A stretch of 64,000 bases of DNA, from positions 186,001-250,000 of the forward strand of contig NZ_JACSQG010000003.1 in the NCBI RefSeq assembly GCF_014836765.1, written 5' to 3'. Source of the DNA: Serpens gallinarum. Lineage in GTDB: Bacteria; Pseudomonadota; Gammaproteobacteria; Pseudomonadales; Pseudomonadaceae. The position numbers and the translations under genes are program-made. The notes below the pieces were generated by a model. The model saw nothing but the letters and a program-made list of their open reading frames with translations, had not been told where the DNA came from and did not search any database. Of this stretch, positions 1-64,000 are shown piece by piece (positions within the stretch are counted from its first letter, which is position 1; each line of letters opens with the position of its first letter).

Positions 1-2073
1 ACGTGGGACGGTCTGGGGGTCAATTTCGCCCTTTTTTCTGCCCATGCTACGTGCGTGGAACTGTGCCTGTTCGATGACAAGGGCACGACTGAACTCGAGC
101 GCATCGAGTTGCCTGAATACACCAATGAAATCTGGCATGGCTACTTGCCCGACGCCCATCCGGGCCTGATTTACGGCTACCGAGTACACGGTCCGTACGA
201 GCCGGAAAACGGCCATCGCTTTAATCCCAATAAGTTGCTCATTGACCCCTATAGCAAGCAGCTGGTGGGCAGCTTGACCTGGTCGCCGGCCCTGTTTGGC
301 TACACCCTTGGCTCCCACGATGCGGACCTGAGTTTCGACACCCGGGACAGCGCCCGTTTCATGCCCAAGGCCAAGGTCATCGACCCCGCCTTTACCTGGG
401 GTGAGCAACCCCCGGTGCGTGTGCCCTGGGAAAACACCATCCTCTATGAAGCGCATCTGCGTGGCATCAGCATGCGCCACCCGGAGGTGCCTGCGGAGCT
501 GCGCGGAACCTGCGCCGGCTTGAAGCACCCGGCACTGCTCAAGCACCTGCGCTCGCTGGGGGTCACCAGCATCGAACTGCTGCCCGTGCATGGCTATCTG
601 GACGACCAGCATTTGCTCGAACAGTCGTTGAGCAATTACTGGGGATACAACAGCATCGCCTTTTTCGCTCCCCAAGCGTCATATCTGGCGAGCGGTAAAA
701 TCAATGAATTCAAAGAGATGGTTGCGCATCTTCACAATGCAGGTCTCGAGGTCATCCTCGATGTGGTCTACAACCACACCGCCGAGGGTAACGAACTGGG
801 CCCCACGCTATCCATGCGCGGCATCGACAACGCCACCTATTACCGGCTGATGCCCGACGAGCGTCGCTTTTATATCAATGACTCTGGTACCGGCAACACG
901 CTGGACCTGAGCCATCCCTGCGTATTGCAAATGGTCACCGACTCGCTGCGCTACTGGGCGACGGAAATGCGCGTGGACGGCTTCCGCTTCGATCTGGCAA
1001 CCATCCTCGCTCGCCATAGCCACGGCTTCGACGAACGCCATGGTTTTCTCGTCGCCTGTCGCCAGGACCCTGTCCTGAGCAAGGTCAAACTGATTGCCGA
1101 ACCCTGGGATTGCGGCCCCGGGGGGTATCAGGTCGGTGGTTTCGCGCCCGGCTGGATGGAGTGGAACGACCGTTTTCGTGACACCGTACGGGGGTATTGG
1201 CGCGGCGACGAGGGACAGTTGCCCGAATTGGCCAGCCGTCTGACCGGCTCGGGCGACAAGTTCAATCAGCGTGGCCGCAGGCCCTACGCGTCAGTCAACT
1301 TCATCACCGCTCACGACGGCTTCACCTTGCGTGATCTGGTTTCCTACGAGCAGAAGCACAACGAAGCCAACAACGAGGACAACCAGGACGGCAACGACAA
1401 CAACATTTCCTCCAATTACGGCTGGGAAGGTCCGACTGACGACCCGGATATTCGTGCCCTGCGCCTGCGCCAGATGCGTAACCTACTGTCGACACTGCTG
1501 CTTTCCCAAGGCACGCCGATGCTGCTGGCCGGCGACGAATTCAGCCGTACCCAGCACGGCAACAACAATGTCTACTGCCAGGACAACGAAGTGGGTTGGG
1601 TCGACTGGGACCTCGACGACGAAGGCCGCAGCCTCCTGGATTTCACCCGTCGGCTGATCAAGCTGCGCCGAGCCTACCCGATCCTCCATCGTGGCCGCTT
1701 CCTGGTGGGTGAATACAACGAGGAGCTGGGCGTCAAGGACGTCACCTGGCTGTCCCCGGACGGCAGTGAGATGAGCGAAGAGCAATGGCACGATGGCAAT
1801 GCCCGCTGCCTCGGCATGCTTCTGGACGGCCGCGCTCAGCCCACGGGTATTCGCCGGCGTGGCGACGATGCCACCCTGCTGCTAATTCTCAACGCCCATG
1901 ACGACGTGGTGAACTTCCATTTGCCGGAAGTCACTCAGGGCACTGCCTGGGAATGCCTGCTCGACACCTACCGGCCCACCCTGCGCCCCGGTGAGCTGCA
2001 TGACTTTGGCAGTGAGTTCCTGGTGACCAACCGTTCATTGCTGCTGTTCGAGTTGCAACGGGACGAGGCGTAG
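1..2073 (+). CDS. glgX: glycogen debranching enzyme GlgX, 5' end outside the window
   Basis: This enzyme hydrolyses alpha-1,6 branches of phosphorylase-trimmed glycogen in the cytoplasm. The reading frame is open from base 1, so the GTG at 55 is only an internal codon and the true start lies upstream; about 690 residues are visible against roughly 700-720 for the family. Counting from codon 55, the GH13 core shows DVVYNH (236-241), the nucleophile Asp313 in GFRFD, the acid/base Glu349 in AEPWD and Asp421 in TAHDGF. The N-terminal CBM48 region is partly present. It fits functionally with glgB, glgE, treS and glgP further along. Identification is firm; only the start is missing. Confidence 0.95.
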
Positions 2074-2180
2074 CGGGCGTATCAATGGACGGACGGACCC
2101 TGGCGATCTGAACCCCCCTCCCTTCCCTCAGTCGGACGTTATATCGGCCACCGTACAGCATTACCCCAGTGGAGGATCCC

Positions 2181-2594
2181 ATGAAGATTCGCGACGTCAT
2201 GACCCGCAATGCACAAACCATCTCGCCCGAGCAGAGCATCCGCGAAGCCGCCGACCTGATGGCGCGCATCGACAGCGGTGCCTTGCTGGTCAATGAAGGT
2301 GATCGCCTGGTGGGCATGGTCACCGATCGCGATATCACCATTCGTGCGGTGGCCCAGGGGCTAGGCAGTGACACGCCGGTGCGCAAGGTCATGACCGGTA
2401 ATATTCGCTACTGCTTCGAAGACGAGGACGTGCAGCACGTGGCGCAGAACATGGCGGATATCCAGGTGCGTCGTCTACCGGTGCTCAACCGTGAGAAACG
2501 CCTGATCGGGGTGGTCTCGCTGGGCAACATCGCCAGCTCCAACGATGCCAAGACCAGCGACACCGTACTGCAAGGCGTAACCGAGGCGCATTGA
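2181..2594 (+). CDS. CBS-domain pair protein
   Basis: This is a 137-residue cytoplasmic protein made almost entirely of two CBS motifs, about residues 1-58 (opening MKIRDVMT) and 66-125. Such stand-alone pairs bind adenine nucleotides and usually act as energy or redox sensors, but no partner can be named from sequence. The ATG at 2181 is chosen because GGAGG lies at 2171-2175; an in-frame GTG at 2169 would overlap that ribosome site. It lies 107 bases after glgX on the same strand, in an island rich in stress and storage genes, so a stationary-phase role is likely but inferred. Confidence 0.85.
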   Translation: MKIRDVMTRNAQTISPEQSIREAADLMARIDSGALLVNEGDRLVGMVTDRDITIRAVAQGLGSDTPVRKVMTGNIRYCFEDEDVQHVAQNMADIQVRRLPVLNREKRLIGVVSLGNIASSNDAKTSDTVLQGVTEAH

Positions 2595-2758
2595 TTGCCA
2601 AGGTGATCCGGCTACGGGCTGCAGTCAGTGCGCGCGCGCGTAGGGGAGCGGCGGTCTTGCCGCGAAGGCAAAGGCATGGTCGAAGCCCGTGATAACGCTT
2701 CGCTCCAAAAACCTAGCGTCCCTTAGCCGGCCAGATATTCAGCCAGAGGACAGGTGCC

Positions 2759-4078
2759 ATGAAAGCTGTGGTTTTTCACGATGTAGGCGACATCCGACTC
2801 GACGACGTTCCTGAACCCACCTTGCAAGCACCCACTGATGCCATCGTGCGGCTGACGGCATCGGCCATCTGCGGCACGGACTTGCACTTCGTGCGCGGTA
2901 CCGTGGCCGGTATGCAACCAGGCACCATCCTAGGGCATGAAGGCGTAGGCATTGTCGAGGCGCTGGGCGAGGACGTGCGCAACCTGCAGATCGGCGACCG
3001 CGTCGTCATCGCCTCGACCATTGCCTGTGGTAACTGCGTCTATTGCCGGGCCGGTTATTACGCGCAATGCGACGTGGCCAACCCCAATGGCCCGCAAGCC
3101 GGTACCGCCTTCTTTGGCGGCCCGGCTTCGACCGGTCCTTTTCATGGATTGCAGGCGGAGAAGGCGCGCATCCCCTTCGCCCATATCGGCCTGGTCAAAT
3201 TGCCCAGCGAAATCAGCGACGATCAGGCGATTCTGATTTCGGACATTTTCCCCACTGGGTATTTCGGCGCCGAAATGGCTGAAATTACCCCCGGGGACAG
3301 CGTGGCCGTCTTCGGTTGCGGCCCGGTCGGCCAGTTCGCCATTGCCAGCGCCAAACTGTTGGGCGCTGCGCGCATCTTTGCCATCGACCGGCTGGATGAC
3401 CGGCTGCGCATGGCCTGTCAGCAGGGCGCCGAAGTCATCAACTTTGAACATGAAGACCCGGTTCACGCGCTGCATCGCCTGACCGATGGCATTGGCCCGG
3501 ACCGCGTCATCGATGCGGTAGGCGTGGACGCCGAACACCCCCACAGCGCAACGCCGCAGCCGGACGACAACCGTTTCCATCAGGAAATGGCCGACATCAC
3601 GCCTCATACCCACCCGGACGGCGCGAACTGGCACCCGGGCACGGCCCCCAGCCAGGTCCTGCAATGGGCCGTGGAAGCGCTGGCCAAAGCCGGTACGCTG
3701 TCAATCATCGGTGTCTACTCGGAGCAGTCGCGCAGTTTTCCCATCGGGTTGGCGATGAACAAGAACCTGACCATCAACATGGGTAACTGTCATCACCGCA
3801 AATACATCCCACGCCTGATTGAACTGGTGCAGAGCCGGCGGATCGATCCGGCCGAAATCATCACCCAGATCAAGCCGATGAGCGATGCCATTGCCGCCTT
3901 CGAGGCCTTCGACCGGCGCGACAGCGGCTGGGTGAAAGTGGAGCTGCATCCCCAGCGACAACAATCGCGTAGCGGTGATGAACAGATCACCCCCGGTGAG
4001 GCACAACTCGACGATGCAATTGAGGACTCGTTTCCGGCTAGCGACCCTCCTTCGATGACCTCGCCCAAGCGTTCGTGA
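2759..4078 (+). CDS. zinc-dependent alcohol dehydrogenase with an acidic C-terminal tail
   Basis: A medium-chain zinc dehydrogenase of the formaldehyde-dehydrogenase-like group; the substrate is unknown. The catalytic zinc ligands Cys38 and His60-Glu61 are present, and the structural zinc set is Cys90, 93, 96 and 104. The Rossmann motif is GCGPVG (186-191). At 439 residues it is longer than the usual 380-400: residues 417-439 are a separate tail with the motif AIEDSFPASDPPS, a short element that I recognise from small proteobacterial stress proteins. The start is supported by AGAGGA eight bases upstream. The 164 bases before it hold no gene. A second enzyme of this family lies at 31450-32616. 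Confidence 0.85.
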   Translation: MKAVVFHDVGDIRLDDVPEPTLQAPTDAIVRLTASAICGTDLHFVRGTVAGMQPGTILGHEGVGIVEALGEDVRNLQIGDRVVIASTIACGNCVYCRAGYYAQCDVANPNGPQAGTAFFGGPASTGPFHGLQAEKARIPFAHIGLVKLPSEISDDQAILISDIFPTGYFGAEMAEITPGDSVAVFGCGPVGQFAIASAKLLGAARIFAIDRLDDRLRMACQQGAEVINFEHEDPVHALHRLTDGIGPDRVIDAVGVDAEHPHSATPQPDDNRFHQEMADITPHTHPDGANWHPGTAPSQVLQWAVEALAKAGTLSIIGVYSEQSRSFPIGLAMNKNLTINMGNCHHRKYIPRLIELVQSRRIDPAEIITQIKPMSDAIAAFEAFDRRDSGWVKVELHPQRQQSRSGDEQITPGEAQLDDAIEDSFPASDPPSMTSPKRS

Positions 4079-4102
4079 CCGCAAAAAAAGACGAAAAGGC
4101 CT

Positions 4103-5023
4103 ATGACTGAAGTTCGCATCGGCATTTCCGGCTGGCGCTACGCGCCCTGGCGGGGTGATTTCTACCCCAAAGGCCTCGCCCAGAAGAACGAGCTGCATTT
4201 TGCTTCGCGCGCCGTCAGGAGCATCGAAATCAATGGCTCCTTTTATGCGCTGCAGACGCCGCAGCGGTATGCAAGCTGGTACGCCGACACCCCCGACGGG
4301 TTCGTGTTCAGCGTCAAGGCGCCGCGTTTCATCACACATGTAAGGCGTCTGCGAGAGGTAGAAACCCCAGTGGCCAATTTTTTTGCATCCGGGGTGCTTA
4401 GCCTGCGAGACAAGCTTGGGCCCATCCTCTGGCAGTTCCCGCCCAGCTTCAAATTCGACGCCGAGCAGTTCGAGCATTTTCTTAGCTTGTTGCCGCAATC
4501 CACCGATTCAGCTATAGAAACTGCGCAGCACTGCAACGCTGAACTGCGCAAGCCCGGTTATCTGGACCACGATAAAAAGCGCCCACTGCGCCATGCCGTG
4601 GAGATCCGCAACAAAAGTTTCGTGGATCCGGCTTTCGTGGCATTGCTGCGCCGTTATCGTGTCGCCCTGGTGGTGGCTGACACAGCGGGCAAATGGCCCT
4701 ATGCCGAAGACTTGACCGGTGACTTTGTCTACATGCGCCTGCACGGGGATGCCGAGCTGTATGCCAGCGGCTACAGCGAAGAGGCTCTGACACGCTGGCA
4801 GAAACGCATCGAAGCCTGGACCCAGGGACGCGAGCCGGCCGATGCCAAGCTGATCAGCGAGGAGCGGGACCAGACGCGTGCGTCTCGTGATCTCTATTGT
4901 TATTTTGATAATGACATCAAGGTGCGTGCACCCTACGACGCCCGGCGCTTGCTGGAAAAGCTTGGGCTGGCCGAGGGGCTGGAAACCGTACCGGGACAGG
5001 AGGCGCCTCATGACTCATCCTGA
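4103..5023 (+). CDS. DUF72 family protein
   Basis: A 306-residue protein opening with RIGISGWRYAPWRGDFYP, the family signature of DUF72 (YecE-like, TIM-barrel fold); the biochemical function of the family is not established. Other typical blocks are EINGSFYALQTP, FSVKAPRFITH and YMRLHGD. It starts 24 bases after the dehydrogenase. Its last 14 bases overlap the next gene, so it is the first cistron of a translationally coupled set that continues with the ybhP, clsB and ybhN homologues. The role in that operon is unknown. Confidence 0.88.
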   Translation: MTEVRIGISGWRYAPWRGDFYPKGLAQKNELHFASRAVRSIEINGSFYALQTPQRYASWYADTPDGFVFSVKAPRFITHVRRLREVETPVANFFASGVLSLRDKLGPILWQFPPSFKFDAEQFEHFLSLLPQSTDSAIETAQHCNAELRKPGYLDHDKKRPLRHAVEIRNKSFVDPAFVALLRRYRVALVVADTAGKWPYAEDLTGDFVYMRLHGDAELYASGYSEEALTRWQKRIEAWTQGREPADAKLISEERDQTRASRDLYCYFDNDIKVRAPYDARRLLEKLGLAEGLETVPGQEAPHDSS

Positions 5024-5792
5024 TGCCCGACTCCGGCAAGCAGCGCTGCCCGCGGTGCAGCGACTGCACATTCTCACCGTAAATACGCACAAGGGCTTCA
5101 CTCCGTTCAACCGCCGTTTCATTCTCCCCGAGCTGCGCGAGGCGGTGCGCACCTTGTCCACCGACCTGGTGTTTCTGCAGGAAGTCCATGGCACCCATGA
5201 ACACCATGCTGCGCGGCTGAGCAATTGGCCGCCCACGCCGCAGTACGAGTTTCTTGCCGACAGCATGTGGCCGGAGTACGCCTACGGACGCAATGCCGTG
5301 TACCCCCACGGCGACCACGGCAATGCCCTGTTGTCGAAATTCCCGATACTGGCGTTCGATAACCACGATGTCTCCATCGGTCGCCATGAACAGCGTGGCT
5401 TGCTGCATTCCGAACTGGATGTGCCGGGCCCCAGGGAAGTGCATGCCATCTGCGTGCACCTCGGCCTGCGCGAAGGCCATCGGCGGCGGCAGCTCAAGCT
5501 GCTGTGTCGCTTGCTGGAGGGCTTGCCCAAGGATGCCGCAGTGATCGTTGCCGGTGACTTCAATGACTGGCGCCTGCGTGCTGATCAGCTACTGGCACGC
5601 TGTGGCCTGGAAGAAGTGTTCACCCGCGCTCAAGGCACGCCGGCGAAAAGCTTCCCAGCCAGACACCCTTTGCTGCGCCTGGACCGTATCTACCTGCGCA
5701 ATGCCACCGGGCACGATCCGCAAGTGCTGAGCCACCGGCCTTGGTCCCACTTGTCGGACCATGCGCCGCTGGCTGTAGAGGTACGACTATGA
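5010..5792 (+). CDS. ybhP: endonuclease/exonuclease/phosphatase family protein (YbhP-like)
   Basis: A 260-residue member of the EEP fold, which cuts phosphodiester or phosphoester bonds with a divalent metal. The catalytic positions are visible: Asn25, Glu58 in FLQEVH, Asp183/Asn185 in AGDFNDW and Asp250-His251 in SDHAPL. The ATG at 5010 is chosen over upstream in-frame codons because ACAGGAGG lies at 4996-5003 and this gives the normal length. It overlaps the DUF72 gene by 14 bases and the next gene by ATGA. The order EEP protein - cardiolipin synthase - YbhN matches E. coli ybhP-clsB-ybhN, which suggests a membrane-lipid role; the substrate is unknown. Confidence 0.88.
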   Translation: MTHPDARLRQAALPAVQRLHILTVNTHKGFTPFNRRFILPELREAVRTLSTDLVFLQEVHGTHEHHAARLSNWPPTPQYEFLADSMWPEYAYGRNAVYPHGDHGNALLSKFPILAFDNHDVSIGRHEQRGLLHSELDVPGPREVHAICVHLGLREGHRRRQLKLLCRLLEGLPKDAAVIVAGDFNDWRLRADQLLARCGLEEVFTRAQGTPAKSFPARHPLLRLDRIYLRNATGHDPQVLSHRPWSHLSDHAPLAVEVRL

Positions 5793-7000
5793 CTTTTGCC
5801 TGGCGCGGCGGTAATGACGTACAGCTGCTGATCAATGGCGAGGAGTTTTTCCCCAGCGTCTTCGAGAGCATTCGTGCGGCACGCCGGGAAGTCCTCTTGG
5901 AAACCTTTATCATTTTCGAGGACAAGGTCGGTATCAAGCTGCAAAAAGCGCTGATCGAGGCCGCCGAACGCGGTGTGACCGTAGAAGTGACCGTCGATGG
6001 CTATGGCACCGCGGACCTGAGCTCCGAGTATATTTTGGCTATGACCCGGGTCGGCATCCGAGTGCACATGTTCGATCCCCGTCCTCGGCTGTTAGGCATG
6101 CGCACTAACCTGTTCCGGCGCCTGCACCGGAAGATCGTGGTTATCGACGGCGAGCTGGCTTTTATCGGCGGGATCAATTTCTGCATCGACCACCTGGCTG
6201 AATTCGGGCCGATGGCCAAGCAGGATTACGCGGTTCGGGTGCGTGGCCCCATCGTTGCCGACATTCATTCGGCTAGTCGCGAGCTGCTCGAACACACCCC
6301 GGAGGGCTATCCGGGCGTCGTTCAACCGCGCGATGACCAACCGGCCGGCCGGGTCGCCATGCTGCTGGCGATACGCGACAACGAGGATCACAACACCGAC
6401 ATTGAGGAACAGTACCTGCGCGCCATCCGCAGGGCCCAGCAGCGTTTACTGGTGGCCAATGCCTATTTCTTTCCGGGTTATCGGCTGCTGCGCGAACTGC
6501 GCAATGCCGCCCAGCGCGGCGTGCAAGTCACGTTGATTCTGCAAGGCCAACCGGATATGCCCTGGGCGCGAATCTGTGGACGCTTGCTCTACAACTACCT
6601 GCTGCGCGACGGTGTGGTGATCCATGAGTATTGTGAAAAGCCGCTGCACGGCAAAGTGGCCATAGCCGACCGGGAATGGTCGACGGTGGGCTCCAGCAAC
6701 CTTGACCCGCTCAGCCTGTCGCTAAACCTGGAAGCCAATCTGTTCATTCGCGATGCGGGCTTCAACCAGCGTCTTTACGAGCATCTGCAACAACTGGCCA
6801 TAAGCAGTTGCAAGCAGGTGACCTTGCAGCGGGTCATGCGCGGCTACTGGTGGCGCGCTCCGCTGGTTTTTCTTGGTTATCACTTCACCCGTCGTTTTCC
6901 TGCGATCGTCGGCTGGCTCCCGGCGCACCAGCCGCGCCTAACATCCCTGCATCCGGAAACTCCTGTCGAGCAGCCGTACAAGCAGGAAAAAACCTCATGA
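5789..7000 (+). CDS. clsB: cardiolipin synthase B-type phospholipase D protein
   Basis: This protein joins phosphatidyl groups to make cardiolipin, or exchanges phosphatidyl groups between lipids, at the inner membrane. Two HxKxxxxD phospholipase-D motifs are intact: His113/Lys115/Asp120 in LHRKIVVID and His287/Lys289/Asp294 in LHGKVAIAD, with the GSSNLDP follow-up. At 403 residues with no N-terminal transmembrane helices it resembles ClsB rather than ClsA. The ATG at 5789 overlaps the previous stop as ATGA, and its stop overlaps the next start in the same way. The neighbours are those of E. coli clsB. A broader phospholipase D activity cannot be excluded. Confidence 0.9.
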   Translation: MTFAWRGGNDVQLLINGEEFFPSVFESIRAARREVLLETFIIFEDKVGIKLQKALIEAAERGVTVEVTVDGYGTADLSSEYILAMTRVGIRVHMFDPRPRLLGMRTNLFRRLHRKIVVIDGELAFIGGINFCIDHLAEFGPMAKQDYAVRVRGPIVADIHSASRELLEHTPEGYPGVVQPRDDQPAGRVAMLLAIRDNEDHNTDIEEQYLRAIRRAQQRLLVANAYFFPGYRLLRELRNAAQRGVQVTLILQGQPDMPWARICGRLLYNYLLRDGVVIHEYCEKPLHGKVAIADREWSTVGSSNLDPLSLSLNLEANLFIRDAGFNQRLYEHLQQLAISSCKQVTLQRVMRGYWWRAPLVFLGYHFTRRFPAIVGWLPAHQPRLTSLHPETPVEQPYKQEKTS

Positions 7001-7977
7001 CCACGGTCGGCACGTCAGACGCCACCCGCAAGCCCGGCGCGCGCAAATGGCGGCTGCTGAGTCGTTTCTTGTCGCTGGGCCTGCTGATCCTGGTGCCGTT
7101 GATGTTATTCCTGCTGGTCAGGAACCTCGACTGGCAAGAGGTCAAGCAGGCGCTCTATGCCTACAGCCCGGGCACTTTGCTGGCTGGGATCGGCATCAGC
7201 CTGGCCAGTTATGTGGTGTTCAGCAGTTTCGATCTGCTCAGCCGAACCTATACCGGCCACACCCTGCCCGCGCGTCAGGTGCTGCCGCTGGCGTTTGTCT
7301 GCTACGCCTTCAACCTCAACCTGGGGTCCTGGGTGGGCGGAGTCGCGCTGCGCTACCGGCTCTATTCCCGACTGGGGCTGGATATCGCCACCATTACCCG
7401 AATCTTGAGCATGAGCCTGATCACCAACTGGCTGGGCTTTTTCGTGCTGGGTGGGGTTATCTTCTGTCTGGGTCTGCTTGAACTGCCGGAGAGCTGGAGC
7501 ATCGGTGCGAAGGGTTTGCGCCTGTGCGGCGTCCTGCTGCTGCTCCTTTCTTTCGCCTATCTGTCGGCCTGTGCGTTTGCTCCGAAGCGCACCTGGCATT
7601 GGCGCGGCCACCGCATCAGCCTGCCTTCGCTGCGCTTCGCCCTGCTCCAGGCTGGCCTGGGTGCCCTCAACTGGATGTTGATGGCCGGGGTGATTTATCT
7701 GCTATTGCCGGAACAGGCCTTTTATTTCTCGGTTCTCGGCATCCTGCTGATCAGCAGCATCGCCGGCGTCATCACCCACATTCCCGCCGGTCTCGGCGTC
7801 ACCGAGGCCGTGTTCATGGCCATGCTTCAGCACCAGTTTTCCAAGGGCACGATCCTGGCGGCCATGATTGGCTACCGGGCGCTGTATTTCCTGGTGCCGC
7901 TGGGCATCGCCTGCGCGGCGTATCTGGTGCTGGAGAAACGCGCCAAGAAAATGCAAGCGCGGACGGCTGGACGTTAG
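6997..7977 (+). CDS. ybhN: YbhN-family integral membrane protein (lysylphosphatidylglycerol synthase TM region-like)
   Basis: A 326-residue inner-membrane protein with about eight hydrophobic segments, starting with one around residues 24-46 (LLILVPLMLFLLV). It belongs to the UPF0104/YbhN group, related to the flippase-like membrane part of MprF. Conserved blocks include NLNLGSWVGG and the glycine-rich GVITHIPAGLGVTEA. The start at 6997 overlaps the clsB stop (ATGA). It is the last cistron of the DUF72-ybhP-clsB-ybhN operon. A role in lipid translocation linked to cardiolipin is plausible from family and context but not shown here. Confidence 0.87.
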   Translation: MTTVGTSDATRKPGARKWRLLSRFLSLGLLILVPLMLFLLVRNLDWQEVKQALYAYSPGTLLAGIGISLASYVVFSSFDLLSRTYTGHTLPARQVLPLAFVCYAFNLNLGSWVGGVALRYRLYSRLGLDIATITRILSMSLITNWLGFFVLGGVIFCLGLLELPESWSIGAKGLRLCGVLLLLLSFAYLSACAFAPKRTWHWRGHRISLPSLRFALLQAGLGALNWMLMAGVIYLLLPEQAFYFSVLGILLISSIAGVITHIPAGLGVTEAVFMAMLQHQFSKGTILAAMIGYRALYFLVPLGIACAAYLVLEKRAKKMQARTAGR

Positions 7978-8003
7978 CGAAGTGAGGGTCTCTCGAACAC
8001 GCC

Positions 8004-8504
8004 TTATGCCCCTTTGTGTTTTACGTGCTTTTCCATAAAGCCCATGGCAAAGGCAGAGACCACGAAGGTCATGTGGATGATCACGTACCACATCAGCTTG
8101 TCGTTGGAGATCTTCTGGGCATCCATGAACATGCGCAGCAAATGAATGGACGATATCGCCACGATCGAAGCAGCAACCTTCAGTTTCAGTGAGCCCGAAT
8201 CCATCTTGCCAAGCCATTCCAGCTTTTCCATGCCGGCCTTGATGTTCAGTTGCGAGACGAAATTCTCGAAGCCGGAAATCATCACCATCACCACCAGCCC
8301 GCCGACCAGGGCCATGTCGATCATCGACAGCACCACCAGGATCAGCTCCGCCTCGCTACGCTCGAACACATGGGGCAGCACATGGAATATTTCCTGGAAG
8401 AACTTCAGGGCCAAGGCCAGAAGCGCCAGCGAAAGGCCCAGGTAGATGGGCGCGAGCAGCCAGCGGGCGGTGTAGAGCAGATTCTCCAGAAAGGATTCGA
8501 TCAT
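8004..8504 (-). CDS. UPF0114 (YqhA-like) membrane protein
   Basis: A 166-residue membrane protein with about four hydrophobic segments, opening [15 protein letters not shown] and containing [14 protein letters not shown]. These features mark the UPF0114/YqhA (TIGR00645) family, whose function is unknown. The frame could be extended upstream to 8762, but that extension runs into glgB sequence, so the ATG at 8504 giving the normal family length is preferred. It converges with ybhN with a 26-base gap. A possible -10 box TATACT lies on the same strand at 8547-8552. Confidence 0.88.
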
Positions 8505-8546
8505 TTTCACGGGCAATGAAACTCGGTAGAAAAGCGAAGGGCGCGA

Positions 8547-8552
8547 AGTATA
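8547..8552 (-). promoter_or_regulatory. possible -10 box for the UPF0114 gene
   Basis: Read on the minus strand the hexamer is TATACT, about 40 bases upstream of the start at 8504. The -35 region is poor (TTTTTG-like at 8570-8575). Sequence resemblance only. Confidence 0.4.
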
Positions 8553-8596
8553 CCGAGCGTCATGGCCCGCAAAAAAGCGAATATTGGTGTATCGCT

Positions 8597-10795
8597 CTAG
8601 AGCGCTTGCGGCCTCAAAATCAGACTTCCTAGCGGCGGCAGGTCCAGACACAGCGACTGCGCCTCGCCGTGACTGACTTCGTCCAATGTCGCGACTTCGC
8701 CCATGCAGCCCGCACCGGAGCCGGCATATTCCTCGGCATCGCTGTTCAAGGCCACGGACCATGTGCCCGGTAGAGGTACACCGATGCGGTAGTTGGGGCG
8801 TGGTACCGGCGTGCAGTTATGCACCACCAGCAACGGTGCGCCATGGGCGCCGCTGCGCAGCCAGGCGTAAACGCTATTACTGCGGTCATCGCCAATCAAC
8901 CATTGGAAACCTTCCTCTTGCCCATCCAACTGGTGCAGGGCCGGCTCGTGGCGGTGCAGGTAATTCAGATCGCGGACCAGCCGCTGTACGCCTTGATGAT
9001 CGCCGTAACGCAGCAGGTACCAGTCCAGTTCATGGTCATGGTCCCATTCGCGCCACTGGCCGAACTCGCAGCCCATGAACAACAGCTTTTTGCCCGGATG
9101 GCTCCACATGATGCTGAGATACAGCCGCAGATTGGCGAATTGCTGCCAGCGATCACCGGGCATCTTGTCCAGCAATGAGCGTTTGCCGTGCACCACTTCA
9201 TCATGGGAAATCGGCAGGATGAAGTGCTCGGAAAACGCGTAGATCAGCCCGAAGGTCAGGCGGTCGTGGTGGTGATTGCGGTTCACCGGGTCTTCCTGGA
9301 TATAGGCCAGGCTGTCGTGCATCCAGCCCATGTTCCACTTGTACGCAAAGCCCAGGCCGCCTTCCCCGGTTGGCCGGCTTACGCCCGGCCAGGCCGTCGA
9401 CTCCTCAGCAATTACCAGCGCACCGGGTACTTCGCTGTTGATCACGTCATTGAGGTGGCAGAGAAAATCGATGGCCTCGAGATTTTCCCGGCCACCATGG
9501 CGGTTGGGAATCCACTCGCCCTGGTTGCGTGAATAGTCGCGGTAGAGCATCGAGGCCACCGCATCGACGCGCAGCCCGTCGACGTGATAGACGCGCAGCC
9601 AGTGCAACGCCGAGGCCAGCATGAAGCCATGCACTTCGGTGCGGCCCAGGTTGTAGATATAGGTATCCCAGTCCTGATGAAAGCCTTCGAACGGGTGCGC
9701 ATACTCGTACAGCGCGGTGCCGTCGAAGCGCCCGAGACCGTGGGGGTCGGTGGGGAAATGTGCCGGGACCCAATCCAGGATCACGCCGAGCCCTGCCTGG
9801 TGGCAGGCGTCGATAAAGGCAGCAAAGTCGCGTGGGCTGCCATAACGTGCGGTGGGTGCGAACTGCCCCAGCGGCTGGTATCCCCAAGAGCCACCGAACG
9901 GGTGTTCCATGATCGGCAGCAACTCGATGTGCGTGAAGCCCAGGTCCAGCGCATACGGAATCAACTGTTCTGCCAGCTCGGGCCACGTCAGTGAGCGACC
10001 ATCGCGACCGCCCTCGCGCCGCCAGGATCCGACATGCACTTCGTAGATGGACAGCGGACGCTGATGGCCTTGCACCGTGGCGCGGCGCTGCATCCAGTCA
10101 TCATCATGCCAGTCGAAATCGAGAGGTGCCGACACCACCGACCCGGTTGCAGGAGGCGGCTCGCTCGCCAGCGCCATGGGGTCGGCCTTCAACGGCAGCA
10201 CGCCACCCTGACCGAGGATTTCGTACTTGTAAACTTCGCCGGCTCCCAGGCGCGGCACGAACAGCTCCCAGACCCCGGAAGGATGGCGTAGGCGCATGGG
10301 ATGGCGGCGACCGTCCCAGGCATTGAAGTTTCCCACCACCGACACGCGCCGCGCATTCGGCGCCCAGACCGCGAAACGCACACCCTTGATGCCTTCATGC
10401 CGGGTCAGTTGGGCGCCGAATACCTGGCCCAGTTCGCGGTGGTTGCCCTCGCTGAACAGGTAGATATCCATCTCGCCAAGCAAGGGGCCGAAGGCATAGG
10501 AGTCTTCGGTTTCCTGCACTCCACCACTCCAGTGAATGCGGTATCGATAAGCACGAAAGGTGTCGAGGTGCTGGCAGAACAGCCCCGGTGTGGATTGCTG
10601 CATGTCCCCCAGACCTTCGCCGCTCTGCGCATCCAGCAGCTCGACGCGCAGCGCACCGGGCAGGTAGGCGCGAATCACCGTACCTTGCCCGGTGGCATGG
10701 GGGCCCAGAAAGGCGAAGGGATTGCCGTGCTCGGCCCGTACCAGCGCATCAATGGCCGCACGTTCTCCCGCCGACCAGCCGTGTACGTCACTCAT
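8597..10795 (-). CDS. glgB: 1,4-alpha-glucan branching enzyme GlgB
   Basis: This cytoplasmic enzyme cuts alpha-1,4 glucan and rejoins the piece in alpha-1,6 linkage, making glycogen branches. The protein has 732 residues, normal for the long GlgB form with a duplicated N-terminal region (1-110) before CBM48 (about 135-210). GH13 catalytic residues are visible: Asp411 in GLRVDAV, Glu464 in VIAEEST and Asp532 in SHDEVV. It is the last gene of glgE-treS/pep2-glgB, and its start overlaps the treS stop by eight bases, so translation is probably coupled. In the GlgE pathway it branches the linear maltosyl-extended glucan. Confidence 0.97.
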
Positions 10796-13700
10796 GGCTC
10801 TGAACTCCCAACGTCTGGCGCGCCAAGGCCGCTAACCCGTGCAAGGGCACCTCAAGCCAGTCGGGACGGAAACGGGCCTCGTAGCAGACTTCGTAGGCGG
10901 CCTTTTCCAGGGTGAATAACGCCAGCGCCGCGTCTTCGGCATCGTCTCCCCAGGCATGGGGCACCGGCGCGGCCGCGTGTCGGTAGGCGTCGAGAAAGGC
11001 GGTTTGGGCCTGCTGGCGGTACAGCTCGGCAATGGTGCGGCGAGCCTGCTCGGCCTCGGCGGAGCTGTCACTGCCGTGGGCGTTGCGTCTGGCCATGGCG
11101 GCGGCATAGTCGATGGAGCGCAGCACGCCGGCGACATCCTTATAGGGACTGTGTCGGGCGCGCCGCTCTTCCAGGCTGCGCACCGGTTCGCCTTCGAAGT
11201 CGATCAGATAGGCATCGCCCTTCACCACCAGCACCTGGCCGAGATGCAAATCGCCATGCACGCGAATGCGCAAACCACCACGCAAACTCCCGGCCAGCGT
11301 TTCAATCTGGCGCAGTAGCGCATCACGTTGCCCCGCCAGCCAGTCAGCGGCCTTGCGCGCTGCGCCGGTCAGCGCATCACGTCGCTGCGCCACGGCGTCC
11401 AGGGCATCGTTCACCTGCGCGGCAATGCTTCTGTTCCACTCGGCGCAGTTCTGCTCGTTACTTTGCAACGCCCCAAAATCCGCGTTATCCGACGGTTGAG
11501 CGAGCATGTCGTGCATTTCGCCCAGGCGTCGCCCCAGCAAGGTGGCGAAGGACTGCAGCTCGCCCAGGGCGGTGTACTGGTTTTCCTGTTCGGACAATCC
11601 CCCTGTCAACTCATCGCGAATGGCGCGCTCCAAATTGTTCTGCGTCCATTGCCAGGCATCGCCCTGATTGCTCAGATAGCCCTGCAGAACCATCAACGTA
11701 TGCGGCGTGCCCTGCTCATCGACTCGACGTACCTCACCCAGCAGCGGTGCGATATTGGTGAAGCCTCGCTCGGTCAGGAAACCACCCATCTCGGTTTCCG
11801 GGTGAATGCCCGGCATGACCCGGCGCACCAGCTTGAGCATCATCCGTTCGCCGATGAGCACCGAAGTATTGGATTGCTCAGCCGCAACCAGCTCGATCTC
11901 TTCATCGGGCTGGTCCTGCACACCTGCAAACGCAGAGCTGGGTAAAAACTGAATTTCAAAACCGTTACCCATCAAGGGTTTGGGGTTTCTAAGCTGATGC
12001 AGTACCTGTCGAGTGAAATCAGGCAGTGTCAGTGCATCGGTCAGCAGCCCGGCGTGGCGTTTGCGACGCAAGCGTGCAAGGGCCAGTTGCTGTGGCAGCG
12101 TGTTGCCGGGTTGAAACTCCGGCACGAAGGCGAGCGGCAGTTGATAGTGCATCGGGCCTTCGTTACTGGTGACTTGCACTTCGCTCAGCACGCACAGATC
12201 TTCCGGTGCACCGAATGGAATGGCGTACAACAGCGATACGCCCTCTGTCTGTTTACCGGCGAACCAGCGCCGTTTGGGCAGATACGCCGGCAGTGACTCC
12301 TTCTCTAGCAACGTGCGGGCCGGCGGCTGCAGAAGTTCGAGCAAATCACGCGAGATGACCAGGGTCGGCAGCTCGGGCATGCGTTCGACCGGTGGGGAAT
12401 GCCAACTGGGCATATGCGCCTCCTCGGCAAGCAAGAACCAGTAAAAACCATAGGGGGGGAGCGTCAGCAGGTAATTCAGCTGGCCAATGGGCGGGAATGA
12501 GCTGCCGCCGAGCATTTCCACCGGCACCTTGCCGGCATAGGCGGACAAATCCAGCTCAGCGGCCTGGGCCGCCCGCGACACGTTGGCGACGCACAGGATG
12601 ATTTCGTGCCGGCCGTCGACACCGGTGTATTCGCGCAGGTAGGCCAGAATGCGCCGGTTGGCCGGTGCGAGCATTTTTAAAGAGCCACGGCCGAACGCCT
12701 TTTGCTGTTTGCGAATCGCGAGCATGCGCCGCGTCCAGTTGAGCAGCGAATGGGGATCGCGCGTCTGTGCCTCGACGTTGATGGTCTGGTAGCCATACAG
12801 CGGGTCCATGATTGGCGGCAGCACCAGGCGCGCGGGGTCCGCCTGGGAGAAACCGCCATTGCGGTCGCTGGACCACTGCATGGGCGTGCGGACGCCGTCG
12901 CGGTCGCCCAGATAGATGTTGTCGCCCATCCCGATTTCATCGCCGTAGTACAGCGTCGGCGTACCGGGCATGGAAAACAGCAGGCTGTGCAGCAACTCGA
13001 TACGCCGGCGGTCGCGCTCCACCAGGGGCGCCAGGCGCCGGCGAATACCCAGATTGATCCGCGCGCGCCGGTCGGCGGCGTAGAAATTCCACAGGTAGTC
13101 GCGCTCATGGTCGGTGACCATTTCCAGGGTCAGCTCATCGTGATTGCGCAGGAAAATCGCCCACTGACAGTTGGCGGGAATATCCGGAGTCTGGCGGAGA
13201 ATGTCGGTGATCGGGAAGCGGTCTTCCTGAGCAATCGCCATGTACATGCGCGGCATGAGGGGAAAGTGGAACGCCATATGACATTCGTCGCCGTCACCCC
13301 CTTCCGTTCCACCAAAATACATCTGGGTATCTTCCGGCCACTGGTTGGCTTCGGCGAGCAGCATGCGGTCCGGATAATTGGCGTCGATCTCGGCGCGGAT
13401 TTTTTTCAGAACGACATGGGTTTCCGGCAGGTTCTCGTTATTGGTGCCGTCGCGCTCAATCAGATACGGGATGGCATCCAGGCGCAGGCCGTCGACACCC
13501 AGGTCCAGCCAGTAACGCATGATGCTGATCACCGCACGCAGTACTGCCGGATTGTCGAAATTCAAATCCGGCTGGTGGGAATAAAAGCGGTGCCAGAAGT
13601 ACTGACCTGCCACGGGGTCCCAGGTCCAGTTGGAGGTTTCCGTGTCCAGGAAGATGATGCGCGTGCCGGCGTATTTTTTGTTGCTGTCCGACCACACATA

Positions 13701-14111
13701 AAAGTCGCGGGCGCGGGAGCCTTTCTTGGCGTTGCGGGCACGCTGGAACCAGGGGTGCTGGTCCGAGGTGTGGTTGATGACCAGTTCGGCGATGACCCGC
13801 AGGCTGCGCTTATGTGCCTCGCTGATGAAACGGCGCACATCGGCCAGGTTGCCGTAATCGGGATGGACGCCCCGGTACTCGGCAATATCGTAACCATCAT
13901 CACGGCGCGGTGAGGGATAGAACGGCAGCAGCCAGATGGTGTTCACGCCAAGACTGGCAATGTAATCCAGCTTATTGATCAGGCCGGCAAAATCGCCAAT
14001 TCCATCCTGATTGGTGTCGGAATAGGACTTTACGTGCACCTGGTAGATGACGGCGTCCTTGTACCACAGCGGGTCGTTGAGAAAGGCGGCCGGCCTGGGT
14101 TTCCTCGCCAT
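10788..14111 (-). CDS. treS: trehalose synthase / maltokinase fusion (TreS-Pep2)
   Basis: A bifunctional cytoplasmic enzyme. The N-terminal GH13 part interconverts trehalose and maltose; the C-terminal kinase part makes maltose-1-phosphate, the substrate of GlgE next door. At 1107 residues it is about twice a stand-alone TreS. Residues 1-550 carry Asp212 in LRLDAIPY, Glu254 in LLAEANQWP and Asp325 in RNHDELTL. From about residue 600 the Pep2-type region begins ([11 protein letters not shown]), with the kinase loop HGDLHLGQ and the metal motif LIDFEGEP. The ATG at 14111 is preferred because GGAGAT precedes it and [20 protein letters not shown] is the usual N-terminus. It starts 13 bases after the glgE stop. 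Confidence 0.96.
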
Positions 14112-14124
14112 GCATATCTCCCTA

Positions 14125-16134
14125 TCAACTGGCCGGACGGATGCGCCAGATCCCGAACGGCAGGTGCCACGGTTCGATGCGCATCCACTGGACCTTGCCA
14201 TGCCAGGTCCAGCGATGGCCGCTCATGAGATCTTCGCCGTGGAGGCTGGCGTTGTCGGGCAAGTCGAATTCCCACAACGGCAATTCGAAATGCGCTTCCT
14301 GGGCATGGTGGGGGTCCAAACTGACCGCCACCAGAATGAAGTTATCCAGTTCCGCCGTGCGTTTACCGAAATACAGGATGTTGTCGTTCCACGCGGTGTA
14401 TGCCTGAAAGCCCAGGTGCGTGTGCAAGGCAGGGTTACGCCGGCGAATCAGGTTCAGCTGGGCGATTTCACCGACGATGTTCCCAGGCGCACGGAAGTTG
14501 CGCGGTTTGATCTGGTACTTCTCCGAGTCCAGGTATTCCTCGCGGCCAGGGATAGGCGCCGACTCGCAGATCTCGAAGCCCGAATACATGCCCCACAGTC
14601 CTGAACCCATGGTGGCCAGCACGGCGCGAATCAGAAAACCCGCGCGCCCTGATTCGTGCAAAAAGGAAGGATTAATGTCCGGCGTGTTGACGAAGAAGTT
14701 CGGTCGATAGCAGTCCCGCCACGGCGGCTCGTTGAGCTCGGTGAAATAGGTCTGCAGTTCCTCCTTGGTGTTGCGCCAGGTGAAATAGGTGTAGCTCTGG
14801 CTGAAACCGAGCTTGCCCAGGCGCGCCATCATCGCGGGGCGCGTGAAGGCCTCGGCCAGGAAGATCACCTCGGGATGCCGGCCACGGATATCGGCGATCA
14901 GCCATTCCCAGAACGGCAACGGTTTGGTGTGTGGGTTGTCGACGCGAAACAGCGAGACGCCGTGCATGACCCAGCCTTCCACGACGTCGCGCAGTGCCAG
15001 CCACAGCTCGGGAATCGCCCCCTCGGCATAGAAATCGACATTGACGATGTCTTCGTATTTTTTCGGTGGGTTTTCCGCATGGCGAATGCTGCCGTCGGGT
15101 CGCCAGCTGAACCAGCCAGGGTGTTCGCGCAGCCAGGGATGATCGGGGGAGCACTGGATGGCGAAGTCCAGGGCAATTTCCAGGCCCAGGGAACGGGCCA
15201 CGGCCACCAACTCGTGGAAATCCTCGAAGCTGCCCAACTGCGGGTGTAAGGCCTCGTGACCGCCCTCCTCGCTGCCGATGGCATACGGACTGCCGGGATC
15301 GCCTTCCTTGGCCAACAGGGCATTGTTGCGGCCCTTGCGGTGGGTGTGGCCAATAGGATGAATGGGCGGGAAATACACTACATCGAAGCCCATGGCGACA
15401 ATTTCCGGCAGCCTGCGGATCACATCCTTGAAGGTGCCGTGGCGGTGCGGGTCATTAGTGACCGAGCGCGGAAACAACTCATACCAGCTGGCGAACTGCG
15501 CCAGCGGTCGCTCCACCTCCAATGGAAATACCGGACTGCGGGTGCGGTGCGGATGTTCGGCGGCCAGCGCGATGGTGCTGATCGTCTGCTTGGCCAGCAT
15601 CACGGCGACTCGCGCGTCATCGCTGCGCGCCGTGCGCAGCTCATCGAGCACCTGCTGCACCTCGGTACGGTGTTCGGCGGGCGCTGTGTGCGCAACGCGA
15701 CGTATCAGGCTTTCGCCTTCGGTCAGCTCCAGGCTGATCGGCACGCCTGCGCGGTGTTTTTTTTGCAGTTCGTTACAGAAGGAGCCGTATTGGTCCCACC
15801 AGGCTTCAATGGCAAACACCCAGCGCCCCGGATGGGCCGGCAGCAGCTCGGCCTGCCAGTGGTCGTTGGTGATAAAGGTCAGCGGCACCCGCTGCCAGTG
15901 GGTGTAGTTGACCGGTCGCCAGAGCAGCTCGGCGGCAAGCTGATCATGGCCATCGGCAAAGATCACCGCCGATACGGTCACGGGCTGACCACTGATGGCC
16001 TTGGCGGCAAAGCGTCCGCCGTCGACCACAGGCTCGACCGATTCGATAGCGATTCGCGGCAAGGTCAGCGCTTCCTCCAGGCCGACGTTACCGTTCAGGC
16101 GCCAGGAAGGCTCATGGGGGGTGTCTAGGGGCAT
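14125..16134 (-). CDS. glgE: alpha-1,4-glucan:maltose-1-phosphate maltosyltransferase GlgE
   Basis: This enzyme transfers maltosyl units from maltose-1-phosphate onto an alpha-1,4 glucan in the cytoplasm, an ADP-glucose-independent route to glycogen. The protein has 669 residues. The catalytic nucleophile is Asp399 in SLFRVDNPHTKP and the acid/base is Glu428 in IFLAEAFTRP; the family block YFPPIHPIGHTHRKGRNN lies at 254-271. The start at 16134 gives the expected N-terminus; upstream in-frame codons to 16227 are in the promoter region. It is the first gene of the operon with treS/pep2 and glgB, which supplies both the preceding and following steps. Confidence 0.96.
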   Translation of the reverse strand: MPLDTPHEPSWRLNGNVGLEEALTLPRIAIESVEPVVDGGRFAAKAISGQPVTVSAVIFADGHDQLAAELLWRPVNYTHWQRVPLTFITNDHWQAELLPAHPGRWVFAIEAWWDQYGSFCNELQKKHRAGVPISLELTEGESLIRRVAHTAPAEHRTEVQQVLDELRTARSDDARVAVMLAKQTISTIALAAEHPHRTRSPVFPLEVERPLAQFASWYELFPRSVTNDPHRHGTFKDVIRRLPEIVAMGFDVVYFPPIHPIGHTHRKGRNNALLAKEGDPGSPYAIGSEEGGHEALHPQLGSFEDFHELVAVARSLGLEIALDFAIQCSPDHPWLREHPGWFSWRPDGSIRHAENPPKKYEDIVNVDFYAEGAIPELWLALRDVVEGWVMHGVSLFRVDNPHTKPLPFWEWLIADIRGRHPEVIFLAEAFTRPAMMARLGKLGFSQSYTYFTWRNTKEELQTYFTELNEPPWRDCYRPNFFVNTPDINPSFLHESGRAGFLIRAVLATMGSGLWGMYSGFEICESAPIPGREEYLDSEKYQIKPRNFRAPGNIVGEIAQLNLIRRRNPALHTHLGFQAYTAWNDNILYFGKRTAELDNFILVAVSLDPHHAQEAHFELPLWEFDLPDNASLHGEDLMSGHRWTWHGKVQWMRIEPWHLPFGIWRIRPAS

Positions 16135-16288
16135 CGACAATTCCTTGGTGCTGCGAGCGACTCGAGCAGGCTGGCATGCTGGATCAGCAACAGCCGACCT
16201 GTTATTCCGAGCCCTTGCCCCAGGCAAAGTTCAGCCCTCAAGCCGGGTGGTGCGGTGCCGCGTCAGGCAACATGCGCGGATGAAGACG

Positions 16289-16294
16289 TATACT
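16289..16294 (+). promoter_or_regulatory. possible -10 box for zapE
   Basis: TATACT followed by a GC-rich discriminator lies 20 bases upstream of the ATG at 16314, which would give a leader of only about a dozen bases. No good -35 is seen. The 179 bases between the glgE and zapE starts must hold both divergent promoters. Confidence 0.45.
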
Positions 16295-16313
16295 CGCGGC
16301 CCTTGTTAGCGCC

Positions 16314-17465
16314 ATGAGCCGGTTTTCCATGACGGACGTCCCTACCCCGCTGATGCTGTACCGCCAGGCCATCGAACAGCACGGCTTTCACTCCGACCCC
16401 GCCCAGTGGCACGCTGCGCAGTCACTGGATGATTGCCACCGCACTCTGCACAGTCAGTCGGAGAAACCGCAGACCATTGCAGGGATTTACCTGTGGGGCC
16501 CGGTCGGGCGCGGCAAAACCTGGTTGATGGACAGTTTTTATCGCAGCCTGCGAGTGCCCGCGCGGCGACAGCATTTCCACCATTTCATGCGCTGGGTGCA
16601 TCAACGACTGTTTCAGCTGACCGGCACGCCCGATCCGTTGCAGGCGCTGGCCCGGGAACTGAGCGAAGAGGTGCGGGTACTGTGCTTCGATGAACTGTTC
16701 GTCAGTGATATCGCCGATGCCATGCTGCTGGGCCGGCTGCTGCGGGTGATGTTCGAGGAAGGTGTGGTGCTGGTCGCCACCTCCAATCAGCCCCCGCACC
16801 AGCTGTATGCCGAGGGCTACAACCGCGAGCGTTTTCTTCCCGCCGTGGAGGCCATCGACCGTCACATGCAGATTGTCAGTGTGGATGGTGGCCAGGATCA
16901 CCGTTTGCATCCGGGCGCTGCGCAACAGCGCTACTGGGTTACCGAAGCCGGTCAGCCCAGCGCGTTGGCCGTCTTGTTCAAGCAACTGGCCGGCACCGAT
17001 CCGGCGTGCAGCGAAGCCCTGTCGATCGGCCACCGCTCCATTGCCGTGGTACGCCAGAGCGAGTCGGTACTCTGGTGCCGGTTCGCCGACCTGTGCGAGC
17101 ATCCCTTGTCAGCGCTGGACTTCATTGCCCTGGGCGACCGCTTCAGCGCCATTCTGATCGGCGAGGTGCCGAATCTCAGCGCCGCGCCGCGCGAAGGTCG
17201 CATCGCCCGTGGCACCGAGGACGGGGTGGAACGGGTCGCGGCCGGTGATCGTCAACTGCCGGAACTGTCGGTGCATGACGACAGCGTGCGGCGCTTCATT
17301 GCCCTGGTGGATGAGTGCTATGACCGACGCATCCCGCTGTATCTGGAAGCGGCGGTACCGCTGGATGAGCTGTACACCGAAGGCTACCTGGCGTTTCCCT
17401 TTCGCCGCACCTTGAGCCGCCTGCGGGAAATGCAGCTGCAACGCTTTGGTGAATGTATCGAGTGA
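16314..17465 (+). CDS. zapE: AFG1/ZapE-family ATPase
   Basis: A P-loop ATPase of the AFG1 family; E. coli ZapE acts on FtsZ at the division ring under stress. At 383 residues the length is normal. Walker A is GPVGRGKT (62-69) and Walker B is VLCFDELFV with Asp126-Glu127; the family blocks TSNQPPHQLYAEGYNRERFLP and RFADLC are also present, the first read in two parts. The start at 16314 or the in-frame ATG at 16329 are both possible. It is divergent from glgE. Because it sits in a storage/stress island it may be a second family copy rather than the housekeeping one, but that needs the genome. Confidence 0.85.
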   Translation: MSRFSMTDVPTPLMLYRQAIEQHGFHSDPAQWHAAQSLDDCHRTLHSQSEKPQTIAGIYLWGPVGRGKTWLMDSFYRSLRVPARRQHFHHFMRWVHQRLFQLTGTPDPLQALARELSEEVRVLCFDELFVSDIADAMLLGRLLRVMFEEGVVLVATSNQPPHQLYAEGYNRERFLPAVEAIDRHMQIVSVDGGQDHRLHPGAAQQRYWVTEAGQPSALAVLFKQLAGTDPACSEALSIGHRSIAVVRQSESVLWCRFADLCEHPLSALDFIALGDRFSAILIGEVPNLSAAPREGRIARGTEDGVERVAAGDRQLPELSVHDDSVRRFIALVDECYDRRIPLYLEAAVPLDELYTEGYLAFPFRRTLSRLREMQLQRFGECIE

Positions 17466-17563
17466 CAGCACGTCTGTAGGATGGCGTTGAGCGCAGCGAT
17501 ACCCGTCGTGTGGGCTTGTGACGCTGATGGGCCGAATGATTCAGCAGAGGTGTGCAAGCGTAC

Positions 17564-17586
17564 CTGTAGGGGCGAATTCATTCGCC
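17564..17586 (+). repeat. REP-like element, left copy
   Basis: The copy begins TGTAGGGGCGAATTCATTCG, a typical Pseudomonas REP core with its own short palindrome. It faces the inverted copy at 17698-17722, forming a doublet of the kind mobilised by RAYT transposases. Confidence 0.8.
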
Positions 17587-17697
17587 ATTGCACAAGCCAT
17601 CCGATGTCCGTTGGGCGGCGACGGATGGCAGATGTTCGGCTGTCATCCATACCTTCGATGTTCGTCGCCGCACCGATGTGCTGGGTGCGCAGTGTCC

Positions 17698-17722
17698 GGC
17701 GAATAAATTTCGCCCCTACAAA
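17698..17722 (-). repeat. REP-like element, inverted right copy
   Basis: It reads GGCGAATAAATTTCGCCCCT followed by ACA on the plus strand, the reverse complement of the left copy apart from a one-base indel and a substitution. The pair spans about 160 bases. Confidence 0.8.
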
Positions 17723-17806
17723 AGTCCAGCACCTGGCCTTGCTGATCGTTCCACGCTCCGCGCCTTAGCGAACGCAGCGCTTCAACTCCACCTAAGCGCG
17801 CGGCGA

Positions 17807-18670
17807 TCACCCATTCACCACGCTGCCGCCGTTGACATGCAGCACCTGCCCGCACACATAGGACGAGTCGTCGCTGGCCAGGTAGACATAAGCCGGCGCC
17901 ACCTCGGCCGGCTGTCCGGGACGACCGAGCGGAGTCTCGGCGCCGAAGCTGGCCACCTGTTCGGCGCTGAAGGTCGAGGCGATCAAGGGCGTCCAGATGG
18001 GTCCCGGCGCCACCGCATTGACACGAATGCCCCGGGACGCCAGGTTGATGGCCAAGGAACGGGTGAATGAAGTGATCGCGCCTTTGGTGGAAGAATAATC
18101 CAACAGTTTCGGATTGCCCTTGTAGGCCGTGATCGAGGTGGTGTTGATGATGGTCGCCCCCGGCTTCAGGTGCGGCAGCACCGCCTTGGTCAGCAGAAAC
18201 ATGCCGAAAATATTGGTGCGGAAGGTCTTTTCCCACTGCTCCACGGTGATGTCTTCCAAGGATTCCTGGGGATGCTGTTCACCGGCATTGTTGACCAGGA
18301 TGTCGATCTGTCCCCATTGCTTGAGTGTTTCCTCGACCACCTTGTCGCAGAAGTCTTCGCCGGCAACATCGCCGGCAAAACCGATGACCTCGCTGCCGCT
18401 CTGCTCGATCTCGCTGCGGGTCAGGTCGGCATCTTCATATTCATTCAGATAGAGCATGACGATGCGCGCGCCTTCTCTGGCGTAATGCACGGCCACGGCG
18501 CGGCCAATGCCACTGTCCGCTCCGGTGATGATGGCTACCTTGCCTTCAAGCTTGCCGGCAGGCTTGTAGGTTTTTGCCAGATAGACAGGCTGCGGGATCA
18601 TTTCCTCCTCCGAACCTGGGCGATGCTCCTGGTGCTGAGGCGGCAGGGTTTTCTTGCCTTGCTCGGCCAT
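17807..18670 (-). CDS. SDR-family oxidoreductase (YghA-like)
   Basis: A 287-residue NAD(P)-dependent short-chain dehydrogenase of the YghA/general-stress group; the substrate is unknown. The cofactor motif is TGADSGIG (49-56), NNAG lies at 127-130, and the catalytic set is Ser179, Tyr192 and Lys196 (YSSTK). The polar N-terminal 40 residues before the Rossmann fold are typical of this subgroup. The ATG at 18670 is preferred to an upstream frame extension to 18724. The gene precedes the gap of 82 bases to the ligD stop on the same strand. Confidence 0.9.
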   Translation of the reverse strand: MAEQGKKTLPPQHQEHRPGSEEEMIPQPVYLAKTYKPAGKLEGKVAIITGADSGIGRAVAVHYAREGARIVMLYLNEYEDADLTRSEIEQSGSEVIGFAGDVAGEDFCDKVVEETLKQWGQIDILVNNAGEQHPQESLEDITVEQWEKTFRTNIFGMFLLTKAVLPHLKPGATIINTTSITAYKGNPKLLDYSSTKGAITSFTRSLAINLASRGIRVNAVAPGPIWTPLIASTFSAEQVASFGAETPLGRPGQPAEVAPAYVYLASDDSSYVCGQVLHVNGGSVVNG

Positions 18671-18752
18671 GATGGTCTCCGGTGGATAGGTGATACATAC
18701 AAAGCCGACTGAGTGGAGGACCAAGGGTTCAGCTCACCAGACGCACAGCCCG

Positions 18753-21296
18753 CTACTTCTCCTCCACGCCCAATTGCTCCCACATCGCCCGAGTAATCCG
18801 CTGGCGATTGGCATAGCCCTTCCAGGGATCACCCTTCATGTTGTCCAGCCGCTCGTGCAGGTTGTGAATCGTCCACTGGTTTGAGCTGTGTAGCTCGGTC
18901 AGTTCGTCACGGGCGATGGGCACTGACACCGCCAGGCCCGGTCGGGCGCGCACCGAGTAGGCGCACACGGTGCTGGCGCCGCGCTGGTTGCGCAGGTAAT
19001 CGATAAAGATCTTGCCGACCCGGTTCTTCGGCCCCGACGTGGCGGTAAAACGCTCCGGCAACTGACGCGTCAGGAGCTGGGCAATCGCCTTGCTGAAGCG
19101 TTTCACGGCGTCCCAGTCGTCGCGGCGAGCCAGGGGCACGATGATGTGCAAACCCTTGCCACCGCTGGTTTTCAAAAACGCCGAGAGTTTCAGCTCATCG
19201 AGCACCGTCAGGGTCAGCTGCGCCGCTTCCAGCATACTGCGCCAGGGCAGCGCCGGGTCCGGGTCGAGGTCGAGGACAAAGTGGTCCGGCGTTTCGATGC
19301 GGTCGTGGGTGGCGCCCCAGGTGTGCAGCTCGATGGTGCCCATCTGTACGGCGCCAATCAGCGCCTGCAGGCTGTCGATTTCCATGAGCTGATCGTGCTT
19401 GGGGTCCAGCGCGCGATCGAGGTGCTTGATGTGCGGGATGGCCAGGCGCACCGCGTGTTTCTGAAAGAATTGTTCGCCACCTACCCCGTCCGGGGCACGC
19501 AACAGAGACACTGGACGGTTGTCCAGTTTGGGCAGAATCCACTCGGCAATGCTGGCGTAGAAGCGCGCCAGGTCGAGTTTCGTCGCGCCGCTTTCGGGGT
19601 CGATCACCCGCTGCGGATTACTGATGCGGATCTCCGCCACCAGATCGCTTGCCGCCGGACTGCCGGCCACCGGATTGCCGGTGGGCGCGGCCTTAGTGGC
19701 GCTGCTTTTCAGCTCGGCAGGTTTCACCGCCCGTTCATGAACAATTTCCTCGGCTGGTTTGTCGCTGCGCTGGGCGATGAACGCCGCCTGGCGCACGATT
19801 CCTTCACGGGTCCATTCGGCAAATTCCACCTCGCCCACAAGCTTGGGCTCGATCCAGTGCACGTCCTTGATGGCGGTGCCACGCGGTGGGTTGGCGAGCG
19901 GTGCGTCGGCACGTTCCAGTTTGCGCATCTGGGCGTGCAGGGCTTTCAGGCTGTGTTCGTTGAACCCGGTGCCCACCCGTCCGGCGTAGCGCAAGCCGTC
20001 CTTGTCATTGACGGCCAGCAACAGCGCACCGAACCCGCTGCGGCTGCCCTTGGGCTTGCTGTAGCCGATAATCACGAATTCCTGGCGCAAGCGGCACTTG
20101 AGCTTGATCCAGTCGGGGCTGCGTCGTGATTGATAAGTGCTGCCGGCGCGCTTGCCGATTACGCCCTCCAGGGACATGGCACAGGCACTGGCGAGGATGT
20201 CGTGGTGGCTGGCCTGAAAGGCTTCGGAAAAACGCAGCAATGGCTGCGGCTTGTCCATCAACGCCTGTTGCAGCGCCGCGCGCCGTTCCTCTACGGGGCG
20301 TTCACGCAGGTCTTCGCCATTCAAAAAGGGCGCATCGAACAGGTAATACACAATTTCCTGGCTGCGCCCCAGGTCAAAGGCATTCTGCAGTGACTGAAAA
20401 TCCGGCAAGCCTTTCTCGTTGAGCACCACCACCTCCCCGTCCAGCCAGCTGTTGGGCAGGCCCAGCTCGGCAATGGCTTCGGCCTGCTGCGACAAGCGCT
20501 CGGTCCAGTCGTTGCCCTTGCGGGTATACAGGCGCACCCCATCGACGGTAATGCAAGCCAGCATGCGATAGCCGTCAAATTTGATCTCGTACAGCCAGTC
20601 GCCCGGTGGCGGACGGTCCACCAGCGTGGCCAGTTCCGGGGTCAGGCTGTCCGGTACCGCGACCGCTGCCTTGCGGGGCTTGGCTGCAGTGGATTTGGCT
20701 GTCTTGCTTGTTGGCTTTTTCTCCGTGATCCGCGCGCTGCTCAACACGCTTTCCGGGCGCGCCTGCACGATGTCGTAATCGCTGGCGGGACGCGCCGTAC
20801 CGTCGCGCTCCTTGATCAACAGCCATTGCTCCTTGTCGCCGCTGCCGCGCAGGTGGGTGCGTACCAGGGTCCAGTCGCCGCTGAGTTTTTCGCCCACCAG
20901 GGTGAACTTCAGCTTGCCGTCCCGGTACGCCGCGACCGGATCGCCGTGGGGCTGCCAGACGCCATGATCCCAGACGATCACGTCACCCGCGCCATAATGC
21001 CCAGCGGGAATGCTGCCTTCAAAGCTCGCATATTCCAGCGGGTGATCTTCCACGTGGACGGCCAGGCGCTTGTCGTTGGGGTCCAGGCTGGGGCCCTTGG
21101 GCACTGCCCAGCTTTTCAAGGTGCCGTTCAGCTCAAGGCGAAAGTCATAGTGCAGACGTCGCGCATCATGCTTCTGAATCACGAAACTTAGCGCCTTGTC
21201 GCTGTTGCGGCTCTTTTTTCGCGTCGTGTCGCCGCTCGGTTCAGGCGTCGCGGCAAAGTTGCGCTTGCGCTGGTAATGGCTCAACGGGTCGGCCAT
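18753..21296 (-). CDS. ligD: multifunctional ATP-dependent DNA ligase LigD
   Basis: LigD repairs double-strand breaks by non-homologous end joining with Ku. The 847 residues are in the Pseudomonas order phosphoesterase - ligase - polymerase. The phosphoesterase residues His43, His49, Asp51, Arg53, His85 and Tyr89 are all present, matching those of P. aeruginosa LigD shifted by one. The ligase lysine is Lys239 in YEIKFDGYR, after a Lys/Thr/Ala-rich linker (190-215). The primase-polymerase part occupies about 555-847 with the metal motif LDLDPDP. It lies nine bases after the ku stop on the same strand, so the two are probably co-transcribed. No defect is visible. Confidence 0.97.
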   Translation of the reverse strand: MADPLSHYQRKRNFAATPEPSGDTTRKKSRNSDKALSFVIQKHDARRLHYDFRLELNGTLKSWAVPKGPSLDPNDKRLAVHVEDHPLEYASFEGSIPAGHYGAGDVIVWDHGVWQPHGDPVAAYRDGKLKFTLVGEKLSGDWTLVRTHLRGSGDKEQWLLIKERDGTARPASDYDIVQARPESVLSSARITEKKPTSKTAKSTAAKPRKAAVAVPDSLTPELATLVDRPPPGDWLYEIKFDGYRMLACITVDGVRLYTRKGNDWTERLSQQAEAIAELGLPNSWLDGEVVVLNEKGLPDFQSLQNAFDLGRSQEIVYYLFDAPFLNGEDLRERPVEERRAALQQALMDKPQPLLRFSEAFQASHHDILASACAMSLEGVIGKRAGSTYQSRRSPDWIKLKCRLRQEFVIIGYSKPKGSRSGFGALLLAVNDKDGLRYAGRVGTGFNEHSLKALHAQMRKLERADAPLANPPRGTAIKDVHWIEPKLVGEVEFAEWTREGIVRQAAFIAQRSDKPAEEIVHERAVKPAELKSSATKAAPTGNPVAGSPAASDLVAEIRISNPQRVIDPESGATKLDLARFYASIAEWILPKLDNRPVSLLRAPDGVGGEQFFQKHAVRLAIPHIKHLDRALDPKHDQLMEIDSLQALIGAVQMGTIELHTWGATHDRIETPDHFVLDLDPDPALPWRSMLEAAQLTLTVLDELKLSAFLKTSGGKGLHIIVPLARRDDWDAVKRFSKAIAQLLTRQLPERFTATSGPKNRVGKIFIDYLRNQRGASTVCAYSVRARPGLAVSVPIARDELTELHSSNQWTIHNLHERLDNMKGDPWKGYANRQRITRAMWEQLGVEEK

Positions 21297-21305
21297 GGAT
21301 ATTCC

Positions 21306-22196
21306 TCATTTGCTGCGCGCGGTCTTGCCGGTTTTCTTGCGCGGCGCGGGTTTTTCCTTTGGCGTGCTGGCCGTGTCGTCCGTGTCCGCTTTCGCGCTTT
21401 CCCCGCGCTTGCCGCTCAGGCTGCGCTTGAGCAGTTCGGTCAGGTCGATGACATCGGCGCTGCGCCGCGCCTCGCCTGCCTCGACGCCTTCGACATGGGT
21501 GATCTTGCCGGCGCTGGCCTTCTCTTCCACCAGCTCCATGATTTTTTCCTGGAAGGTGTCGCGGTAGTCGTCGGGTTGCCAGTCGCCGCTCATGTCCTCG
21601 ATCAGGCGCTTGGCCATGTCCAGTTCCGCCTTGGCCAGGTCCGGTTTGCTGACCGCGCTGCCCAGTTCGAGAATCGCCAAGCTGCGCACCTCGGCGGGCC
21701 AGCGCAGCTTGACCAGTACCAGTGCATCTTCCAGGGGCATCAATGCCGCCAAGTATTGCCGGGTATGCAGCACGACGCGGGCCAGGGCCACCCGGCCGCT
21801 GCCTCTCAAGGCCTCACGCAACAGGGCGTAGACCTTCTCGCCACGCTTTTCGGGGCTCAGGTAATACGGCGTGTCGATGTTCTGCAGCGGGATTTGCTCG
21901 CGTTCGACGAAGGTGAAGATATCGATGGTCTGCGTCGATTGCGGATGGGCCGTGCGGATTTCCTCTTCGCTGAGGACCACATAACGCCCCTTCTCGAACT
22001 GCACGCCCTTGACGATATTTTCCGAGGTGATTTCCTTGCCGGTCACCTTGTTGATGCGCTTGTAACCGACCGGGTCCATGCTGCGCTTGTCCAGCCAGTC
22101 GAAGTCCACGCCCTGGCTGGAAGTGGCCGACACCAGGCCCACCGGGATGTGTACCAGGCCGAAGCTGATTGCGCCTTTCCAGATGGATCGAGGCAT
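21306..22196 (-). CDS. ku: non-homologous end joining protein Ku
   Basis: A homodimeric ring protein that binds DNA ends and recruits LigD. The 296 residues open with MPRSIWKGAISFGLVHIPVG, the family signature, and show the conserved blocks GYKRINKVTGKEI and TPYYLSPEKRGEKVYALLRE. The last 40 residues are Lys/Ser/Pro-rich (KKTGKTARSK), a basic tail typical of bacterial Ku. It is immediately upstream of ligD. Co-location with glycogen and stress genes suggests stationary-phase expression, by inference. Confidence 0.97.
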   Translation of the reverse strand: MPRSIWKGAISFGLVHIPVGLVSATSSQGVDFDWLDKRSMDPVGYKRINKVTGKEITSENIVKGVQFEKGRYVVLSEEEIRTAHPQSTQTIDIFTFVEREQIPLQNIDTPYYLSPEKRGEKVYALLREALRGSGRVALARVVLHTRQYLAALMPLEDALVLVKLRWPAEVRSLAILELGSAVSKPDLAKAELDMAKRLIEDMSGDWQPDDYRDTFQEKIMELVEEKASAGKITHVEGVEAGEARRSADVIDLTELLKRSLSGKRGESAKADTDDTASTPKEKPAPRKKTGKTARSK

Positions 22197-22231
22197 TGTT
22201 GCGATCCTCCAAATTCCTGAAAAGTGACCGC

Positions 22232-22723
22232 TTACTCCTTGGTTTTCTTTTCCAGATGATCGACAAGGTGCGGCACCAGGTTGAGCACAATCAAGCCCAG
22301 CAAGGTACCCAGCACGGCTGTGGCTTCACTGCCCATGCCCACCGACATGCCAATGGCCGCGGTGAGCCAGATGCCGGCCGCCGTGGTCAGTCCCTTGACC
22401 TCATTGATGTGGTCGTTTTTCAGTATGGTTCCGGCGCAGAGAAATCCAACTCCGGCGACGACACCCTGAATGACTCGGCTCATGGCGTCCTCAAGGGCAC
22501 CGTCCAGCTGCGGTACCAGCACGAACATCGCTGAGCCCAGCGCGACCAGCATATGGGTACGCACTCCGGCCGCCTTGCCACTATGCTCACGCTCATAGCC
22601 CAGCAAGGCGCCCAGTAACGCAGCCAGAAACAAACGCAGGGTGACGCGAACGGCCTGGTCCAGCTCGGCGATATCGGAAAACTCATCTGTAAGCGTTTCT
22701 ACGATTACCGCCCATGCGCTCAT
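22232..22723 (-). CDS. MgtC/SapB-family membrane protein
   Basis: A 163-residue inner-membrane protein of the MgtC/SapB family. The hallmark segments are LRLFLAALLGALLGYERE, then AAGVRTHMLVALGSAMF, and later GVGFLCAGTILKN and VKGLTTAAGIWLTAAIGM. These form four or five helices. MgtC proteins modulate the F1Fo ATP synthase and magnesium or phosphate balance in some bacteria; this short form lacks the C-terminal soluble domain of Salmonella MgtC, so function is uncertain. The start at 22723 is preferred over 22852, since residues before it are not family-like. It is 35 bases upstream of ku on the same strand. Confidence 0.85.
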   Translation of the reverse strand: MSAWAVIVETLTDEFSDIAELDQAVRVTLRLFLAALLGALLGYEREHSGKAAGVRTHMLVALGSAMFVLVPQLDGALEDAMSRVIQGVVAGVGFLCAGTILKNDHINEVKGLTTAAGIWLTAAIGMSVGMGSEATAVLGTLLGLIVLNLVPHLVDHLEKKTKE

Positions 22724-23344
22724 CCCGACAATTCCTGCCCCACTGATCTGTAGCGAGTGCTGGCGCAGCGAAGGCAGCGCTGACAAAACATATCTTCCTG
22801 ACCAAGGCGCACCTGAATGGGTTGTGTCCAGCTGCATCCTGCCAACAGGCAACGGAAAACCATAACGCCTCCTTATGCGGGTTCACCGCGGGATTAGGGC
22901 TCAAGGGTTTCGACTGCGAAAAGCAAACGATGGTTGCCTCAAGAGACGAAACCGAGCACAAACTTGCGGGGCTTCAGCGATGCGGAGGAAAACATAGGAG
23001 CGGAATGCCCCAGGACAGCCAGCCTACTTGCTTTTCACCTCCCATAACGGGTCCAGGCGAGTCGTATGACCTGGGCTCATCATTTCCGCTCCACGGGGAG
23101 GCTGCGCCGGGCTGGGAAATCTGGCGGGAATGCGAAAGGAATAAAACGGCTGCGAAATCGATGATTCGGCGTCTGGCCCAAAGAGGAAAACGCGCATGGC
23201 AAAATTCAAACCCTGTATATCTATACAGCAATCTGGAAAAAACCATTTTGTGCAGCCCTTGCGAACGCAGGGGACAATCGTTGGGATTTTTGCGCGGGTA
23301 GAAACGCCCGAGAATGCGGTGGCTTACAACAGCCAAGGCCACAT
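22724..23344. other. 621-base stretch with no convincing gene
   Basis: Open frames of 100-160 codons run through here on both strands, but none has recognisable protein sequence and none is clearly preferred by ribosome site. The main identifiable element is a LexA box at 23213-23228. The stretch could hold a decayed gene, a small RNA or an unrecognised short SOS peptide. Confidence 0.5.
23213..23228. promoter_or_regulatory. LexA (SOS) box
   Basis: CTGTATATCTATACAG is a perfect CTGT-N8-ACAG palindrome with an AT-rich centre, very close to the gamma-proteobacterial LexA consensus. The nearest ATG rightwards or leftwards begins only short open frames: a plus-strand frame from 23196 contains the box itself, and a minus-strand frame starts 15 bases from it at 23197 without a ribosome site. 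The nearest confident gene it could control is the MgtC-like gene, about 490 bases away. The site is clear; its target is not. Confidence 0.75.
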
Positions 23345-23488
23345 TCAATCTTCTCGCCGGTTGGGATTTAGTTGCTTACCCCTGTTCCCTTGGTTTTGAT
23401 CGTATTGCCGATTGGTGCCCTTCGTTCCCTGGTTGGCGTTTTGCTGATTTGCGCTGTTGTCGGCGGGATCAATACGCTTACGGGGCAT
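23345..23488 (-). CDS. 47-residue Asn/Gln/Arg-rich hypothetical protein
   Basis: A small frame starting MPRKRIDPADNSANQQNANQ and ending LNPNRRED. It is highly hydrophilic, with repeated N-Q-G-R patterns and no hydrophobic core, so it is probably disordered. A strong ribosome site (GAGGGGGG) lies about five bases before the ATG. I do not recognise a family. It lies upstream of nothing on its strand except the gene-free stretch, and downstream of the KGG protein at 23547-23711, with which it may be co-transcribed (58-base gap). Its composition and neighbourhood suggest a stress-type small protein like the KGG gene, by inference. Confidence 0.6.
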   Translation of the reverse strand: MPRKRIDPADNSANQQNANQGTKGTNRQYDQNQGNRGKQLNPNRRED

Positions 23489-23546
23489 GACACCCCCCTC
23501 AGCGGGTGGCGGAAGCTTCCCGCTTCCGCCGCGCGCAACTTACAGG

Positions 23547-23711
23547 TTAGTTGCGCTTGCTGCTTTGACCCCCTTTCTTGCCTGCTTCAGAGGCACGTTC
23601 GGGATCATTCTTGAAATTGCCACCACTGACGTGGCCCCCTTTTTTCCCCGCTTCGGAAGCGCGTTGCGGGTCCTCAGCGAAGTTGCCTTTACCACCTTGA
23701 CGGTCAGCCAT
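23547..23711 (-). CDS. KGG-repeat stress-induced small protein
   Basis: A 54-residue hydrophilic protein with two copies of the KGG motif: GNFAEDPQRASEAGKKGG, then GNFKNDPERASEAGKKGG. This is the YciG/con-10-like KGG family, induced by stress or stationary phase in enterics and pseudomonads; molecular function is unknown. The ATG at 23711 is preferred since upstream in-frame codons (to 23813) are not family-like and GAGG precedes this ATG. From memory PAO1 has a homologue (PA2146) close to glgP, as here. Confidence 0.88.
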   Translation of the reverse strand: MADRQGGKGNFAEDPQRASEAGKKGGHVSGGNFKNDPERASEAGKKGGQSSKRN

Positions 23712-23916
23712 TTCTAAATGCCTCTTTTCAGGTTTGGTAAACAGGCGCGTTACGCACCTATATCCATGGATGCCCCTCTCATGAGGAAGTTCGCCTCTTT
23801 TTAAGAGCAACATTGCATCGATAACAGTGTTTCAGGCATAGGATGGAACAAGGCAGCTGGCCATGGCGAAGCGCTGAATTGGTGATGCAACCTGTTTATT
23901 CAGGTGCGCTTCGTCA

Positions 23917-26388
<2,472 letters not shown>

Positions 26389-26563
26389 GAGGACGCCTCT
26401 CTCTAGTCGTGGCATTGAGCACCTTCATGCCGTGATGCCTACTGGATGACTAAGCGTGAGGCTGCCGCGAGCGGGCGGGAGTTCCCTCGAACCAATTCCT
26501 GGCCCGCCGCTCCACATGGATGACGCTGTGCATTTTTGTGTGGGTTTTATGGAGAGTGCCGCC

Positions 26564-26938
26564 ATGCCTCGCGGAAGCAAAGAGAAATACACCGACAAGC
26601 AAAAGCGCAAGGCCGAGCATATCGAGGACAGCTACAAGGAAAAGGGCGTTTCGGAGGATGAAGCCGAGGCGCGCGCCTGGGCGACGGTCAATAAGCAGTC
26701 CGGTGGCGGTGAGCGCAAGGGTGGCTCTGGTCAGAAGAAGTCGTCGACAGCCAAGACTCAGGATCGCCAGCAATCAGCGCGTCGCGCGGTGGCCACCAAG
26801 CACGGCGTGCCCCGCTCCAAGTCCGCCAGCCTGGAAGAGCAGACCAAGGCGCAGCTGCTGGAAAAAGCCCGCGCCAAGAATATTCCCGGCCGTTCCACCA
26901 TGCGCAAGCAGGAGCTGATCGAGGCGCTTCAGCGCTGA
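26564..26938 (+). CDS. small basic protein with a Rho-N/SAP-like C-terminus
   Basis: A 124-residue, very lysine/arginine-rich protein. Residues 1-45 (SKEKYTDKQKRKAEHIEDSY, then KEKGVSEDEAEARAWATVNK) form a helical block common in small proteobacterial proteins often labelled plasmid stabilisation protein. Residues 46-85 are a Gly/Ser/Lys linker. Residues 90-124 (KAQLLEKARAKNIPGRSTMR, then KQELIEALQR) match the Rho termination factor N-terminal helix-extended-helix fold, which binds nucleic acid. GGAGAG at 26551-26556 supports the ATG at 26564. DNA or RNA binding is likely; the biological role is unknown. Confidence 0.8.
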   Translation: MPRGSKEKYTDKQKRKAEHIEDSYKEKGVSEDEAEARAWATVNKQSGGGERKGGSGQKKSSTAKTQDRQQSARRAVATKHGVPRSKSASLEEQTKAQLLEKARAKNIPGRSTMRKQELIEALQR

Positions 26939-26968
26939 TTGAAACGTCGCGACAAGTCGCCCGTCCTC

Positions 26969-27937
26969 TTACTTATCCCTCGCGAGTGCTGGCAAGTGTT
27001 CAGCGTTCAACAAGGGCGCCTTCGCCGCCAGACCGCCGAAGGAGATGGCCGGGTCGACATAACGCATCGCCGATTTCATGTCCTTCCAGCCGATATAGGT
27101 CATCAGGGTTTTTAGGTCCCAGCCATTGGCGGTCGCCCAGGTCGCGAAGCCGCGACGCAACGAGTGGCTGGTGTACAGCTCGGCCGGCACGCCGGCGCGC
27201 TGCAAGATCTGCCGCAGCAGCGCGATCATGCTGCCGGGGTGCAACCCCTCCTCGCCCAAATGCCCCCAACGGCTGATGCGCCGGAACACCGCGCCCTGAC
27301 TGATCCCCGCGACACCAATCCAGGACAGATAGGCCTGCACCGGGCACAACTGTTTCAACGCCGGCGCCTGGTAGGTGGTGCCGAGATTTTGCCGGTCACC
27401 TTTACTGAACGGCAGGTAGAGCGTCATGCCACTCCCCGCCTCGGCCTGAATGTGTTCAATTTGCAGGCGACACAGCTCATCGCTGCGAAACCCCCGCCAA
27501 AAACCCAGCAACACTAACGCCGCATCGCGCCTGCTGCGCAACAGCCGCGCGCTGTTTCCTGCGTTCAGGGCGTCGTCCGCCTCCTGTTCCAGCCAGGCGA
27601 CGGTTTGCTGCAGATGCTGCAACTGCAACGGCGCCGCCTGTTTTTCCTGGGCTGGATGCAAGGTACGGATACCTTTCAGCACCTGGCGCACCAGCGGCGC
27701 TTTGGTCGGATCGGGAAAGCCCTGACTGACATGCCATTGCGCCAAAGCCGCCAGGCGTTGCTTGAGCGTGTTCAGCGAAAGCGTCTGCGCATGGGCAGCC
27801 AGGTAGCGCGCGACGCTCTCGCTGGTGGCCGGCAGAAAGCCGCCCCAGCTCACTTCGAAATGCTCAATGGCCGACTGATAGCTACGCCGCGTGTTCTCCC
27901 GCGTACTCGCCTGCAGATAGCGCTCGATATCGCTCAT
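26969..27937 (-). CDS. tyrosine-type site-specific recombinase
   Basis: A 322-residue integrase-fold protein. A SAM-like N-terminal domain (1-95, YLQASTRENTRRSYQSAIEH) precedes a catalytic domain with the complete set Arg151 (GFRSDEL), Lys179 (FSKGD), His258-x-x-Arg261 (SHSLRRG), Trp284 and the nucleophile Tyr293 (MRYVD). It therefore looks active. No excisionase, attachment-site repeat or phage gene is nearby, so it is not obviously the integrase of a resident element. It is divergent from a KfrA-like gene across a 181-base AT-rich control region and converges with the Rho-N-like gene. Confidence 0.92.
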   Translation of the reverse strand: MSDIERYLQASTRENTRRSYQSAIEHFEVSWGGFLPATSESVARYLAAHAQTLSLNTLKQRLAALAQWHVSQGFPDPTKAPLVRQVLKGIRTLHPAQEKQAAPLQLQHLQQTVAWLEQEADDALNAGNSARLLRSRRDAALVLLGFWRGFRSDELCRLQIEHIQAEAGSGMTLYLPFSKGDRQNLGTTYQAPALKQLCPVQAYLSWIGVAGISQGAVFRRISRWGHLGEEGLHPGSMIALLRQILQRAGVPAELYTSHSLRRGFATWATANGWDLKTLMTYIGWKDMKSAMRYVDPAISFGGLAAKAPLLNAEHLPALARDK

Positions 27938-28024
27938 GGTCTACTCCCGCCTGCCCAGGCGTACTGAATTGCATCCCACAGACACCGATTTGCGTGATGA
28001 CACGGGATAATGCGCCGTTATTCT

Positions 28025-28050
28025 ATCTCACAAATAACAAAATATGAGAT
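28025..28050. promoter_or_regulatory. inverted repeat in the integrase/KfrA control region
   Basis: ATCTCA at 28025-28030 is mirrored by TGAGAT at 28045-28050 with an AT-rich 14-base spacer. It sits between two divergent genes in the most AT-rich segment of the neighbourhood. A binding site for the KfrA-like protein or the recombinase is possible; this is inferred from symmetry only. Confidence 0.45.
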
Positions 28051-28065
28051 GAAATTATATCCGTA

Positions 28066-28102
28066 TTAGTATGTAATTACGTGGTATGTAATTCAGTACT
28101 AA
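28066..28102. promoter_or_regulatory. direct and inverted repeats upstream of the KfrA-like gene
   Basis: GTATGTAATT occurs at 28069-28078 and again at 28084-28093, a 15-base period. The block is bracketed by TTAGTA (28066-28071) and TACTAA (28097-28102). KfrA proteins usually repress their own gene by binding such repeats, so this is a candidate autoregulatory operator close to the start at 28119. Confidence 0.5.
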
Positions 28103-28118
28103 ATAGTAGGAGCGAAGC

Positions 28119-29255
28119 ATGGCCCGAGGTGGCATCAACAAAGCGAACGTGCAGCGAGCCCGTCAGGCCCTGCTCGATCGCGGCGAGCATCCGAGCATCG
28201 ACGCGATACGTGTCGAGCTGGGTAATACCGGCTCGAAAACCACCATTCATCGCTATCTGAAGGAGCTGGACAACCAGCCAGCCACTGCATTGCGCACCGA
28301 CCAGCCGTTGAATGAGCAGCTTGCCGGCTTGGTCAACCAACTGGCCGAACAGTTAGCCGAGCAGGCGCAGGAAACCGTGAGTGATGAGCGCGCAGAGCTG
28401 GCCCGGGATCGTCTGGCCTGGCAGCAACGCTTGCAGGAGGCGGAACAACGTATTCAGCAACTCGGCGCCGAATGCGAAGCGCTGACGGCACAGTTGCAGG
28501 CGGAACAGCTTGCCCACCAACACACGCGTGAGGAATTTCAGCGCCTGCAAGTGGACAATGCACGCGCCCTGCAAGCCTGCCAGGACCTGCAAACACGCGT
28601 GCTGGAACGGGATGAGCACATTCGCTCCCTGGAAGAAAAGCATCAGCATGCCCGCGATGCCCTGCAACATTACCGCGAGGCCAGCAAGGAGCAGCGCGAA
28701 CAGGAAGAGCGCCGCCATGCCGCCGAGGTCCAGCACTTGCAGATGGAAATGCGTCAGTTGCAACAGACCTTGATCGTCAAGCAGGACGAACTGACGCGCC
28801 TGAATCGCGACAACGAACGCCTGACCAGCGAATCAGGGCAATTGCGCCGTGAAAATCATGCCCGGCAGGACGCTTTACAACGCCAGACAACGGAAATGGC
28901 GGAGTTGAAGGAACAACTCACCCAGGCTCTGACAGGTAATCAGGTATTGCAGGCGCGCCTTGAGGCCCAAGAGGTCGAAACCCAGCGTCTGGACAGCAGA
29001 TATGCTGAACAGCAACAGGCCATGGCGACAGCCCAAGCCATGCTGCACGATGAGCGCCTTGAGTTTTACCAGCGCCACGCTGCGCAGCGACAGCGCTTGC
29101 AGACGTTGAGTGCGCTTCTATCCCGAGCGTCCCAAGCGCTGTCCAAGGATAAAGTTGGCGCGCCTGGCGCTTTAGCGGTTGGCGATGGCGCGCTGCTGGG
29201 CTGGTTGAGCGAAGCTCAATCGCTGCTGGCGGAAGACACCAGCAGCGAGCCATAA
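28119..29255 (+). CDS. KfrA-like DNA-binding coiled-coil protein
   Basis: A 378-residue protein. Residues 1-115 match the KfrA N-terminal DNA-binding domain (INKANVQRARQALLDRGEHP, then SIDAIRVELGNTGSKTTIHR). Residues 60-330 are almost continuous Gln/Glu/Leu/Arg coiled coil, with a less helical tail ending AEDTSSEP. KfrA proteins are plasmid-borne, bind their own promoter and help stable inheritance by forming filamentous nucleoprotein complexes. TAGGAG at 28107-28112 is the ribosome site. Chromosomal pairing with a divergent recombinase is unusual and no plasmid functions are visible. It ends 26 bases from the convergent hemerythrin gene. Confidence 0.85.
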   Translation: MARGGINKANVQRARQALLDRGEHPSIDAIRVELGNTGSKTTIHRYLKELDNQPATALRTDQPLNEQLAGLVNQLAEQLAEQAQETVSDERAELARDRLAWQQRLQEAEQRIQQLGAECEALTAQLQAEQLAHQHTREEFQRLQVDNARALQACQDLQTRVLERDEHIRSLEEKHQHARDALQHYREASKEQREQEERRHAAEVQHLQMEMRQLQQTLIVKQDELTRLNRDNERLTSESGQLRRENHARQDALQRQTTEMAELKEQLTQALTGNQVLQARLEAQEVETQRLDSRYAEQQQAMATAQAMLHDERLEFYQRHAAQRQRLQTLSALLSRASQALSKDKVGAPGALAVGDGALLGWLSEAQSLLAEDTSSEP

Positions 29256-29281
29256 CAGGCCGTTTAAAGTACGGACCTACG

Positions 29282-29752
29282 TCAGGCCTCTTGGGCGGCG
29301 AGGGTTTTCTTGAGTTCGTCCTTGCGGCTTTTCATCTCCAGACCCAACTCATCCAGACGGGCTTTATCGAAGAGTTTCTGGGCTTGCGGGAACAGCTCCC
29401 CTTCCTCCTCTTCAATGTGGTGCTCCAGCAACTCCTTGAGCACCTTGAGCCGCCCGGTGAACGGAATGCTGCCCGGGTCGGTATTCAGCAGATCTGGGAG
29501 CACCAGGGAGTCGACCGTGCGATGCTCCTCCTTGGCTTCGGCCGCCATGACCGCCTCTTCCTTGCCTCCCGCCTGGGTGTAGGCTGGGTAGAAGATTTCC
29601 TCTTCGAGGGTGGTGTGTATCTGTAATTCGAGCTGCAGTTTCTGCAGCATTTCCGCGCGACTTTTTACCGCGCGCTCAGTGGTTTTTTCAAGACGATCAA
29701 GCAGCTCGCGAACTGTTTCGTGATCTTGTTTGAGCAGGTCGAGGGCATTCAT
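29282..29752 (-). CDS. hemerythrin-domain (HHE) protein
   Basis: A 156-residue four-helix protein of the HHE/hemerythrin class, which binds a di-iron site and may sense or bind O2, NO or iron. Likely ligands are His11 (DHE), His46 and Glu50 (HTTLEEE), His77 (EEHRT), His111/His112 (EHHIEEEE) with nearby Glu. The C-terminal 25 residues are lysine-rich. It lies 132 bases downstream of the metallothionein gene on the same strand. The ligand and role cannot be read from sequence. Confidence 0.9.
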   Translation of the reverse strand: MNALDLLKQDHETVRELLDRLEKTTERAVKSRAEMLQKLQLELQIHTTLEEEIFYPAYTQAGGKEEAVMAAEAKEEHRTVDSLVLPDLLNTDPGSIPFTGRLKVLKELLEHHIEEEEGELFPQAQKLFDKARLDELGLEMKSRKDELKKTLAAQEA

Positions 29753-29884
29753 GGTGGCATCCTTGGGCTGATCCGGTTTGTTTAAAGCAGACCCGGCGGG
29801 GCTTGCTTGGTTCTGGCCTTTGGATTAATGGCGCGGACGCGAATGACATGCGCCGCCAAGCGGCGGCGCTGTGCTCACGGGATG

Positions 29885-30067
29885 TCAAAGCCCCGCCGTG
29901 GGCGCTTGCACACTGGTTTCGCAGTGGCAGTTACCGCTGGGGCACGGCGCTCCGTTCGGATGGCGGTCAGCGCAGGCCTGGCTGCAAAACTGCTGGCCGT
30001 CCCGGCTGACCGCATTTCCCGAAACGTCACAGGTGCAACCGGGGCAGGCGCACTTGGATTCAGCCAT
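29885..30067 (-). CDS. bmtA: bacterial metallothionein
   Basis: A 60-residue cytoplasmic metal-binding protein. Nine cysteines (6, 8, 11, 13, 28, 32, 42, 48, 50) and histidines 36 and 49 follow the BmtA/SmtA pattern, with blocks CACPGCTC, FCSQACADRHPNG and GNCHCE. It should bind zinc, cadmium or copper. The ATG at 30067 has a GAGGATT ribosome site; a longer in-frame extension to 30271 is rejected because it is not metallothionein-like. The C-terminal tail is short and Ala/Pro-rich. PAO1, from memory, carries its metallothionein in the same gene neighbourhood (PA2140). Confidence 0.95.
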   Translation of the reverse strand: MAESKCACPGCTCDVSGNAVSRDGQQFCSQACADRHPNGAPCPSGNCHCETSVQAPTAGL

Positions 30068-30295
30068 GGTGTTAATCCTCCTACTAAACGCTTGGGTAAG
30101 TGCAGGCGTATACCAATGGAATGGAGATTTATGTACGAGTTCCAGAGTTCTTCCAAACGGCTGAAAACGTGCCGTCTGCATGTTTTTCTGAACCCTCCCC
30201 GATAAAGACGAGTCCTTTAAAGGAGCCAGCGCGCTGCTGCACCTTAGTTGCATGAGTTGCATGGCGCACACCCTTCATCTACAGGAGATCGATCG

Positions 30296-30802
30296 ATGCC
30301 TATTACCACGCTGCTCCGCTCGTTTTTTTTCACAGCACTGATCGCCGCGGTTCCGGCTGCTTGGGCGGCGGATGAAATTCGCGCCCAAGATTTCGTCGAT
30401 CAGGCATCTGCTGCTGGTGTGGCCGAAATTGAATCGGCCCGAATGGCCCTGCAAAAGAGCCAGTCGCCTGAAGTGCACAACTTTGCGGAACAAATGATCA
30501 AAGATCACACCAAGGCCAATGAAGATTTGAAAGAGCTGGCTATGAACAAGCAATTGGAGGTAGCCAGCGAAGCGGACCTGATGAACAAGGCCAAGGCGAT
30601 GATCCTGGAAATGCGCGAAGGTGAATCCTTTGATCAAGCCTACGCCAACAATCAAGTCAAAGCCCATGAACAGGTGATTGAACTCTTTACGCGTGCATCA
30701 CAAGGCAGCAATGATAGCGATGTGCAGAAGTTTGCCGAAGATCGACTTCCCGAACTGAAAGAGCATTTGGAAATGGCCAAAAAACTGGCCACCGGTAATT
30801 AA
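30296..30802 (+). CDS. periplasmic DUF4142 protein
   Basis: A 168-residue secreted protein. Residues 1-25 are a signal peptide ending AAWA before ADEIRAQDFV. The mature part is all-helical with DUF4142 features (FVDQASAAGVAEIESARMAL, FAEQMIKDHTKANEDL and VIELFTRASQG). The family is ferritin-like in predicted fold but its function is not established. CAGGAGATC at 30282-30290 is the ribosome site. It is divergent from metallothionein across 228 bases and is followed by a hairpin at 30808-30841. Confidence 0.87.
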   Translation: MPITTLLRSFFFTALIAAVPAAWAADEIRAQDFVDQASAAGVAEIESARMALQKSQSPEVHNFAEQMIKDHTKANEDLKELAMNKQLEVASEADLMNKAKAMILEMREGESFDQAYANNQVKAHEQVIELFTRASQGSNDSDVQKFAEDRLPELKEHLEMAKKLATGN

Positions 30803-30807
30803 GCGGA

Positions 30808-30841
30808 GTGGCAGGCTGGCCATTACTCGGCCACCTGCCAC
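30808..30841. repeat. strong hairpin after the DUF4142 gene
   Basis: GTGGCAGG (30808-30815) pairs with CCTGCCAC (30834-30841), with an inner GGCC/GGCC pairing (30818-30821 with 29-32 of the same block) around ATTACTC. There is no T tract, so it is a transcript-protecting or rho-assisted end rather than a classical terminator. Confidence 0.6.
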
Positions 30842-31009
30842 ACCGGCCTGTCGGCTTGCAAAGCGCAAACCTTGCCAAGGGCCCACCGTGCAAAATGCAA
30901 GTATCGATTTAACATTCACCCTGTTAAATCAGGTACTTGCATGGCTCGCGAATTGGAACGAATAGTGCTTGTACTGAAGGGATCTCAACCCACATCAGGA
31001 ACGGATGAG

Positions 31010-31306
31010 ATGAGCGCATCAGAGAGTCCCGTCGATTACCTGATCAAGGAACTCGCCAAGGATTACACGATAAAAAGCGAATTCCGGCCCGATTCAGCCT
31101 TGGTATTATCCTTGAGCCGCCGCACGGACGGCTGTCACGTACTACATAGGGTCATCACCGCTGCGGAGCTTAAATCCCCGGTTCTTATTAATGATGTACT
31201 CGAGCGAATGCGTCGCGATCTATTTGTCCAGCAAGGGCCGCTACAACAGAGTCAGATTGGTTATTTTCGAAAAAAACTGCATTTACCTTACTTTAAAGCT
31301 CTTTAG
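31010..31306 (+). CDS. DUF3509 family protein
   Basis: A 98-residue protein of a small family I know mainly from Pseudomonas (DUF3509), function unknown. The core FRPDSALVLSLSRRTDGCHV, then LHRVITAAELKSP and LERMRRDLFVQQG, is characteristic. Two starts compete: 31010, with AGGA nine bases upstream and normal family length, is preferred; 30941 would add 23 residues. A clear terminator follows directly. Confidence 0.75.
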   Translation: MSASESPVDYLIKELAKDYTIKSEFRPDSALVLSLSRRTDGCHVLHRVITAAELKSPVLINDVLERMRRDLFVQQGPLQQSQIGYFRKKLHLPYFKAL

Positions 31307-31313
31307 TTCTGAC

Positions 31314-31340
31314 AAAAGCGCCTAGCCGGGCGCTTTTTTT
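31314..31340 (+). terminator. rho-independent terminator after the DUF3509 gene
   Basis: AAAAGCGCC pairs with GGCGCTTTT around a TAGCCG loop, followed by a T run at 31334-31340. It begins eight bases after the stop codon. Confidence 0.88.
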
Positions 31341-31449
31341 CGTCTGGGCATTACCGCTGATCCTTCTTTGCGAACCTGCAGCCCGTGTGAGTGCCCCATC
31401 AGAAAGGATCTAGAGCAGGGATAAATGTTCCCTCACGCGGAGAAACCTA

Positions 31450-32616
31450 ATGCGAGCATTGACCTATCACGGCGCCCGCGATGTCCGGGTCGAAGATGTT
31501 CCCGATCCCAAACTGCTGCAGGCGGACGATATTATTCTTCGGGTTACCGCCACGGCGATCTGCGGTTCTGACTTGCACCTCTTTCACGGCAAGATTCCCG
31601 AAACCCGGGACGGCGATATCTTCGGCCATGAGTTCATGGGCATCGTCGAAGAAACTGGCAGCGCTGTGTCAGCCTTGAAAACCGGCGATCGGGTCATCGT
31701 GCCTTTCGTGATTGCCTGCGGTGACTGTTTTTTCTGTCAGCTGAATCTTTATGCCTCCTGCGAAACCACTAACCCAGGGCGTGGTGCGATCCTCAATAAA
31801 AAGCAGATCCCACCCGGAGCCGCTTTGTTTGGTTACAGCCACTTGTACGGCGGAATACCAGGTGGGCAAGCGGAGTTTGTGCGGGTGCCGAAGGCCAACA
31901 CCGGGCCGTTCAAGGTCCCCACGGCCCTGCCGGATGAACATGTTCTGTTCCTTACCGATATCCTCCCCACCGGTTATCAAGCCGTGCTCAATGCCGGAAT
32001 AGGTCCCGGCTCCAGTGTCGCTATCTACGGGGCGGGCCCGGTGGGCTTGATGAGCGCCGCCTGCGCGCGCCTGGTGGGCGCCGAGCAGATTTTCATGGTC
32101 GATCAGTTTGCCCATCGACTCGAGTTCGCCCGTGACGCTTATGGCGTAATCCCTGTCAACTTTGCCGATGACGACGACCCTGCAGCGACTATCATCGGAC
32201 AAACTGCCGGGCAGCGCGGTGTCGATGCCGCCATTGATGCCGTCGGCTTCGAGGCCAAGGGCAGCACCACCGAAACGGTTTTGTCCACGCTGAAGATCGA
32301 AACCAGTGTGGGCAAGGTGCTTCGTCAATGCATTGCCGCCGTACGACGTGGCGGCACCGTGAGTGTTCCTGGGGTGTATGCGGGTTACCTGCATGGGTTC
32401 CTGTTCGGTGATGCCTTCGACAAGGGCCTGACCTTCAAGATGGGGCAAACCCACGTACAGGCGCTGTTGCCGGAATTGCTTGAACACATCGAGCAAGGCC
32501 GACTGGCCCCCCATGCGATCATCTCCCATCGCCTGGCGTTGGAAGACGCCGCCGAAGGCTATGAAATGTTCGACAAGCATCAGAACGAATGCCGCAAGGT
32601 CATTCTGTTGCCATGA
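31450..32616 (+). CDS. zinc-dependent alcohol dehydrogenase
   Basis: A 388-residue medium-chain zinc dehydrogenase, substrate unknown. Cys38, His60 and Glu61 form the catalytic site; Cys90, 93, 96 and 104 hold the structural zinc; the cofactor motif is GAGPVG near residue 195. It lacks the C-terminal tail of the homologue at 2759-4078. The stop overlaps the next start as ATGA, so it is translationally coupled to a small membrane protein. The family includes glutathione-independent formaldehyde dehydrogenase-like enzymes. Confidence 0.88.
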
Positions 32617-33146
32617 AACAACCCGAGCAGCGAGCCAGTGCCTCGCCACCCGACGAGTTCGTTTCGCGCAATTATCCGATCAACGATGAAATAGCCTTTC
32701 AGCGCAAGAGCTGGCGTTTTGAGCGCATCGGGTGGTTCTTGCTGGTCCTCATCGTGCTGCTTACCCTGCTCGGGTTGTTCTCCAAGGGGCCACTGAGTAC
32801 CGGTCACGTCAGCACTGCCGATGGCGCGTTGCGGGTCGAGTACCAGCGGTTTCAGCGCCATGGGGCGCACGGCCAATTGGTCGTTACCGTGCATGTCGCA
32901 CCGTCAAGCAGCGCCGCTGTGCGGTTCTCACCGCAACTGCTCGAAAACTTCACACTGGAAGGTATCTATCCCGAACCACTACACAGCTCCACGCAGCAAG
33001 GCGGTTTGTTGTTGGAGAGCCGTGCCGACACCCAGGGTGCCCTGAAATTTTATCTGGCATTGCGCCCCGAGGGGCTGGGCAGCATTCGGCAAAGCGTTCG
33101 CCTGAACGAGCAGACGGTGGAGTTTTTCCAATTCATCTACCCGTGA
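32613..33146 (+). CDS. single-pass membrane protein of unknown function
   Basis: A 177-residue protein that I do not recognise by name. Residues 1-40 are cytoplasmic and polar ([17 protein letters not shown]), one membrane helix lies at about 41-60 ([16 protein letters not shown]), and the remaining 115 residues would be periplasmic and beta-rich ([20 protein letters not shown]). The start overlaps the dehydrogenase stop (ATGA), and the YetF-like gene follows after 12 bases. Such tight packing suggests that the membrane pair works together, probably at the inner membrane. Confidence 0.75.
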
Positions 33147-33158
33147 GGAGGACGCTGC

Positions 33159-33602
33159 ATGGATGCCGTATTGCGAGCCGCTGCCATCTATTTTGCCCTG
33201 CTGATCCTGTTCCGCGTGGCTGGACGGCGATCGCTGGCGGAAATTACCTCGTTCGATCTGATTCTATTGTTGATCATTGGCGAGGCGACCCAGCAAGCCT
33301 TGCTGGGCGACGATTTTTCGCTCACCAACGCCATTGTGGTGATCGTCACGCTGATCGCTATTGATGTCGGATTGTCCTTGCTCAAGTTACGCAGTCGCAA
33401 AATCGATTTATTACTGGATGGCGCGGCGACCATCATTGTTGAGGACGGGAAACCCATGAGGGGACGGATTGCTGAAGCGCGTCTGCAGGAAGCGGACATT
33501 TTGCAGGCTGCTCGCCAGGGTCAGGGATTGGAACGGATGGATCAGATCAAGTACGCCATTCTGGAAAAGAACGGCAAGATATCGATCATTCCTTATTCGT
33601 AA
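33159..33602 (+). CDS. DUF421/YetF-family membrane protein
   Basis: A 147-residue protein with three N-terminal membrane segments (6-20, about 30-48, 55-75) and a cytoplasmic YetF-type domain from about residue 80 (GRIAEARLQEADILQAARQG). Blocks FRVAGRRSLAEITSFDLILL and IIGEATQQALLGDD are family features. The family occurs in spore formers and pseudomonads; no molecular function is known. AGGAGG lies close upstream of the ATG. It is the last gene of the dehydrogenase-membrane protein-YetF operon and is followed by a terminator hairpin. Confidence 0.85.
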   Translation: MDAVLRAAAIYFALLILFRVAGRRSLAEITSFDLILLLIIGEATQQALLGDDFSLTNAIVVIVTLIAIDVGLSLLKLRSRKIDLLLDGAATIIVEDGKPMRGRIAEARLQEADILQAARQGQGLERMDQIKYAILEKNGKISIIPYS

Positions 33603-33605
33603 TGC

Positions 33606-33643
33606 AAAAGCCGCCGAGCGGAATCCGCGCGACGGCCTTCTTT
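33606..33643. terminator. bidirectional terminator hairpin
   Basis: AAAAGCCG...CGGCCTTCTTT: 33610-33621 pairs with 33625-33636 with minor mismatches around AAT. The flanking A and T runs allow use by both convergent genes (YetF-like and DUF2383). Confidence 0.7.
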
Positions 33644-33656
33644 GCTGAGTGGTCTA

Positions 33657-34121
33657 TCAACTGCGAGCGCGAGCAGCGTCACGCAATGCCTTGATCTGAT
33701 CGTGATTGCGCAGCACGCCGTCGTACTGGCGCTGGACCACGGCACGAATCTCCGCAGGCAGCGTTTTGTCCAGGGCATTGCGGTAGCTTTTCTTGGCGAC
33801 ATCCTCGCCACGCTCGCATTCGTTGAGGATCGCCTCTTCATCCTTGCCGGTGACCAGTGACTTGAGGTCAACCCAGCGCCGATGCAGATCGCCTGCGACA
33901 CTGGTACTGCTTTCCGGATCACCGCCCAACTGACGGACCAAACCCTGCAACTCTGCCGCCGCGGCGGCGCAATCCCGGGCGCGATTATTGAACAGCGTTT
34001 TCAGGTCCGCCCGTTGCACATCTTCGGCACACACTTTAAAACCGGCCTCACCATCCTTGCTGGTCTCAATCAGGTCGTTGAGTACGGAAATGACTTCTTT
34101 AGCATTTTCAGTAGTGATCAT
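33657..34121 (-). CDS. PA2169-type four-helix-bundle protein (DUF2383)
   Basis: A 154-residue all-helical protein of the DUF2383/PA2169-like family, predicted ferritin-like in shape. Blocks are VISVLNDLIETSKDGEAGFK, LVRQLGGDPESSTSVAGDLH and RAVVQRQYDGVLRNHDQIKA. Function is unknown; the family is often reported with stress-regulated genes. It is monocistronic, separated from the YetF-like gene by the shared terminator. Confidence 0.88.
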   Translation of the reverse strand: MITTENAKEVISVLNDLIETSKDGEAGFKVCAEDVQRADLKTLFNNRARDCAAAAAELQGLVRQLGGDPESSTSVAGDLHRRWVDLKSLVTGKDEEAILNECERGEDVAKKSYRNALDKTLPAEIRAVVQRQYDGVLRNHDQIKALRDAARARS

Positions 34122-34223
34122 ACGAAACGTCTCTCCCGGTATGGTCTTGGTAGGGGTTCCATTTCTTGACTGCCCGAACGGGTGCGGAATTCAGTTTTCA
34201 GGACTGGCGGTGCACAATCCGCT

Positions 34224-34979
34224 TCAGGGCGCCTGGATCAGACTCAGCCGTTCGCCCACCACCATCTCGGTCACCCAGTCCACCAGCAGCGTGGTATAGG
34301 CCTCTCTAGACACGTCTTCGCTCAGCGAGTGATCCGCGCCGTCGATAATCCGGTGCGTCAATGAATGCGTGCTCTGGAAAGCCGCCCGGTAACTCATGAT
34401 CGTTGCGTGGGGTACATGCTCGTCATGCTCGGACTCGACAATCAGCACATCGCCGCGAAATTCCGCACAGGCCCGCAAGGCGCGGTTGTCTTCCACCGGA
34501 ATCAGACGGCTGCGATAACGCGCCAGGTCGGCTTTGTCCAATTCCCGCTTGGGCGTCTGCCACTGGCTATCGCGATAGATCGCCGGCACGCGCAACGCCA
34601 GCCATTTGACTGGCCGCAGGCTGGTGAGGATCGCGGCCAGGTAACCGCCGTAGCTGGTGCCGACTACGGCCACCGCCTCCGTGTCGATGGCCGGATGAGC
34701 AAGCAGTCGGTCATAGGCGGCCAGCAAATCGCGCAGATTGTCCTCGCGCGAGACCTGTCCCAGTCGCGCCTCGGCTCCCGCATGGCCGCGCAAATCGAAC
34801 GTCAGGCACACACAGCCCAGCCCGGCAATTCCTTTGGCGCGGATCAGGTCACGCTGCTGACTCCCTCCCCAGCCGTGCACGAACAGCACCCCCGGCACCT
34901 TGGCCTTGGGGCTCAGGAAGGTCGCGTCCATGTGTTCGTTATCGATTTCGATACGGGTTTTCTCAGTTCTCGCCGTCAT
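34224..34979 (-). CDS. alpha/beta-hydrolase
   Basis: A 251-residue cytoplasmic serine hydrolase of unknown substrate. HGWGG (35-39) contributes the oxyanion hole, Ser109 in GTSYGG is the nucleophile, Asp in ESEHDEHVP and His in GADHSLSED complete the triad. The ATG at 34979 is preferred to a TTG nine bases upstream. It overlaps the DUF3182 gene by 17 bases, so the two are coupled and may act on the same metabolite. Confidence 0.85.
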   Translation of the reverse strand: MTARTEKTRIEIDNEHMDATFLSPKAKVPGVLFVHGWGGSQQRDLIRAKGIAGLGCVCLTFDLRGHAGAEARLGQVSREDNLRDLLAAYDRLLAHPAIDTEAVAVVGTSYGGYLAAILTSLRPVKWLALRVPAIYRDSQWQTPKRELDKADLARYRSRLIPVEDNRALRACAEFRGDVLIVESEHDEHVPHATIMSYRAAFQSTHSLTHRIIDGADHSLSEDVSREAYTTLLVDWVTEMVVGERLSLIQAP

Positions 34980-36075
34980 AGGGTTCAACCATTGCGTATT
35001 TGATCAGGAAGCCCAATTCCTCGTCGTGTCCGCGAAACACCTCGATGGCGTTGGCTGGCAGCACCTTGTCATGAAAGATTTCGAACGAGGAGGCGCGCAC
35101 CACTTGCAGCAACGGATTATCGATGAATGCCTGCAGGGCACCCACTTCCGCACTGCTGGCCCCGCCCAGTCGCCAGGACTGCTCGAGCACTGCGTTGCGT
35201 GTCTCGCCGCGGGCATCGGTGCCGCGAATCAGGTCGTAGTTGCGTCGCGAGGCGAAGAATGACGGGAAGGCTGCACTGACTGCGGCATCGAAAGCTCTGG
35301 CCTGCTCAATGCTCTGTTGCACCTGGCCGGCCAGGTCCAGTTGCAGCAAACGCGGGTAATCCCCGCGCACCACTACCAGATCCGAGCCGCCATACATCTG
35401 AGCCCCCCGGCCATCTTCGGTTAGGTGCTGAGTACCGAAATAACTGAGCAGATGCTCGCCCACGCGGATTTGGCCAACGCTGTGGGTGCTGACATCGCTC
35501 AGCTCCTCTTCCAGCACGACACCTTCACTGAAGCGCGCCGCCACGTCCGGAGCGCCGATAAAAGGCTGGAAGGAATGCAGGTCTTTGAACACGCGCTGGT
35601 CACGCCCGCCACTGGCCTGTACAGGTTTGAAGCGCAACGGGCCCGTCGCCAGCAGTGTGCGGGCGGCACGTTCTGCATCCTGTGGCGAAAACACGGTAAA
35701 GCCCCTGAGGACCAACCCGGCAATCTGCTCGGCAAAGCCCGGCACCCAGCCCGTGGGGGCGACAGCATCCTCCGACACCAGCGGATGGGTAATTGCCTTG
35801 GTGGCAATGAAAGCATGATCTACATAACCACCGAACAGATCGTCTGGCCCTTGCACATTCATTTCACGCGCTTGCTCGCGGCCGACGATGCAGCGGCTGG
35901 GCACCAGATAGCAGGGGCGGCCTGCATGTTGCTGGGGGTCGTAACGGCCGCCGTATTCGAGTCCCTGGATATCCGCCAACCAGCGCGCAAGGGTCTGTTG
36001 GGTTTCCACCCCATGCCGGGGCGCCTGGGGGTTGGGTGAATAGGTCAGCACCAAGCGCCGTTGCGTTTGTGCCAT
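34963..36075 (-). CDS. DUF3182 family protein
   Basis: A 370-residue protein of DUF3182, a family with no assigned reaction. Blocks such as GPLRFKPVQASGGRDQRVFK, GVVLEEELSD and HSVGQIRVGEHLLSYFGTQH resemble the nucleotide-binding region of ATP-grasp ligases, which is my inference. The ATG at 36075 (MAQTQRR) is preferred to an upstream in-frame codon at 36123. It is coupled with the downstream hydrolase and divergent from dcyD. Confidence 0.78.
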   Translation of the reverse strand: MAQTQRRLVLTYSPNPQAPRHGVETQQTLARWLADIQGLEYGGRYDPQQHAGRPCYLVPSRCIVGREQAREMNVQGPDDLFGGYVDHAFIATKAITHPLVSEDAVAPTGWVPGFAEQIAGLVLRGFTVFSPQDAERAARTLLATGPLRFKPVQASGGRDQRVFKDLHSFQPFIGAPDVAARFSEGVVLEEELSDVSTHSVGQIRVGEHLLSYFGTQHLTEDGRGAQMYGGSDLVVVRGDYPRLLQLDLAGQVQQSIEQARAFDAAVSAAFPSFFASRRNYDLIRGTDARGETRNAVLEQSWRLGGASSAEVGALQAFIDNPLLQVVRASSFEIFHDKVLPANAIEVFRGHDEELGFLIKYAMVEPYDGEN

Positions 36076-36243
36076 GGACGCCTCCTGATGAAGCAGTCGA
36101 ATCGCCCTGCGAACCGAGGGCATGGTCAGGTCGGCAGCATTCCCGCCGCTTAGTTTACGGACCCTGACAACCCCCGCTTTGTTCGTCGATTGGCTGCAAG
36201 CAGGTTCGCCAGTGCCTGCCTATATTCAAAGGCATCGGCGCTG

Positions 36244-37260
36244 ATGGACTTTCCCATGTCTTCACTTGATGCTCACCTGAGCCGCTTCACCCGTCTGGAT
36301 CTGATTCGAGTGGCCACCCCGCTGGAAAAACTCGAACGCTTATCCACTCACATGGGGCGCGATATCTGGATCAAGCGCGATGATCTGACGCCGCTGGCCA
36401 TGGGCGGCAACAAGGTACGTAAACTGGAATACCTGGCCGCCGATGCACTGCGCGCCGGCGCGGATACCCTGGTCACCGCCGGCGCCATTCAGTCCAATCA
36501 TGTCCGCCAGACAGCCGCGCTGGCCGCCCGACTGGGGCTGAGTTGCACGGCGCTGGTGGAAAACCCGATCGACAGCGCTGACCACAACTATTTGACCAAT
36601 GGCAATCGTTTGCTGCTCGACCTATTCAATGCCCAGGTCGAGCCAGTAGTTATGCTGGATCAGCCCGACGCGCAATTGCACACCCTCGCCGAACGGCTGC
36701 GCAGCAATGGCAAGCGCCCCTATGTGATCCCGGTGGGCGGCTCCAATGCGCTGGGCGCCCTGGGCTATGTCCGCGCCGGATTGGAACTCGCCGCACAGAT
36801 CGCTGCCAGTGGCCAGTCGTTTGCCGCCCTGGTGCTGGCCTCCGGTAGTGCCGGTACCCATGCCGGCCTGGCCCTGGCGCTGGCTTATACGTTTCCGCAG
36901 CTGCCGGTCATCGGCGTTACCGTGTCGCGACGCACCGAAGAGCAGCAACCCAAGGTGCAAAGCCTGCTGGAACGCTGCGCCGCCCTGCTGGGCGTCGAGC
37001 TGCCGGCCCGTTGCCAGGTAACACTCTGGGACGACTATTTCATCCCGCGCTACGGTGAGCCTAACGAGGCCACGTGGGCCGCAATCCGCCTGCTGGCAGG
37101 TATGGAGGGCGTCCTGCTCGACCCCGTGTATACCGGCAAGGCCATGGACGGACTGTTGGATGGCATCGGCCTGCAGCGCTTCGCTGACGGCCCGTTGCTG
37201 TTCCTGCACACCGGCGGTGCCCCTGCGCTGTTCGCCTATCACCCCGCAGTACTCGACTGA
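36244..37260 (+). CDS. dcyD: D-cysteine desulfhydrase
   Basis: A PLP enzyme that converts D-cysteine to pyruvate, ammonia and sulfide in the cytoplasm. The 338 residues match the ACC-deaminase-like fold; the PLP lysine is Lys57 in MGGNKVRK, with [14 protein letters not shown] and [11 protein letters not shown] downstream. ATGs at 36244 and 36256 are both possible and no ribosome site decides. It is followed after 22 bases by the cystine transporter genes, the same set as E. coli dcyD with tcyJ, tcyL and tcyN, which supports D-cysteine over ACC as substrate. Confidence 0.9.
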
Positions 37261-37282
37261 CTTCCTTTGGATGGAGTGCGCC

Positions 37283-38068
37283 ATGAACCTGACCCTGTTT
37301 CGCGATTTTTTTCTCGTCCTGCTACTTGCCACCGGCTTCGCCGGCCAGGCCAGCGCCGGCGAACTGCTCAAGCAGATCCAGGCCAACGGCCAGATCCGCG
37401 TGGGCCTGGAAGGCACCTACCCGCCGTTCAGCTTTCAGGATGCCAATGGCCAGCTGGATGGTTTCGAAGTCGAATTCGCCCGAGCACTGGCCAAGGAACT
37501 GGGTGTGGAGGCGCAACTGCAGCCGACCAAATGGGATGGCATCCTTGCGGCGCTGGAATCCAAACGACTGGATGTGGTGATCAACCAGGTCACCATCAGC
37601 GAGGAGCGCAAGCAGAAATACGATTTCTCCACGCCCTATACGGTTTCCGGGGTGCAGGCGCTGGTGCGCAAGGGGCAAGAAGCACAATTCGCCTCGCCGC
37701 AGGATCTGGCCGGCAAGAAGGTCGGCGTCGGCCTGGGCACCAACTATGAACAGTGGCTGCGGGAAAACGTCCCGCAAGCCGATGTCCGCACCTATGACGA
37801 TGACCCCACCAAGTACCAGGACCTGCGGGTCGGCCGTATCGATGTCATTCTCATCGACCGCCTGGCCGCGTTCGAGCTGATCAAGCAGACCCGCGGCGAC
37901 TTGGCCATAACTGGCGAACCCTTCGCACGGCAGGAAGCCGGGATTGCCCTGCGCAAAGGCGAGCCGGAATTGCTGGCCGCACTCAACCAAGCCATCGACA
38001 CCTTGCGCGCCAATGGCACCCTGGCGACCTTGTCGAAGAAGTGGTTCGACGCTGACGTCACGCAATGA
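37283..38068 (+). CDS. tcyJ: cystine ABC transporter substrate-binding protein
   Basis: A 261-residue periplasmic binding protein of the polar amino-acid family. The signal peptide is residues 1-25 ending GQASA before GELL. Residues 36-80 hold the SBP motif (GLEGTYPPFSFQDANGQLDG, then FEVEFARALA). Cystine is assigned by context with dcyD and by similarity to TcyJ/FliY. The stop overlaps the permease start by four bases. Confidence 0.9.
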   Translation: MNLTLFRDFFLVLLLATGFAGQASAGELLKQIQANGQIRVGLEGTYPPFSFQDANGQLDGFEVEFARALAKELGVEAQLQPTKWDGILAALESKRLDVVINQVTISEERKQKYDFSTPYTVSGVQALVRKGQEAQFASPQDLAGKKVGVGLGTNYEQWLRENVPQADVRTYDDDPTKYQDLRVGRIDVILIDRLAAFELIKQTRGDLAITGEPFARQEAGIALRKGEPELLAALNQAIDTLRANGTLATLSKKWFDADVTQ

Positions 38069-38730
38069 TCGAGCCGTTGCAGCTGGTCTGGGATTCAGCG
38101 CCCTTTCTGCTTCGGGGCGCTGGCTACACCGTGTTTCTCAGCCTCGGCGGCATGTTCTTAGGGTTACTCCTCGGTTTTGTCCTGGCCTTGATGCGCCTGT
38201 CGCGCTTCAAGGCCCTGGCGTGGACTTCCCGCATCTACGTGTCGTTCATTCGCGGCACGCCGTTATTGGTGCAGCTGTTCATGATCTATTACGGGTTGCC
38301 GCAATTGGGCCTGCAACTCGATCCCCTCCCCTCGGCCTTGATCGGTTTTTCTCTGAATATGGCTGCGTATATCTCCGAGATTCTGCGCGGCGCCATCGCC
38401 TCGATCGATCGAGGCCAGTGGGAAGCGGCAGCCAGCATCGGCATGACCCCGGCACAGACCCTGCGCCGGGCAATCCTGCCTCAAGCCGCGCGCACTGCCT
38501 TGCCCCCGCTGGGCAACAGCTTCATCTCCCTGGTGAAAGATACCTCTCTGGCCGCCACCATCCAGGTGCCGGAGCTGTTTCGTCAGGCGCAACTGATCAC
38601 CGCGCGCACCTTCGAAATTTTCACCATGTACCTGGCTGCCGCCGTGATCTACTGGGTGCTCGCCACCTGTCTATCCAGCGTGCAGAACCGCCTGGAAGCC
38701 CGGGTCAACCGGCACAGTCGGGATACCTGA
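38065..38730 (+). CDS. tcyL: cystine ABC transporter permease
   Basis: A 221-residue inner-membrane permease of the HisMQ type with about five helices. The coupling EAA loop is visible ([20 protein letters not shown]). ATGA overlap with tcyJ and a four-base gap to tcyN show a compact operon. A single permease gene suggests a homodimer in the complex. Confidence 0.92.
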
Positions 38731-38734
38731 CGCC

Positions 38735-39490
38735 ATGATCGACGTGCATGGACTGAGCAAGAGCTTCAAGGGGCAGCAGGTACTCAAGGGCATCGACCTT
38801 AAGGTGGCGGCTGGTGAGGTGATCGCGATCATTGGCCCCAGTGGCTCGGGCAAGACGACGCTGCTGCGCTGCCTGAATCTGCTGGAAGTACCCGATGGCG
38901 GCAGTATTCGGGTAGGAAGCATTCAGATCGATGCCAACCGACCTCTCCACCGTCAGAAAGAACGGATCCGCACGCTGCGCCAGCATGTCGGTTTCGTCTT
39001 TCAGAACTTCAACCTGTTCCCGCACCGCACCGCGCTGGAAAACATCATGGAAGGCCCGCTGGTCGTCAAGAAAGAACCACGCAGCAGCGTTCTTGAACGC
39101 GCCCGTCAGTTGTTGGCAAAAGTCGGCCTGGCGGGCAAGGAAGACGCCTACCCGAGGAGCCTTTCCGGTGGGCAGCAGCAGCGCGTCGCTATCGCCCGTG
39201 CGCTGGCCATGCAACCCGATGTGATTCTGTTCGATGAGCCCACCTCAGCGCTGGACCCGGAACTGGTCGGCGAAGTGCTGGCGACCATTCGCGACCTGGC
39301 TGCTGAAAAACGCACCATGGTGATCGTCACCCATGAGATGAACTTTGCCCGCGACGTGGCCAACCGGGTGATCTTCATCGACCAGGGTGTCATCGTCGAG
39401 CAAGGCGAAGCCAAAGCCCTGTTCGCCTCTCCGCAGCACGCACGCACCCGCCAATTCTTGCACAAGTTCCTCGGCGATTCTTCGCACTGA
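38735..39490 (+). CDS. tcyN: cystine ABC transporter ATP-binding protein
   Basis: A 251-residue ABC ATPase. Walker A is GPSGSGKT (34-41), Q-loop [11 protein letters not shown], signature LSGGQQQR, Walker B VILFDEP and switch VTHE. It powers the TcyJL system from the cytoplasmic face. No terminator is obvious after it; the next 217 bases are non-coding and precede the PIG-L gene. Confidence 0.93.
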
Positions 39491-39517
39491 CCTTTTTGAT
39501 ACCCCGCCCACAACCTT

Positions 39518-39533
39518 TGGCACCGCCTTGGCG
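39518..39533 (+). promoter_or_regulatory. weak sigma-54-like promoter upstream of the PIG-L gene
   Basis: TGGCACCGCCTTGGCG has GG and GC at the required 10-base spacing (39519-39520 and 39531-39532), but the -12 box is TGGC instead of TTGC. It is about 175 bases before the ATG. Tentative. Confidence 0.3.
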
Positions 39534-39707
39534 TGCATTGAACTTCATTCAGCACCCAATGCCTGAACATTGTGTCGATTTCATTGTGCAGCCTGGGTTA
39601 AGGAAAACCCTGTTCTGCCGTTAAGTAAAGGATGGCTGAAGCACAGTTTCATTACGCGGTGCGTCACACGCCATTCTCAAAAACTGCTTGCATGAGGCCG
39701 TAGGGAT

Positions 39708-40442
39708 ATGGACGCGAAGACTGCCAGTGAGATGCAACCCCGGCTGGGCGGCCCATGCCGTCAACTTGCCCTGATTGAAGACGTTAATATCGATGCACTG
39801 GTGCCCCCCGGCCGACGCGCAGTGATCCTAGCGGCTCACCCAGGCGATGAAGTGCTGGCCTGCGGCGGGCTTTTGCAGCTTCTCAGCCATCGCGGTCATG
39901 CCTTGCAGCTGATTTCCATCACCGATGGCCAGGCTGCGCCAAGCAGGCAGTCCTCGCCTGAAGGACACAGCGTGGCCTGTGCAATGGAAAGCACGGACTC
40001 GTTACGCCGTCTTGGCATTCCGCTGGTCCAGTTGAAAACCATACGCGGCCGTTTTCAGGCCGGCGACATCGAAAACCAAGAAAACGCCCTGCTGGATTTC
40101 CTGATGCGCCACCTGCGCCCCAATGATGTGGTGTTCTCACCCTGGCGTAGCGACGGAAGCGCAGACCATGAAGCGGTTGGCCGGGTCGCACAAAGCTGTA
40201 CGGTGTTGCTCGGCGCCCAGCAAGTGGAAATGCCGCTCAACGCATGGCGCGGCACGTCAGTGGATGATCCGCGTATTCCCTGGTGGCGGGCCCGCAAGCT
40301 GGCACTCGACATTACGGCCTTGGCGCGCAAACGGCATGCCATGAATTCCCAGGCCAGTCATTGTCTGGCCCCCAAGACCGTCGACCGCAACACCAATGAA
40401 CGCGAGCAGTTACAGCTGCATTGGGAGCTATTCTTCGTCTGA
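39708..40442 (+). CDS. PIG-L family deacetylase
   Basis: A 244-residue zinc-dependent N-acetyl-sugar deacetylase-like protein. The metal motif is AAHPGDE with His44, Asp47 and Glu48; the usual form is AHPDDE, so one Asp is replaced by Gly. The third metal ligand is probably His153 in SADHEAVG. It stands alone with no glycosyltransferase or cell-surface gene beside it, so the substrate is unknown. The 217 bases before it carry a weak sigma-54-like site. Confidence 0.82.
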   Translation: MDAKTASEMQPRLGGPCRQLALIEDVNIDALVPPGRRAVILAAHPGDEVLACGGLLQLLSHRGHALQLISITDGQAAPSRQSSPEGHSVACAMESTDSLRRLGIPLVQLKTIRGRFQAGDIENQENALLDFLMRHLRPNDVVFSPWRSDGSADHEAVGRVAQSCTVLLGAQQVEMPLNAWRGTSVDDPRIPWWRARKLALDITALARKRHAMNSQASHCLAPKTVDRNTNEREQLQLHWELFFV

Positions 40443-40447
40443 GCTTT

Positions 40448-40474
40448 TGCCTGCGCCAGGCAGTCTTTCCTTTT
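40448..40474 (+). terminator. probable terminator after the PIG-L gene
   Basis: TGCCTG pairs with CAGGCA (40448-40462) around a CGC loop, followed by a pyrimidine tract (GTCTTTCCTTTT). It lies a few bases after the stop. Confidence 0.5.
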
Positions 40475-40620
40475 CGCTTTCCCTTCTTACGTAGTGCGAT
40501 CGTGGCTAACCCGCCTGGGGATCGAGCATGGTTGTCTTATTGCCATCTTCGCCAGGTGCCTCACCGACGATCAAACGCTAAACTGCGCGCCTTTTTAGAT
40601 GCCGCCTTATGGAGAACACT

Positions 40621-41019
40621 ATGAAACAGCCATTGGATACTGGAATAACCCCCAGCGCCGAAAGCCTGAAGGGGCAAACGGGCATGGCCCGCATTCTGAA
40701 AGCGACGGGTTACTCGATGGCCGGACTCAAGGCAGCGTTCACCGGCGAAGCAGCATTTCGACAATTGATCATGCTCAACCTGATTCTGATCCCCGTGGCC
40801 TTCTACCTGGACGTCAGCAAGGCAGAACGGGCGATATTGATCGCTGTGGTGTTTCTTGGCCTGATCGTGGAGATTCTCAATTCGGCCATCGAGGCGACAG
40901 TGGACCGTGTGTCCCTGGATATCCACCCGCTGGCCAAGCGCGCCAAGGACATGGGCAGCGGCGCGCAGTTTCTATCATTGTCGCTGATCGCGTTGATCTG
41001 GGCGGTCGTTCTGTTCTGA
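40621..41019 (+). CDS. dgkA: diacylglycerol kinase
   Basis: A 132-residue inner-membrane enzyme phosphorylating diacylglycerol to phosphatidate, recycling lipid from membrane-derived oligosaccharide synthesis. It has three helices and the family site: Glu43 (GEAAFRQL), Glu84-Asn87-Glu91 (VEILNSAIEATVDR) and Lys109-Asp110 (AKDMGSGAQF). The ATG at 40621 is preferred over 40609 because GGAG within the first in-frame codons serves it as ribosome site. It is followed 114 bases later by a small gene. Confidence 0.94.
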   Translation: MKQPLDTGITPSAESLKGQTGMARILKATGYSMAGLKAAFTGEAAFRQLIMLNLILIPVAFYLDVSKAERAILIAVVFLGLIVEILNSAIEATVDRVSLDIHPLAKRAKDMGSGAQFLSLSLIALIWAVVLF

Positions 41020-41133
41020 TTGACGCTCGTGTCGTTTATCCCCGCGATCACCACTGATCAACACTCCCGGAACTTCCTCACACTGACTCTCTCCATTGTG
41101 ATGGAGACCGCCCCAACCTGCCGGGAGATGATC

Positions 41134-41292
41134 ATGACTATCCATCCCGATATTCCCCAGCCGGACCCCATCGTCTATGACACGCCCAGTGACTATGGGC
41201 ATTCGCCCAGCCATGAACCCATGGATGAAAGCCATCCCTGCGAACCCGGCAGCGGCAAGGTCAAGCCCAGTGAGGAACCGCTGAATTCCTGA
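41134..41292 (+). CDS. 52-residue Pro/Asp/Glu-rich hypothetical protein
   Basis: A small hydrophilic protein beginning MTIHPDIPQPDPIVYDTPSD and ending KPSEEPLNS. It is low in hydrophobic residues and probably disordered; no family is recognised. CGGGAGA lies just upstream of the ATG, which is convincing for such a short gene. The ATG at 41103 with the same ribosome-site logic is out of frame or less suitable. The next 317 bases hold the sigma-54 promoter of the TRAP binding-protein gene. Confidence 0.65.
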   Translation: MTIHPDIPQPDPIVYDTPSDYGHSPSHEPMDESHPCEPGSGKVKPSEEPLNS

Positions 41293-41609
41293 TTCCACGA
41301 TCGCTTGATTGACTCTTTGTGATCGTGCGCACCCGCAAGGTGGGCCGTGATAGGTGCTCAACTTGTCGCTTGGGCATGCCTATTATTAGTCCTGCGATTC
41401 AGAAATCGTACCCATAGTGTGACCATCTCGGCCTACCTCACAGGCCCCCGCAGCCAGCCACGGCTACAACCACCTGTCTTCATTCATTTGTTGTAAAACA
41501 GCCGAGAATGGGCGGCACCTTGTGTTGTGCACGATTGCCGGCACAAGACTTGCAGTAATGTTTTGGTTACGTCTTCGTGCTAAAGGTTCTATTTATAAAA
41601 AGGGAACTC
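41293..41609. other. 317-base intergenic region with a sigma-54 promoter
   Basis: No gene is seen. It contains the sigma-54 element at 41540-41553 and about 240 bases upstream of it that could hold enhancer sites for an activator. No obvious activator palindrome was recognised. Confidence 0.6.
41540..41553 (+). promoter_or_regulatory. sigma-54 (RpoN) promoter of the TRAP binding-protein gene
   Basis: GGCACAAGACTTGC has the exact -24 GG and -12 GC spacing (10 bases) and both consensus boxes GGCAC and TTGC. Transcription would start near 41565, about 45 bases before the ATG at 41610. This agrees with RpoN/DctD-type control of C4-dicarboxylate TRAP systems in pseudomonads. Confidence 0.75.
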
Positions 41610-42605
41610 ATGAATAAAAGTGGCCTTTCCATAAGTCTTTGCCTAGCAGCAGCACTGCTCAGCGCCTGCGCGCTAGCCGAGCCCATCACCATCAAGTTCG
41701 CCCATGTGGTGACCGATAGTACGCCCAAGGGTCAAGGCGCGAGACTGTTCAAGGAGCTGGTGGAACAACGTCTCGGCGATCAAGTGCGCGTCGAGGTATA
41801 CGCCAACTCCAGCCTCTACGGCGATGCTGACGAAATGGAGGCGTTACGCGAGAACAGGGTGCAGCTGCTCGCCCCTTCGTTGGCCAAGTTCGAGACCTAT
41901 ACACCGCAACTGCAGGTGTTTGACCTGCCTTTCCTGTTCGATGACCTGGCGGCGGTCGACCGTTTTCAACGTCGCGCCAAGGGGCGTCAGCTACTGCAAT
42001 CAATGGCTGATCACAATATCGTCGGACTGGCTTATTGGCACAACGGCATGAAACAGCTCTCGGCCATCCGTGCGTTACGCACGCCCCAGGATGCAAGAGA
42101 CTTAAATTTCCGCATTCAACATTCCGCCGTATTGGAAGCACAGTTTCAGCAGCTCGGCGCAAAAACTTCCAAACTACCGTTTTCCAGCGTGTATACCGCC
42201 CTCAAGAGCGGTCAGGTACAAGGGGCGGAAAATCCCTGGTCGAATATCTACAGCCAGAAATTCCATGAAGTGCAGCCCTACATCATCGAAACCAACCACG
42301 GCGTGCTGGACTACATGCTGGTGAGCAACTCCCGCTTCTGGTATTCAATTCCTCATCACATCCGCGTCGAACTGGAAGGGATCATCGATGAGGTGACCTA
42401 TGCCGTGAACCAGCAGGCTGCTGAGCTCAACATCGGCTATCGCCAGAAAATCCAGCATTCCGGCTACAGCCAGGTACTGCAACTTAGCAGCGCCGAACGG
42501 CAAGCCTGGCGCGAGGCAATGGAGCCCGTCTGGCGTCACTTCGAGACCCAGATCGGCACGGACATCATCAAGGCCGCTCGCGCGGCCAATCGCAAGCCGC
42601 AATAA
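41610..42605 (+). CDS. dctP: TRAP-type dicarboxylate substrate-binding protein (orphan DctP)
   Basis: A 331-residue extracytoplasmic TRAP binding protein. Residues 1-23 are the export signal; LLSAC (16-20) is also a possible lipobox, so it may be a lipoprotein rather than cut after ALA. Family blocks are FAHVVTDSTPKGQGARLFKE, FDLPFLFDD and NFRIQHSAVLEAQFQQLGAK; the Arg in FRIQ normally binds the substrate carboxylate. AGGGA at 41601-41605 is the ribosome site. The DctQ and DctM membrane genes that normally follow are absent, so it is an orphan or uses a distant membrane pair. The sigma-54 promoter upstream fits DctBD control. Confidence 0.87.
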   Translation: MNKSGLSISLCLAAALLSACALAEPITIKFAHVVTDSTPKGQGARLFKELVEQRLGDQVRVEVYANSSLYGDADEMEALRENRVQLLAPSLAKFETYTPQLQVFDLPFLFDDLAAVDRFQRRAKGRQLLQSMADHNIVGLAYWHNGMKQLSAIRALRTPQDARDLNFRIQHSAVLEAQFQQLGAKTSKLPFSSVYTALKSGQVQGAENPWSNIYSQKFHEVQPYIIETNHGVLDYMLVSNSRFWYSIPHHIRVELEGIIDEVTYAVNQQAAELNIGYRQKIQHSGYSQVLQLSSAERQAWREAMEPVWRHFETQIGTDIIKAARAANRKPQ

Positions 42606-42687
42606 GCCACAGCCTGGCATGGAAGCCGGGCCGCAGGGCTGAGCCATCACTGCCCCCATTCATTCTCATCCCGCAGGCGGAGCGGAA

Positions 42688-44166
42688 CTATTCGTCTTGC
42701 GCCAGGTTGCGACTCTCCCAACCACCTCCCAGCGCAGCAATCAAACGCACGCTGGCGCTGAGCCGACTTCCCAAAAGTGTCAGGTTGTTGCGCTCATTGT
42801 TGAGTGCGCTGGCCTGAACATTGACCACACTGTTGAAATCCACCGTACCGGCGCGGTACTGGTTCTCGATCAGACGCAGGGATTCGCGGGCAGCCTCCAT
42901 CGCTTGCTGCTGCAATGCTTGCTCGGTTTCCAGCACGCGCAATTGCACCAGCGCATCTTCCACCTCACGAAATGCATCCAGCACCGTTTGCCGATACTGC
43001 GCAACGGTCTGTTCCCAGGCCGCTTCGCTGCGCTCAAGCTCGGCACGCCGCGAGCCTCCATCGAAAATCTGTGCCGCCAATGCCGGTCCCAGCGACCAAT
43101 ACCGATTCGGCAGACTGATCCAGTCGGCGAAACTGCTGCTGCGATAGCCACCGCTGGCCGACAGGCTCAAGTCCGGAAACCAGGCGCCTTTCGCCACGCC
43201 AATCTGCGCATTGGCGGCGATCACGCCGCGCTCAGCTGAAGCAATGTCGGGTCGTCGTTCCAGCAAGTGCGAAGGCAGCGCTGGAGGAATCACCGGCAAT
43301 GGCGGAATCTGTTCGCTGGGAGTAATGGCGAACCCGGCGGGTGGCGCACCGGTGAGCACAGCCATGGCGTGCTCCAACTGGGCGCGCTGCCACTCCAGGT
43401 CCACGGCTTGGGCCTGGGTGCTTCTCAGCTGGGTCAGCGCCTGGGTCACGTCGGATTTGGGCACGATGCCCGCGCGGTACTGGTTTTCGGTCAGGCGCAG
43501 CGAACGCTGGTAAGCATCGACCGTGGCGTCGAGTAGCCGCTTCTGCTCATCGAGCACACGCAGTTGCAGGTAGTTCTGCACCAGCTCCGCCTGCAAACTG
43601 AGCTGCGCCGCCGCCAGGTCCGCCTGGCTGGCTTCGGCGCTGGCGCGGCTGGCTTCCAGCCCCCGGCGCAGGCGACCCCAGACATCCAGCTCCCAGCTCA
43701 GCCCGAGGTTGGCATCGAAAACCTCCCCGGGGCCCGCTCTGAGCTGCGTATCGCTAAGTTGCGTGCTGCGGCTGCCAGAGGACGCGCGGCTCACGCCAAC
43801 CCCGGCGGACAGGATGGGAAAGAACGCCGCCCGCGCGCCGCGCACCAACGCTCGCGCCTGACGGTACTGGGCTTCAGCCACAGCCAGGTTCTGGTTAGAC
43901 ACATTCAGCTGGGATACCAGCGCATTGAGTTGAGGATCGCCATAAAGCTCCCACCAGGCACCCCGCTCCAATGCGTCGCTGGGTGCGGCGGGCTTCCAAC
44001 CTTCGGCCTGACGAAAGTGCGCAGGCGTTTCCACTTCGGGACGCTGATAATCCGGGCCGATGGCGCAGCCTGTTAGCAGGGCAACAATGACAAACAAGGG
44101 GCTCAGGGCAAATGCGTTCATAACACCCGATTCAGTTTTAGGGGCTCGGCGAAAGGAAAGTTTCAT
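42688..44166 (-). CDS. opmB: outer-membrane efflux lipoprotein OpmB
   Basis: The outer-membrane channel of the MuxABC system. The protein has 492 residues from ATG 44166; Cys34 in LLTGC is the lipobox, or Cys19 if translation begins at 44121. OprM/TolC-family blocks are CAIGPDYQRPEVETP, LSWELDVWGRLRRGLEASRA and QNYLQLRVLDEQKRLLD. The start overlaps the muxC stop by ATGA, so it is translated with the pump. The gene order matches P. aeruginosa muxABC-opmB. Confidence 0.9.
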   Translation of the reverse strand: MKLSFRRAPKTESGVMNAFALSPLFVIVALLTGCAIGPDYQRPEVETPAHFRQAEGWKPAAPSDALERGAWWELYGDPQLNALVSQLNVSNQNLAVAEAQYRQARALVRGARAAFFPILSAGVGVSRASSGSRSTQLSDTQLRAGPGEVFDANLGLSWELDVWGRLRRGLEASRASAEASQADLAAAQLSLQAELVQNYLQLRVLDEQKRLLDATVDAYQRSLRLTENQYRAGIVPKSDVTQALTQLRSTQAQAVDLEWQRAQLEHAMAVLTGAPPAGFAITPSEQIPPLPVIPPALPSHLLERRPDIASAERGVIAANAQIGVAKGAWFPDLSLSASGGYRSSSFADWISLPNRYWSLGPALAAQIFDGGSRRAELERSEAAWEQTVAQYRQTVLDAFREVEDALVQLRVLETEQALQQQAMEAARESLRLIENQYRAGTVDFNSVVNVQASALNNERNNLTLLGSRLSASVRLIAALGGGWESRNLAQDE

Positions 44167-47100
44167 AACAGCCGCTCCAGTGCCGCATCACTGCGCGCAC
44201 CCCGCCGACGGTTGAAGCGGTGGCGCAGGCGATCAAAGAACAGATAAACCACCGGCGTGCTGTACAAGGTCAGCACTTGGCTGAGCAACAGACCGCCAAC
44301 AATGGCCAGGCCCAGTGGCTGGCGCATTTCCGCGCCTTCGGCCATGCCCAGCAGCAGCGGCAAGGCGCCGAGGATCGCGGCCAGTGTAGTCATCAGGATG
44401 GGGCGAAAACGCTGCAGGCAGGCGCGGCGGATCGAGTCCTCGGGACTCAGGCCTTCCGTGCGCTCCAGCTCCAGCGCCAGATCGATCATCAAGATGGCGT
44501 TTTTCTTGACCACGCCAATCAAGAGGAACAATCCGAGCAGCGAGATAAGGCTGAACTGCCCGCCCGTCAACTGGATGGCCAGCAAGGCACCAACACCGGC
44601 CGAGGGCAGCGTTGAGAGGATGGTCAGCGGATGGATATAGCTCTCGTAGAGTACGCCGAGCACGATATACACCACCAGCAGCGCGCCAAGAATCATCAGC
44701 GGCTGAGCCTCCTGGGTCTGCTGCATGGCGCCGGCCGTACCACCCAGCAGGCCTTGCACCTCGGTTGGCAGGCCAACCCGCGCCACCGCTTGTTGAATCG
44801 CCAGGTTGGCTTCATCGGCGCTGTAGCCCGGCGCGATGGAGTAGCCGATGCTTTCCGCGGCAAACTGCCCGCGGTGGTGCACCCGGTCCTCTTCCAGGCT
44901 GCGTTCCCAGCGGGCCAGCATGGACAGCGGGACCCGTGCGCCCTCGGCAGTAATCAGCTGGACCTGATCCAGCGCCTCGGGGTACTGGGCATAACGCGGG
45001 TCGATCTCCATCACCACGCTGTACTGGTTGAGGCTGTCGTAGATGGTGGAAATCTGCCGCTGGCTGAAGGCGTTATTGAGCACCCCGGTGATCATCGCCA
45101 TGTCCACGCCGAGGCGCTTGGCGATTTCGCGGTCGATCACCAGGCTGATCTGCTGGGCACCCTCGCCTTCGCTGGCGTCGATGTCGGTGAGCTGCGGCAG
45201 CGCCCGCAATGCGTCGCGCACCCTGGGCAGCCAGGTGCGCAGATCGTCAAGATCGCCAGCCAGCAGGGTGTATTCGTTGTCTGTGGCGCGGCCCTGACGG
45301 CCGCCGAATTGCAGGTCCTGATCGACCATCAGGAAGATCCGCCCGCCGGGAATCTTCGGCAGGCTGTTACGCAGCCGATCGACCACCTGCTGGGCACCGA
45401 TGCGCCGTTCGGCAATGGGCTTGAGGCGCACGATCATGAACGCGTTATTGATCCCGCCACTGCCGCCGATGAAGCCGGCCACGCTTTCCACCGCCGGATC
45501 GGTCAGCAGTGCCTGGCGGTAGCGTTCCATCTTCGGCTGCATGACCTGGAACGACAGGCCATCATCGCCACGGATAAAGCCGACCAGTTGGCCGGTGTCC
45601 TGCTGCGGCATGAAGGTCTTGGGCACGTCGATGTACAGGTAAACGTTCAACGCAATGGTCGCCAGTAAACCAACCAGCATCAGTCGGGCATGGGCCAGCG
45701 CCCAATCCAGGCTTCGCGCGTAACCACTCAGTACCCGTGCCTGCAGCCGTTGGCCAAAGCGCGCCAAAGCGCCGGGCTCGTTCGCTTCGGCGGGTTTCAG
45801 CCAGCGCGCGCAGAGCATCGGCGTCAGGCTCAGCGACACCACCAGGGAAATCAGGATAGCCACGGCCAGGGTAATCGAGAACTCGCGGAACAGTCGCTCA
45901 ACGATGCCACCCATGAAGAGGATGGACAGGAAGACCGCCACTAGCGAAGCGTTCATCGCCAGCAGCGTGAAACCCACCTCCTGCGCGCCCTTGAGTGCTG
46001 CCGTCAGGGGCTTTTCGCCGTTCTCGATATGCCGAGAAATATTCTCAAGTACCACGATAGCATCGTCCACCACCAGTCCCGTCGCGACGATCAACGCCAT
46101 CAGCGACAGGTTGTTCAGCGAGAAACCCAGCAGGTACATGGCGGCGAAACTGCCGACCAGCGACACCGGCACCGCCAGCGCCGGAATCAGCGCCGCCCGC
46201 CAACGGCCCAGAAACGCGAACACCACCAAAATCACCAGCGCCACGGCAATCAGCAGCGTGCGTTCAGCTTCGTGCAGGGTGGCGCGGATCACCGAGGAGC
46301 GCTCCATGGCAACCTCCAGCTCCACGCTGGCGGGTATGACCTCGCGCAACGCTGGCAGCAACCCGTTGATCGCGCCGATGGTTTCCAGGATGTTGGCGCC
46401 GGCCTGGCGATTGACCACCACCAGCACCGCCTCCTGGTCGTTGTAGAAGCCGCTGTTGTAGCGATCCTCCACCCCATCGCTGACCCGAGCCACATCGCCC
46501 AGCCGCAAGGCGGCGCCGTCCTGGTAACGAATCACCAGCGAGCGGTAGTCGGCGGCCTTGTCGAGCTGATCGTTGGCTTGAACCTGCCAGTGCCGGTCAT
46601 CATCCGAAACCGCACCCTTGGGTCGCTGGGCATTGGCGGCACTGATGGTCTGGCGCACTTCGTCCAGGGCTACGCCGTACTGGTCGAGCAGCCGTGGCTG
46701 CAATTCGACGCGCACCGCGGGCAGCGAGCTGCCGCCCACCTGCACCTCGCCCACGCCGGCCACCTGGGACAACTTCTGACCGATGATCGATGAAGCGACA
46801 TCGTAGAGCTCGCCCTTGCCAAGCATATTGGAGGTCAGCGACAGCACCATGATCGGCGCCTGGGACGGATTGATCTTGCGGTAGGTGGGCATGCTGCGCA
46901 TGCCGCTGGGCAGCAGGTTGCGCGAGGCGTTGATGGCAGCCTGCACCTCGCGGGCGGCAGCGTCGATGTCGCGGTCCAGATCGAAAAGGATCGTGATGCG
47001 CGTGTTGCCCTGGCTGCTGCGGCTGGTCATCTCGCTGATCCCGGCGATGCCGCCCAGCGAGCGTTCCAGCGGCGTGGCCACGGTGGCGGCCATGATCTGC

Positions 47101-47267
47101 GGACTGGCGCCGGGCAGGTTGGCCTGCACAGTGATCGCCGGAAAATCCATCTGCGGCAGCGGCGAGACCGGCAACAACCCGAAGCTCAACGCACCGACCA
47201 GCAGGATCGCCACACTGAGCAACAGCGTGGCAACCGGGCGGACGATGAAGGGCGCTGACAAATTCAT
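44163..47267 (-). CDS. muxC: RND efflux transporter MuxC
   Basis: One of two paired RND pumps of the MuxABC-OpmB system, in the inner membrane. The 1034 residues are of normal length, opening MNLSAPFIVRPVATLLLSVA. The proton-relay Asp401-Asp402 in GLVVDDAIVVLENISRH is intact. The ATG at 47267 is preferred; the frame extends upstream into the repeat region only by chance. It forms a heterotrimer with MuxB, as in MdtBC. The stop overlaps opmB. Confidence 0.94.
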   Translation of the reverse strand: MNLSAPFIVRPVATLLLSVAILLVGALSFGLLPVSPLPQMDFPAITVQANLPGASPQIMAATVATPLERSLGGIAGISEMTSRSSQGNTRITILFDLDRDIDAAAREVQAAINASRNLLPSGMRSMPTYRKINPSQAPIMVLSLTSNMLGKGELYDVASSIIGQKLSQVAGVGEVQVGGSSLPAVRVELQPRLLDQYGVALDEVRQTISAANAQRPKGAVSDDDRHWQVQANDQLDKAADYRSLVIRYQDGAALRLGDVARVSDGVEDRYNSGFYNDQEAVLVVVNRQAGANILETIGAINGLLPALREVIPASVELEVAMERSSVIRATLHEAERTLLIAVALVILVVFAFLGRWRAALIPALAVPVSLVGSFAAMYLLGFSLNNLSLMALIVATGLVVDDAIVVLENISRHIENGEKPLTAALKGAQEVGFTLLAMNASLVAVFLSILFMGGIVERLFREFSITLAVAILISLVVSLSLTPMLCARWLKPAEANEPGALARFGQRLQARVLSGYARSLDWALAHARLMLVGLLATIALNVYLYIDVPKTFMPQQDTGQLVGFIRGDDGLSFQVMQPKMERYRQALLTDPAVESVAGFIGGSGGINNAFMIVRLKPIAERRIGAQQVVDRLRNSLPKIPGGRIFLMVDQDLQFGGRQGRATDNEYTLLAGDLDDLRTWLPRVRDALRALPQLTDIDASEGEGAQQISLVIDREIAKRLGVDMAMITGVLNNAFSQRQISTIYDSLNQYSVVMEIDPRYAQYPEALDQVQLITAEGARVPLSMLARWERSLEEDRVHHRGQFAAESIGYSIAPGYSADEANLAIQQAVARVGLPTEVQGLLGGTAGAMQQTQEAQPLMILGALLVVYIVLGVLYESYIHPLTILSTLPSAGVGALLAIQLTGGQFSLISLLGLFLLIGVVKKNAILMIDLALELERTEGLSPEDSIRRACLQRFRPILMTTLAAILGALPLLLGMAEGAEMRQPLGLAIVGGLLLSQVLTLYSTPVVYLFFDRLRHRFNRRRGARSDAALERLL

Positions 47268-47279
47268 GAGCGGCAGCCA

Positions 47280-47380
47280 CAAGCGGCAAGCGGCAAGCCG
47301 CAAGACAAAAGCACCGAGGTGCAGGCGCGCGACAATCCGGCTTTCGCCCCTAGCTTGCCGCTTGAAGCTTGAAGCTTGCA
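47280..47380. repeat. repeat-rich hairpin between muxB and muxC
   Basis: CAAGCGGCAAGCGGCAAG (from 47280) on the left and AGCTTGCCGCTTGAAGCTTG (from 47352) on the right are inverted copies of short GGCAAGC/GCTTGCC/AAGCTTG units. This kind of AAGCTTG/GCGGCAAG reiterated unit is a common dispersed repeat in pseudomonad intergenic regions. Here it lies inside an operon, where it could weaken or stabilise the muxC part of the message. Confidence 0.7.
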
Positions 47381-47382
47381 GT

Positions 47383-50300
47383 TCATACCACCGCCACCCC
47401 TGCCGCACTGCGCCCCATGAATCGGCGGCTGAGGCGGTCGAAGTACAGGTAGATCACCGGCGTGGTGAACAATGTGAGCACCTGGCTGAGTAACAGGCCG
47501 CCGACCAGAACCAGGCCCAGCGGCTGACGTAATTCGGCACCGGAACCCGTGGCCAGCATCAGCGGCACAGCGCCAAACAAGGCCGCCAAGGTAGTCATCA
47601 GGATCGGCCGGAAGCGCAGCAAGGCGGCCTGATGGATAGCCGCCTGCGGGTCCATGCCCTGATGGCGTTCGGCTTCCAGGGCGAAGTCGATCATCATGAT
47701 GGCGTTTTTCTTGACGATACCAATCAGCAGGATGATGCCGATGATGGCAATCAGGCTCAGATCGTTGCCGGACAGCAGCAAGGCCAGTAAGGCGCCGACC
47801 GCAGCGGAAGGTAGCGTGGACAGAATGGTGATCGGGTGGATATAGCTCTCGTAGAGTACGCCGAGCACGATGTACATGGTTGCCACGGCGGCGATGATCA
47901 GCAGCAAGGTACTCGATAGCGAAGCGCGAAACGCTTCAGCCGCGCCCTGGAACTGGCTGACGATGCCACCGGGCAGGCCAATCTCCTGCTCGATCCGCTC
48001 GATGACGTCCACCGCTTCGCCCAGCGATACGCCCGGCGCCAGGTTGAAGGACAGAGTCACCGCCGGGAATTGGCCGATATGGTTGACCAACAGCGGCGTG
48101 GCGCGCTCCTCGATGCTCGCTAGGGAGGACAATGGCACCTGCCCTCCCGCAGCAGTGGCCACATGTACCTGACGTAGCGCTGCCGGACCGAGACGATCGG
48201 CGGCCTGGGTTTCCAGCACCACGCGGTACTGGCTGGCCTGGGTATAGATGGTCGAGATCTGCCGCTGACCGAAAGCGTCATAGAGCGCGTTGTCGATGTC
48301 AGTGACGCTCACTCCAAGGCGTGCGGCCGCATCACGGTCGATGTTGAGGTACACCTGCAGGCCCCGGTTCTGGAGATCGCTGGCCACGTCGCGCAGCTCC
48401 GGCTGCTGACTCAGCGCCTCCACCAATCGGGGCGTCCATTGCCGCAGTAGCTCGTCTTCTGGTGACTCCAGCGTGAACTGGAACTGCGTGCGGCTGACCC
48501 GATCTTCAATGGTCAGGTCCTGTACCGGTTGCAGGTACAGCTCGATGCCCGGGATCTGCGCCAGACCCGAGCGCAAGCGGTCGATCACCTGGCTGGCGGT
48601 GACGTCGCGCTCGGCATGGGGTTTGAGATTGATCAGCAGGCGACCGCTGTTCAAGGTGGCGTTATCACCGTCGACACCGATGTAAGAAGACAGGCTGGCC
48701 ACCGCTGGGTCCTCAAGGATCACCGCCGACAGGCGCTGCTGGCGCTCGCTCATGGCGCGGAAGGAAATGCTTTGCGGCGCCTCGGAAATGCCCTGAATCA
48801 CACCAGTGTCCTGCACCGGGAAAAAACCCTTGGGCACAATTACATACAGCACCACGGTCAGCCCCAGAGTGGCGATGGCGATCAGCAGGGTCAGCGGCTG
48901 GTGACGCAGAACCCACTGCAGGCCAACGTCGTAACGGGCAATCAGCCCATCGATCCAGGCGCCGCTGGCACGGTAGAAGCGGCTTTGCTCTTCCTCGCGT
49001 TCATGCTTGAGAAACAGGGCGCACATCATTGGCGTCAGGGTCAGCGACACCACCAGGGAAATCAGGATGGCCACCGCCAGGGTGATGGCGAATTCCCGGA
49101 ACAACCGGCCGACCACATCGGCCATGAACAGCAGCGGAATCAGCACGGCGATCAACGAGAAGGTCAGCGAGATCAGCGTAAAGCCGATTTGCTTGGCGCC
49201 CTTGAGCGCCGCCTGCAGCGGCGTCTCGCCCTCCTCCAGGTGACGGGCGATGTTTTCCAGCATGACGATGGCGTCATCGACCACGAAACCTGCGGCCACG
49301 GTCAGGGCCATCAGCGTCAGGTTATTGATCGAGAAGCCGGCCAGGTACATGAAGCCGAAGGTGCCGATCAGCGACAGCGGCACGGCAATTGACGGGATCA
49401 CCGTGGCCGACAGTTTGCGCAGGAACAGGAAGGTCACCAGCACCACCAGCGCGACGGCGAGCATCAGCTCGAACTGCACGTCCTTGACCGCCGCGCGGAT
49501 GGTCTGCGTACGGTCGGTAAGCACCATGACGTCGAGATTGGCCGGCAGGCTGGCGGTAATTTGCGGCAGCAGCTCCTGAATCCGATCGACCACCTCGATG
49601 ACGTTGGCGCCCGGCTGACGTTGGATGTTCACCAACACCGCGGCGTTCTGGTTGGCCCAGGCAGCCAGGCGCTCGTTCTCGGCACCGTCGTGAATGGTCG
49701 CCACATCCTTGAGGCGCAAGGCGGCGCCATTCTGATACGTGAGGATCAGTTGCTGGTATTCCTCGACGGATTTGAGCTGGTCGTTGGCATCCAATTGGGA
49801 CACCCGCGTCGGGCCGTCGAAGTTGCCCTTGGGCTGGTTGACGTTGGAACTGGTGATCAGCGCACGCACATCGGAGAGGTTCAGGCCGTAAGCGGCCAGC
49901 GCCTCGGGATTGACCCGGATACGCACCGCCGGGCGCTGCCCGCCGGCCAGGCTGACCAGGCCGACGCCGCTGATCTGCGCCAGTTTTTGCGCCATGCGCG
50001 TGTCCACCAGATCATTGACCTGGGGCAGCGGCATGCTGGGAGAGCTGATCGCCAGCGTCATTACTGGGGTATCCGCCGGGTTGACCTTGTTGTACACCGG
50101 CGGGGCCGGCAGATCGTTGGGCAGCAGGTTGCTGGCCGCGTTGATCGCCGCCTGGACCTCCTGTTCGGCGACGTCCAGGTTCACCTCCAGCGTGAAGCGC
50201 AGGGTAATCACCGAGGCGCCACCGGAACTGGTCGAGGACATCTGCGAAAGGCCCGGCATCTGCCCGAACTGGCGCTCCAGCGGGGCGGTCACCGCACTGG

Positions 50301-50478
50301 TCATCACCTCGGGGCTGGCGCCCGGATACAACGTCATGACGCGGATGGTCGGGTAATCCACCTCGGGCAAGGCCGAAACCGGCAACAGCCGGTAAGCGAT
50401 CACCCCGCTGAGGAAGATCGCCACCATGATCAGCGTGGTGGCGACCGGACGAAGAATGAAGGACCGCGAGATGTTCAT
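47383..50478 (-). CDS. muxB: RND efflux transporter MuxB
   Basis: A 1031-residue RND pump, opening [20 protein letters not shown]. The proton-relay Asp401-Asp402 in [17 protein letters not shown] is present. It pairs with MuxC into the active complex; both are needed in the related MdtBC. Its start overlaps the muxA stop by ATGA. 115 bases of repeat separate it from muxC. Confidence 0.95.
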
Positions 50479-51677
50479 GCGTTGGGTGCTGCGGAATGGG
50501 TTACCTGGGCCGGGGTGTCGGAAATCACCTCCACCACCGAACCGTTGCGCAGGCGGTCGGTGCCTTCCAGCACCAGGCGCTCACCGGGCTCGACGCCACT
50601 TTCCACCAGCGTGGTTGCGCCGTCGCTGAGTCCGACTCGCACATCGCGCAGTTGTACCTTGTCGCCCTCGCCCACCACATACACGAAGGTGCCGCGCGAG
50701 CCGTACTGCAAGGCGGCGGAAGGAATCAGCAAGGCCTGCTCGCGGGTGCTGACGCGCAGGCGGACATTGACGAACTGATTGGGGAACAGACGCTGATCGG
50801 CATTTTCGAACCGTGCCTTGAGGCGCAGGGTGCCGGTAGCGGTGTCGATCTGGTTGTCCAGACTGTGCAACTGCCCCTCGGTCAGCAGGTTGCGCTCGCT
50901 GCGATCCCAGGCTTCCACCTGCAGCTCGCGGCCGTTGCGCAATTGCTCAAGCACTTGCGGCACGTCGCCCTCCGGCAAGGTGAAACTCACCGCAATAGGT
51001 TGGGTCTGGGTAATGCTCACCAGCACGGTGCTGTCATTACTGGCCAGCAAGTTGCCGATATCGACCTGGCGCAGGCCGAGACGCCCGGGAATGGGTGCGC
51101 GGATTTCGGTGAATTGCAGATTCAGGTGCGCCTCTTCCACCGCCGCCTGGTTGGCCTTGATCTGCCCCTGGTACTGGGCAACCAGTGCCTGCTGGGTATC
51201 CAGGGTCTGCTTGGCAATGGAGTCTTCGGCATACAGTCCCTGATAGCGGGACAGATCGATTTCAGCGTTTCTCAATTGCGCGCGAGTCTGTTGCAACTGC
51301 CCTTCTGCGAGACGCAGCGCAGTCTGGTAAGGGCGTGGGTCGATCACCGCCAGCAGGTCGCCGGCCTCTACCTTCTGGCCTTCCTCAAACAACACCTTGA
51401 CCAGTTCACCCCCGACGCGGGCACGCACATTGGCGGTGTTGTAAGCAGTAACAGTGCCCAGCGCCTTGAGCTCGACAGGAAAATCGCCACGGCTGACCTC
51501 GGCCACCCGCACCGGCACCGGACCGTTGAAACCGAAGCGGCCGCCCGGACCGGCAGGCGCCTTGCTGCCACTGCTCGGCCACAACCACCAGACCAACGCG
51601 GCGGCCACCACAAGGACCAGCACCCACCACCAACGGCGGAAAGAACGTGAAGAGGAAGACAGACTCGACTCGGACAT
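50475..51677 (-). CDS. muxA: membrane-fusion protein MuxA
   Basis: A 400-residue periplasmic adaptor with one N-terminal inner-membrane anchor (about 18-36, [18 protein letters not shown]). Features are the lipoyl half-motif [20 protein letters not shown], the helical hairpin [20 protein letters not shown] and the second lipoyl half ([20 protein letters not shown]). It connects MuxBC to OpmB. The ATG at 51677 is preferred to a TTG nine bases upstream. No regulator gene lies adjacent; the 159 bases upstream hold no recognised operator. Confidence 0.93.
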
Positions 51678-51836
51678 GACGGGCAATCATCAACAAAGGA
51701 GTCAGCACGATAAGGACAAGCGGCAGACAAGCAAAGGAGATTTACCGCTCCTTTACCCCTAACAGCTAAAGGGTCGCAGTGATTTTGCTACTGGGGTGAA
51801 TAGGTGCGGGTCGCGCTGGCTTTCCGAACGCAGTGG

Positions 51837-52148
51837 CTAGCCAGGCTCTTTGATCCACATCGGAGTCAGCCGGCTCACCTCGGGAGCGCCCGCTAGCAGC
51901 GGCTCGACGGCTTCGAGGTAAACGGCATAGTTGGGATGAGCCAGAAACGCCTCTGCTGCTTCCGGCGAGGCATAGCACTGGAAGGCACAGATCGAGTTCG
52001 GATCGGCATCATCGAAGCAGTAGAAATAGTCAGTATGCCCGGCGTTGGCTGCAATGGCGGGAGCCATGTGTTTCATCCATACAGCCCGTACCTCATCACG
52101 CTTGCCGGGACGGGTCTTGTGCCTGATAAACAAGGCGGTCTGCGACAT
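51837..52148 (-). CDS. antibiotic-biosynthesis-monooxygenase-fold (ABM) protein
   Basis: A 103-residue ferredoxin-like protein of the ABM family, which includes YgiN-type quinol monooxygenases and heme-degrading enzymes; the substrate is unknown. The family profile is TALFIRHKTRPGKRDEVRAV and the C-terminal TPMWIKEPG. The His/Asn/Trp set of heme-degrading IsdG is not evident, so quinone chemistry is more likely. It follows tpx on the same strand, after a terminator hairpin. Confidence 0.82.
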   Translation of the reverse strand: MSQTALFIRHKTRPGKRDEVRAVWMKHMAPAIAANAGHTDYFYCFDDADPNSICAFQCYASPEAAEAFLAHPNYAVYLEAVEPLLAGAPEVSRLTPMWIKEPG

Positions 52149-52180
52149 TTTGCAATCCTCGGTGTGCGGTGAAAGCGAAA

Positions 52181-52208
52181 GCGGCCTGCGGAAGACTCCG
52201 CAGGCCGC
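52181..52208 (-). terminator. terminator hairpin after tpx
   Basis: GCGGCCTGCGGA (52181-52192) pairs exactly with TCCGCAGGCCGC (52197-52208) around AGAC. On the minus strand it is followed by TTTCGCTTTC, so termination of tpx transcripts is likely. Confidence 0.8.
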
Positions 52209-52214
52209 AGGAAC

Positions 52215-52712
52215 TTACAGCGCAGCCAGGGCAGACGTGTAATTGGGCTCCTGGCCGATTTCGCTGACCAGTTCGCTGTGCAGGACCTTGTCCTGCTCGT
52301 CCAGAACCACCACCGCACGGGCAGCCAGACCGGTCATCGGACCTTCGGCAATGGCGACGCCGTAGGTTTCCAGGAACTCGCGGCCACGCATGGTCGACAG
52401 GTTGACCACATTGTCCAGGCCTTCGGCGGCGCAGAAGCGCTTCTGGGCGAACGGCAGGTCGGCGGAGATGCACAGCACGACTGTATTGCTCAACTTGCCG
52501 GCTTCAACGTTGAATTTGCGCACACTGGTGGCGCAGGTCGGCGTGTCAACGCTCGGGAAGATATTCAGCACTTTGCGCTTGCCGGCAAAGCTGGCGAGGG
52601 TGACGTCGGCAAGATCCTGGCCCACCAGGGTGAACGCCGGCGCCTGCTGGCCAGCCTGCGGGAGGTTGCCGGAAACTTCGATGGGGTTGCCACGCATGGT
52701 CACTTGAGTCAT
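52215..52712 (-). CDS. tpx: thiol peroxidase Tpx
   Basis: A 165-residue atypical 2-Cys peroxiredoxin reducing lipid and other hydroperoxides with thioredoxin. Peroxidatic Cys60 ([12 protein letters not shown]) and resolving Cys94 (KRFCAAEG) are present; an extra Cys81 follows in [11 protein letters not shown]. Length and motifs are normal. It is monocistronic with a hairpin after the stop. Confidence 0.95.
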
Positions 52713-52865
52713 TGGATATATCCTTCTTGATGGGAATTGCTGACCTGCCTATTTAAGCAGGTCCGGTAGACATCCGGACGACGAGCTTAACAGCCGCATT
52801 CGGTCTCCACAGCAGTAACCGCACGGATGATCGAAGCCGGGCCGGAGTATTGTTGGCCGCCTGGA

Positions 52866-55800
52866 TCAGAAATCCCTTCGATAGAAGATATCCAGCGAGC
52901 TGGCCAGCCCGCTGGCCGCTTCCAAAAACACCCGGCGGCTCAAGCGGTAGCGCAGCGCCAGGGTGTTGACTGGCTCGAACACGCCTACCCCGTAGCTCAG
53001 GCTCAGGCGATCGGAAATCCGCCCGCTGGCCACCACGCTGGTGCTGCCACCGCTGCCTTCAGTTTCCAGCAGGAAATCCTTGATGCCCAATTGGCGGGCG
53101 ATATTGCCGGTGATGCCCGCACTGCCAGCCAATCCCAGCCCCAGAGCTGCCTGAGCAAGCAAGGCGCTGTCTCCCGTGTCGTCGTCACCACCCCCCAGCG
53201 GTCGCCCGAGAACCAAATAAGACAGGGCCTGCTCCTGGCTCATGGCCGGCTCGGAAAAAATCTGCGTGCGCGGCGCAGCGGCGCTGCCGCTGATTCTCAA
53301 CCCGGCAATCACGTCATCAACCCGGCGAATGGCTTCGACATCCAGGAAAGGCTGATCGATGGGACCGACAAACAACAAGCGTGCCCGGCGAATGGTCAGG
53401 CGCTGACCATAGGCGCGGTAACGGCCTCGGTTCAAACTGAGCTCGCCACGAGTGTCGAGGTTGTCGCCGATATGAATGCCACCGGCCACGTCTGCGGTTA
53501 ACCCGAAACCCGAAAAGCTTAGTTCTTCCTGGCCAACCACGACGTCGATATCCATGCGCAGGGGTAATGCTGCCTTCTGCTCCGGTGCTTCCTCGCCGAC
53601 GATCACCACATCCGAAGACAATTTCACGGTCGACGGCGGCAATTCACGAATGGTGATGGCGCCTCTGGGCACGTCCACTTTGCCGCTCAGCGACAAGGCT
53701 TCGTCCGTCATGGCGATGCGCAGGTCAGGCGCCACTTCAAGCTCGGCGTAGGGAGCAATTACCACTGGCAGGCGGCTGCCCTGAATGCGTACATCCACCT
53801 GCAGGGTGGGTTGCCACGCAACGCTGCCACCGATACGGCCCTGCCCTTGAGTGCCGCTGCGCCAGTTGCCATCCAGGCTCACCTGCTGGCCCGCGATGCG
53901 CGCCTGCACCTGCAAGTCCTCAATGGCCATGGGGAGCTCGCCGCCAGACATATGGCCGTCGGTCAAGCGCACTTCGCCTTCAACCAACGGCGCTTGCAGG
54001 CTGCCGGCGAGGCGGCCACTGCCATTAATCTGTCCTTCCAGGCGCGCCACCTGCGGCACGAAGGGGCGCGCCACAGCCAGATTTAGCCCGCGCAGGGAGA
54101 AATCACCGCTCAGGGGTTTGATCTCCTGACGCGGGTCAATACGCGCCTGCAGCGTCAGTTCACCCAGTTGGCCGCCATCGAAACGCAGGTTCACGTCCAC
54201 CTGTTCGGGCTTCAATTGGCTGTCCAGGCGCAACTGGCGATAGGGAAACTCCACCCATTGATCCTGTTCGCGTTCAGGGTCGCGCAGGCGCAGGCGGCCC
54301 TGCCCGGCATCAACCAGAATGCGTCCACTCGGACCGCTGGCCGGCAGGTCCAACGCCACCTCGGCATCGAGCTCCCCCTGCCACTGGAAATCGTCCGGCA
54401 GCCATGCCGCCAGGCTGTTGAGGGGGAAATCACGCAAGCGGTAGCGAATCCGCGGATCCGGCATCAGCCGCTGCTCTTCGCCGCATAGGCTGGCCGCGCC
54501 GGACCGCCAACAATGGGCGCCGAGCGTCAGTTGACCGTCGGCGCGGCGTTCGATCGGTGCGGCTTGCTGTAGTTGCCAGCGCTGCCCGGCGGCAGCGAGC
54601 AGCGCTTCACTGAGCTGACCCTGCCAGTTCCAGCCGCCCTCAGAATCACCTTCCAACTGGCCGGCCAGATTGAGTTCAGCCTGAATTTGTTCACCCTCCA
54701 GACGCAGGGCCACAGCTTGCTCCTGACGATTGCCTTGGCCGTTCAAGGTCAGCTCGCCGATCTCGGTGTCGCCAGAACGGATCTCCCGCGCCTGCAGGCT
54801 GAGGTGAGCTTGCTGCTGCTGATCGAGACGAGCTTTAAGGACCAGGCTGGCGATACGCTGCTCATCCAGACGCAATTGCTGGCCTTGCAGATCCAGCCTG
54901 GCTTGCGGTGCTTCGCGCGTGCCGGCCAGATCCAGGCGTCCGTTGGCGCTGCCGCGCAAACCCGGCCACAGCTGATTGAGCTTGCCCAGCGCCAGATTCA
55001 CTTGGCCCTGCAACTGCCCGTTCAGGCCGCCGCGCCCCTGAATGCGGTTGTCGCCCAGGCGCAGATCCAGACGTGGCAACTGCCAGGAAGGTCCTGCTGC
55101 GTTGGCATCCAACAGCAGCGCAGCGGATTGGCCACGGAGCTGGCCCTGCAATTCGATGTTCGCTTGCAGCTGCAGATCCTCTCCCTGCAGTCGGCCTTCG
55201 CTGCGCAGCGGACCGCCCAGCTGCCCCGGCAGTTCTGCGACCCAGTAAGACGGATCGAGCTGCTCCAGCTGCAAGGCGGTTTTCCACGTGATGGCGTCGG
55301 CGAAGCCCAGGCTCAATTGTCCTTCGGCGCGCCCCTGCCCCGCCTGAACCTGCAGCGAGGGGAAGTGCACCTGGCTCAGGTCGCCGCTGACCGGGCTGGA
55401 CACGGTGAACGGCCCGGCTGGACCCTGCAACCGAGCATCGAAATTGCCCAGGTAGTTGCCATCGCGGTAATGCACCTGTGCATGCATCTGTTCCAGGTTT
55501 ACCGGCGGCTCGTCCATGGGATACAGATGCAACCAGGGAAATGCCTGCCAGTCCAGCGTCGCGTCGGCAACGAATCCCTCGTGCCATTCCAGCCGGCCTT
55601 CGAGTTGCACATGTTGCTGCTCGCCGGCATCCAGGCGCAGTGCCTGGATGTCTGCGCCCTGCGCCGTGACGCGACCTGCCAGGCTGAGCTCTATTGGCGC
55701 TGCCTGCGCGGGCAGGCGCGCCGAACCGTTGATGCGGTAGCCGGCCTGCAAATCGCCCTCCGCCTGCAGATTGAGGCGATTGAGCGTCAGGGTGTCAGGT

Positions 55801-56573
55801 AATGCCGCGCTCGCTTTGAAACCCTCAGCGCGTAAACGCAGCGTTGCAGGCACGCTCTCGACCAGCGGCTGCACATCGCCTTCCAGCCGCCCTTGCAGGT
55901 AGCCCGTACTGTTGACGATCAGTTGCAGGTTTTTTTGCAGCTCGCCATGGGCTTGCAGCGTCAGCGACCACTCTCGTCCATCGGGTGCGGGCAGCTTCAG
56001 GGTGCCGGATGTCGTCAGTGGCCAGTTTCCTTGCGGATCGAGCTGTCCCTGCAGAACCAGACTCATCTCATCGCGCCGCACACGCAGGCTGTCGATCCGC
56101 AGGCCAACTTCAGTCCAGTGGGCGTTTAGCTGCAGGTCGCGCAGCTGTTCTTCGCCGTTGAGGACCAGGCGGCCCACACGCGCATTGGTCACTTGTATGG
56201 CAAGCGGCAGGCGCAGGGTTGGCAGCGACAGCGGTCCGGTATCTTCGGTCGGTTCGCCGGGAGGGAAGTCGAGGGTGACCTCATCGGCCGATAACTCCTT
56301 TACACACAGACGCAAGCGCAGCAAGCAGCGTGGTGACCAATTAAAGCCCGGCGCCACCAGCTCAACGCGGCTCTCACCCTGTTGCCAGGTCAATTCTTCG
56401 GCGCGCCACTGGGTAGCCAGCCGGCCTTCGAAACCGTGCACGCTCAGACCCGGTACGCGCGCCATCAGCCAGCGGCTGCCAGCCTCGCTGCCCAGTAACA
56501 CAGCCGAGGCCAGCACCAACAAGGCGATAACACTCGACAGGCCTATCAGGCCCCATTTCAAACCCGCCCTCAC
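52866..56573 (-). CDS. tamB: translocation and assembly module protein TamB
   Basis: A 1235-residue inner-membrane-anchored periplasmic protein that partners TamA and takes part in lipid transport and outer-membrane protein assembly. One signal anchor lies at about 8-30 (GLIGLSSVIALLVLASAVLL). The long beta-taco repeat region is Leu/Gln-rich, and the C-terminal DUF490 domain contains RRVDDVIAGLRISGSAAAPR and LSYLVLGRPLGGG. The stop precedes tpx by 153 bases and its start overlaps tamA by ATGA. Confidence 0.94.
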   Translation of the reverse strand: MRAGLKWGLIGLSSVIALLVLASAVLLGSEAGSRWLMARVPGLSVHGFEGRLATQWRAEELTWQQGESRVELVAPGFNWSPRCLLRLRLCVKELSADEVTLDFPPGEPTEDTGPLSLPTLRLPLAIQVTNARVGRLVLNGEEQLRDLQLNAHWTEVGLRIDSLRVRRDEMSLVLQGQLDPQGNWPLTTSGTLKLPAPDGREWSLTLQAHGELQKNLQLIVNSTGYLQGRLEGDVQPLVESVPATLRLRAEGFKASAALPDTLTLNRLNLQAEGDLQAGYRINGSARLPAQAAPIELSLAGRVTAQGADIQALRLDAGEQQHVQLEGRLEWHEGFVADATLDWQAFPWLHLYPMDEPPVNLEQMHAQVHYRDGNYLGNFDARLQGPAGPFTVSSPVSGDLSQVHFPSLQVQAGQGRAEGQLSLGFADAITWKTALQLEQLDPSYWVAELPGQLGGPLRSEGRLQGEDLQLQANIELQGQLRGQSAALLLDANAAGPSWQLPRLDLRLGDNRIQGRGGLNGQLQGQVNLALGKLNQLWPGLRGSANGRLDLAGTREAPQARLDLQGQQLRLDEQRIASLVLKARLDQQQQAHLSLQAREIRSGDTEIGELTLNGQGNRQEQAVALRLEGEQIQAELNLAGQLEGDSEGGWNWQGQLSEALLAAAGQRWQLQQAAPIERRADGQLTLGAHCWRSGAASLCGEEQRLMPDPRIRYRLRDFPLNSLAAWLPDDFQWQGELDAEVALDLPASGPSGRILVDAGQGRLRLRDPEREQDQWVEFPYRQLRLDSQLKPEQVDVNLRFDGGQLGELTLQARIDPRQEIKPLSGDFSLRGLNLAVARPFVPQVARLEGQINGSGRLAGSLQAPLVEGEVRLTDGHMSGGELPMAIEDLQVQARIAGQQVSLDGNWRSGTQGQGRIGGSVAWQPTLQVDVRIQGSRLPVVIAPYAELEVAPDLRIAMTDEALSLSGKVDVPRGAITIRELPPSTVKLSSDVVIVGEEAPEQKAALPLRMDIDVVVGQEELSFSGFGLTADVAGGIHIGDNLDTRGELSLNRGRYRAYGQRLTIRRARLLFVGPIDQPFLDVEAIRRVDDVIAGLRISGSAAAPRTQIFSEPAMSQEQALSYLVLGRPLGGGDDDTGDSALLAQAALGLGLAGSAGITGNIARQLGIKDFLLETEGSGGSTSVVASGRISDRLSLSYGVGVFEPVNTLALRYRLSRRVFLEAASGLASSLDIFYRRDF

Positions 56574-58291
56574 AATTCCGGTCCCATGGAAAAGTGCAGG
56601 CGTACGCCCTTCTCGCCATCCAAAGGCGTGGCCAGGTCCAGGCGCAACGGCCCGACCGGCGATACCCAGCGAATGCCGACGCCGACACCGGTCATCAATG
56701 ACGGGAATTCGAGCGAGTTGAAGGAGTTGCCCTGGTCAACGAAGGTTGCCAGCCGCCAGGTGGGTGTCAGCGCATATTGATACTCGGCGCTGACGGCAAA
56801 CATATACCGGCCGCCAACGCGATCGCCCTGGGAGTTGGTGGGCGACAGGCTCTGGTAGTCGTAGCCGCGTACGCTCTGGTCACCCCCTGCGAAGAAACGC
56901 AGCGAGGGCGGCACCGTGGTGTAGTCGTCGGTCCAGCTGCCGCCAAGCTGCACGCGTCCGAGCAGGCGGTGGCGGTCAGCCAAGGTGGTGAGGCCCCGCA
57001 ACCCCGCTTCGCCGTGCACCAGGCTGGCATCCGAGAGTATGCCTTCCTGAGCTGCGGACACTTCAAACTGCACCCGATAGCCTCGGCTGGGATCGAGTCG
57101 ATTATCACTGTTCAAGTAGGAGTAACCGATGCCCGGCATCAACAGGGTACTGATTCCGGAGTCATCGCCCAGGCGGTATTCTTCATGTTGCCACTTCAGC
57201 GAAATCACCCGCTGCCAGCCGTTCGGGCGCAGGCTGTGCCATTCCGGCCCGACGGTCAGCAAGCGGCTCAGGCTGTCAGTATCGGCCAATTCTTCATACT
57301 GATAACCGCCGGCCAGGCGCAACTTGTCGGTCAGCGGTTTATCGCCGGGCATGTCATACCACAGGCCGATGTTTTGCCGTGGGGCAGACAATTCGGTTTC
57401 CACCCCGTAGCTGTGTCCCTGAGGATTGCGCCAGTGACGCGTCCAGTTGAAGCGTCCACGCGGGCCCACGTCGGTGGAGTAACCCAGACCGACACCAAAA
57501 GTGCGCGGCTTGCGCGTGGTCAATTGCACATCGATGGGCATCACGCCGCCCTGCGCCGTGGCCGGTGTGGCGTCGACCCGCACACTTTCGAAGTAGCCAC
57601 TGGACTGCAAATTCAGGTGCAGCTCGGCAATCAGCTCGCTGTCGTAAGGCGTGGCGGGCTCGAACGGCACCATGCGTCGCAGCAGCTCATCATCGAAGGG
57701 CGAATCGCCACTGAAGCTGACGTCACCAAAACGGTAACGCTCGCCGCTCTGGTAGATCAGCTCGATGTCGGCGTAACCTTCTGCCGGGTCGATCTGCAGT
57801 TGCTGACGGTCGAAGCGGCCGGAAAAATAGCCATAGCGCGCGGCCTGGCTCTCGATGCGGCTTTTGACGCTTTCATAGTTTCCATGGTGCAGCTGCTGGC
57901 CAGGCCGCAGCTCGGATAGATCCGGCAAGGTAAAGGTACGTTGTTGCGCAGCCGGCCCCTCGATGCGCACGGTGACGTTGCGCAAGGTTACCGGCTCTCC
58001 CCGTTCAATGCGTACCGTCAGCCTGGGTGTTGCGCTGTCACTCACTTCGGTCGTGATCCGCGTCTGGTAATAACCGAGGGCCTCGGCAGCCTGACGGGCC
58101 TGAGCGGCGGCGGTGCGGCTGCGTTGTAGCAGCGCGGCGCGGTCCAGGTCCTCCAGCTCACCGATATAGCCTTCGACGTTTTCCTTGAGGGCGGCATTAT
58201 TCGGCGTGACACGCACACGCAATTGATCGGCAAATATCGGCGCTGCCAGCAGAAACAGCAGCACGCCGAAGCCTTTTCTACGAATCGACAT
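56570..58291 (-). CDS. tamA: translocation and assembly module protein TamA (Omp85 family)
   Basis: A 573-residue outer-membrane protein with signal peptide (1-21, ending AAPIFA before DQLRVRV), three POTRA domains (about 22-260) and a 16-strand barrel. The Omp85 motif VRGYDYQSL is present, and the C-terminus is LHFSMGPEL. The ATG at 58291 is preferred to the in-frame codon at 58309. It overlaps tamB and may be co-transcribed with the GNAT gene upstream (60-base gap). Confidence 0.95.
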   Translation of the reverse strand: MSIRRKGFGVLLFLLAAPIFADQLRVRVTPNNAALKENVEGYIGELEDLDRAALLQRSRTAAAQARQAAEALGYYQTRITTEVSDSATPRLTVRIERGEPVTLRNVTVRIEGPAAQQRTFTLPDLSELRPGQQLHHGNYESVKSRIESQAARYGYFSGRFDRQQLQIDPAEGYADIELIYQSGERYRFGDVSFSGDSPFDDELLRRMVPFEPATPYDSELIAELHLNLQSSGYFESVRVDATPATAQGGVMPIDVQLTTRKPRTFGVGLGYSTDVGPRGRFNWTRHWRNPQGHSYGVETELSAPRQNIGLWYDMPGDKPLTDKLRLAGGYQYEELADTDSLSRLLTVGPEWHSLRPNGWQRVISLKWQHEEYRLGDDSGISTLLMPGIGYSYLNSDNRLDPSRGYRVQFEVSAAQEGILSDASLVHGEAGLRGLTTLADRHRLLGRVQLGGSWTDDYTTVPPSLRFFAGGDQSVRGYDYQSLSPTNSQGDRVGGRYMFAVSAEYQYALTPTWRLATFVDQGNSFNSLEFPSLMTGVGVGIRWVSPVGPLRLDLATPLDGEKGVRLHFSMGPEL

Positions 58292-58351
58292 GGCCGCGCA
58301 TGCTACCACGAGGTTTATTGCGCCCCTCTAACCGAATGTGGGTGTTGGGGC

Positions 58352-59005
58352 TCATCCTTGCGAACTGGACAGTGCGTAAGGATTGGCATGGAAAAAGACC
58401 TGCTCACGAATCGGCCCAATCGCCACTTCGCCAATATTCTGATAGCCGTGGCGCTGGAAAAACTCCAGGTTACGGTTGTTGCCCGTGGACAGGACGATAC
58501 CCCGCGAGTGGGCATCCTGGGCACACCAGTCATGCACGGCAGCAAGCATTTGTTCTCCGTAATACTGCCCTTGCAGGCTGGGCTGCACACCAAGCAGCGG
58601 CAATAGATGAAACGCATCCGACGGCACACAAGCCATGACCGCCTCGTGATAGTCCAGGTAGCGTCGGGTGGAACGAAAGCCTGCGGTGAGCAGCATGCGC
58701 AGCCGCCAGGGCCAGCTTTCAGTGACCTCCAGGCGCCGTTGGGGCGGTGAAATCAAGGCCACGCCAATCAGGCGATCATCGAGCATCAGCCCCAGCGCAG
58801 GACGCTGTTCACCGACGTGCTTGCGCATCAATTCGCGAATCGTCGCGCGCAGCCGATGGTCATAACCGGGACGATCGGCTTCGAACAGGTACCTGAAGGT
58901 GGGATCATCGCGGTAGGCGTGATACAGCAGCGAACTGGCTTCGGGGCCATAGCCGCGGTCAAGTGCGCACACGTTGGCAGGTCTGGCGGGCTGGCTTCCG
59001 GGCAT
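58352..59005 (-). CDS. GNAT-family N-acetyltransferase
   Basis: A 217-residue acetyltransferase-fold protein; substrate unknown. The acetyl-CoA region is [20 protein letters not shown], followed by [20 protein letters not shown], typical GNAT motifs A and B. The ATG at 59005 has a strong GGGGGAGA site; the in-frame codon at 59044 is disfavoured. It is divergent from xthA across 174 bases containing a large palindrome. Confidence 0.87.
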
Positions 59006-59089
59006 GGAGGTCTCCCCCTTGTCGTTATGGTTGGTAGTCGGCAAAAGGACGGTAGCCGGTCGCCATGGACACTGCCATGGCAGGGTCTA

Positions 59090-59141
59090 TTGATGCTTCA
59101 TCGCGACCGCACAGGCCCTGCGGCTTGCGATGAAGCATCAA
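59090..59141. repeat. large perfect palindrome between the GNAT gene and xthA
   Basis: TTGATGCTTCATCGC (59090-59104) and GCGATGAAGCATCAA (59127-59141) are exact reverse complements, and the 22-base loop contains a further CCGCA/TGCGG pairing (59107-59111, 59119-59123). There is no T tract. It may be a divergent-promoter operator, an RNA hairpin in the xthA leader, or a dispersed repeat. Confidence 0.85.
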
Positions 59142-59179
59142 CAACCCCTAGCATCGCAGTTTTCTCAGGACCTGCCGCA

Positions 59180-59992
59180 ATGAAGTTGGTTTCGTTCAAT
59201 ATCAATGGTCTGCGCGCTCGCCCGCATCAGCTGGCGGCCCTGATCGACAAGCACCAGCCCGACGTGATCGGTCTGCAAGAGACCAAAGTCTCCGATGAGC
59301 AGTTCCCTCTCGCCGATGTACAAGCACTGGGCTATCACGTGCACTACCACGGCCAGAAAGGCCATTACGGTGTCGCCCTGCTCTCGCGTCAGGCGCCGCT
59401 GGAGGTCTACAAGGGCTTTCCTACCGATGGAGAAGAATCCCAGCGGCGCTGGATCGGCGGCCGTTTCGCCACCGCCGACGGACAGACCATCCATGTTTTC
59501 AACGGGTACTTCCCACAGGGCGAAAGCCGCAATCACCCGGTGAAGTTTCCAGCCAAAACGCAGTTTTATGCCGACCTGCAGCGTCTGATGGAAGAGCGAT
59601 TCCAGCCGCAAGAAGCGGTGGTGGTAATGGGCGATTTCAATATTTCCCCCCAGGATTGCGACATCGGCATCGGTGCTGAGAATGCCAAGCGCTGGCTGCG
59701 CACCGGCAAATGCAGCTTTCTGCCTGAAGAGCGCGAGTGGCTGGAGCGTTTGAAGGGCTGGGGTCTGGTGGACAGCTTCCGCCACTTGTATCCAGAGGTT
59801 GATGATCGCTTCAGCTGGTTCGATTACCGCAGCCGCGGTTTTGAAGACGTACCCAAGCGCGGCCTGCGCATCGACCTGATCCTCGCCTCGCTGGGCTTAC
59901 AGGAGCGGATCAAGGACGCCGGCATCGACTATGAACTGCGCGGCATGGAAAAACCGTCTGATCATGCACCGGTCTGGCTGGAAATTATCTAG
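59180..59992 (+). CDS. xthA: exodeoxyribonuclease III
   Basis: A 270-residue AP endonuclease/3'-5' exonuclease of base excision repair. Catalytic residues are Asn7 (SFNING), Glu34 (LQETKV), Asp152 and Asn154 (MGDFNIS), and Asp261-His262 (SDHAPV). The ATG at 59180 gives the canonical N-terminus [15 protein letters not shown]; the frame extends upstream only by chance. No obvious SOS box is present. It stands alone on its strand before the PstS-OmpA gene. Confidence 0.95.
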
Positions 59993-60031
59993 GTTCCGAC
60001 CGAAAAGGACCTGTTCGGCAATTGCGATAGA

Positions 60032-60049
60032 CCGTCACATGATTGACAC
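60032..60049 (+). promoter_or_regulatory. possible PHO box
   Basis: CCGTCAC-ATGA-TTGACAC gives two imperfect copies (about 5/7 and 4/7) of the CTGTCAT half-site with the required 4-base spacer, 45 bases before the ATG at 60095. PhoB control of a phosphate-binding-like protein is plausible but the match is moderate. Confidence 0.4.
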
Positions 60050-60094
60050 ATTACGAATCTAGCCTGCGCGGCATATTTACATGGAGAAGTAACC

Positions 60095-61507
60095 ATGCCG
60101 CGCACCGTCGCACACCGATTCGGACGTCTAACCCGCACGTTTTGTGTATCCCTCGCGCTGTGCGGCTGTGTACTGCCCAGCGTGGTACAGGCCGAAAGCC
60201 CAACCGAGACCGTCCTGCGTATCCAGGGCTCCAACACCATTGGCGCCAAGCTGGCTCCGGCGCTGGTCGAAGGGTTGTTTCAACGACAGGGATTACGAGG
60301 CATCCGTACTGTGCAGGGGGCGCGCGCGAACGAACAGCGCGTGGTCGCCTACACCCCCCAGGGGCGGCTGGTGCAAGTCGTCATCGCCGCCCACGGCTCC
60401 AGTACCGGTTTCACCGCCTTGCACTCCCATACGGCCGAATTGGCCGCTTCCTCCCGCCCGGTCAAAGACAGCGAGGTCGCAGCTCTGGCGGCTTTCGGCG
60501 ATCTGCGCTCCGCCAGTGCCGAACAGGTGATCGCCATCGATGGCCTGGCGATCATCGTGCACCCAAAGAACCCCCTTCAGCATCTGGATACGAAGCAACT
60601 GGCCGCAGTGTTTGCTGGCGAGCTGAACAACTGGAGCGCAGTGGGTGGTGCACCTGCTCCAATCACTCTGTATGCCCGCGATGACCAATCCGGCACCTAC
60701 GACACGTTCAAGGAGCTGGTGCTCAACGCCGATGGCCGCACGCTGGGGCCGGCTGCCCAGCGCTTCGAGTCCAATGACCGCCTCGCCCAAGCGGTGCTGG
60801 CTGACCGTCACGGTATCGGCTTTGTAGGCCTGGCATCGGTTGGCCAAAGCAAGGCGCTGTTGATTTCCAACGGTGAAGGCCTTCCCCTGCCGCCCAACGC
60901 CAACACTCTCGCCACCGAGGACTATCCGCTGTCCCGGCGTTTGTTCATTTACAACCTGCCAGGCGAGCAAAACCCGTGGGCCCAGCGATTAATCGACTTC
61001 GCGCACGGCCCGCAAGGTCAGGCCATCGTGGAAAATGTCGGTTTCATTTCCCAGAACGTGCGCACCATGCGCATCACGCCCAGCGAACAGATGCCAGTTG
61101 CCTACCGGCAGTTGGCGCGTCAAGCGCAGCGTCTATCGGTGAATTTTCGTTTCCAGGAAGGCAGCGCCCAGCTGGACAACAAGGCGCTGCGCGATATCGA
61201 TCGGATACGCGAGTACCTGCGCGCCCACGAGATGTCGGGAAGCCAGGTGACATTGGTGGGGTTTGGCGATGCCAAGAACAACGCGCAGCGTGCCGACCTG
61301 CTGTCGCGACTGCGCGCCATGGCTGTGCGTCGAGAATTGCGCAGGAATGGCGTCGTTATCAGCAGTATTGTCGGCATCGGCGATGAAATGCCGGTGGCAG
61401 CGAACGACCTGGAAGACAGTCGCCTGAAGAATCGACGCGTGGAGGTCTGGGTCAACCGAGCCCTCGGCAACGATCTGTTACCTGAACCCATTGCCGTGAC
61501 GCCTTGA
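60095..61507 (+). CDS. phosphate-binding-like protein fused to an OmpA domain
   Basis: A 470-residue exported protein combining a PstS-like periplasmic binding domain (about 38-320) with a C-terminal OmpA/peptidoglycan-binding domain (350-455). Blocks are RIQGSNTIGAKLAPALVEGL, YARDDQSGTYDTFKELVLNA and GIGFVGLASVGQSKALLI in the first part, and RFQEGSAQLDN and RLKNRRVEVWVNRALG in the second. The signal peptide ends about residue 33 (VVQA). The OmpA tail would tether it to the cell wall rather than deliver ligand to an ABC permease. A moderate PHO box precedes it. The ligand is inferred as phosphate from family only. Confidence 0.85.
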   Translation: MPRTVAHRFGRLTRTFCVSLALCGCVLPSVVQAESPTETVLRIQGSNTIGAKLAPALVEGLFQRQGLRGIRTVQGARANEQRVVAYTPQGRLVQVVIAAHGSSTGFTALHSHTAELAASSRPVKDSEVAALAAFGDLRSASAEQVIAIDGLAIIVHPKNPLQHLDTKQLAAVFAGELNNWSAVGGAPAPITLYARDDQSGTYDTFKELVLNADGRTLGPAAQRFESNDRLAQAVLADRHGIGFVGLASVGQSKALLISNGEGLPLPPNANTLATEDYPLSRRLFIYNLPGEQNPWAQRLIDFAHGPQGQAIVENVGFISQNVRTMRITPSEQMPVAYRQLARQAQRLSVNFRFQEGSAQLDNKALRDIDRIREYLRAHEMSGSQVTLVGFGDAKNNAQRADLLSRLRAMAVRRELRRNGVVISSIVGIGDEMPVAANDLEDSRLKNRRVEVWVNRALGNDLLPEPIAVTP

Positions 61508-61548
61508 GAGGCATAGCCTATATGGGTTGTGACGCCGGGCCCCTCTGG

Positions 61549-61598
61549 CGATGAGTAAGCGTTTCTCATCGTGATGTCGGAGTCACTTTTTTTCCGAC
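61549..61598 (+). promoter_or_regulatory. two-hairpin leader of the TerC-family gene
   Basis: CGATGAG (61549-61555) pairs with CTCATCG (61565-61571), and GTCGGA (61576-61581) pairs with TCCGAC (61593-61598) around a T7 loop. They lie in the 112-base leader before the ATG at 61620, just ahead of the AAGGGG ribosome site. It does not match the yybP-ykoY riboswitch consensus known to me, but a regulatory leader is likely because homologous genes often have one. Confidence 0.5.
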
Positions 61599-61619
61599 AC
61601 CTTTGAAGGGGCCTGCGCA

Positions 61620-62621
61620 ATGCTTGAATTCCTCACGACTCCATTATTTGGCACGGCCACGTGGCTGTGGCTGTGCTTCCTGCTCATTGTGATCGCACTG
61701 CTGGTGCTCGACCTGGGCGTCCTGCATCGCACTGAGCGCGAAATCGAAATGCGTGAAAGCCTGCTGTTGTACAGCGGATATTTCAGCGTGGGTGTGCTGT
61801 TCGGGGTGTGGGTCTGGTTCGAACTGGGCGCGCAGAGCGCCCTGGAGTTCTACACCGGCTTCCTGGTCGAACAGTCGCTGTCCATGGACAACGTGTTCGT
61901 CATGGCGATGATCTTCGCCGCCTTCGGCATTCCCCGTCGTTACCAGCACCGCGTGCTGTTCTGGGGCATTATCGGGGTGATCGTGCTGCGCGCCATCATG
62001 ATCGGCCTCGGCGCTGCCCTAGTGGCCGAGTTCGCCTGGATTCTCTACCTGTTCGGGGCCTTCCTGCTCTACTCCGGCGTGAAAATGTTCCTCGAAAAAG
62101 AAGAAGAACACCCGGACATCGAGAACAACCGCTTCGTTCGCTTTGCACGTAAACACATCCGCGTGACCGATACCCTGCATGGTGGCAAGTTCCTGGTGCG
62201 TTTGCAGCCGGAAGGTGCGCCCCACCCCCTGCTTTACGCCACGCCGCTGCTGTTGTGCCTGGTGCTGATCGAATTGGCCGACCTGGTGTTCGCCGTGGAC
62301 AGTGTGCCGGCCGTGTTCTCCATCACTCAGGACCCGTTCATCGTCTATACCTCGAACATCTTCGCCATCCTCGGCCTGCGTTCGCTGTACTTCGCCCTGG
62401 CCGCGCTGATGCACCGTTTCGTGTACCTCAAGTACGCGCTGGCGCTGGTGCTGATCTTCATTGGCGGCAAGATCCTTCTGCACGACTTCTACAAGGTGCC
62501 GGCCCTGCTCTCGCTGTGCATGACCTTTGGCCTATTGGCCGGTGGTGTACTGTTATCGCTGATCAAGACGCGTAATCAGCCAGCCGAGGCGAAAGTCGAG
62601 GCCAAGGAAAGCCATAGCTGA
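61620..62621 (+). CDS. TerC/Alx-family membrane protein
   Basis: A 333-residue inner-membrane protein with about nine helices, of the TerC family that exports Mn2+ (Alx, MeeF/MeeY-like). Acidic metal-site motifs are SMDNVFVMAMIF and LVFAVDSVPAVFSITQD. An acidic loop (EKEEEHPDIE) lies mid-protein. Manganese export is the best family-based guess; tellurite resistance is the historic name only. AAGGGG at 61606-61611 is the ribosome site. A leader with two hairpins precedes and a bidirectional terminator follows. Confidence 0.87.
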   Translation: MLEFLTTPLFGTATWLWLCFLLIVIALLVLDLGVLHRTEREIEMRESLLLYSGYFSVGVLFGVWVWFELGAQSALEFYTGFLVEQSLSMDNVFVMAMIFAAFGIPRRYQHRVLFWGIIGVIVLRAIMIGLGAALVAEFAWILYLFGAFLLYSGVKMFLEKEEEHPDIENNRFVRFARKHIRVTDTLHGGKFLVRLQPEGAPHPLLYATPLLLCLVLIELADLVFAVDSVPAVFSITQDPFIVYTSNIFAILGLRSLYFALAALMHRFVYLKYALALVLIFIGGKILLHDFYKVPALLSLCMTFGLLAGGVLLSLIKTRNQPAEAKVEAKESHS

Positions 62622-62625
62622 CAAG

Positions 62626-62657
62626 ACAAACAGGGCGCCGCCAGGCGCCCTGTTTGT
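62626..62657. terminator. bidirectional terminator
   Basis: ACAAACAGGGCGCC and GGCGCCCTGTTTGT are exact 14-base reverse complements around a GCCA loop, A-rich on one flank and T-rich on the other. It serves both the TerC-family gene and the convergent mddA-like gene. Confidence 0.95.
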
Positions 62658-62670
62658 TTCGGTAGTTCGC

Positions 62671-63429
62671 TTACACTGCATCTTTGGCCTGCTGGCCACG
62701 CGCCGACCGAAACCTGGGCAACAGCTTGGGCACTTGATGCCGGTAGTCCCTGTATTCCGGGTGCGCATCGATCAGGTCGCGCTCCTCAAAGCTGATCGCC
62801 GCGACAATATAGGCGGCGGTCACCAAAGCAAACAGCATATGGGTAACGCTCATCTGCGGCGTGCACCAGATGGCAAAGAACCAGCCTACGTATAAGGGAT
62901 GGCGCACCAGTCGGTAGGCGCCCGGCGTCTTGAACGGCAAGTCGGTGTAAGCTTTGCCCCGCAACTGCAGCCACACCTGGCGCAAGCCGAACAGATCGAA
63001 GTGATTGATCAGGAAGGTGCTGTACAGCAACAACACCCAACCGAAGGCGAAGCCTGCATACATCAGCCATTGCCCGGTCCGACTTTCCAGTGTCCACACG
63101 TCCCCGCCCAGCGGCTGCCAGAAATAAAACAGCAGAGTCAGCGCCAAGCTGGAGAACAGCACATAGGTGCTGCGCTCGGCGGCTACGGGGATGATCTGCG
63201 TCCACAGTGCCTTGAAAGCCGGTCGTGCCATCAGGCTGTGCTGCACAGCGAATATCGTCAGCAGCAACAGATCGATGGCCAGGGCCGGGCCTGACGCCAG
63301 CTCGGGAGGACCATCAATGGTGCGCGGCACGCCGGGCAAGTTGCCGAGAAAGGCAATGGCATAGAGAAAGGTGACAAAGAACCCGACATAGCTGGCGATG
63401 CCGTAGAGGAAGATCAGATAGCGCTTCAT
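62671..63429 (-). CDS. mddA: MddA/isoprenylcysteine-methyltransferase-like membrane protein
   Basis: A 252-residue membrane protein with five or six helices of the NnrU/MddA family. Blocks are FAVQHSLMARPAFK, then FLINHFDLFGLRQVWL and the methyltransferase-type RLVRHPLYVGWFFAIWCTP, with EERDLIDAHPEYRDYRHQVP near the end. MddA methylates methanethiol to dimethyl sulfide; that substrate is inferred by similarity. The ATG at 63429 (MKRYLIF) is preferred to longer in-frame starts up to 63684, which are not family-like. Confidence 0.8.
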   Translation of the reverse strand: MKRYLIFLYGIASYVGFFVTFLYAIAFLGNLPGVPRTIDGPPELASGPALAIDLLLLTIFAVQHSLMARPAFKALWTQIIPVAAERSTYVLFSSLALTLLFYFWQPLGGDVWTLESRTGQWLMYAGFAFGWVLLLYSTFLINHFDLFGLRQVWLQLRGKAYTDLPFKTPGAYRLVRHPLYVGWFFAIWCTPQMSVTHMLFALVTAAYIVAAISFEERDLIDAHPEYRDYRHQVPKLLPRFRSARGQQAKDAV

Positions 63430-63550
63430 GGGATAAATCCTGCCTCGTCGTGAAGAAACTGCGGATGTGCAGTCGAGGTCAGGGTGCGCCGGCTGTGTAT
63501 CGGCACGATGTCGGGGTGCCGCGGTTTTGTAGCCTTTTGGTTTCAGCTGG

Positions 63551-64000
63551 TCATGCCGGCAGGTTGGTGCGTAGCCAGGTATATAGCGCCGATTCGTCCA
63601 ACGGTTTGTGCCACACCGCGCGCACGCCAAGGGCCTGCACGTGCGCTTCATCGAGCTGATCACTGAAGCCGCTATAAAGCGCAATGGGAAGATCGGGCCG
63701 TGCGGCCAGTAGACGCTCGGCCAGTTGCAGGCCGGTCAGGCGCGGCATGCATTGATCCAGGATCAGCAGATCCCAGGCCGCTGGGTCCAGCTGTAGCTCA
63801 CCACAAGCCTGCTCGGCATCCGACCACACCTGGACATCCAGGCCCCACTGCCGCAGCCGCTCGCTCATGAACTCAGCCACCAGCGGCTCGTCATCAACTA
63901 CCGCCACGCGCCCATGCAAGGGCCTGCAGGCGTGCTCCATGGACAGCAATGGCGGAATCAATACCTGGAAGCAGGACCCCTTCCCCGCCTGTGTGCTCAG
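63551..64000 (-). CDS. hybrid sensor histidine kinase, C-terminal part only
   Basis: The frame is open to the window edge, so only about 149 residues are seen. The first residues (GKGSCFQVLIPPL) are the end of a histidine-kinase ATP-binding domain, followed by a receiver domain with VAVVDDEPLVAEF, the phospho-acceptor Asp in LLILDQCMPRL and Lys in WHKPLDE. The window-internal TTG at 63961 is not the start. Signal and partner are unknown. Confidence 0.85.
   Translation of the reverse strand: MSTQAGKGSCFQVLIPPLLSMEHACRPLHGRVAVVDDEPLVAEFMSERLRQWGLDVQVWSDAEQACGELQLDPAAWDLLILDQCMPRLTGLQLAERLLAARPDLPIALYSGFSDQLDEAHVQALGVRAVWHKPLDESALYTWLRTNLPA

Follow-up and report, generated by a model that had tools for sequence, protein, structure and literature searches.

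Divergent recombinase and helper genes

The 64,000-nucleotide window, the whole stretch of DNA analysed here, carries two divergently oriented genes. The left gene (26969–27937, minus strand) encodes a tnpS-like tyrosine recombinase of 322 residues, recognised by a match to PF00589 (E 4.6e-13 in the family scan), by homology to the Tn4651 recombinase of plasmid pWW0 (79% identity over 311 residues) and by its catalytic residues, with R151, K179, H258, R261, W284 and Y293 all located at the motif positions. It is the one TnpS match in the window's genome at E 0.001. The right gene (28119–29255, plus strand) encodes a tnpT-like helper of 378 residues, which combines an N-terminal KfrA_N DNA-binding domain (PF11740, E 1.9e-25 in the family scan) with a long coiled coil and shares 58% identity over 291 residues with pWW0 TnpT. 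The preliminary description of this DNA had reported a complete R-K-H-R-W-Y set, a KfrA-like coiled-coil protein and divergence of the two genes; all three are borne out, both reading frames lying at the positions given above.

PF11740, a family described as DNA-binding, is also matched by TnpT from pWW0 (E 2.6e-26) and from pCAR1 (E 3.7e-28). The window TnpT resembles the KfrA proteins of plasmids in its KfrA_N domain and long coiled coil but differs from them in its association with a recombinase and a recombination site. In the one open-access paper found to name both TnpT and KfrA, KfrA denotes another locus, and the link of TnpT to the KfrA_N family is a small addition to the published TnpS/TnpT/rst picture. 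TnpT length varies, with 378 residues in the window against 332 in pWW0 and 558 codons in P. flexibilis (L072). Assignment to a defence system was rejected, as PADLOC returned just weak JetC matches for the coiled-coil protein and none for the recombinase.

Organization of the intergenic site

The two genes are separated by a 181-bp rst-like recombination and control region (27938–28118), assigned from its position, from the spacing in relatives and from an rst profile match at 27952–28113 (E 3.7e-28, the window itself being among the 88 profile sequences). Its putative crossover core, ACGGGATAATGCGCCGTTATTCTAT (28002–28026), is an imperfect inverted repeat with a short spacer that aligns with a block conserved in relatives. 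An outer inverted repeat brackets the core, with a 19-nt left arm at 27961–27979 and a right arm at 28081–28099 that are 89% complementary; the right arm overlaps the presumed TnpT accessory site, for which a GTACCACA block is conserved in relatives. Two direct copies of GTATGTAATT, starting at 28069 and 28084 and hence 15 bp apart (28069–28093), form a presumed TnpT-binding element, an assignment made by analogy with the Tn4651 layout in the available text of PMC4619425. Both arms and the direct repeat are given on the plus strand, and core and accessory site are assigned by alignment and published layout. The spacing and motifs of this site recur in relatives. A+T content is 58% in the gap and 39% in the window as a whole, and 28031–28105 is the most A+T-rich 75-bp stretch of the window, equalled by no other; the A+T-rich, repeat-bearing control region of the preliminary description is therefore real, and its repeats fall into an ordered layout.

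The rst core occurs as a single copy in the window's genome, with no second copy at up to 3 mismatches, and therefore no substrate for inversion. The segment 28025–28102 likewise has no other match within its 397-kb contig, which was the DNA searched. A DNA-inversion module, as had been suggested, is thus not supported, and an inversion switch was rejected, since one core per genome at this mismatch limit leaves nothing to invert.

Relationship to Tn4651-type transposons

A plasmid search led to pWW0 and pCAR1. On pWW0, one transposon end lies 2.2 kb beyond tnpT and the opposite end flanks a Tn3-family transposase gene; these terminal repeats are presumably the ends of Tn4651. The pWW0 genes are named tnpS and tnpT here by position and from the papers, the plasmid record calling them 'site-specific integrase' and 'DNA-binding protein'. 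According to the available text of PMC7157771 and PMC4619425, the resolvase of the Tn4651 subgroup is formed by the tyrosine recombinase TnpS and the helper TnpT, whose divergent genes flank rst; this site contains two pairs of inverted repeats, one core and one accessory. The TnpS, the TnpT and the rst layout of this resolution module are all recognisable in the window. By homology and layout, the pair with its site is accordingly assigned as the TnpS-TnpT-rst cointegrate-resolution module of Tn4651-type Tn3-family transposons, rather than as an undescribed system, for which it had seemed the best candidate.

In common with Tn4651 (pWW0) and Tn4652, the window has a divergent recombinase and helper around a site of 180 bp with a similar repeat layout; it differs from them in having no detected transposase or terminal repeats and in lying in a chromosomal terminus region. 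In the part of PMC3056050 available, tnpS and tnpT are tabulated in four P. putida genomes and the Tn4652 tnpA in one only, and TnpS/TnpT pairs without a transposase of their own have already been listed in print. TnpS proteins on plasmids share 76–81% identity with that of the window (among 30 matches listed of 1625 records).

The Tn3 transposase domain PF01526 has 0 matches in the window's genome at E 0.001 (the control gave matches in two of 14 genomes, one of them E. coli), and a Tn4651-type TnpA has no match there at 1e-150. Because the genome searches scored only some initial candidates per genome, absences of TnpS, TnpT, the Tn3 domain and TnpA are not absolute. A search for Tn4651-type ends found none in the window with 3 mismatches allowed; across the 397-kb contig there was none at 4 mismatches, and there were four at 5. 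At these limits the locus shows neither the tnpA nor the terminal inverted repeats of a complete Tn3-family transposon. The nearest neighbours of the pair are genes for a Rho_N protein, glycogen phosphorylase and a hemerythrin protein, and several of the surrounding genes are common to the P. flexibilis locus. No phage gene or excisionase was noted near the pair from the list of reading frames and a few family scans; given the reading-frame content and the neighbours common to P. flexibilis, the edge of a prophage or ICE was judged unlikely.

Occurrence and linkage in Pseudomonadaceae

TnpS matches at 1e-15 are present in 195 of 398 Pseudomonadaceae genomes, and 178 of these genomes hold a close TnpS (best E < 1e-100), the other 17 being dropped from the close set with a best E > 1e-100. 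TnpT accompanies close TnpS in 175 of 178 genomes; it has matches in 199 of the 398, 24 of them without close TnpS. Among 126 TnpS rows, 119 have a divergent, adjacent TnpT with 161–273 bp between the matches. For this adjacency test 127 TnpS rows were used and one more was dropped; rows without a listed TnpT were left out, as were seven extra-copy rows without an adjacent listed TnpT (G012 twice, G069, G131, G234, G336 and G114). The earlier proposal that the two genes form a unit is upheld by this frequent co-occurrence and by the adjacent, divergent arrangement. The Tn3 transposase domain, found in 83 of the 398 genomes, shows no association with the pair (35 of 178 close-TnpS genomes vs 48 of 220 others; p=0.62), and of the 175 genomes that carry TnpS together with TnpT, 140 yielded no match to it.

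In six genomes (G010, G060, G299, G365, G295 and G025; loci L061–L067, L070 and L071) tnpS is not adjacent to rst-tnpT: 2.8 to 41.6 kb lie between them, or, in G025, they are on different contigs; both genes are kept in these genomes though unlinked. No rst match lies upstream of the separated tnpS genes, rst staying with tnpT. Inversion or integration by rst x rst recombination was therefore rejected as the cause of the separation in these six genomes. G230 was also rejected as a separated case, since both of its copies have a neighbour.

Location in the terminus region

The dif pattern used agrees with the PAO1 dif in the available text of PMC2731167. Of 72 genomes, 63 contain it in a single copy, and looser forms occur in others. 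The distance between pair and dif, determined for one copy per genome on 63 chromosomes (59 placed by the main dif pattern and 4 by a looser pattern, with genome sizes partly rounded), has a median of 82 kb. The pair lies within 50 kb of dif on 16 chromosomes, within 100 kb on 38 and within 400 kb on 62, where uniform placement would put 1.7%, 3.4% and 13.7%; the sole chromosome beyond 400 kb is that of G242, at 1.79 Mb. In seven genomes (G024, G106, G153, G188, G232, G353 and G372) the distance was measured from tnpT. Nine genomes were left out of this set: G077, G284, G352 and G357, where dif is present and the pair position was not listed, and G000, G001, G060, G068 and G219, where the search gave no dif or a doubtful one.

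The 34 copies at the ahpC locus described below lie 61–376 kb from dif, and for the 29 placed copies without ahpC nearby the distance is at most 50 kb in 16, at most 100 kb in 23 and at most 400 kb in 28. When copies are chained by neighbouring genes into contexts, which places G155 in the ahpC group without ahpC, the median distance is no more than 251 kb in any of the 19 placed contexts, and in 14 it does not exceed 100 kb; the corresponding binomial tails are 9e-21 and 3e-17, with contexts assumed independent and G242 hidden in a group of three. Additional copies listed for multi-copy genomes have dif distances of 465 kb (G131), 94 kb (G155), 181 kb (G362), 1.43 Mb (G114), 102 kb (G012) and 106 kb (G230).

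The GC skew of the 64-kb window alone is uninformative, and the whole contig was therefore used. The KOPS of this contig reverse their polarity between 166.6 and 180.7 kb (31:2 before, 1:28 after 180 kb), the cumulative GC skew reaches its maximum at 173,682, and the window pair lies 32–46 kb from this GC-skew/KOPS switch. The window rst core is thus, as in chromosome dimer resolution systems, a single recombination site in the terminus region. In P. flexibilis (L087, L072) 45 kb separate the pair from a dif-like site that has 2 mismatches; the KOPS switch is near that site, although the skew maximum of the contig is elsewhere, at 138 kb. Genome-wide patterns gave no canonical dif in the window's genome, the one 3-mismatch match lying on another contig (C1:744669). 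The slot known from P. flexibilis (C3:173083-175444 in the window's genome) yielded no dif either and contains a 526-codon frame, read by eye as catalase. The unrecognised dif of this genome may reflect divergence rather than loss.

Tn4651-type transposons near dif

In placed chromosomes, transposases of the Tn4651 type are mostly found close to dif, at 159 bp, 604 bp, 4.9, 5.0, 9.9 and 125 kb and 1.84 Mb, the last being a fragment in G242. Other Tn3 transposase matches (13 listed, G314 being among those left out) lie 25 kb to 3.1 Mb from dif, and the seven Tn4651-type copies are nearer than these 13 (Mann-Whitney p=0.003). The Tn4651-type ends are placed similarly, at 24 bp (G131, C1:3427472-3440617), 104 bp (G383, C1:2971171), 3.5 kb (G125), 4.8 kb (G362), 5.1 kb (G108), 9.7 kb (G221) and 125 kb (G187), both terminal repeats having been found in G131, G125, G362 and G108 only. 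With ends between 24 bp and 10 kb from dif in six of seven cases, insertion bias is therefore the likeliest cause of the location, and insertion near dif or the terminus followed by transposase loss is the simplest reading of where the pair lies. Tn917, another Tn3-family element, favours the terminus. By title, none of the matches listed from the open-access literature deals with dif-proximal TnpS/TnpT. The available text of two papers touches on related subjects, with tnpS insertions used for mutation assays (PMC3485313) and another single-recombinase dif system found via a mobile element (PMC9765430).

In a TnpS tree that kept every fourth ahpC-locus row, the window TnpS clusters with 15 others, including six of the seven transposon-borne rows (98/84). 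The P. flexibilis TnpS lies near Azotobacter on a long branch with weak support (81/71) and is not sister to the window TnpS; replacement of TnpS at the site common to the window and P. flexibilis is possible.

Retention beside ahpC and ahpF in the P. fluorescens group

Among the named loci (the best 80 of 221), 63 have ahpC and/or ahpF within 10 kb, and the order in examples of this ahpC locus is gor - tnpT - rst - tnpS - ahpC - ahpF, where the names ahpC, ahpF and gor were assigned through representatives of these families. No Tn4651-type TnpA was found near the pair at these 80 loci, in flanks of up to 10 kb on each side. Median dN/dS at the ahpC locus, from pairs that are limited to dS 0.2–1.0 and are not independent, is 0.057 for TnpS and 0.096 for TnpT, against 0.082 for ahpC, 0.081 for ahpF and 0.042 for gor. 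TnpS and ahpF distances correlate (rho 0.79, n=55, 0 of 999 permutations as high), as vertical inheritance would give. The catalytic set is intact in all 63 ahpC-locus TnpS proteins. The core follows one strict pattern in 55 of 61 loci with tnpT, with slight departures in 6, and in P. fluorescens-group genomes it occurs exactly once, at the pair, in 16 of 18 and not at all at 2 mismatches in the other 2. Within the P. fluorescens group, the pair has been passed on vertically beside ahpC/ahpF under purifying selection. These selection statistics belong to the ahpC locus of that group and not to the lineage of the window, where a single comparison gave dN 0.17 and dS 0.91 for TnpS and a dS of 1.9, near saturation, for TnpT.

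Origin and possible function of the module

The window pair is very probably an orphaned TnpS-TnpT-rst resolution module of Tn4651-type transposon ancestry. The preliminary description had envisaged a domesticated plasmid remnant, of which the remnant fits and the plasmid does not, the likely source being a transposon. Its ancestor would have arrived with a Tn4651-type transposon, a type tending to sit near dif, and the transposase and ends would subsequently have been lost, with recombinase, helper and site retained; we infer an ancestral insertion at the window locus, where no ends remain. The KfrA-like TnpT would bind the repeats near its own start and organise the site, and it probably regulates both genes, while TnpS would cleave at the core and recombine two rst copies brought together with TnpT. 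A lone chromosomal rst could find its partner in the sister copy or a chromosome dimer, or in an rst-bearing plasmid or transposon that enters the cell. Given one rst per chromosome, the module should therefore act as a resolvase and not as an inversion switch. We infer transposon decay as the origin, together with continued recombination activity, these substrates and a benefit; the reason for retention is perhaps resolution of sister chromosomes or of cointegrates. Retention under selection would argue for use, and the position may reflect history, use or both.

Whether the terminus location carries functional meaning can be weighed from the same data. It may simply be the scar of insertion bias, with the orphan pair slowly decaying or selfish and of no benefit to the host, a substantial possibility that stops short of being probable: Tn4651-type ends lie 24 bp, 104 bp, 3.5, 4.8, 5.1 and 9.7 kb from dif in six of seven cases and other Tn3 transposases lie farther away (7 vs 13 matches, p=0.003), but a neutral remnant would decay, whereas the 63 of 63 catalytic sets and the core are kept and dN/dS at the ahpC locus (0.057 for TnpS, 0.096 for TnpT) is near the values of ahpC, ahpF and gor. 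A chromosome-maintenance role, suggested earlier and compatible with the terminus location, is unproven. In one form, TnpS/rst would be an accessory system selected near dif to resolve dimeric or entangled sister chromosomes, which appears rather unlikely. It would account for the pair lying no more than 400 kb from dif on 62 of 63 chromosomes (28 of 29 among copies away from the ahpC locus), for one core per genome where tested and found, and for purifying selection on genes and core, and it has a precedent in recombinases linked to their own site at the terminus. According to the available text of PMC2731167, XerS/difSL and XerH/difH resolve, or are thought to resolve, dimeric sister chromosomes, and they resemble the window pair in that one tyrosine recombinase gene and the site of that recombinase lie together in the terminus region; they differ in that TnpS is reported with a TnpT helper and in that a canonical-looking dif is usually present too, as in 63 of 72 genomes here. 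The pair, moreover, lies neither at dif nor at the KOPS switch, the 34 ahpC-locus copies are 61–376 kb off, extra copies lie as far as 465 kb or 1.43 Mb from dif, and insertion bias accounts for the place without selection on position. A related conjecture, entertained with low confidence, is that Tn4651-type transposons home near dif, that leftover TnpS/TnpT/rst modules have repeatedly been kept as a second sister-chromosome recombination system, and that rst might even take over some of the dimer resolution in the window's genome, whose terminus contig has no recognised canonical dif.

Two further explanations place the benefit elsewhere. Chromosomal rst could be a docking site that recombines with rst on plasmids or transposons, the pair being kept as a capture platform. 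The very similar TnpS proteins on plasmids (76–81% identity, 30 matches listed of 1625), the genomes with extra copies, the different TnpS lineages that occupy one shared site in the window and P. flexibilis, and the passengers between tnpS and tnpT reported from Xanthomonas in the available text of PMC4619425 point this way; the six separated cases, which keep rst with tnpT and have none upstream of tnpS, are unlike the outcome of rst x rst integration, and such a role is improbable. Retention of TnpT and rst as a transcriptional control unit, for example of downstream ahpC, with recombination incidental, is very unlikely: KfrA_N is described as DNA-binding and in examples from the P. fluorescens group ahpC follows tnpS on one strand, yet catalytic residues and crossover core are kept, and no ahpC/ahpF relative was grouped from 14–42 kb of the window.

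If the preferred reading of an orphaned transposon module is right, a transposon resolvase has persisted after the loss of its transposon in many bacteria of this family, with selection maintaining it in one region of the chromosome, a case of domestication open to testing, and the dif-proximal placement of Tn4651-type elements bears on target choice in the Tn3 family. Many genes annotated as 'site-specific integrase' and 'DNA-binding protein' would gain a concrete function, and TnpT would be joined to the KfrA_N family.

Additional features of the window and of the ahpC loci

Genes for DNA ligase D and Ku, of non-homologous end joining (18753–22196), and for glycogen phosphorylase (23917–26415) also lie in the terminus region within the window, and a terC RNA family match of 58.4 bits occurs at 61527–61589. 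At some ahpC loci (L100, L101, L104–L106, L155 and others) extra bases are present between the two genes, with gaps of up to 391 bp, and of 704 bp in L155, where the intergenic region contains repeats resembling REP elements.
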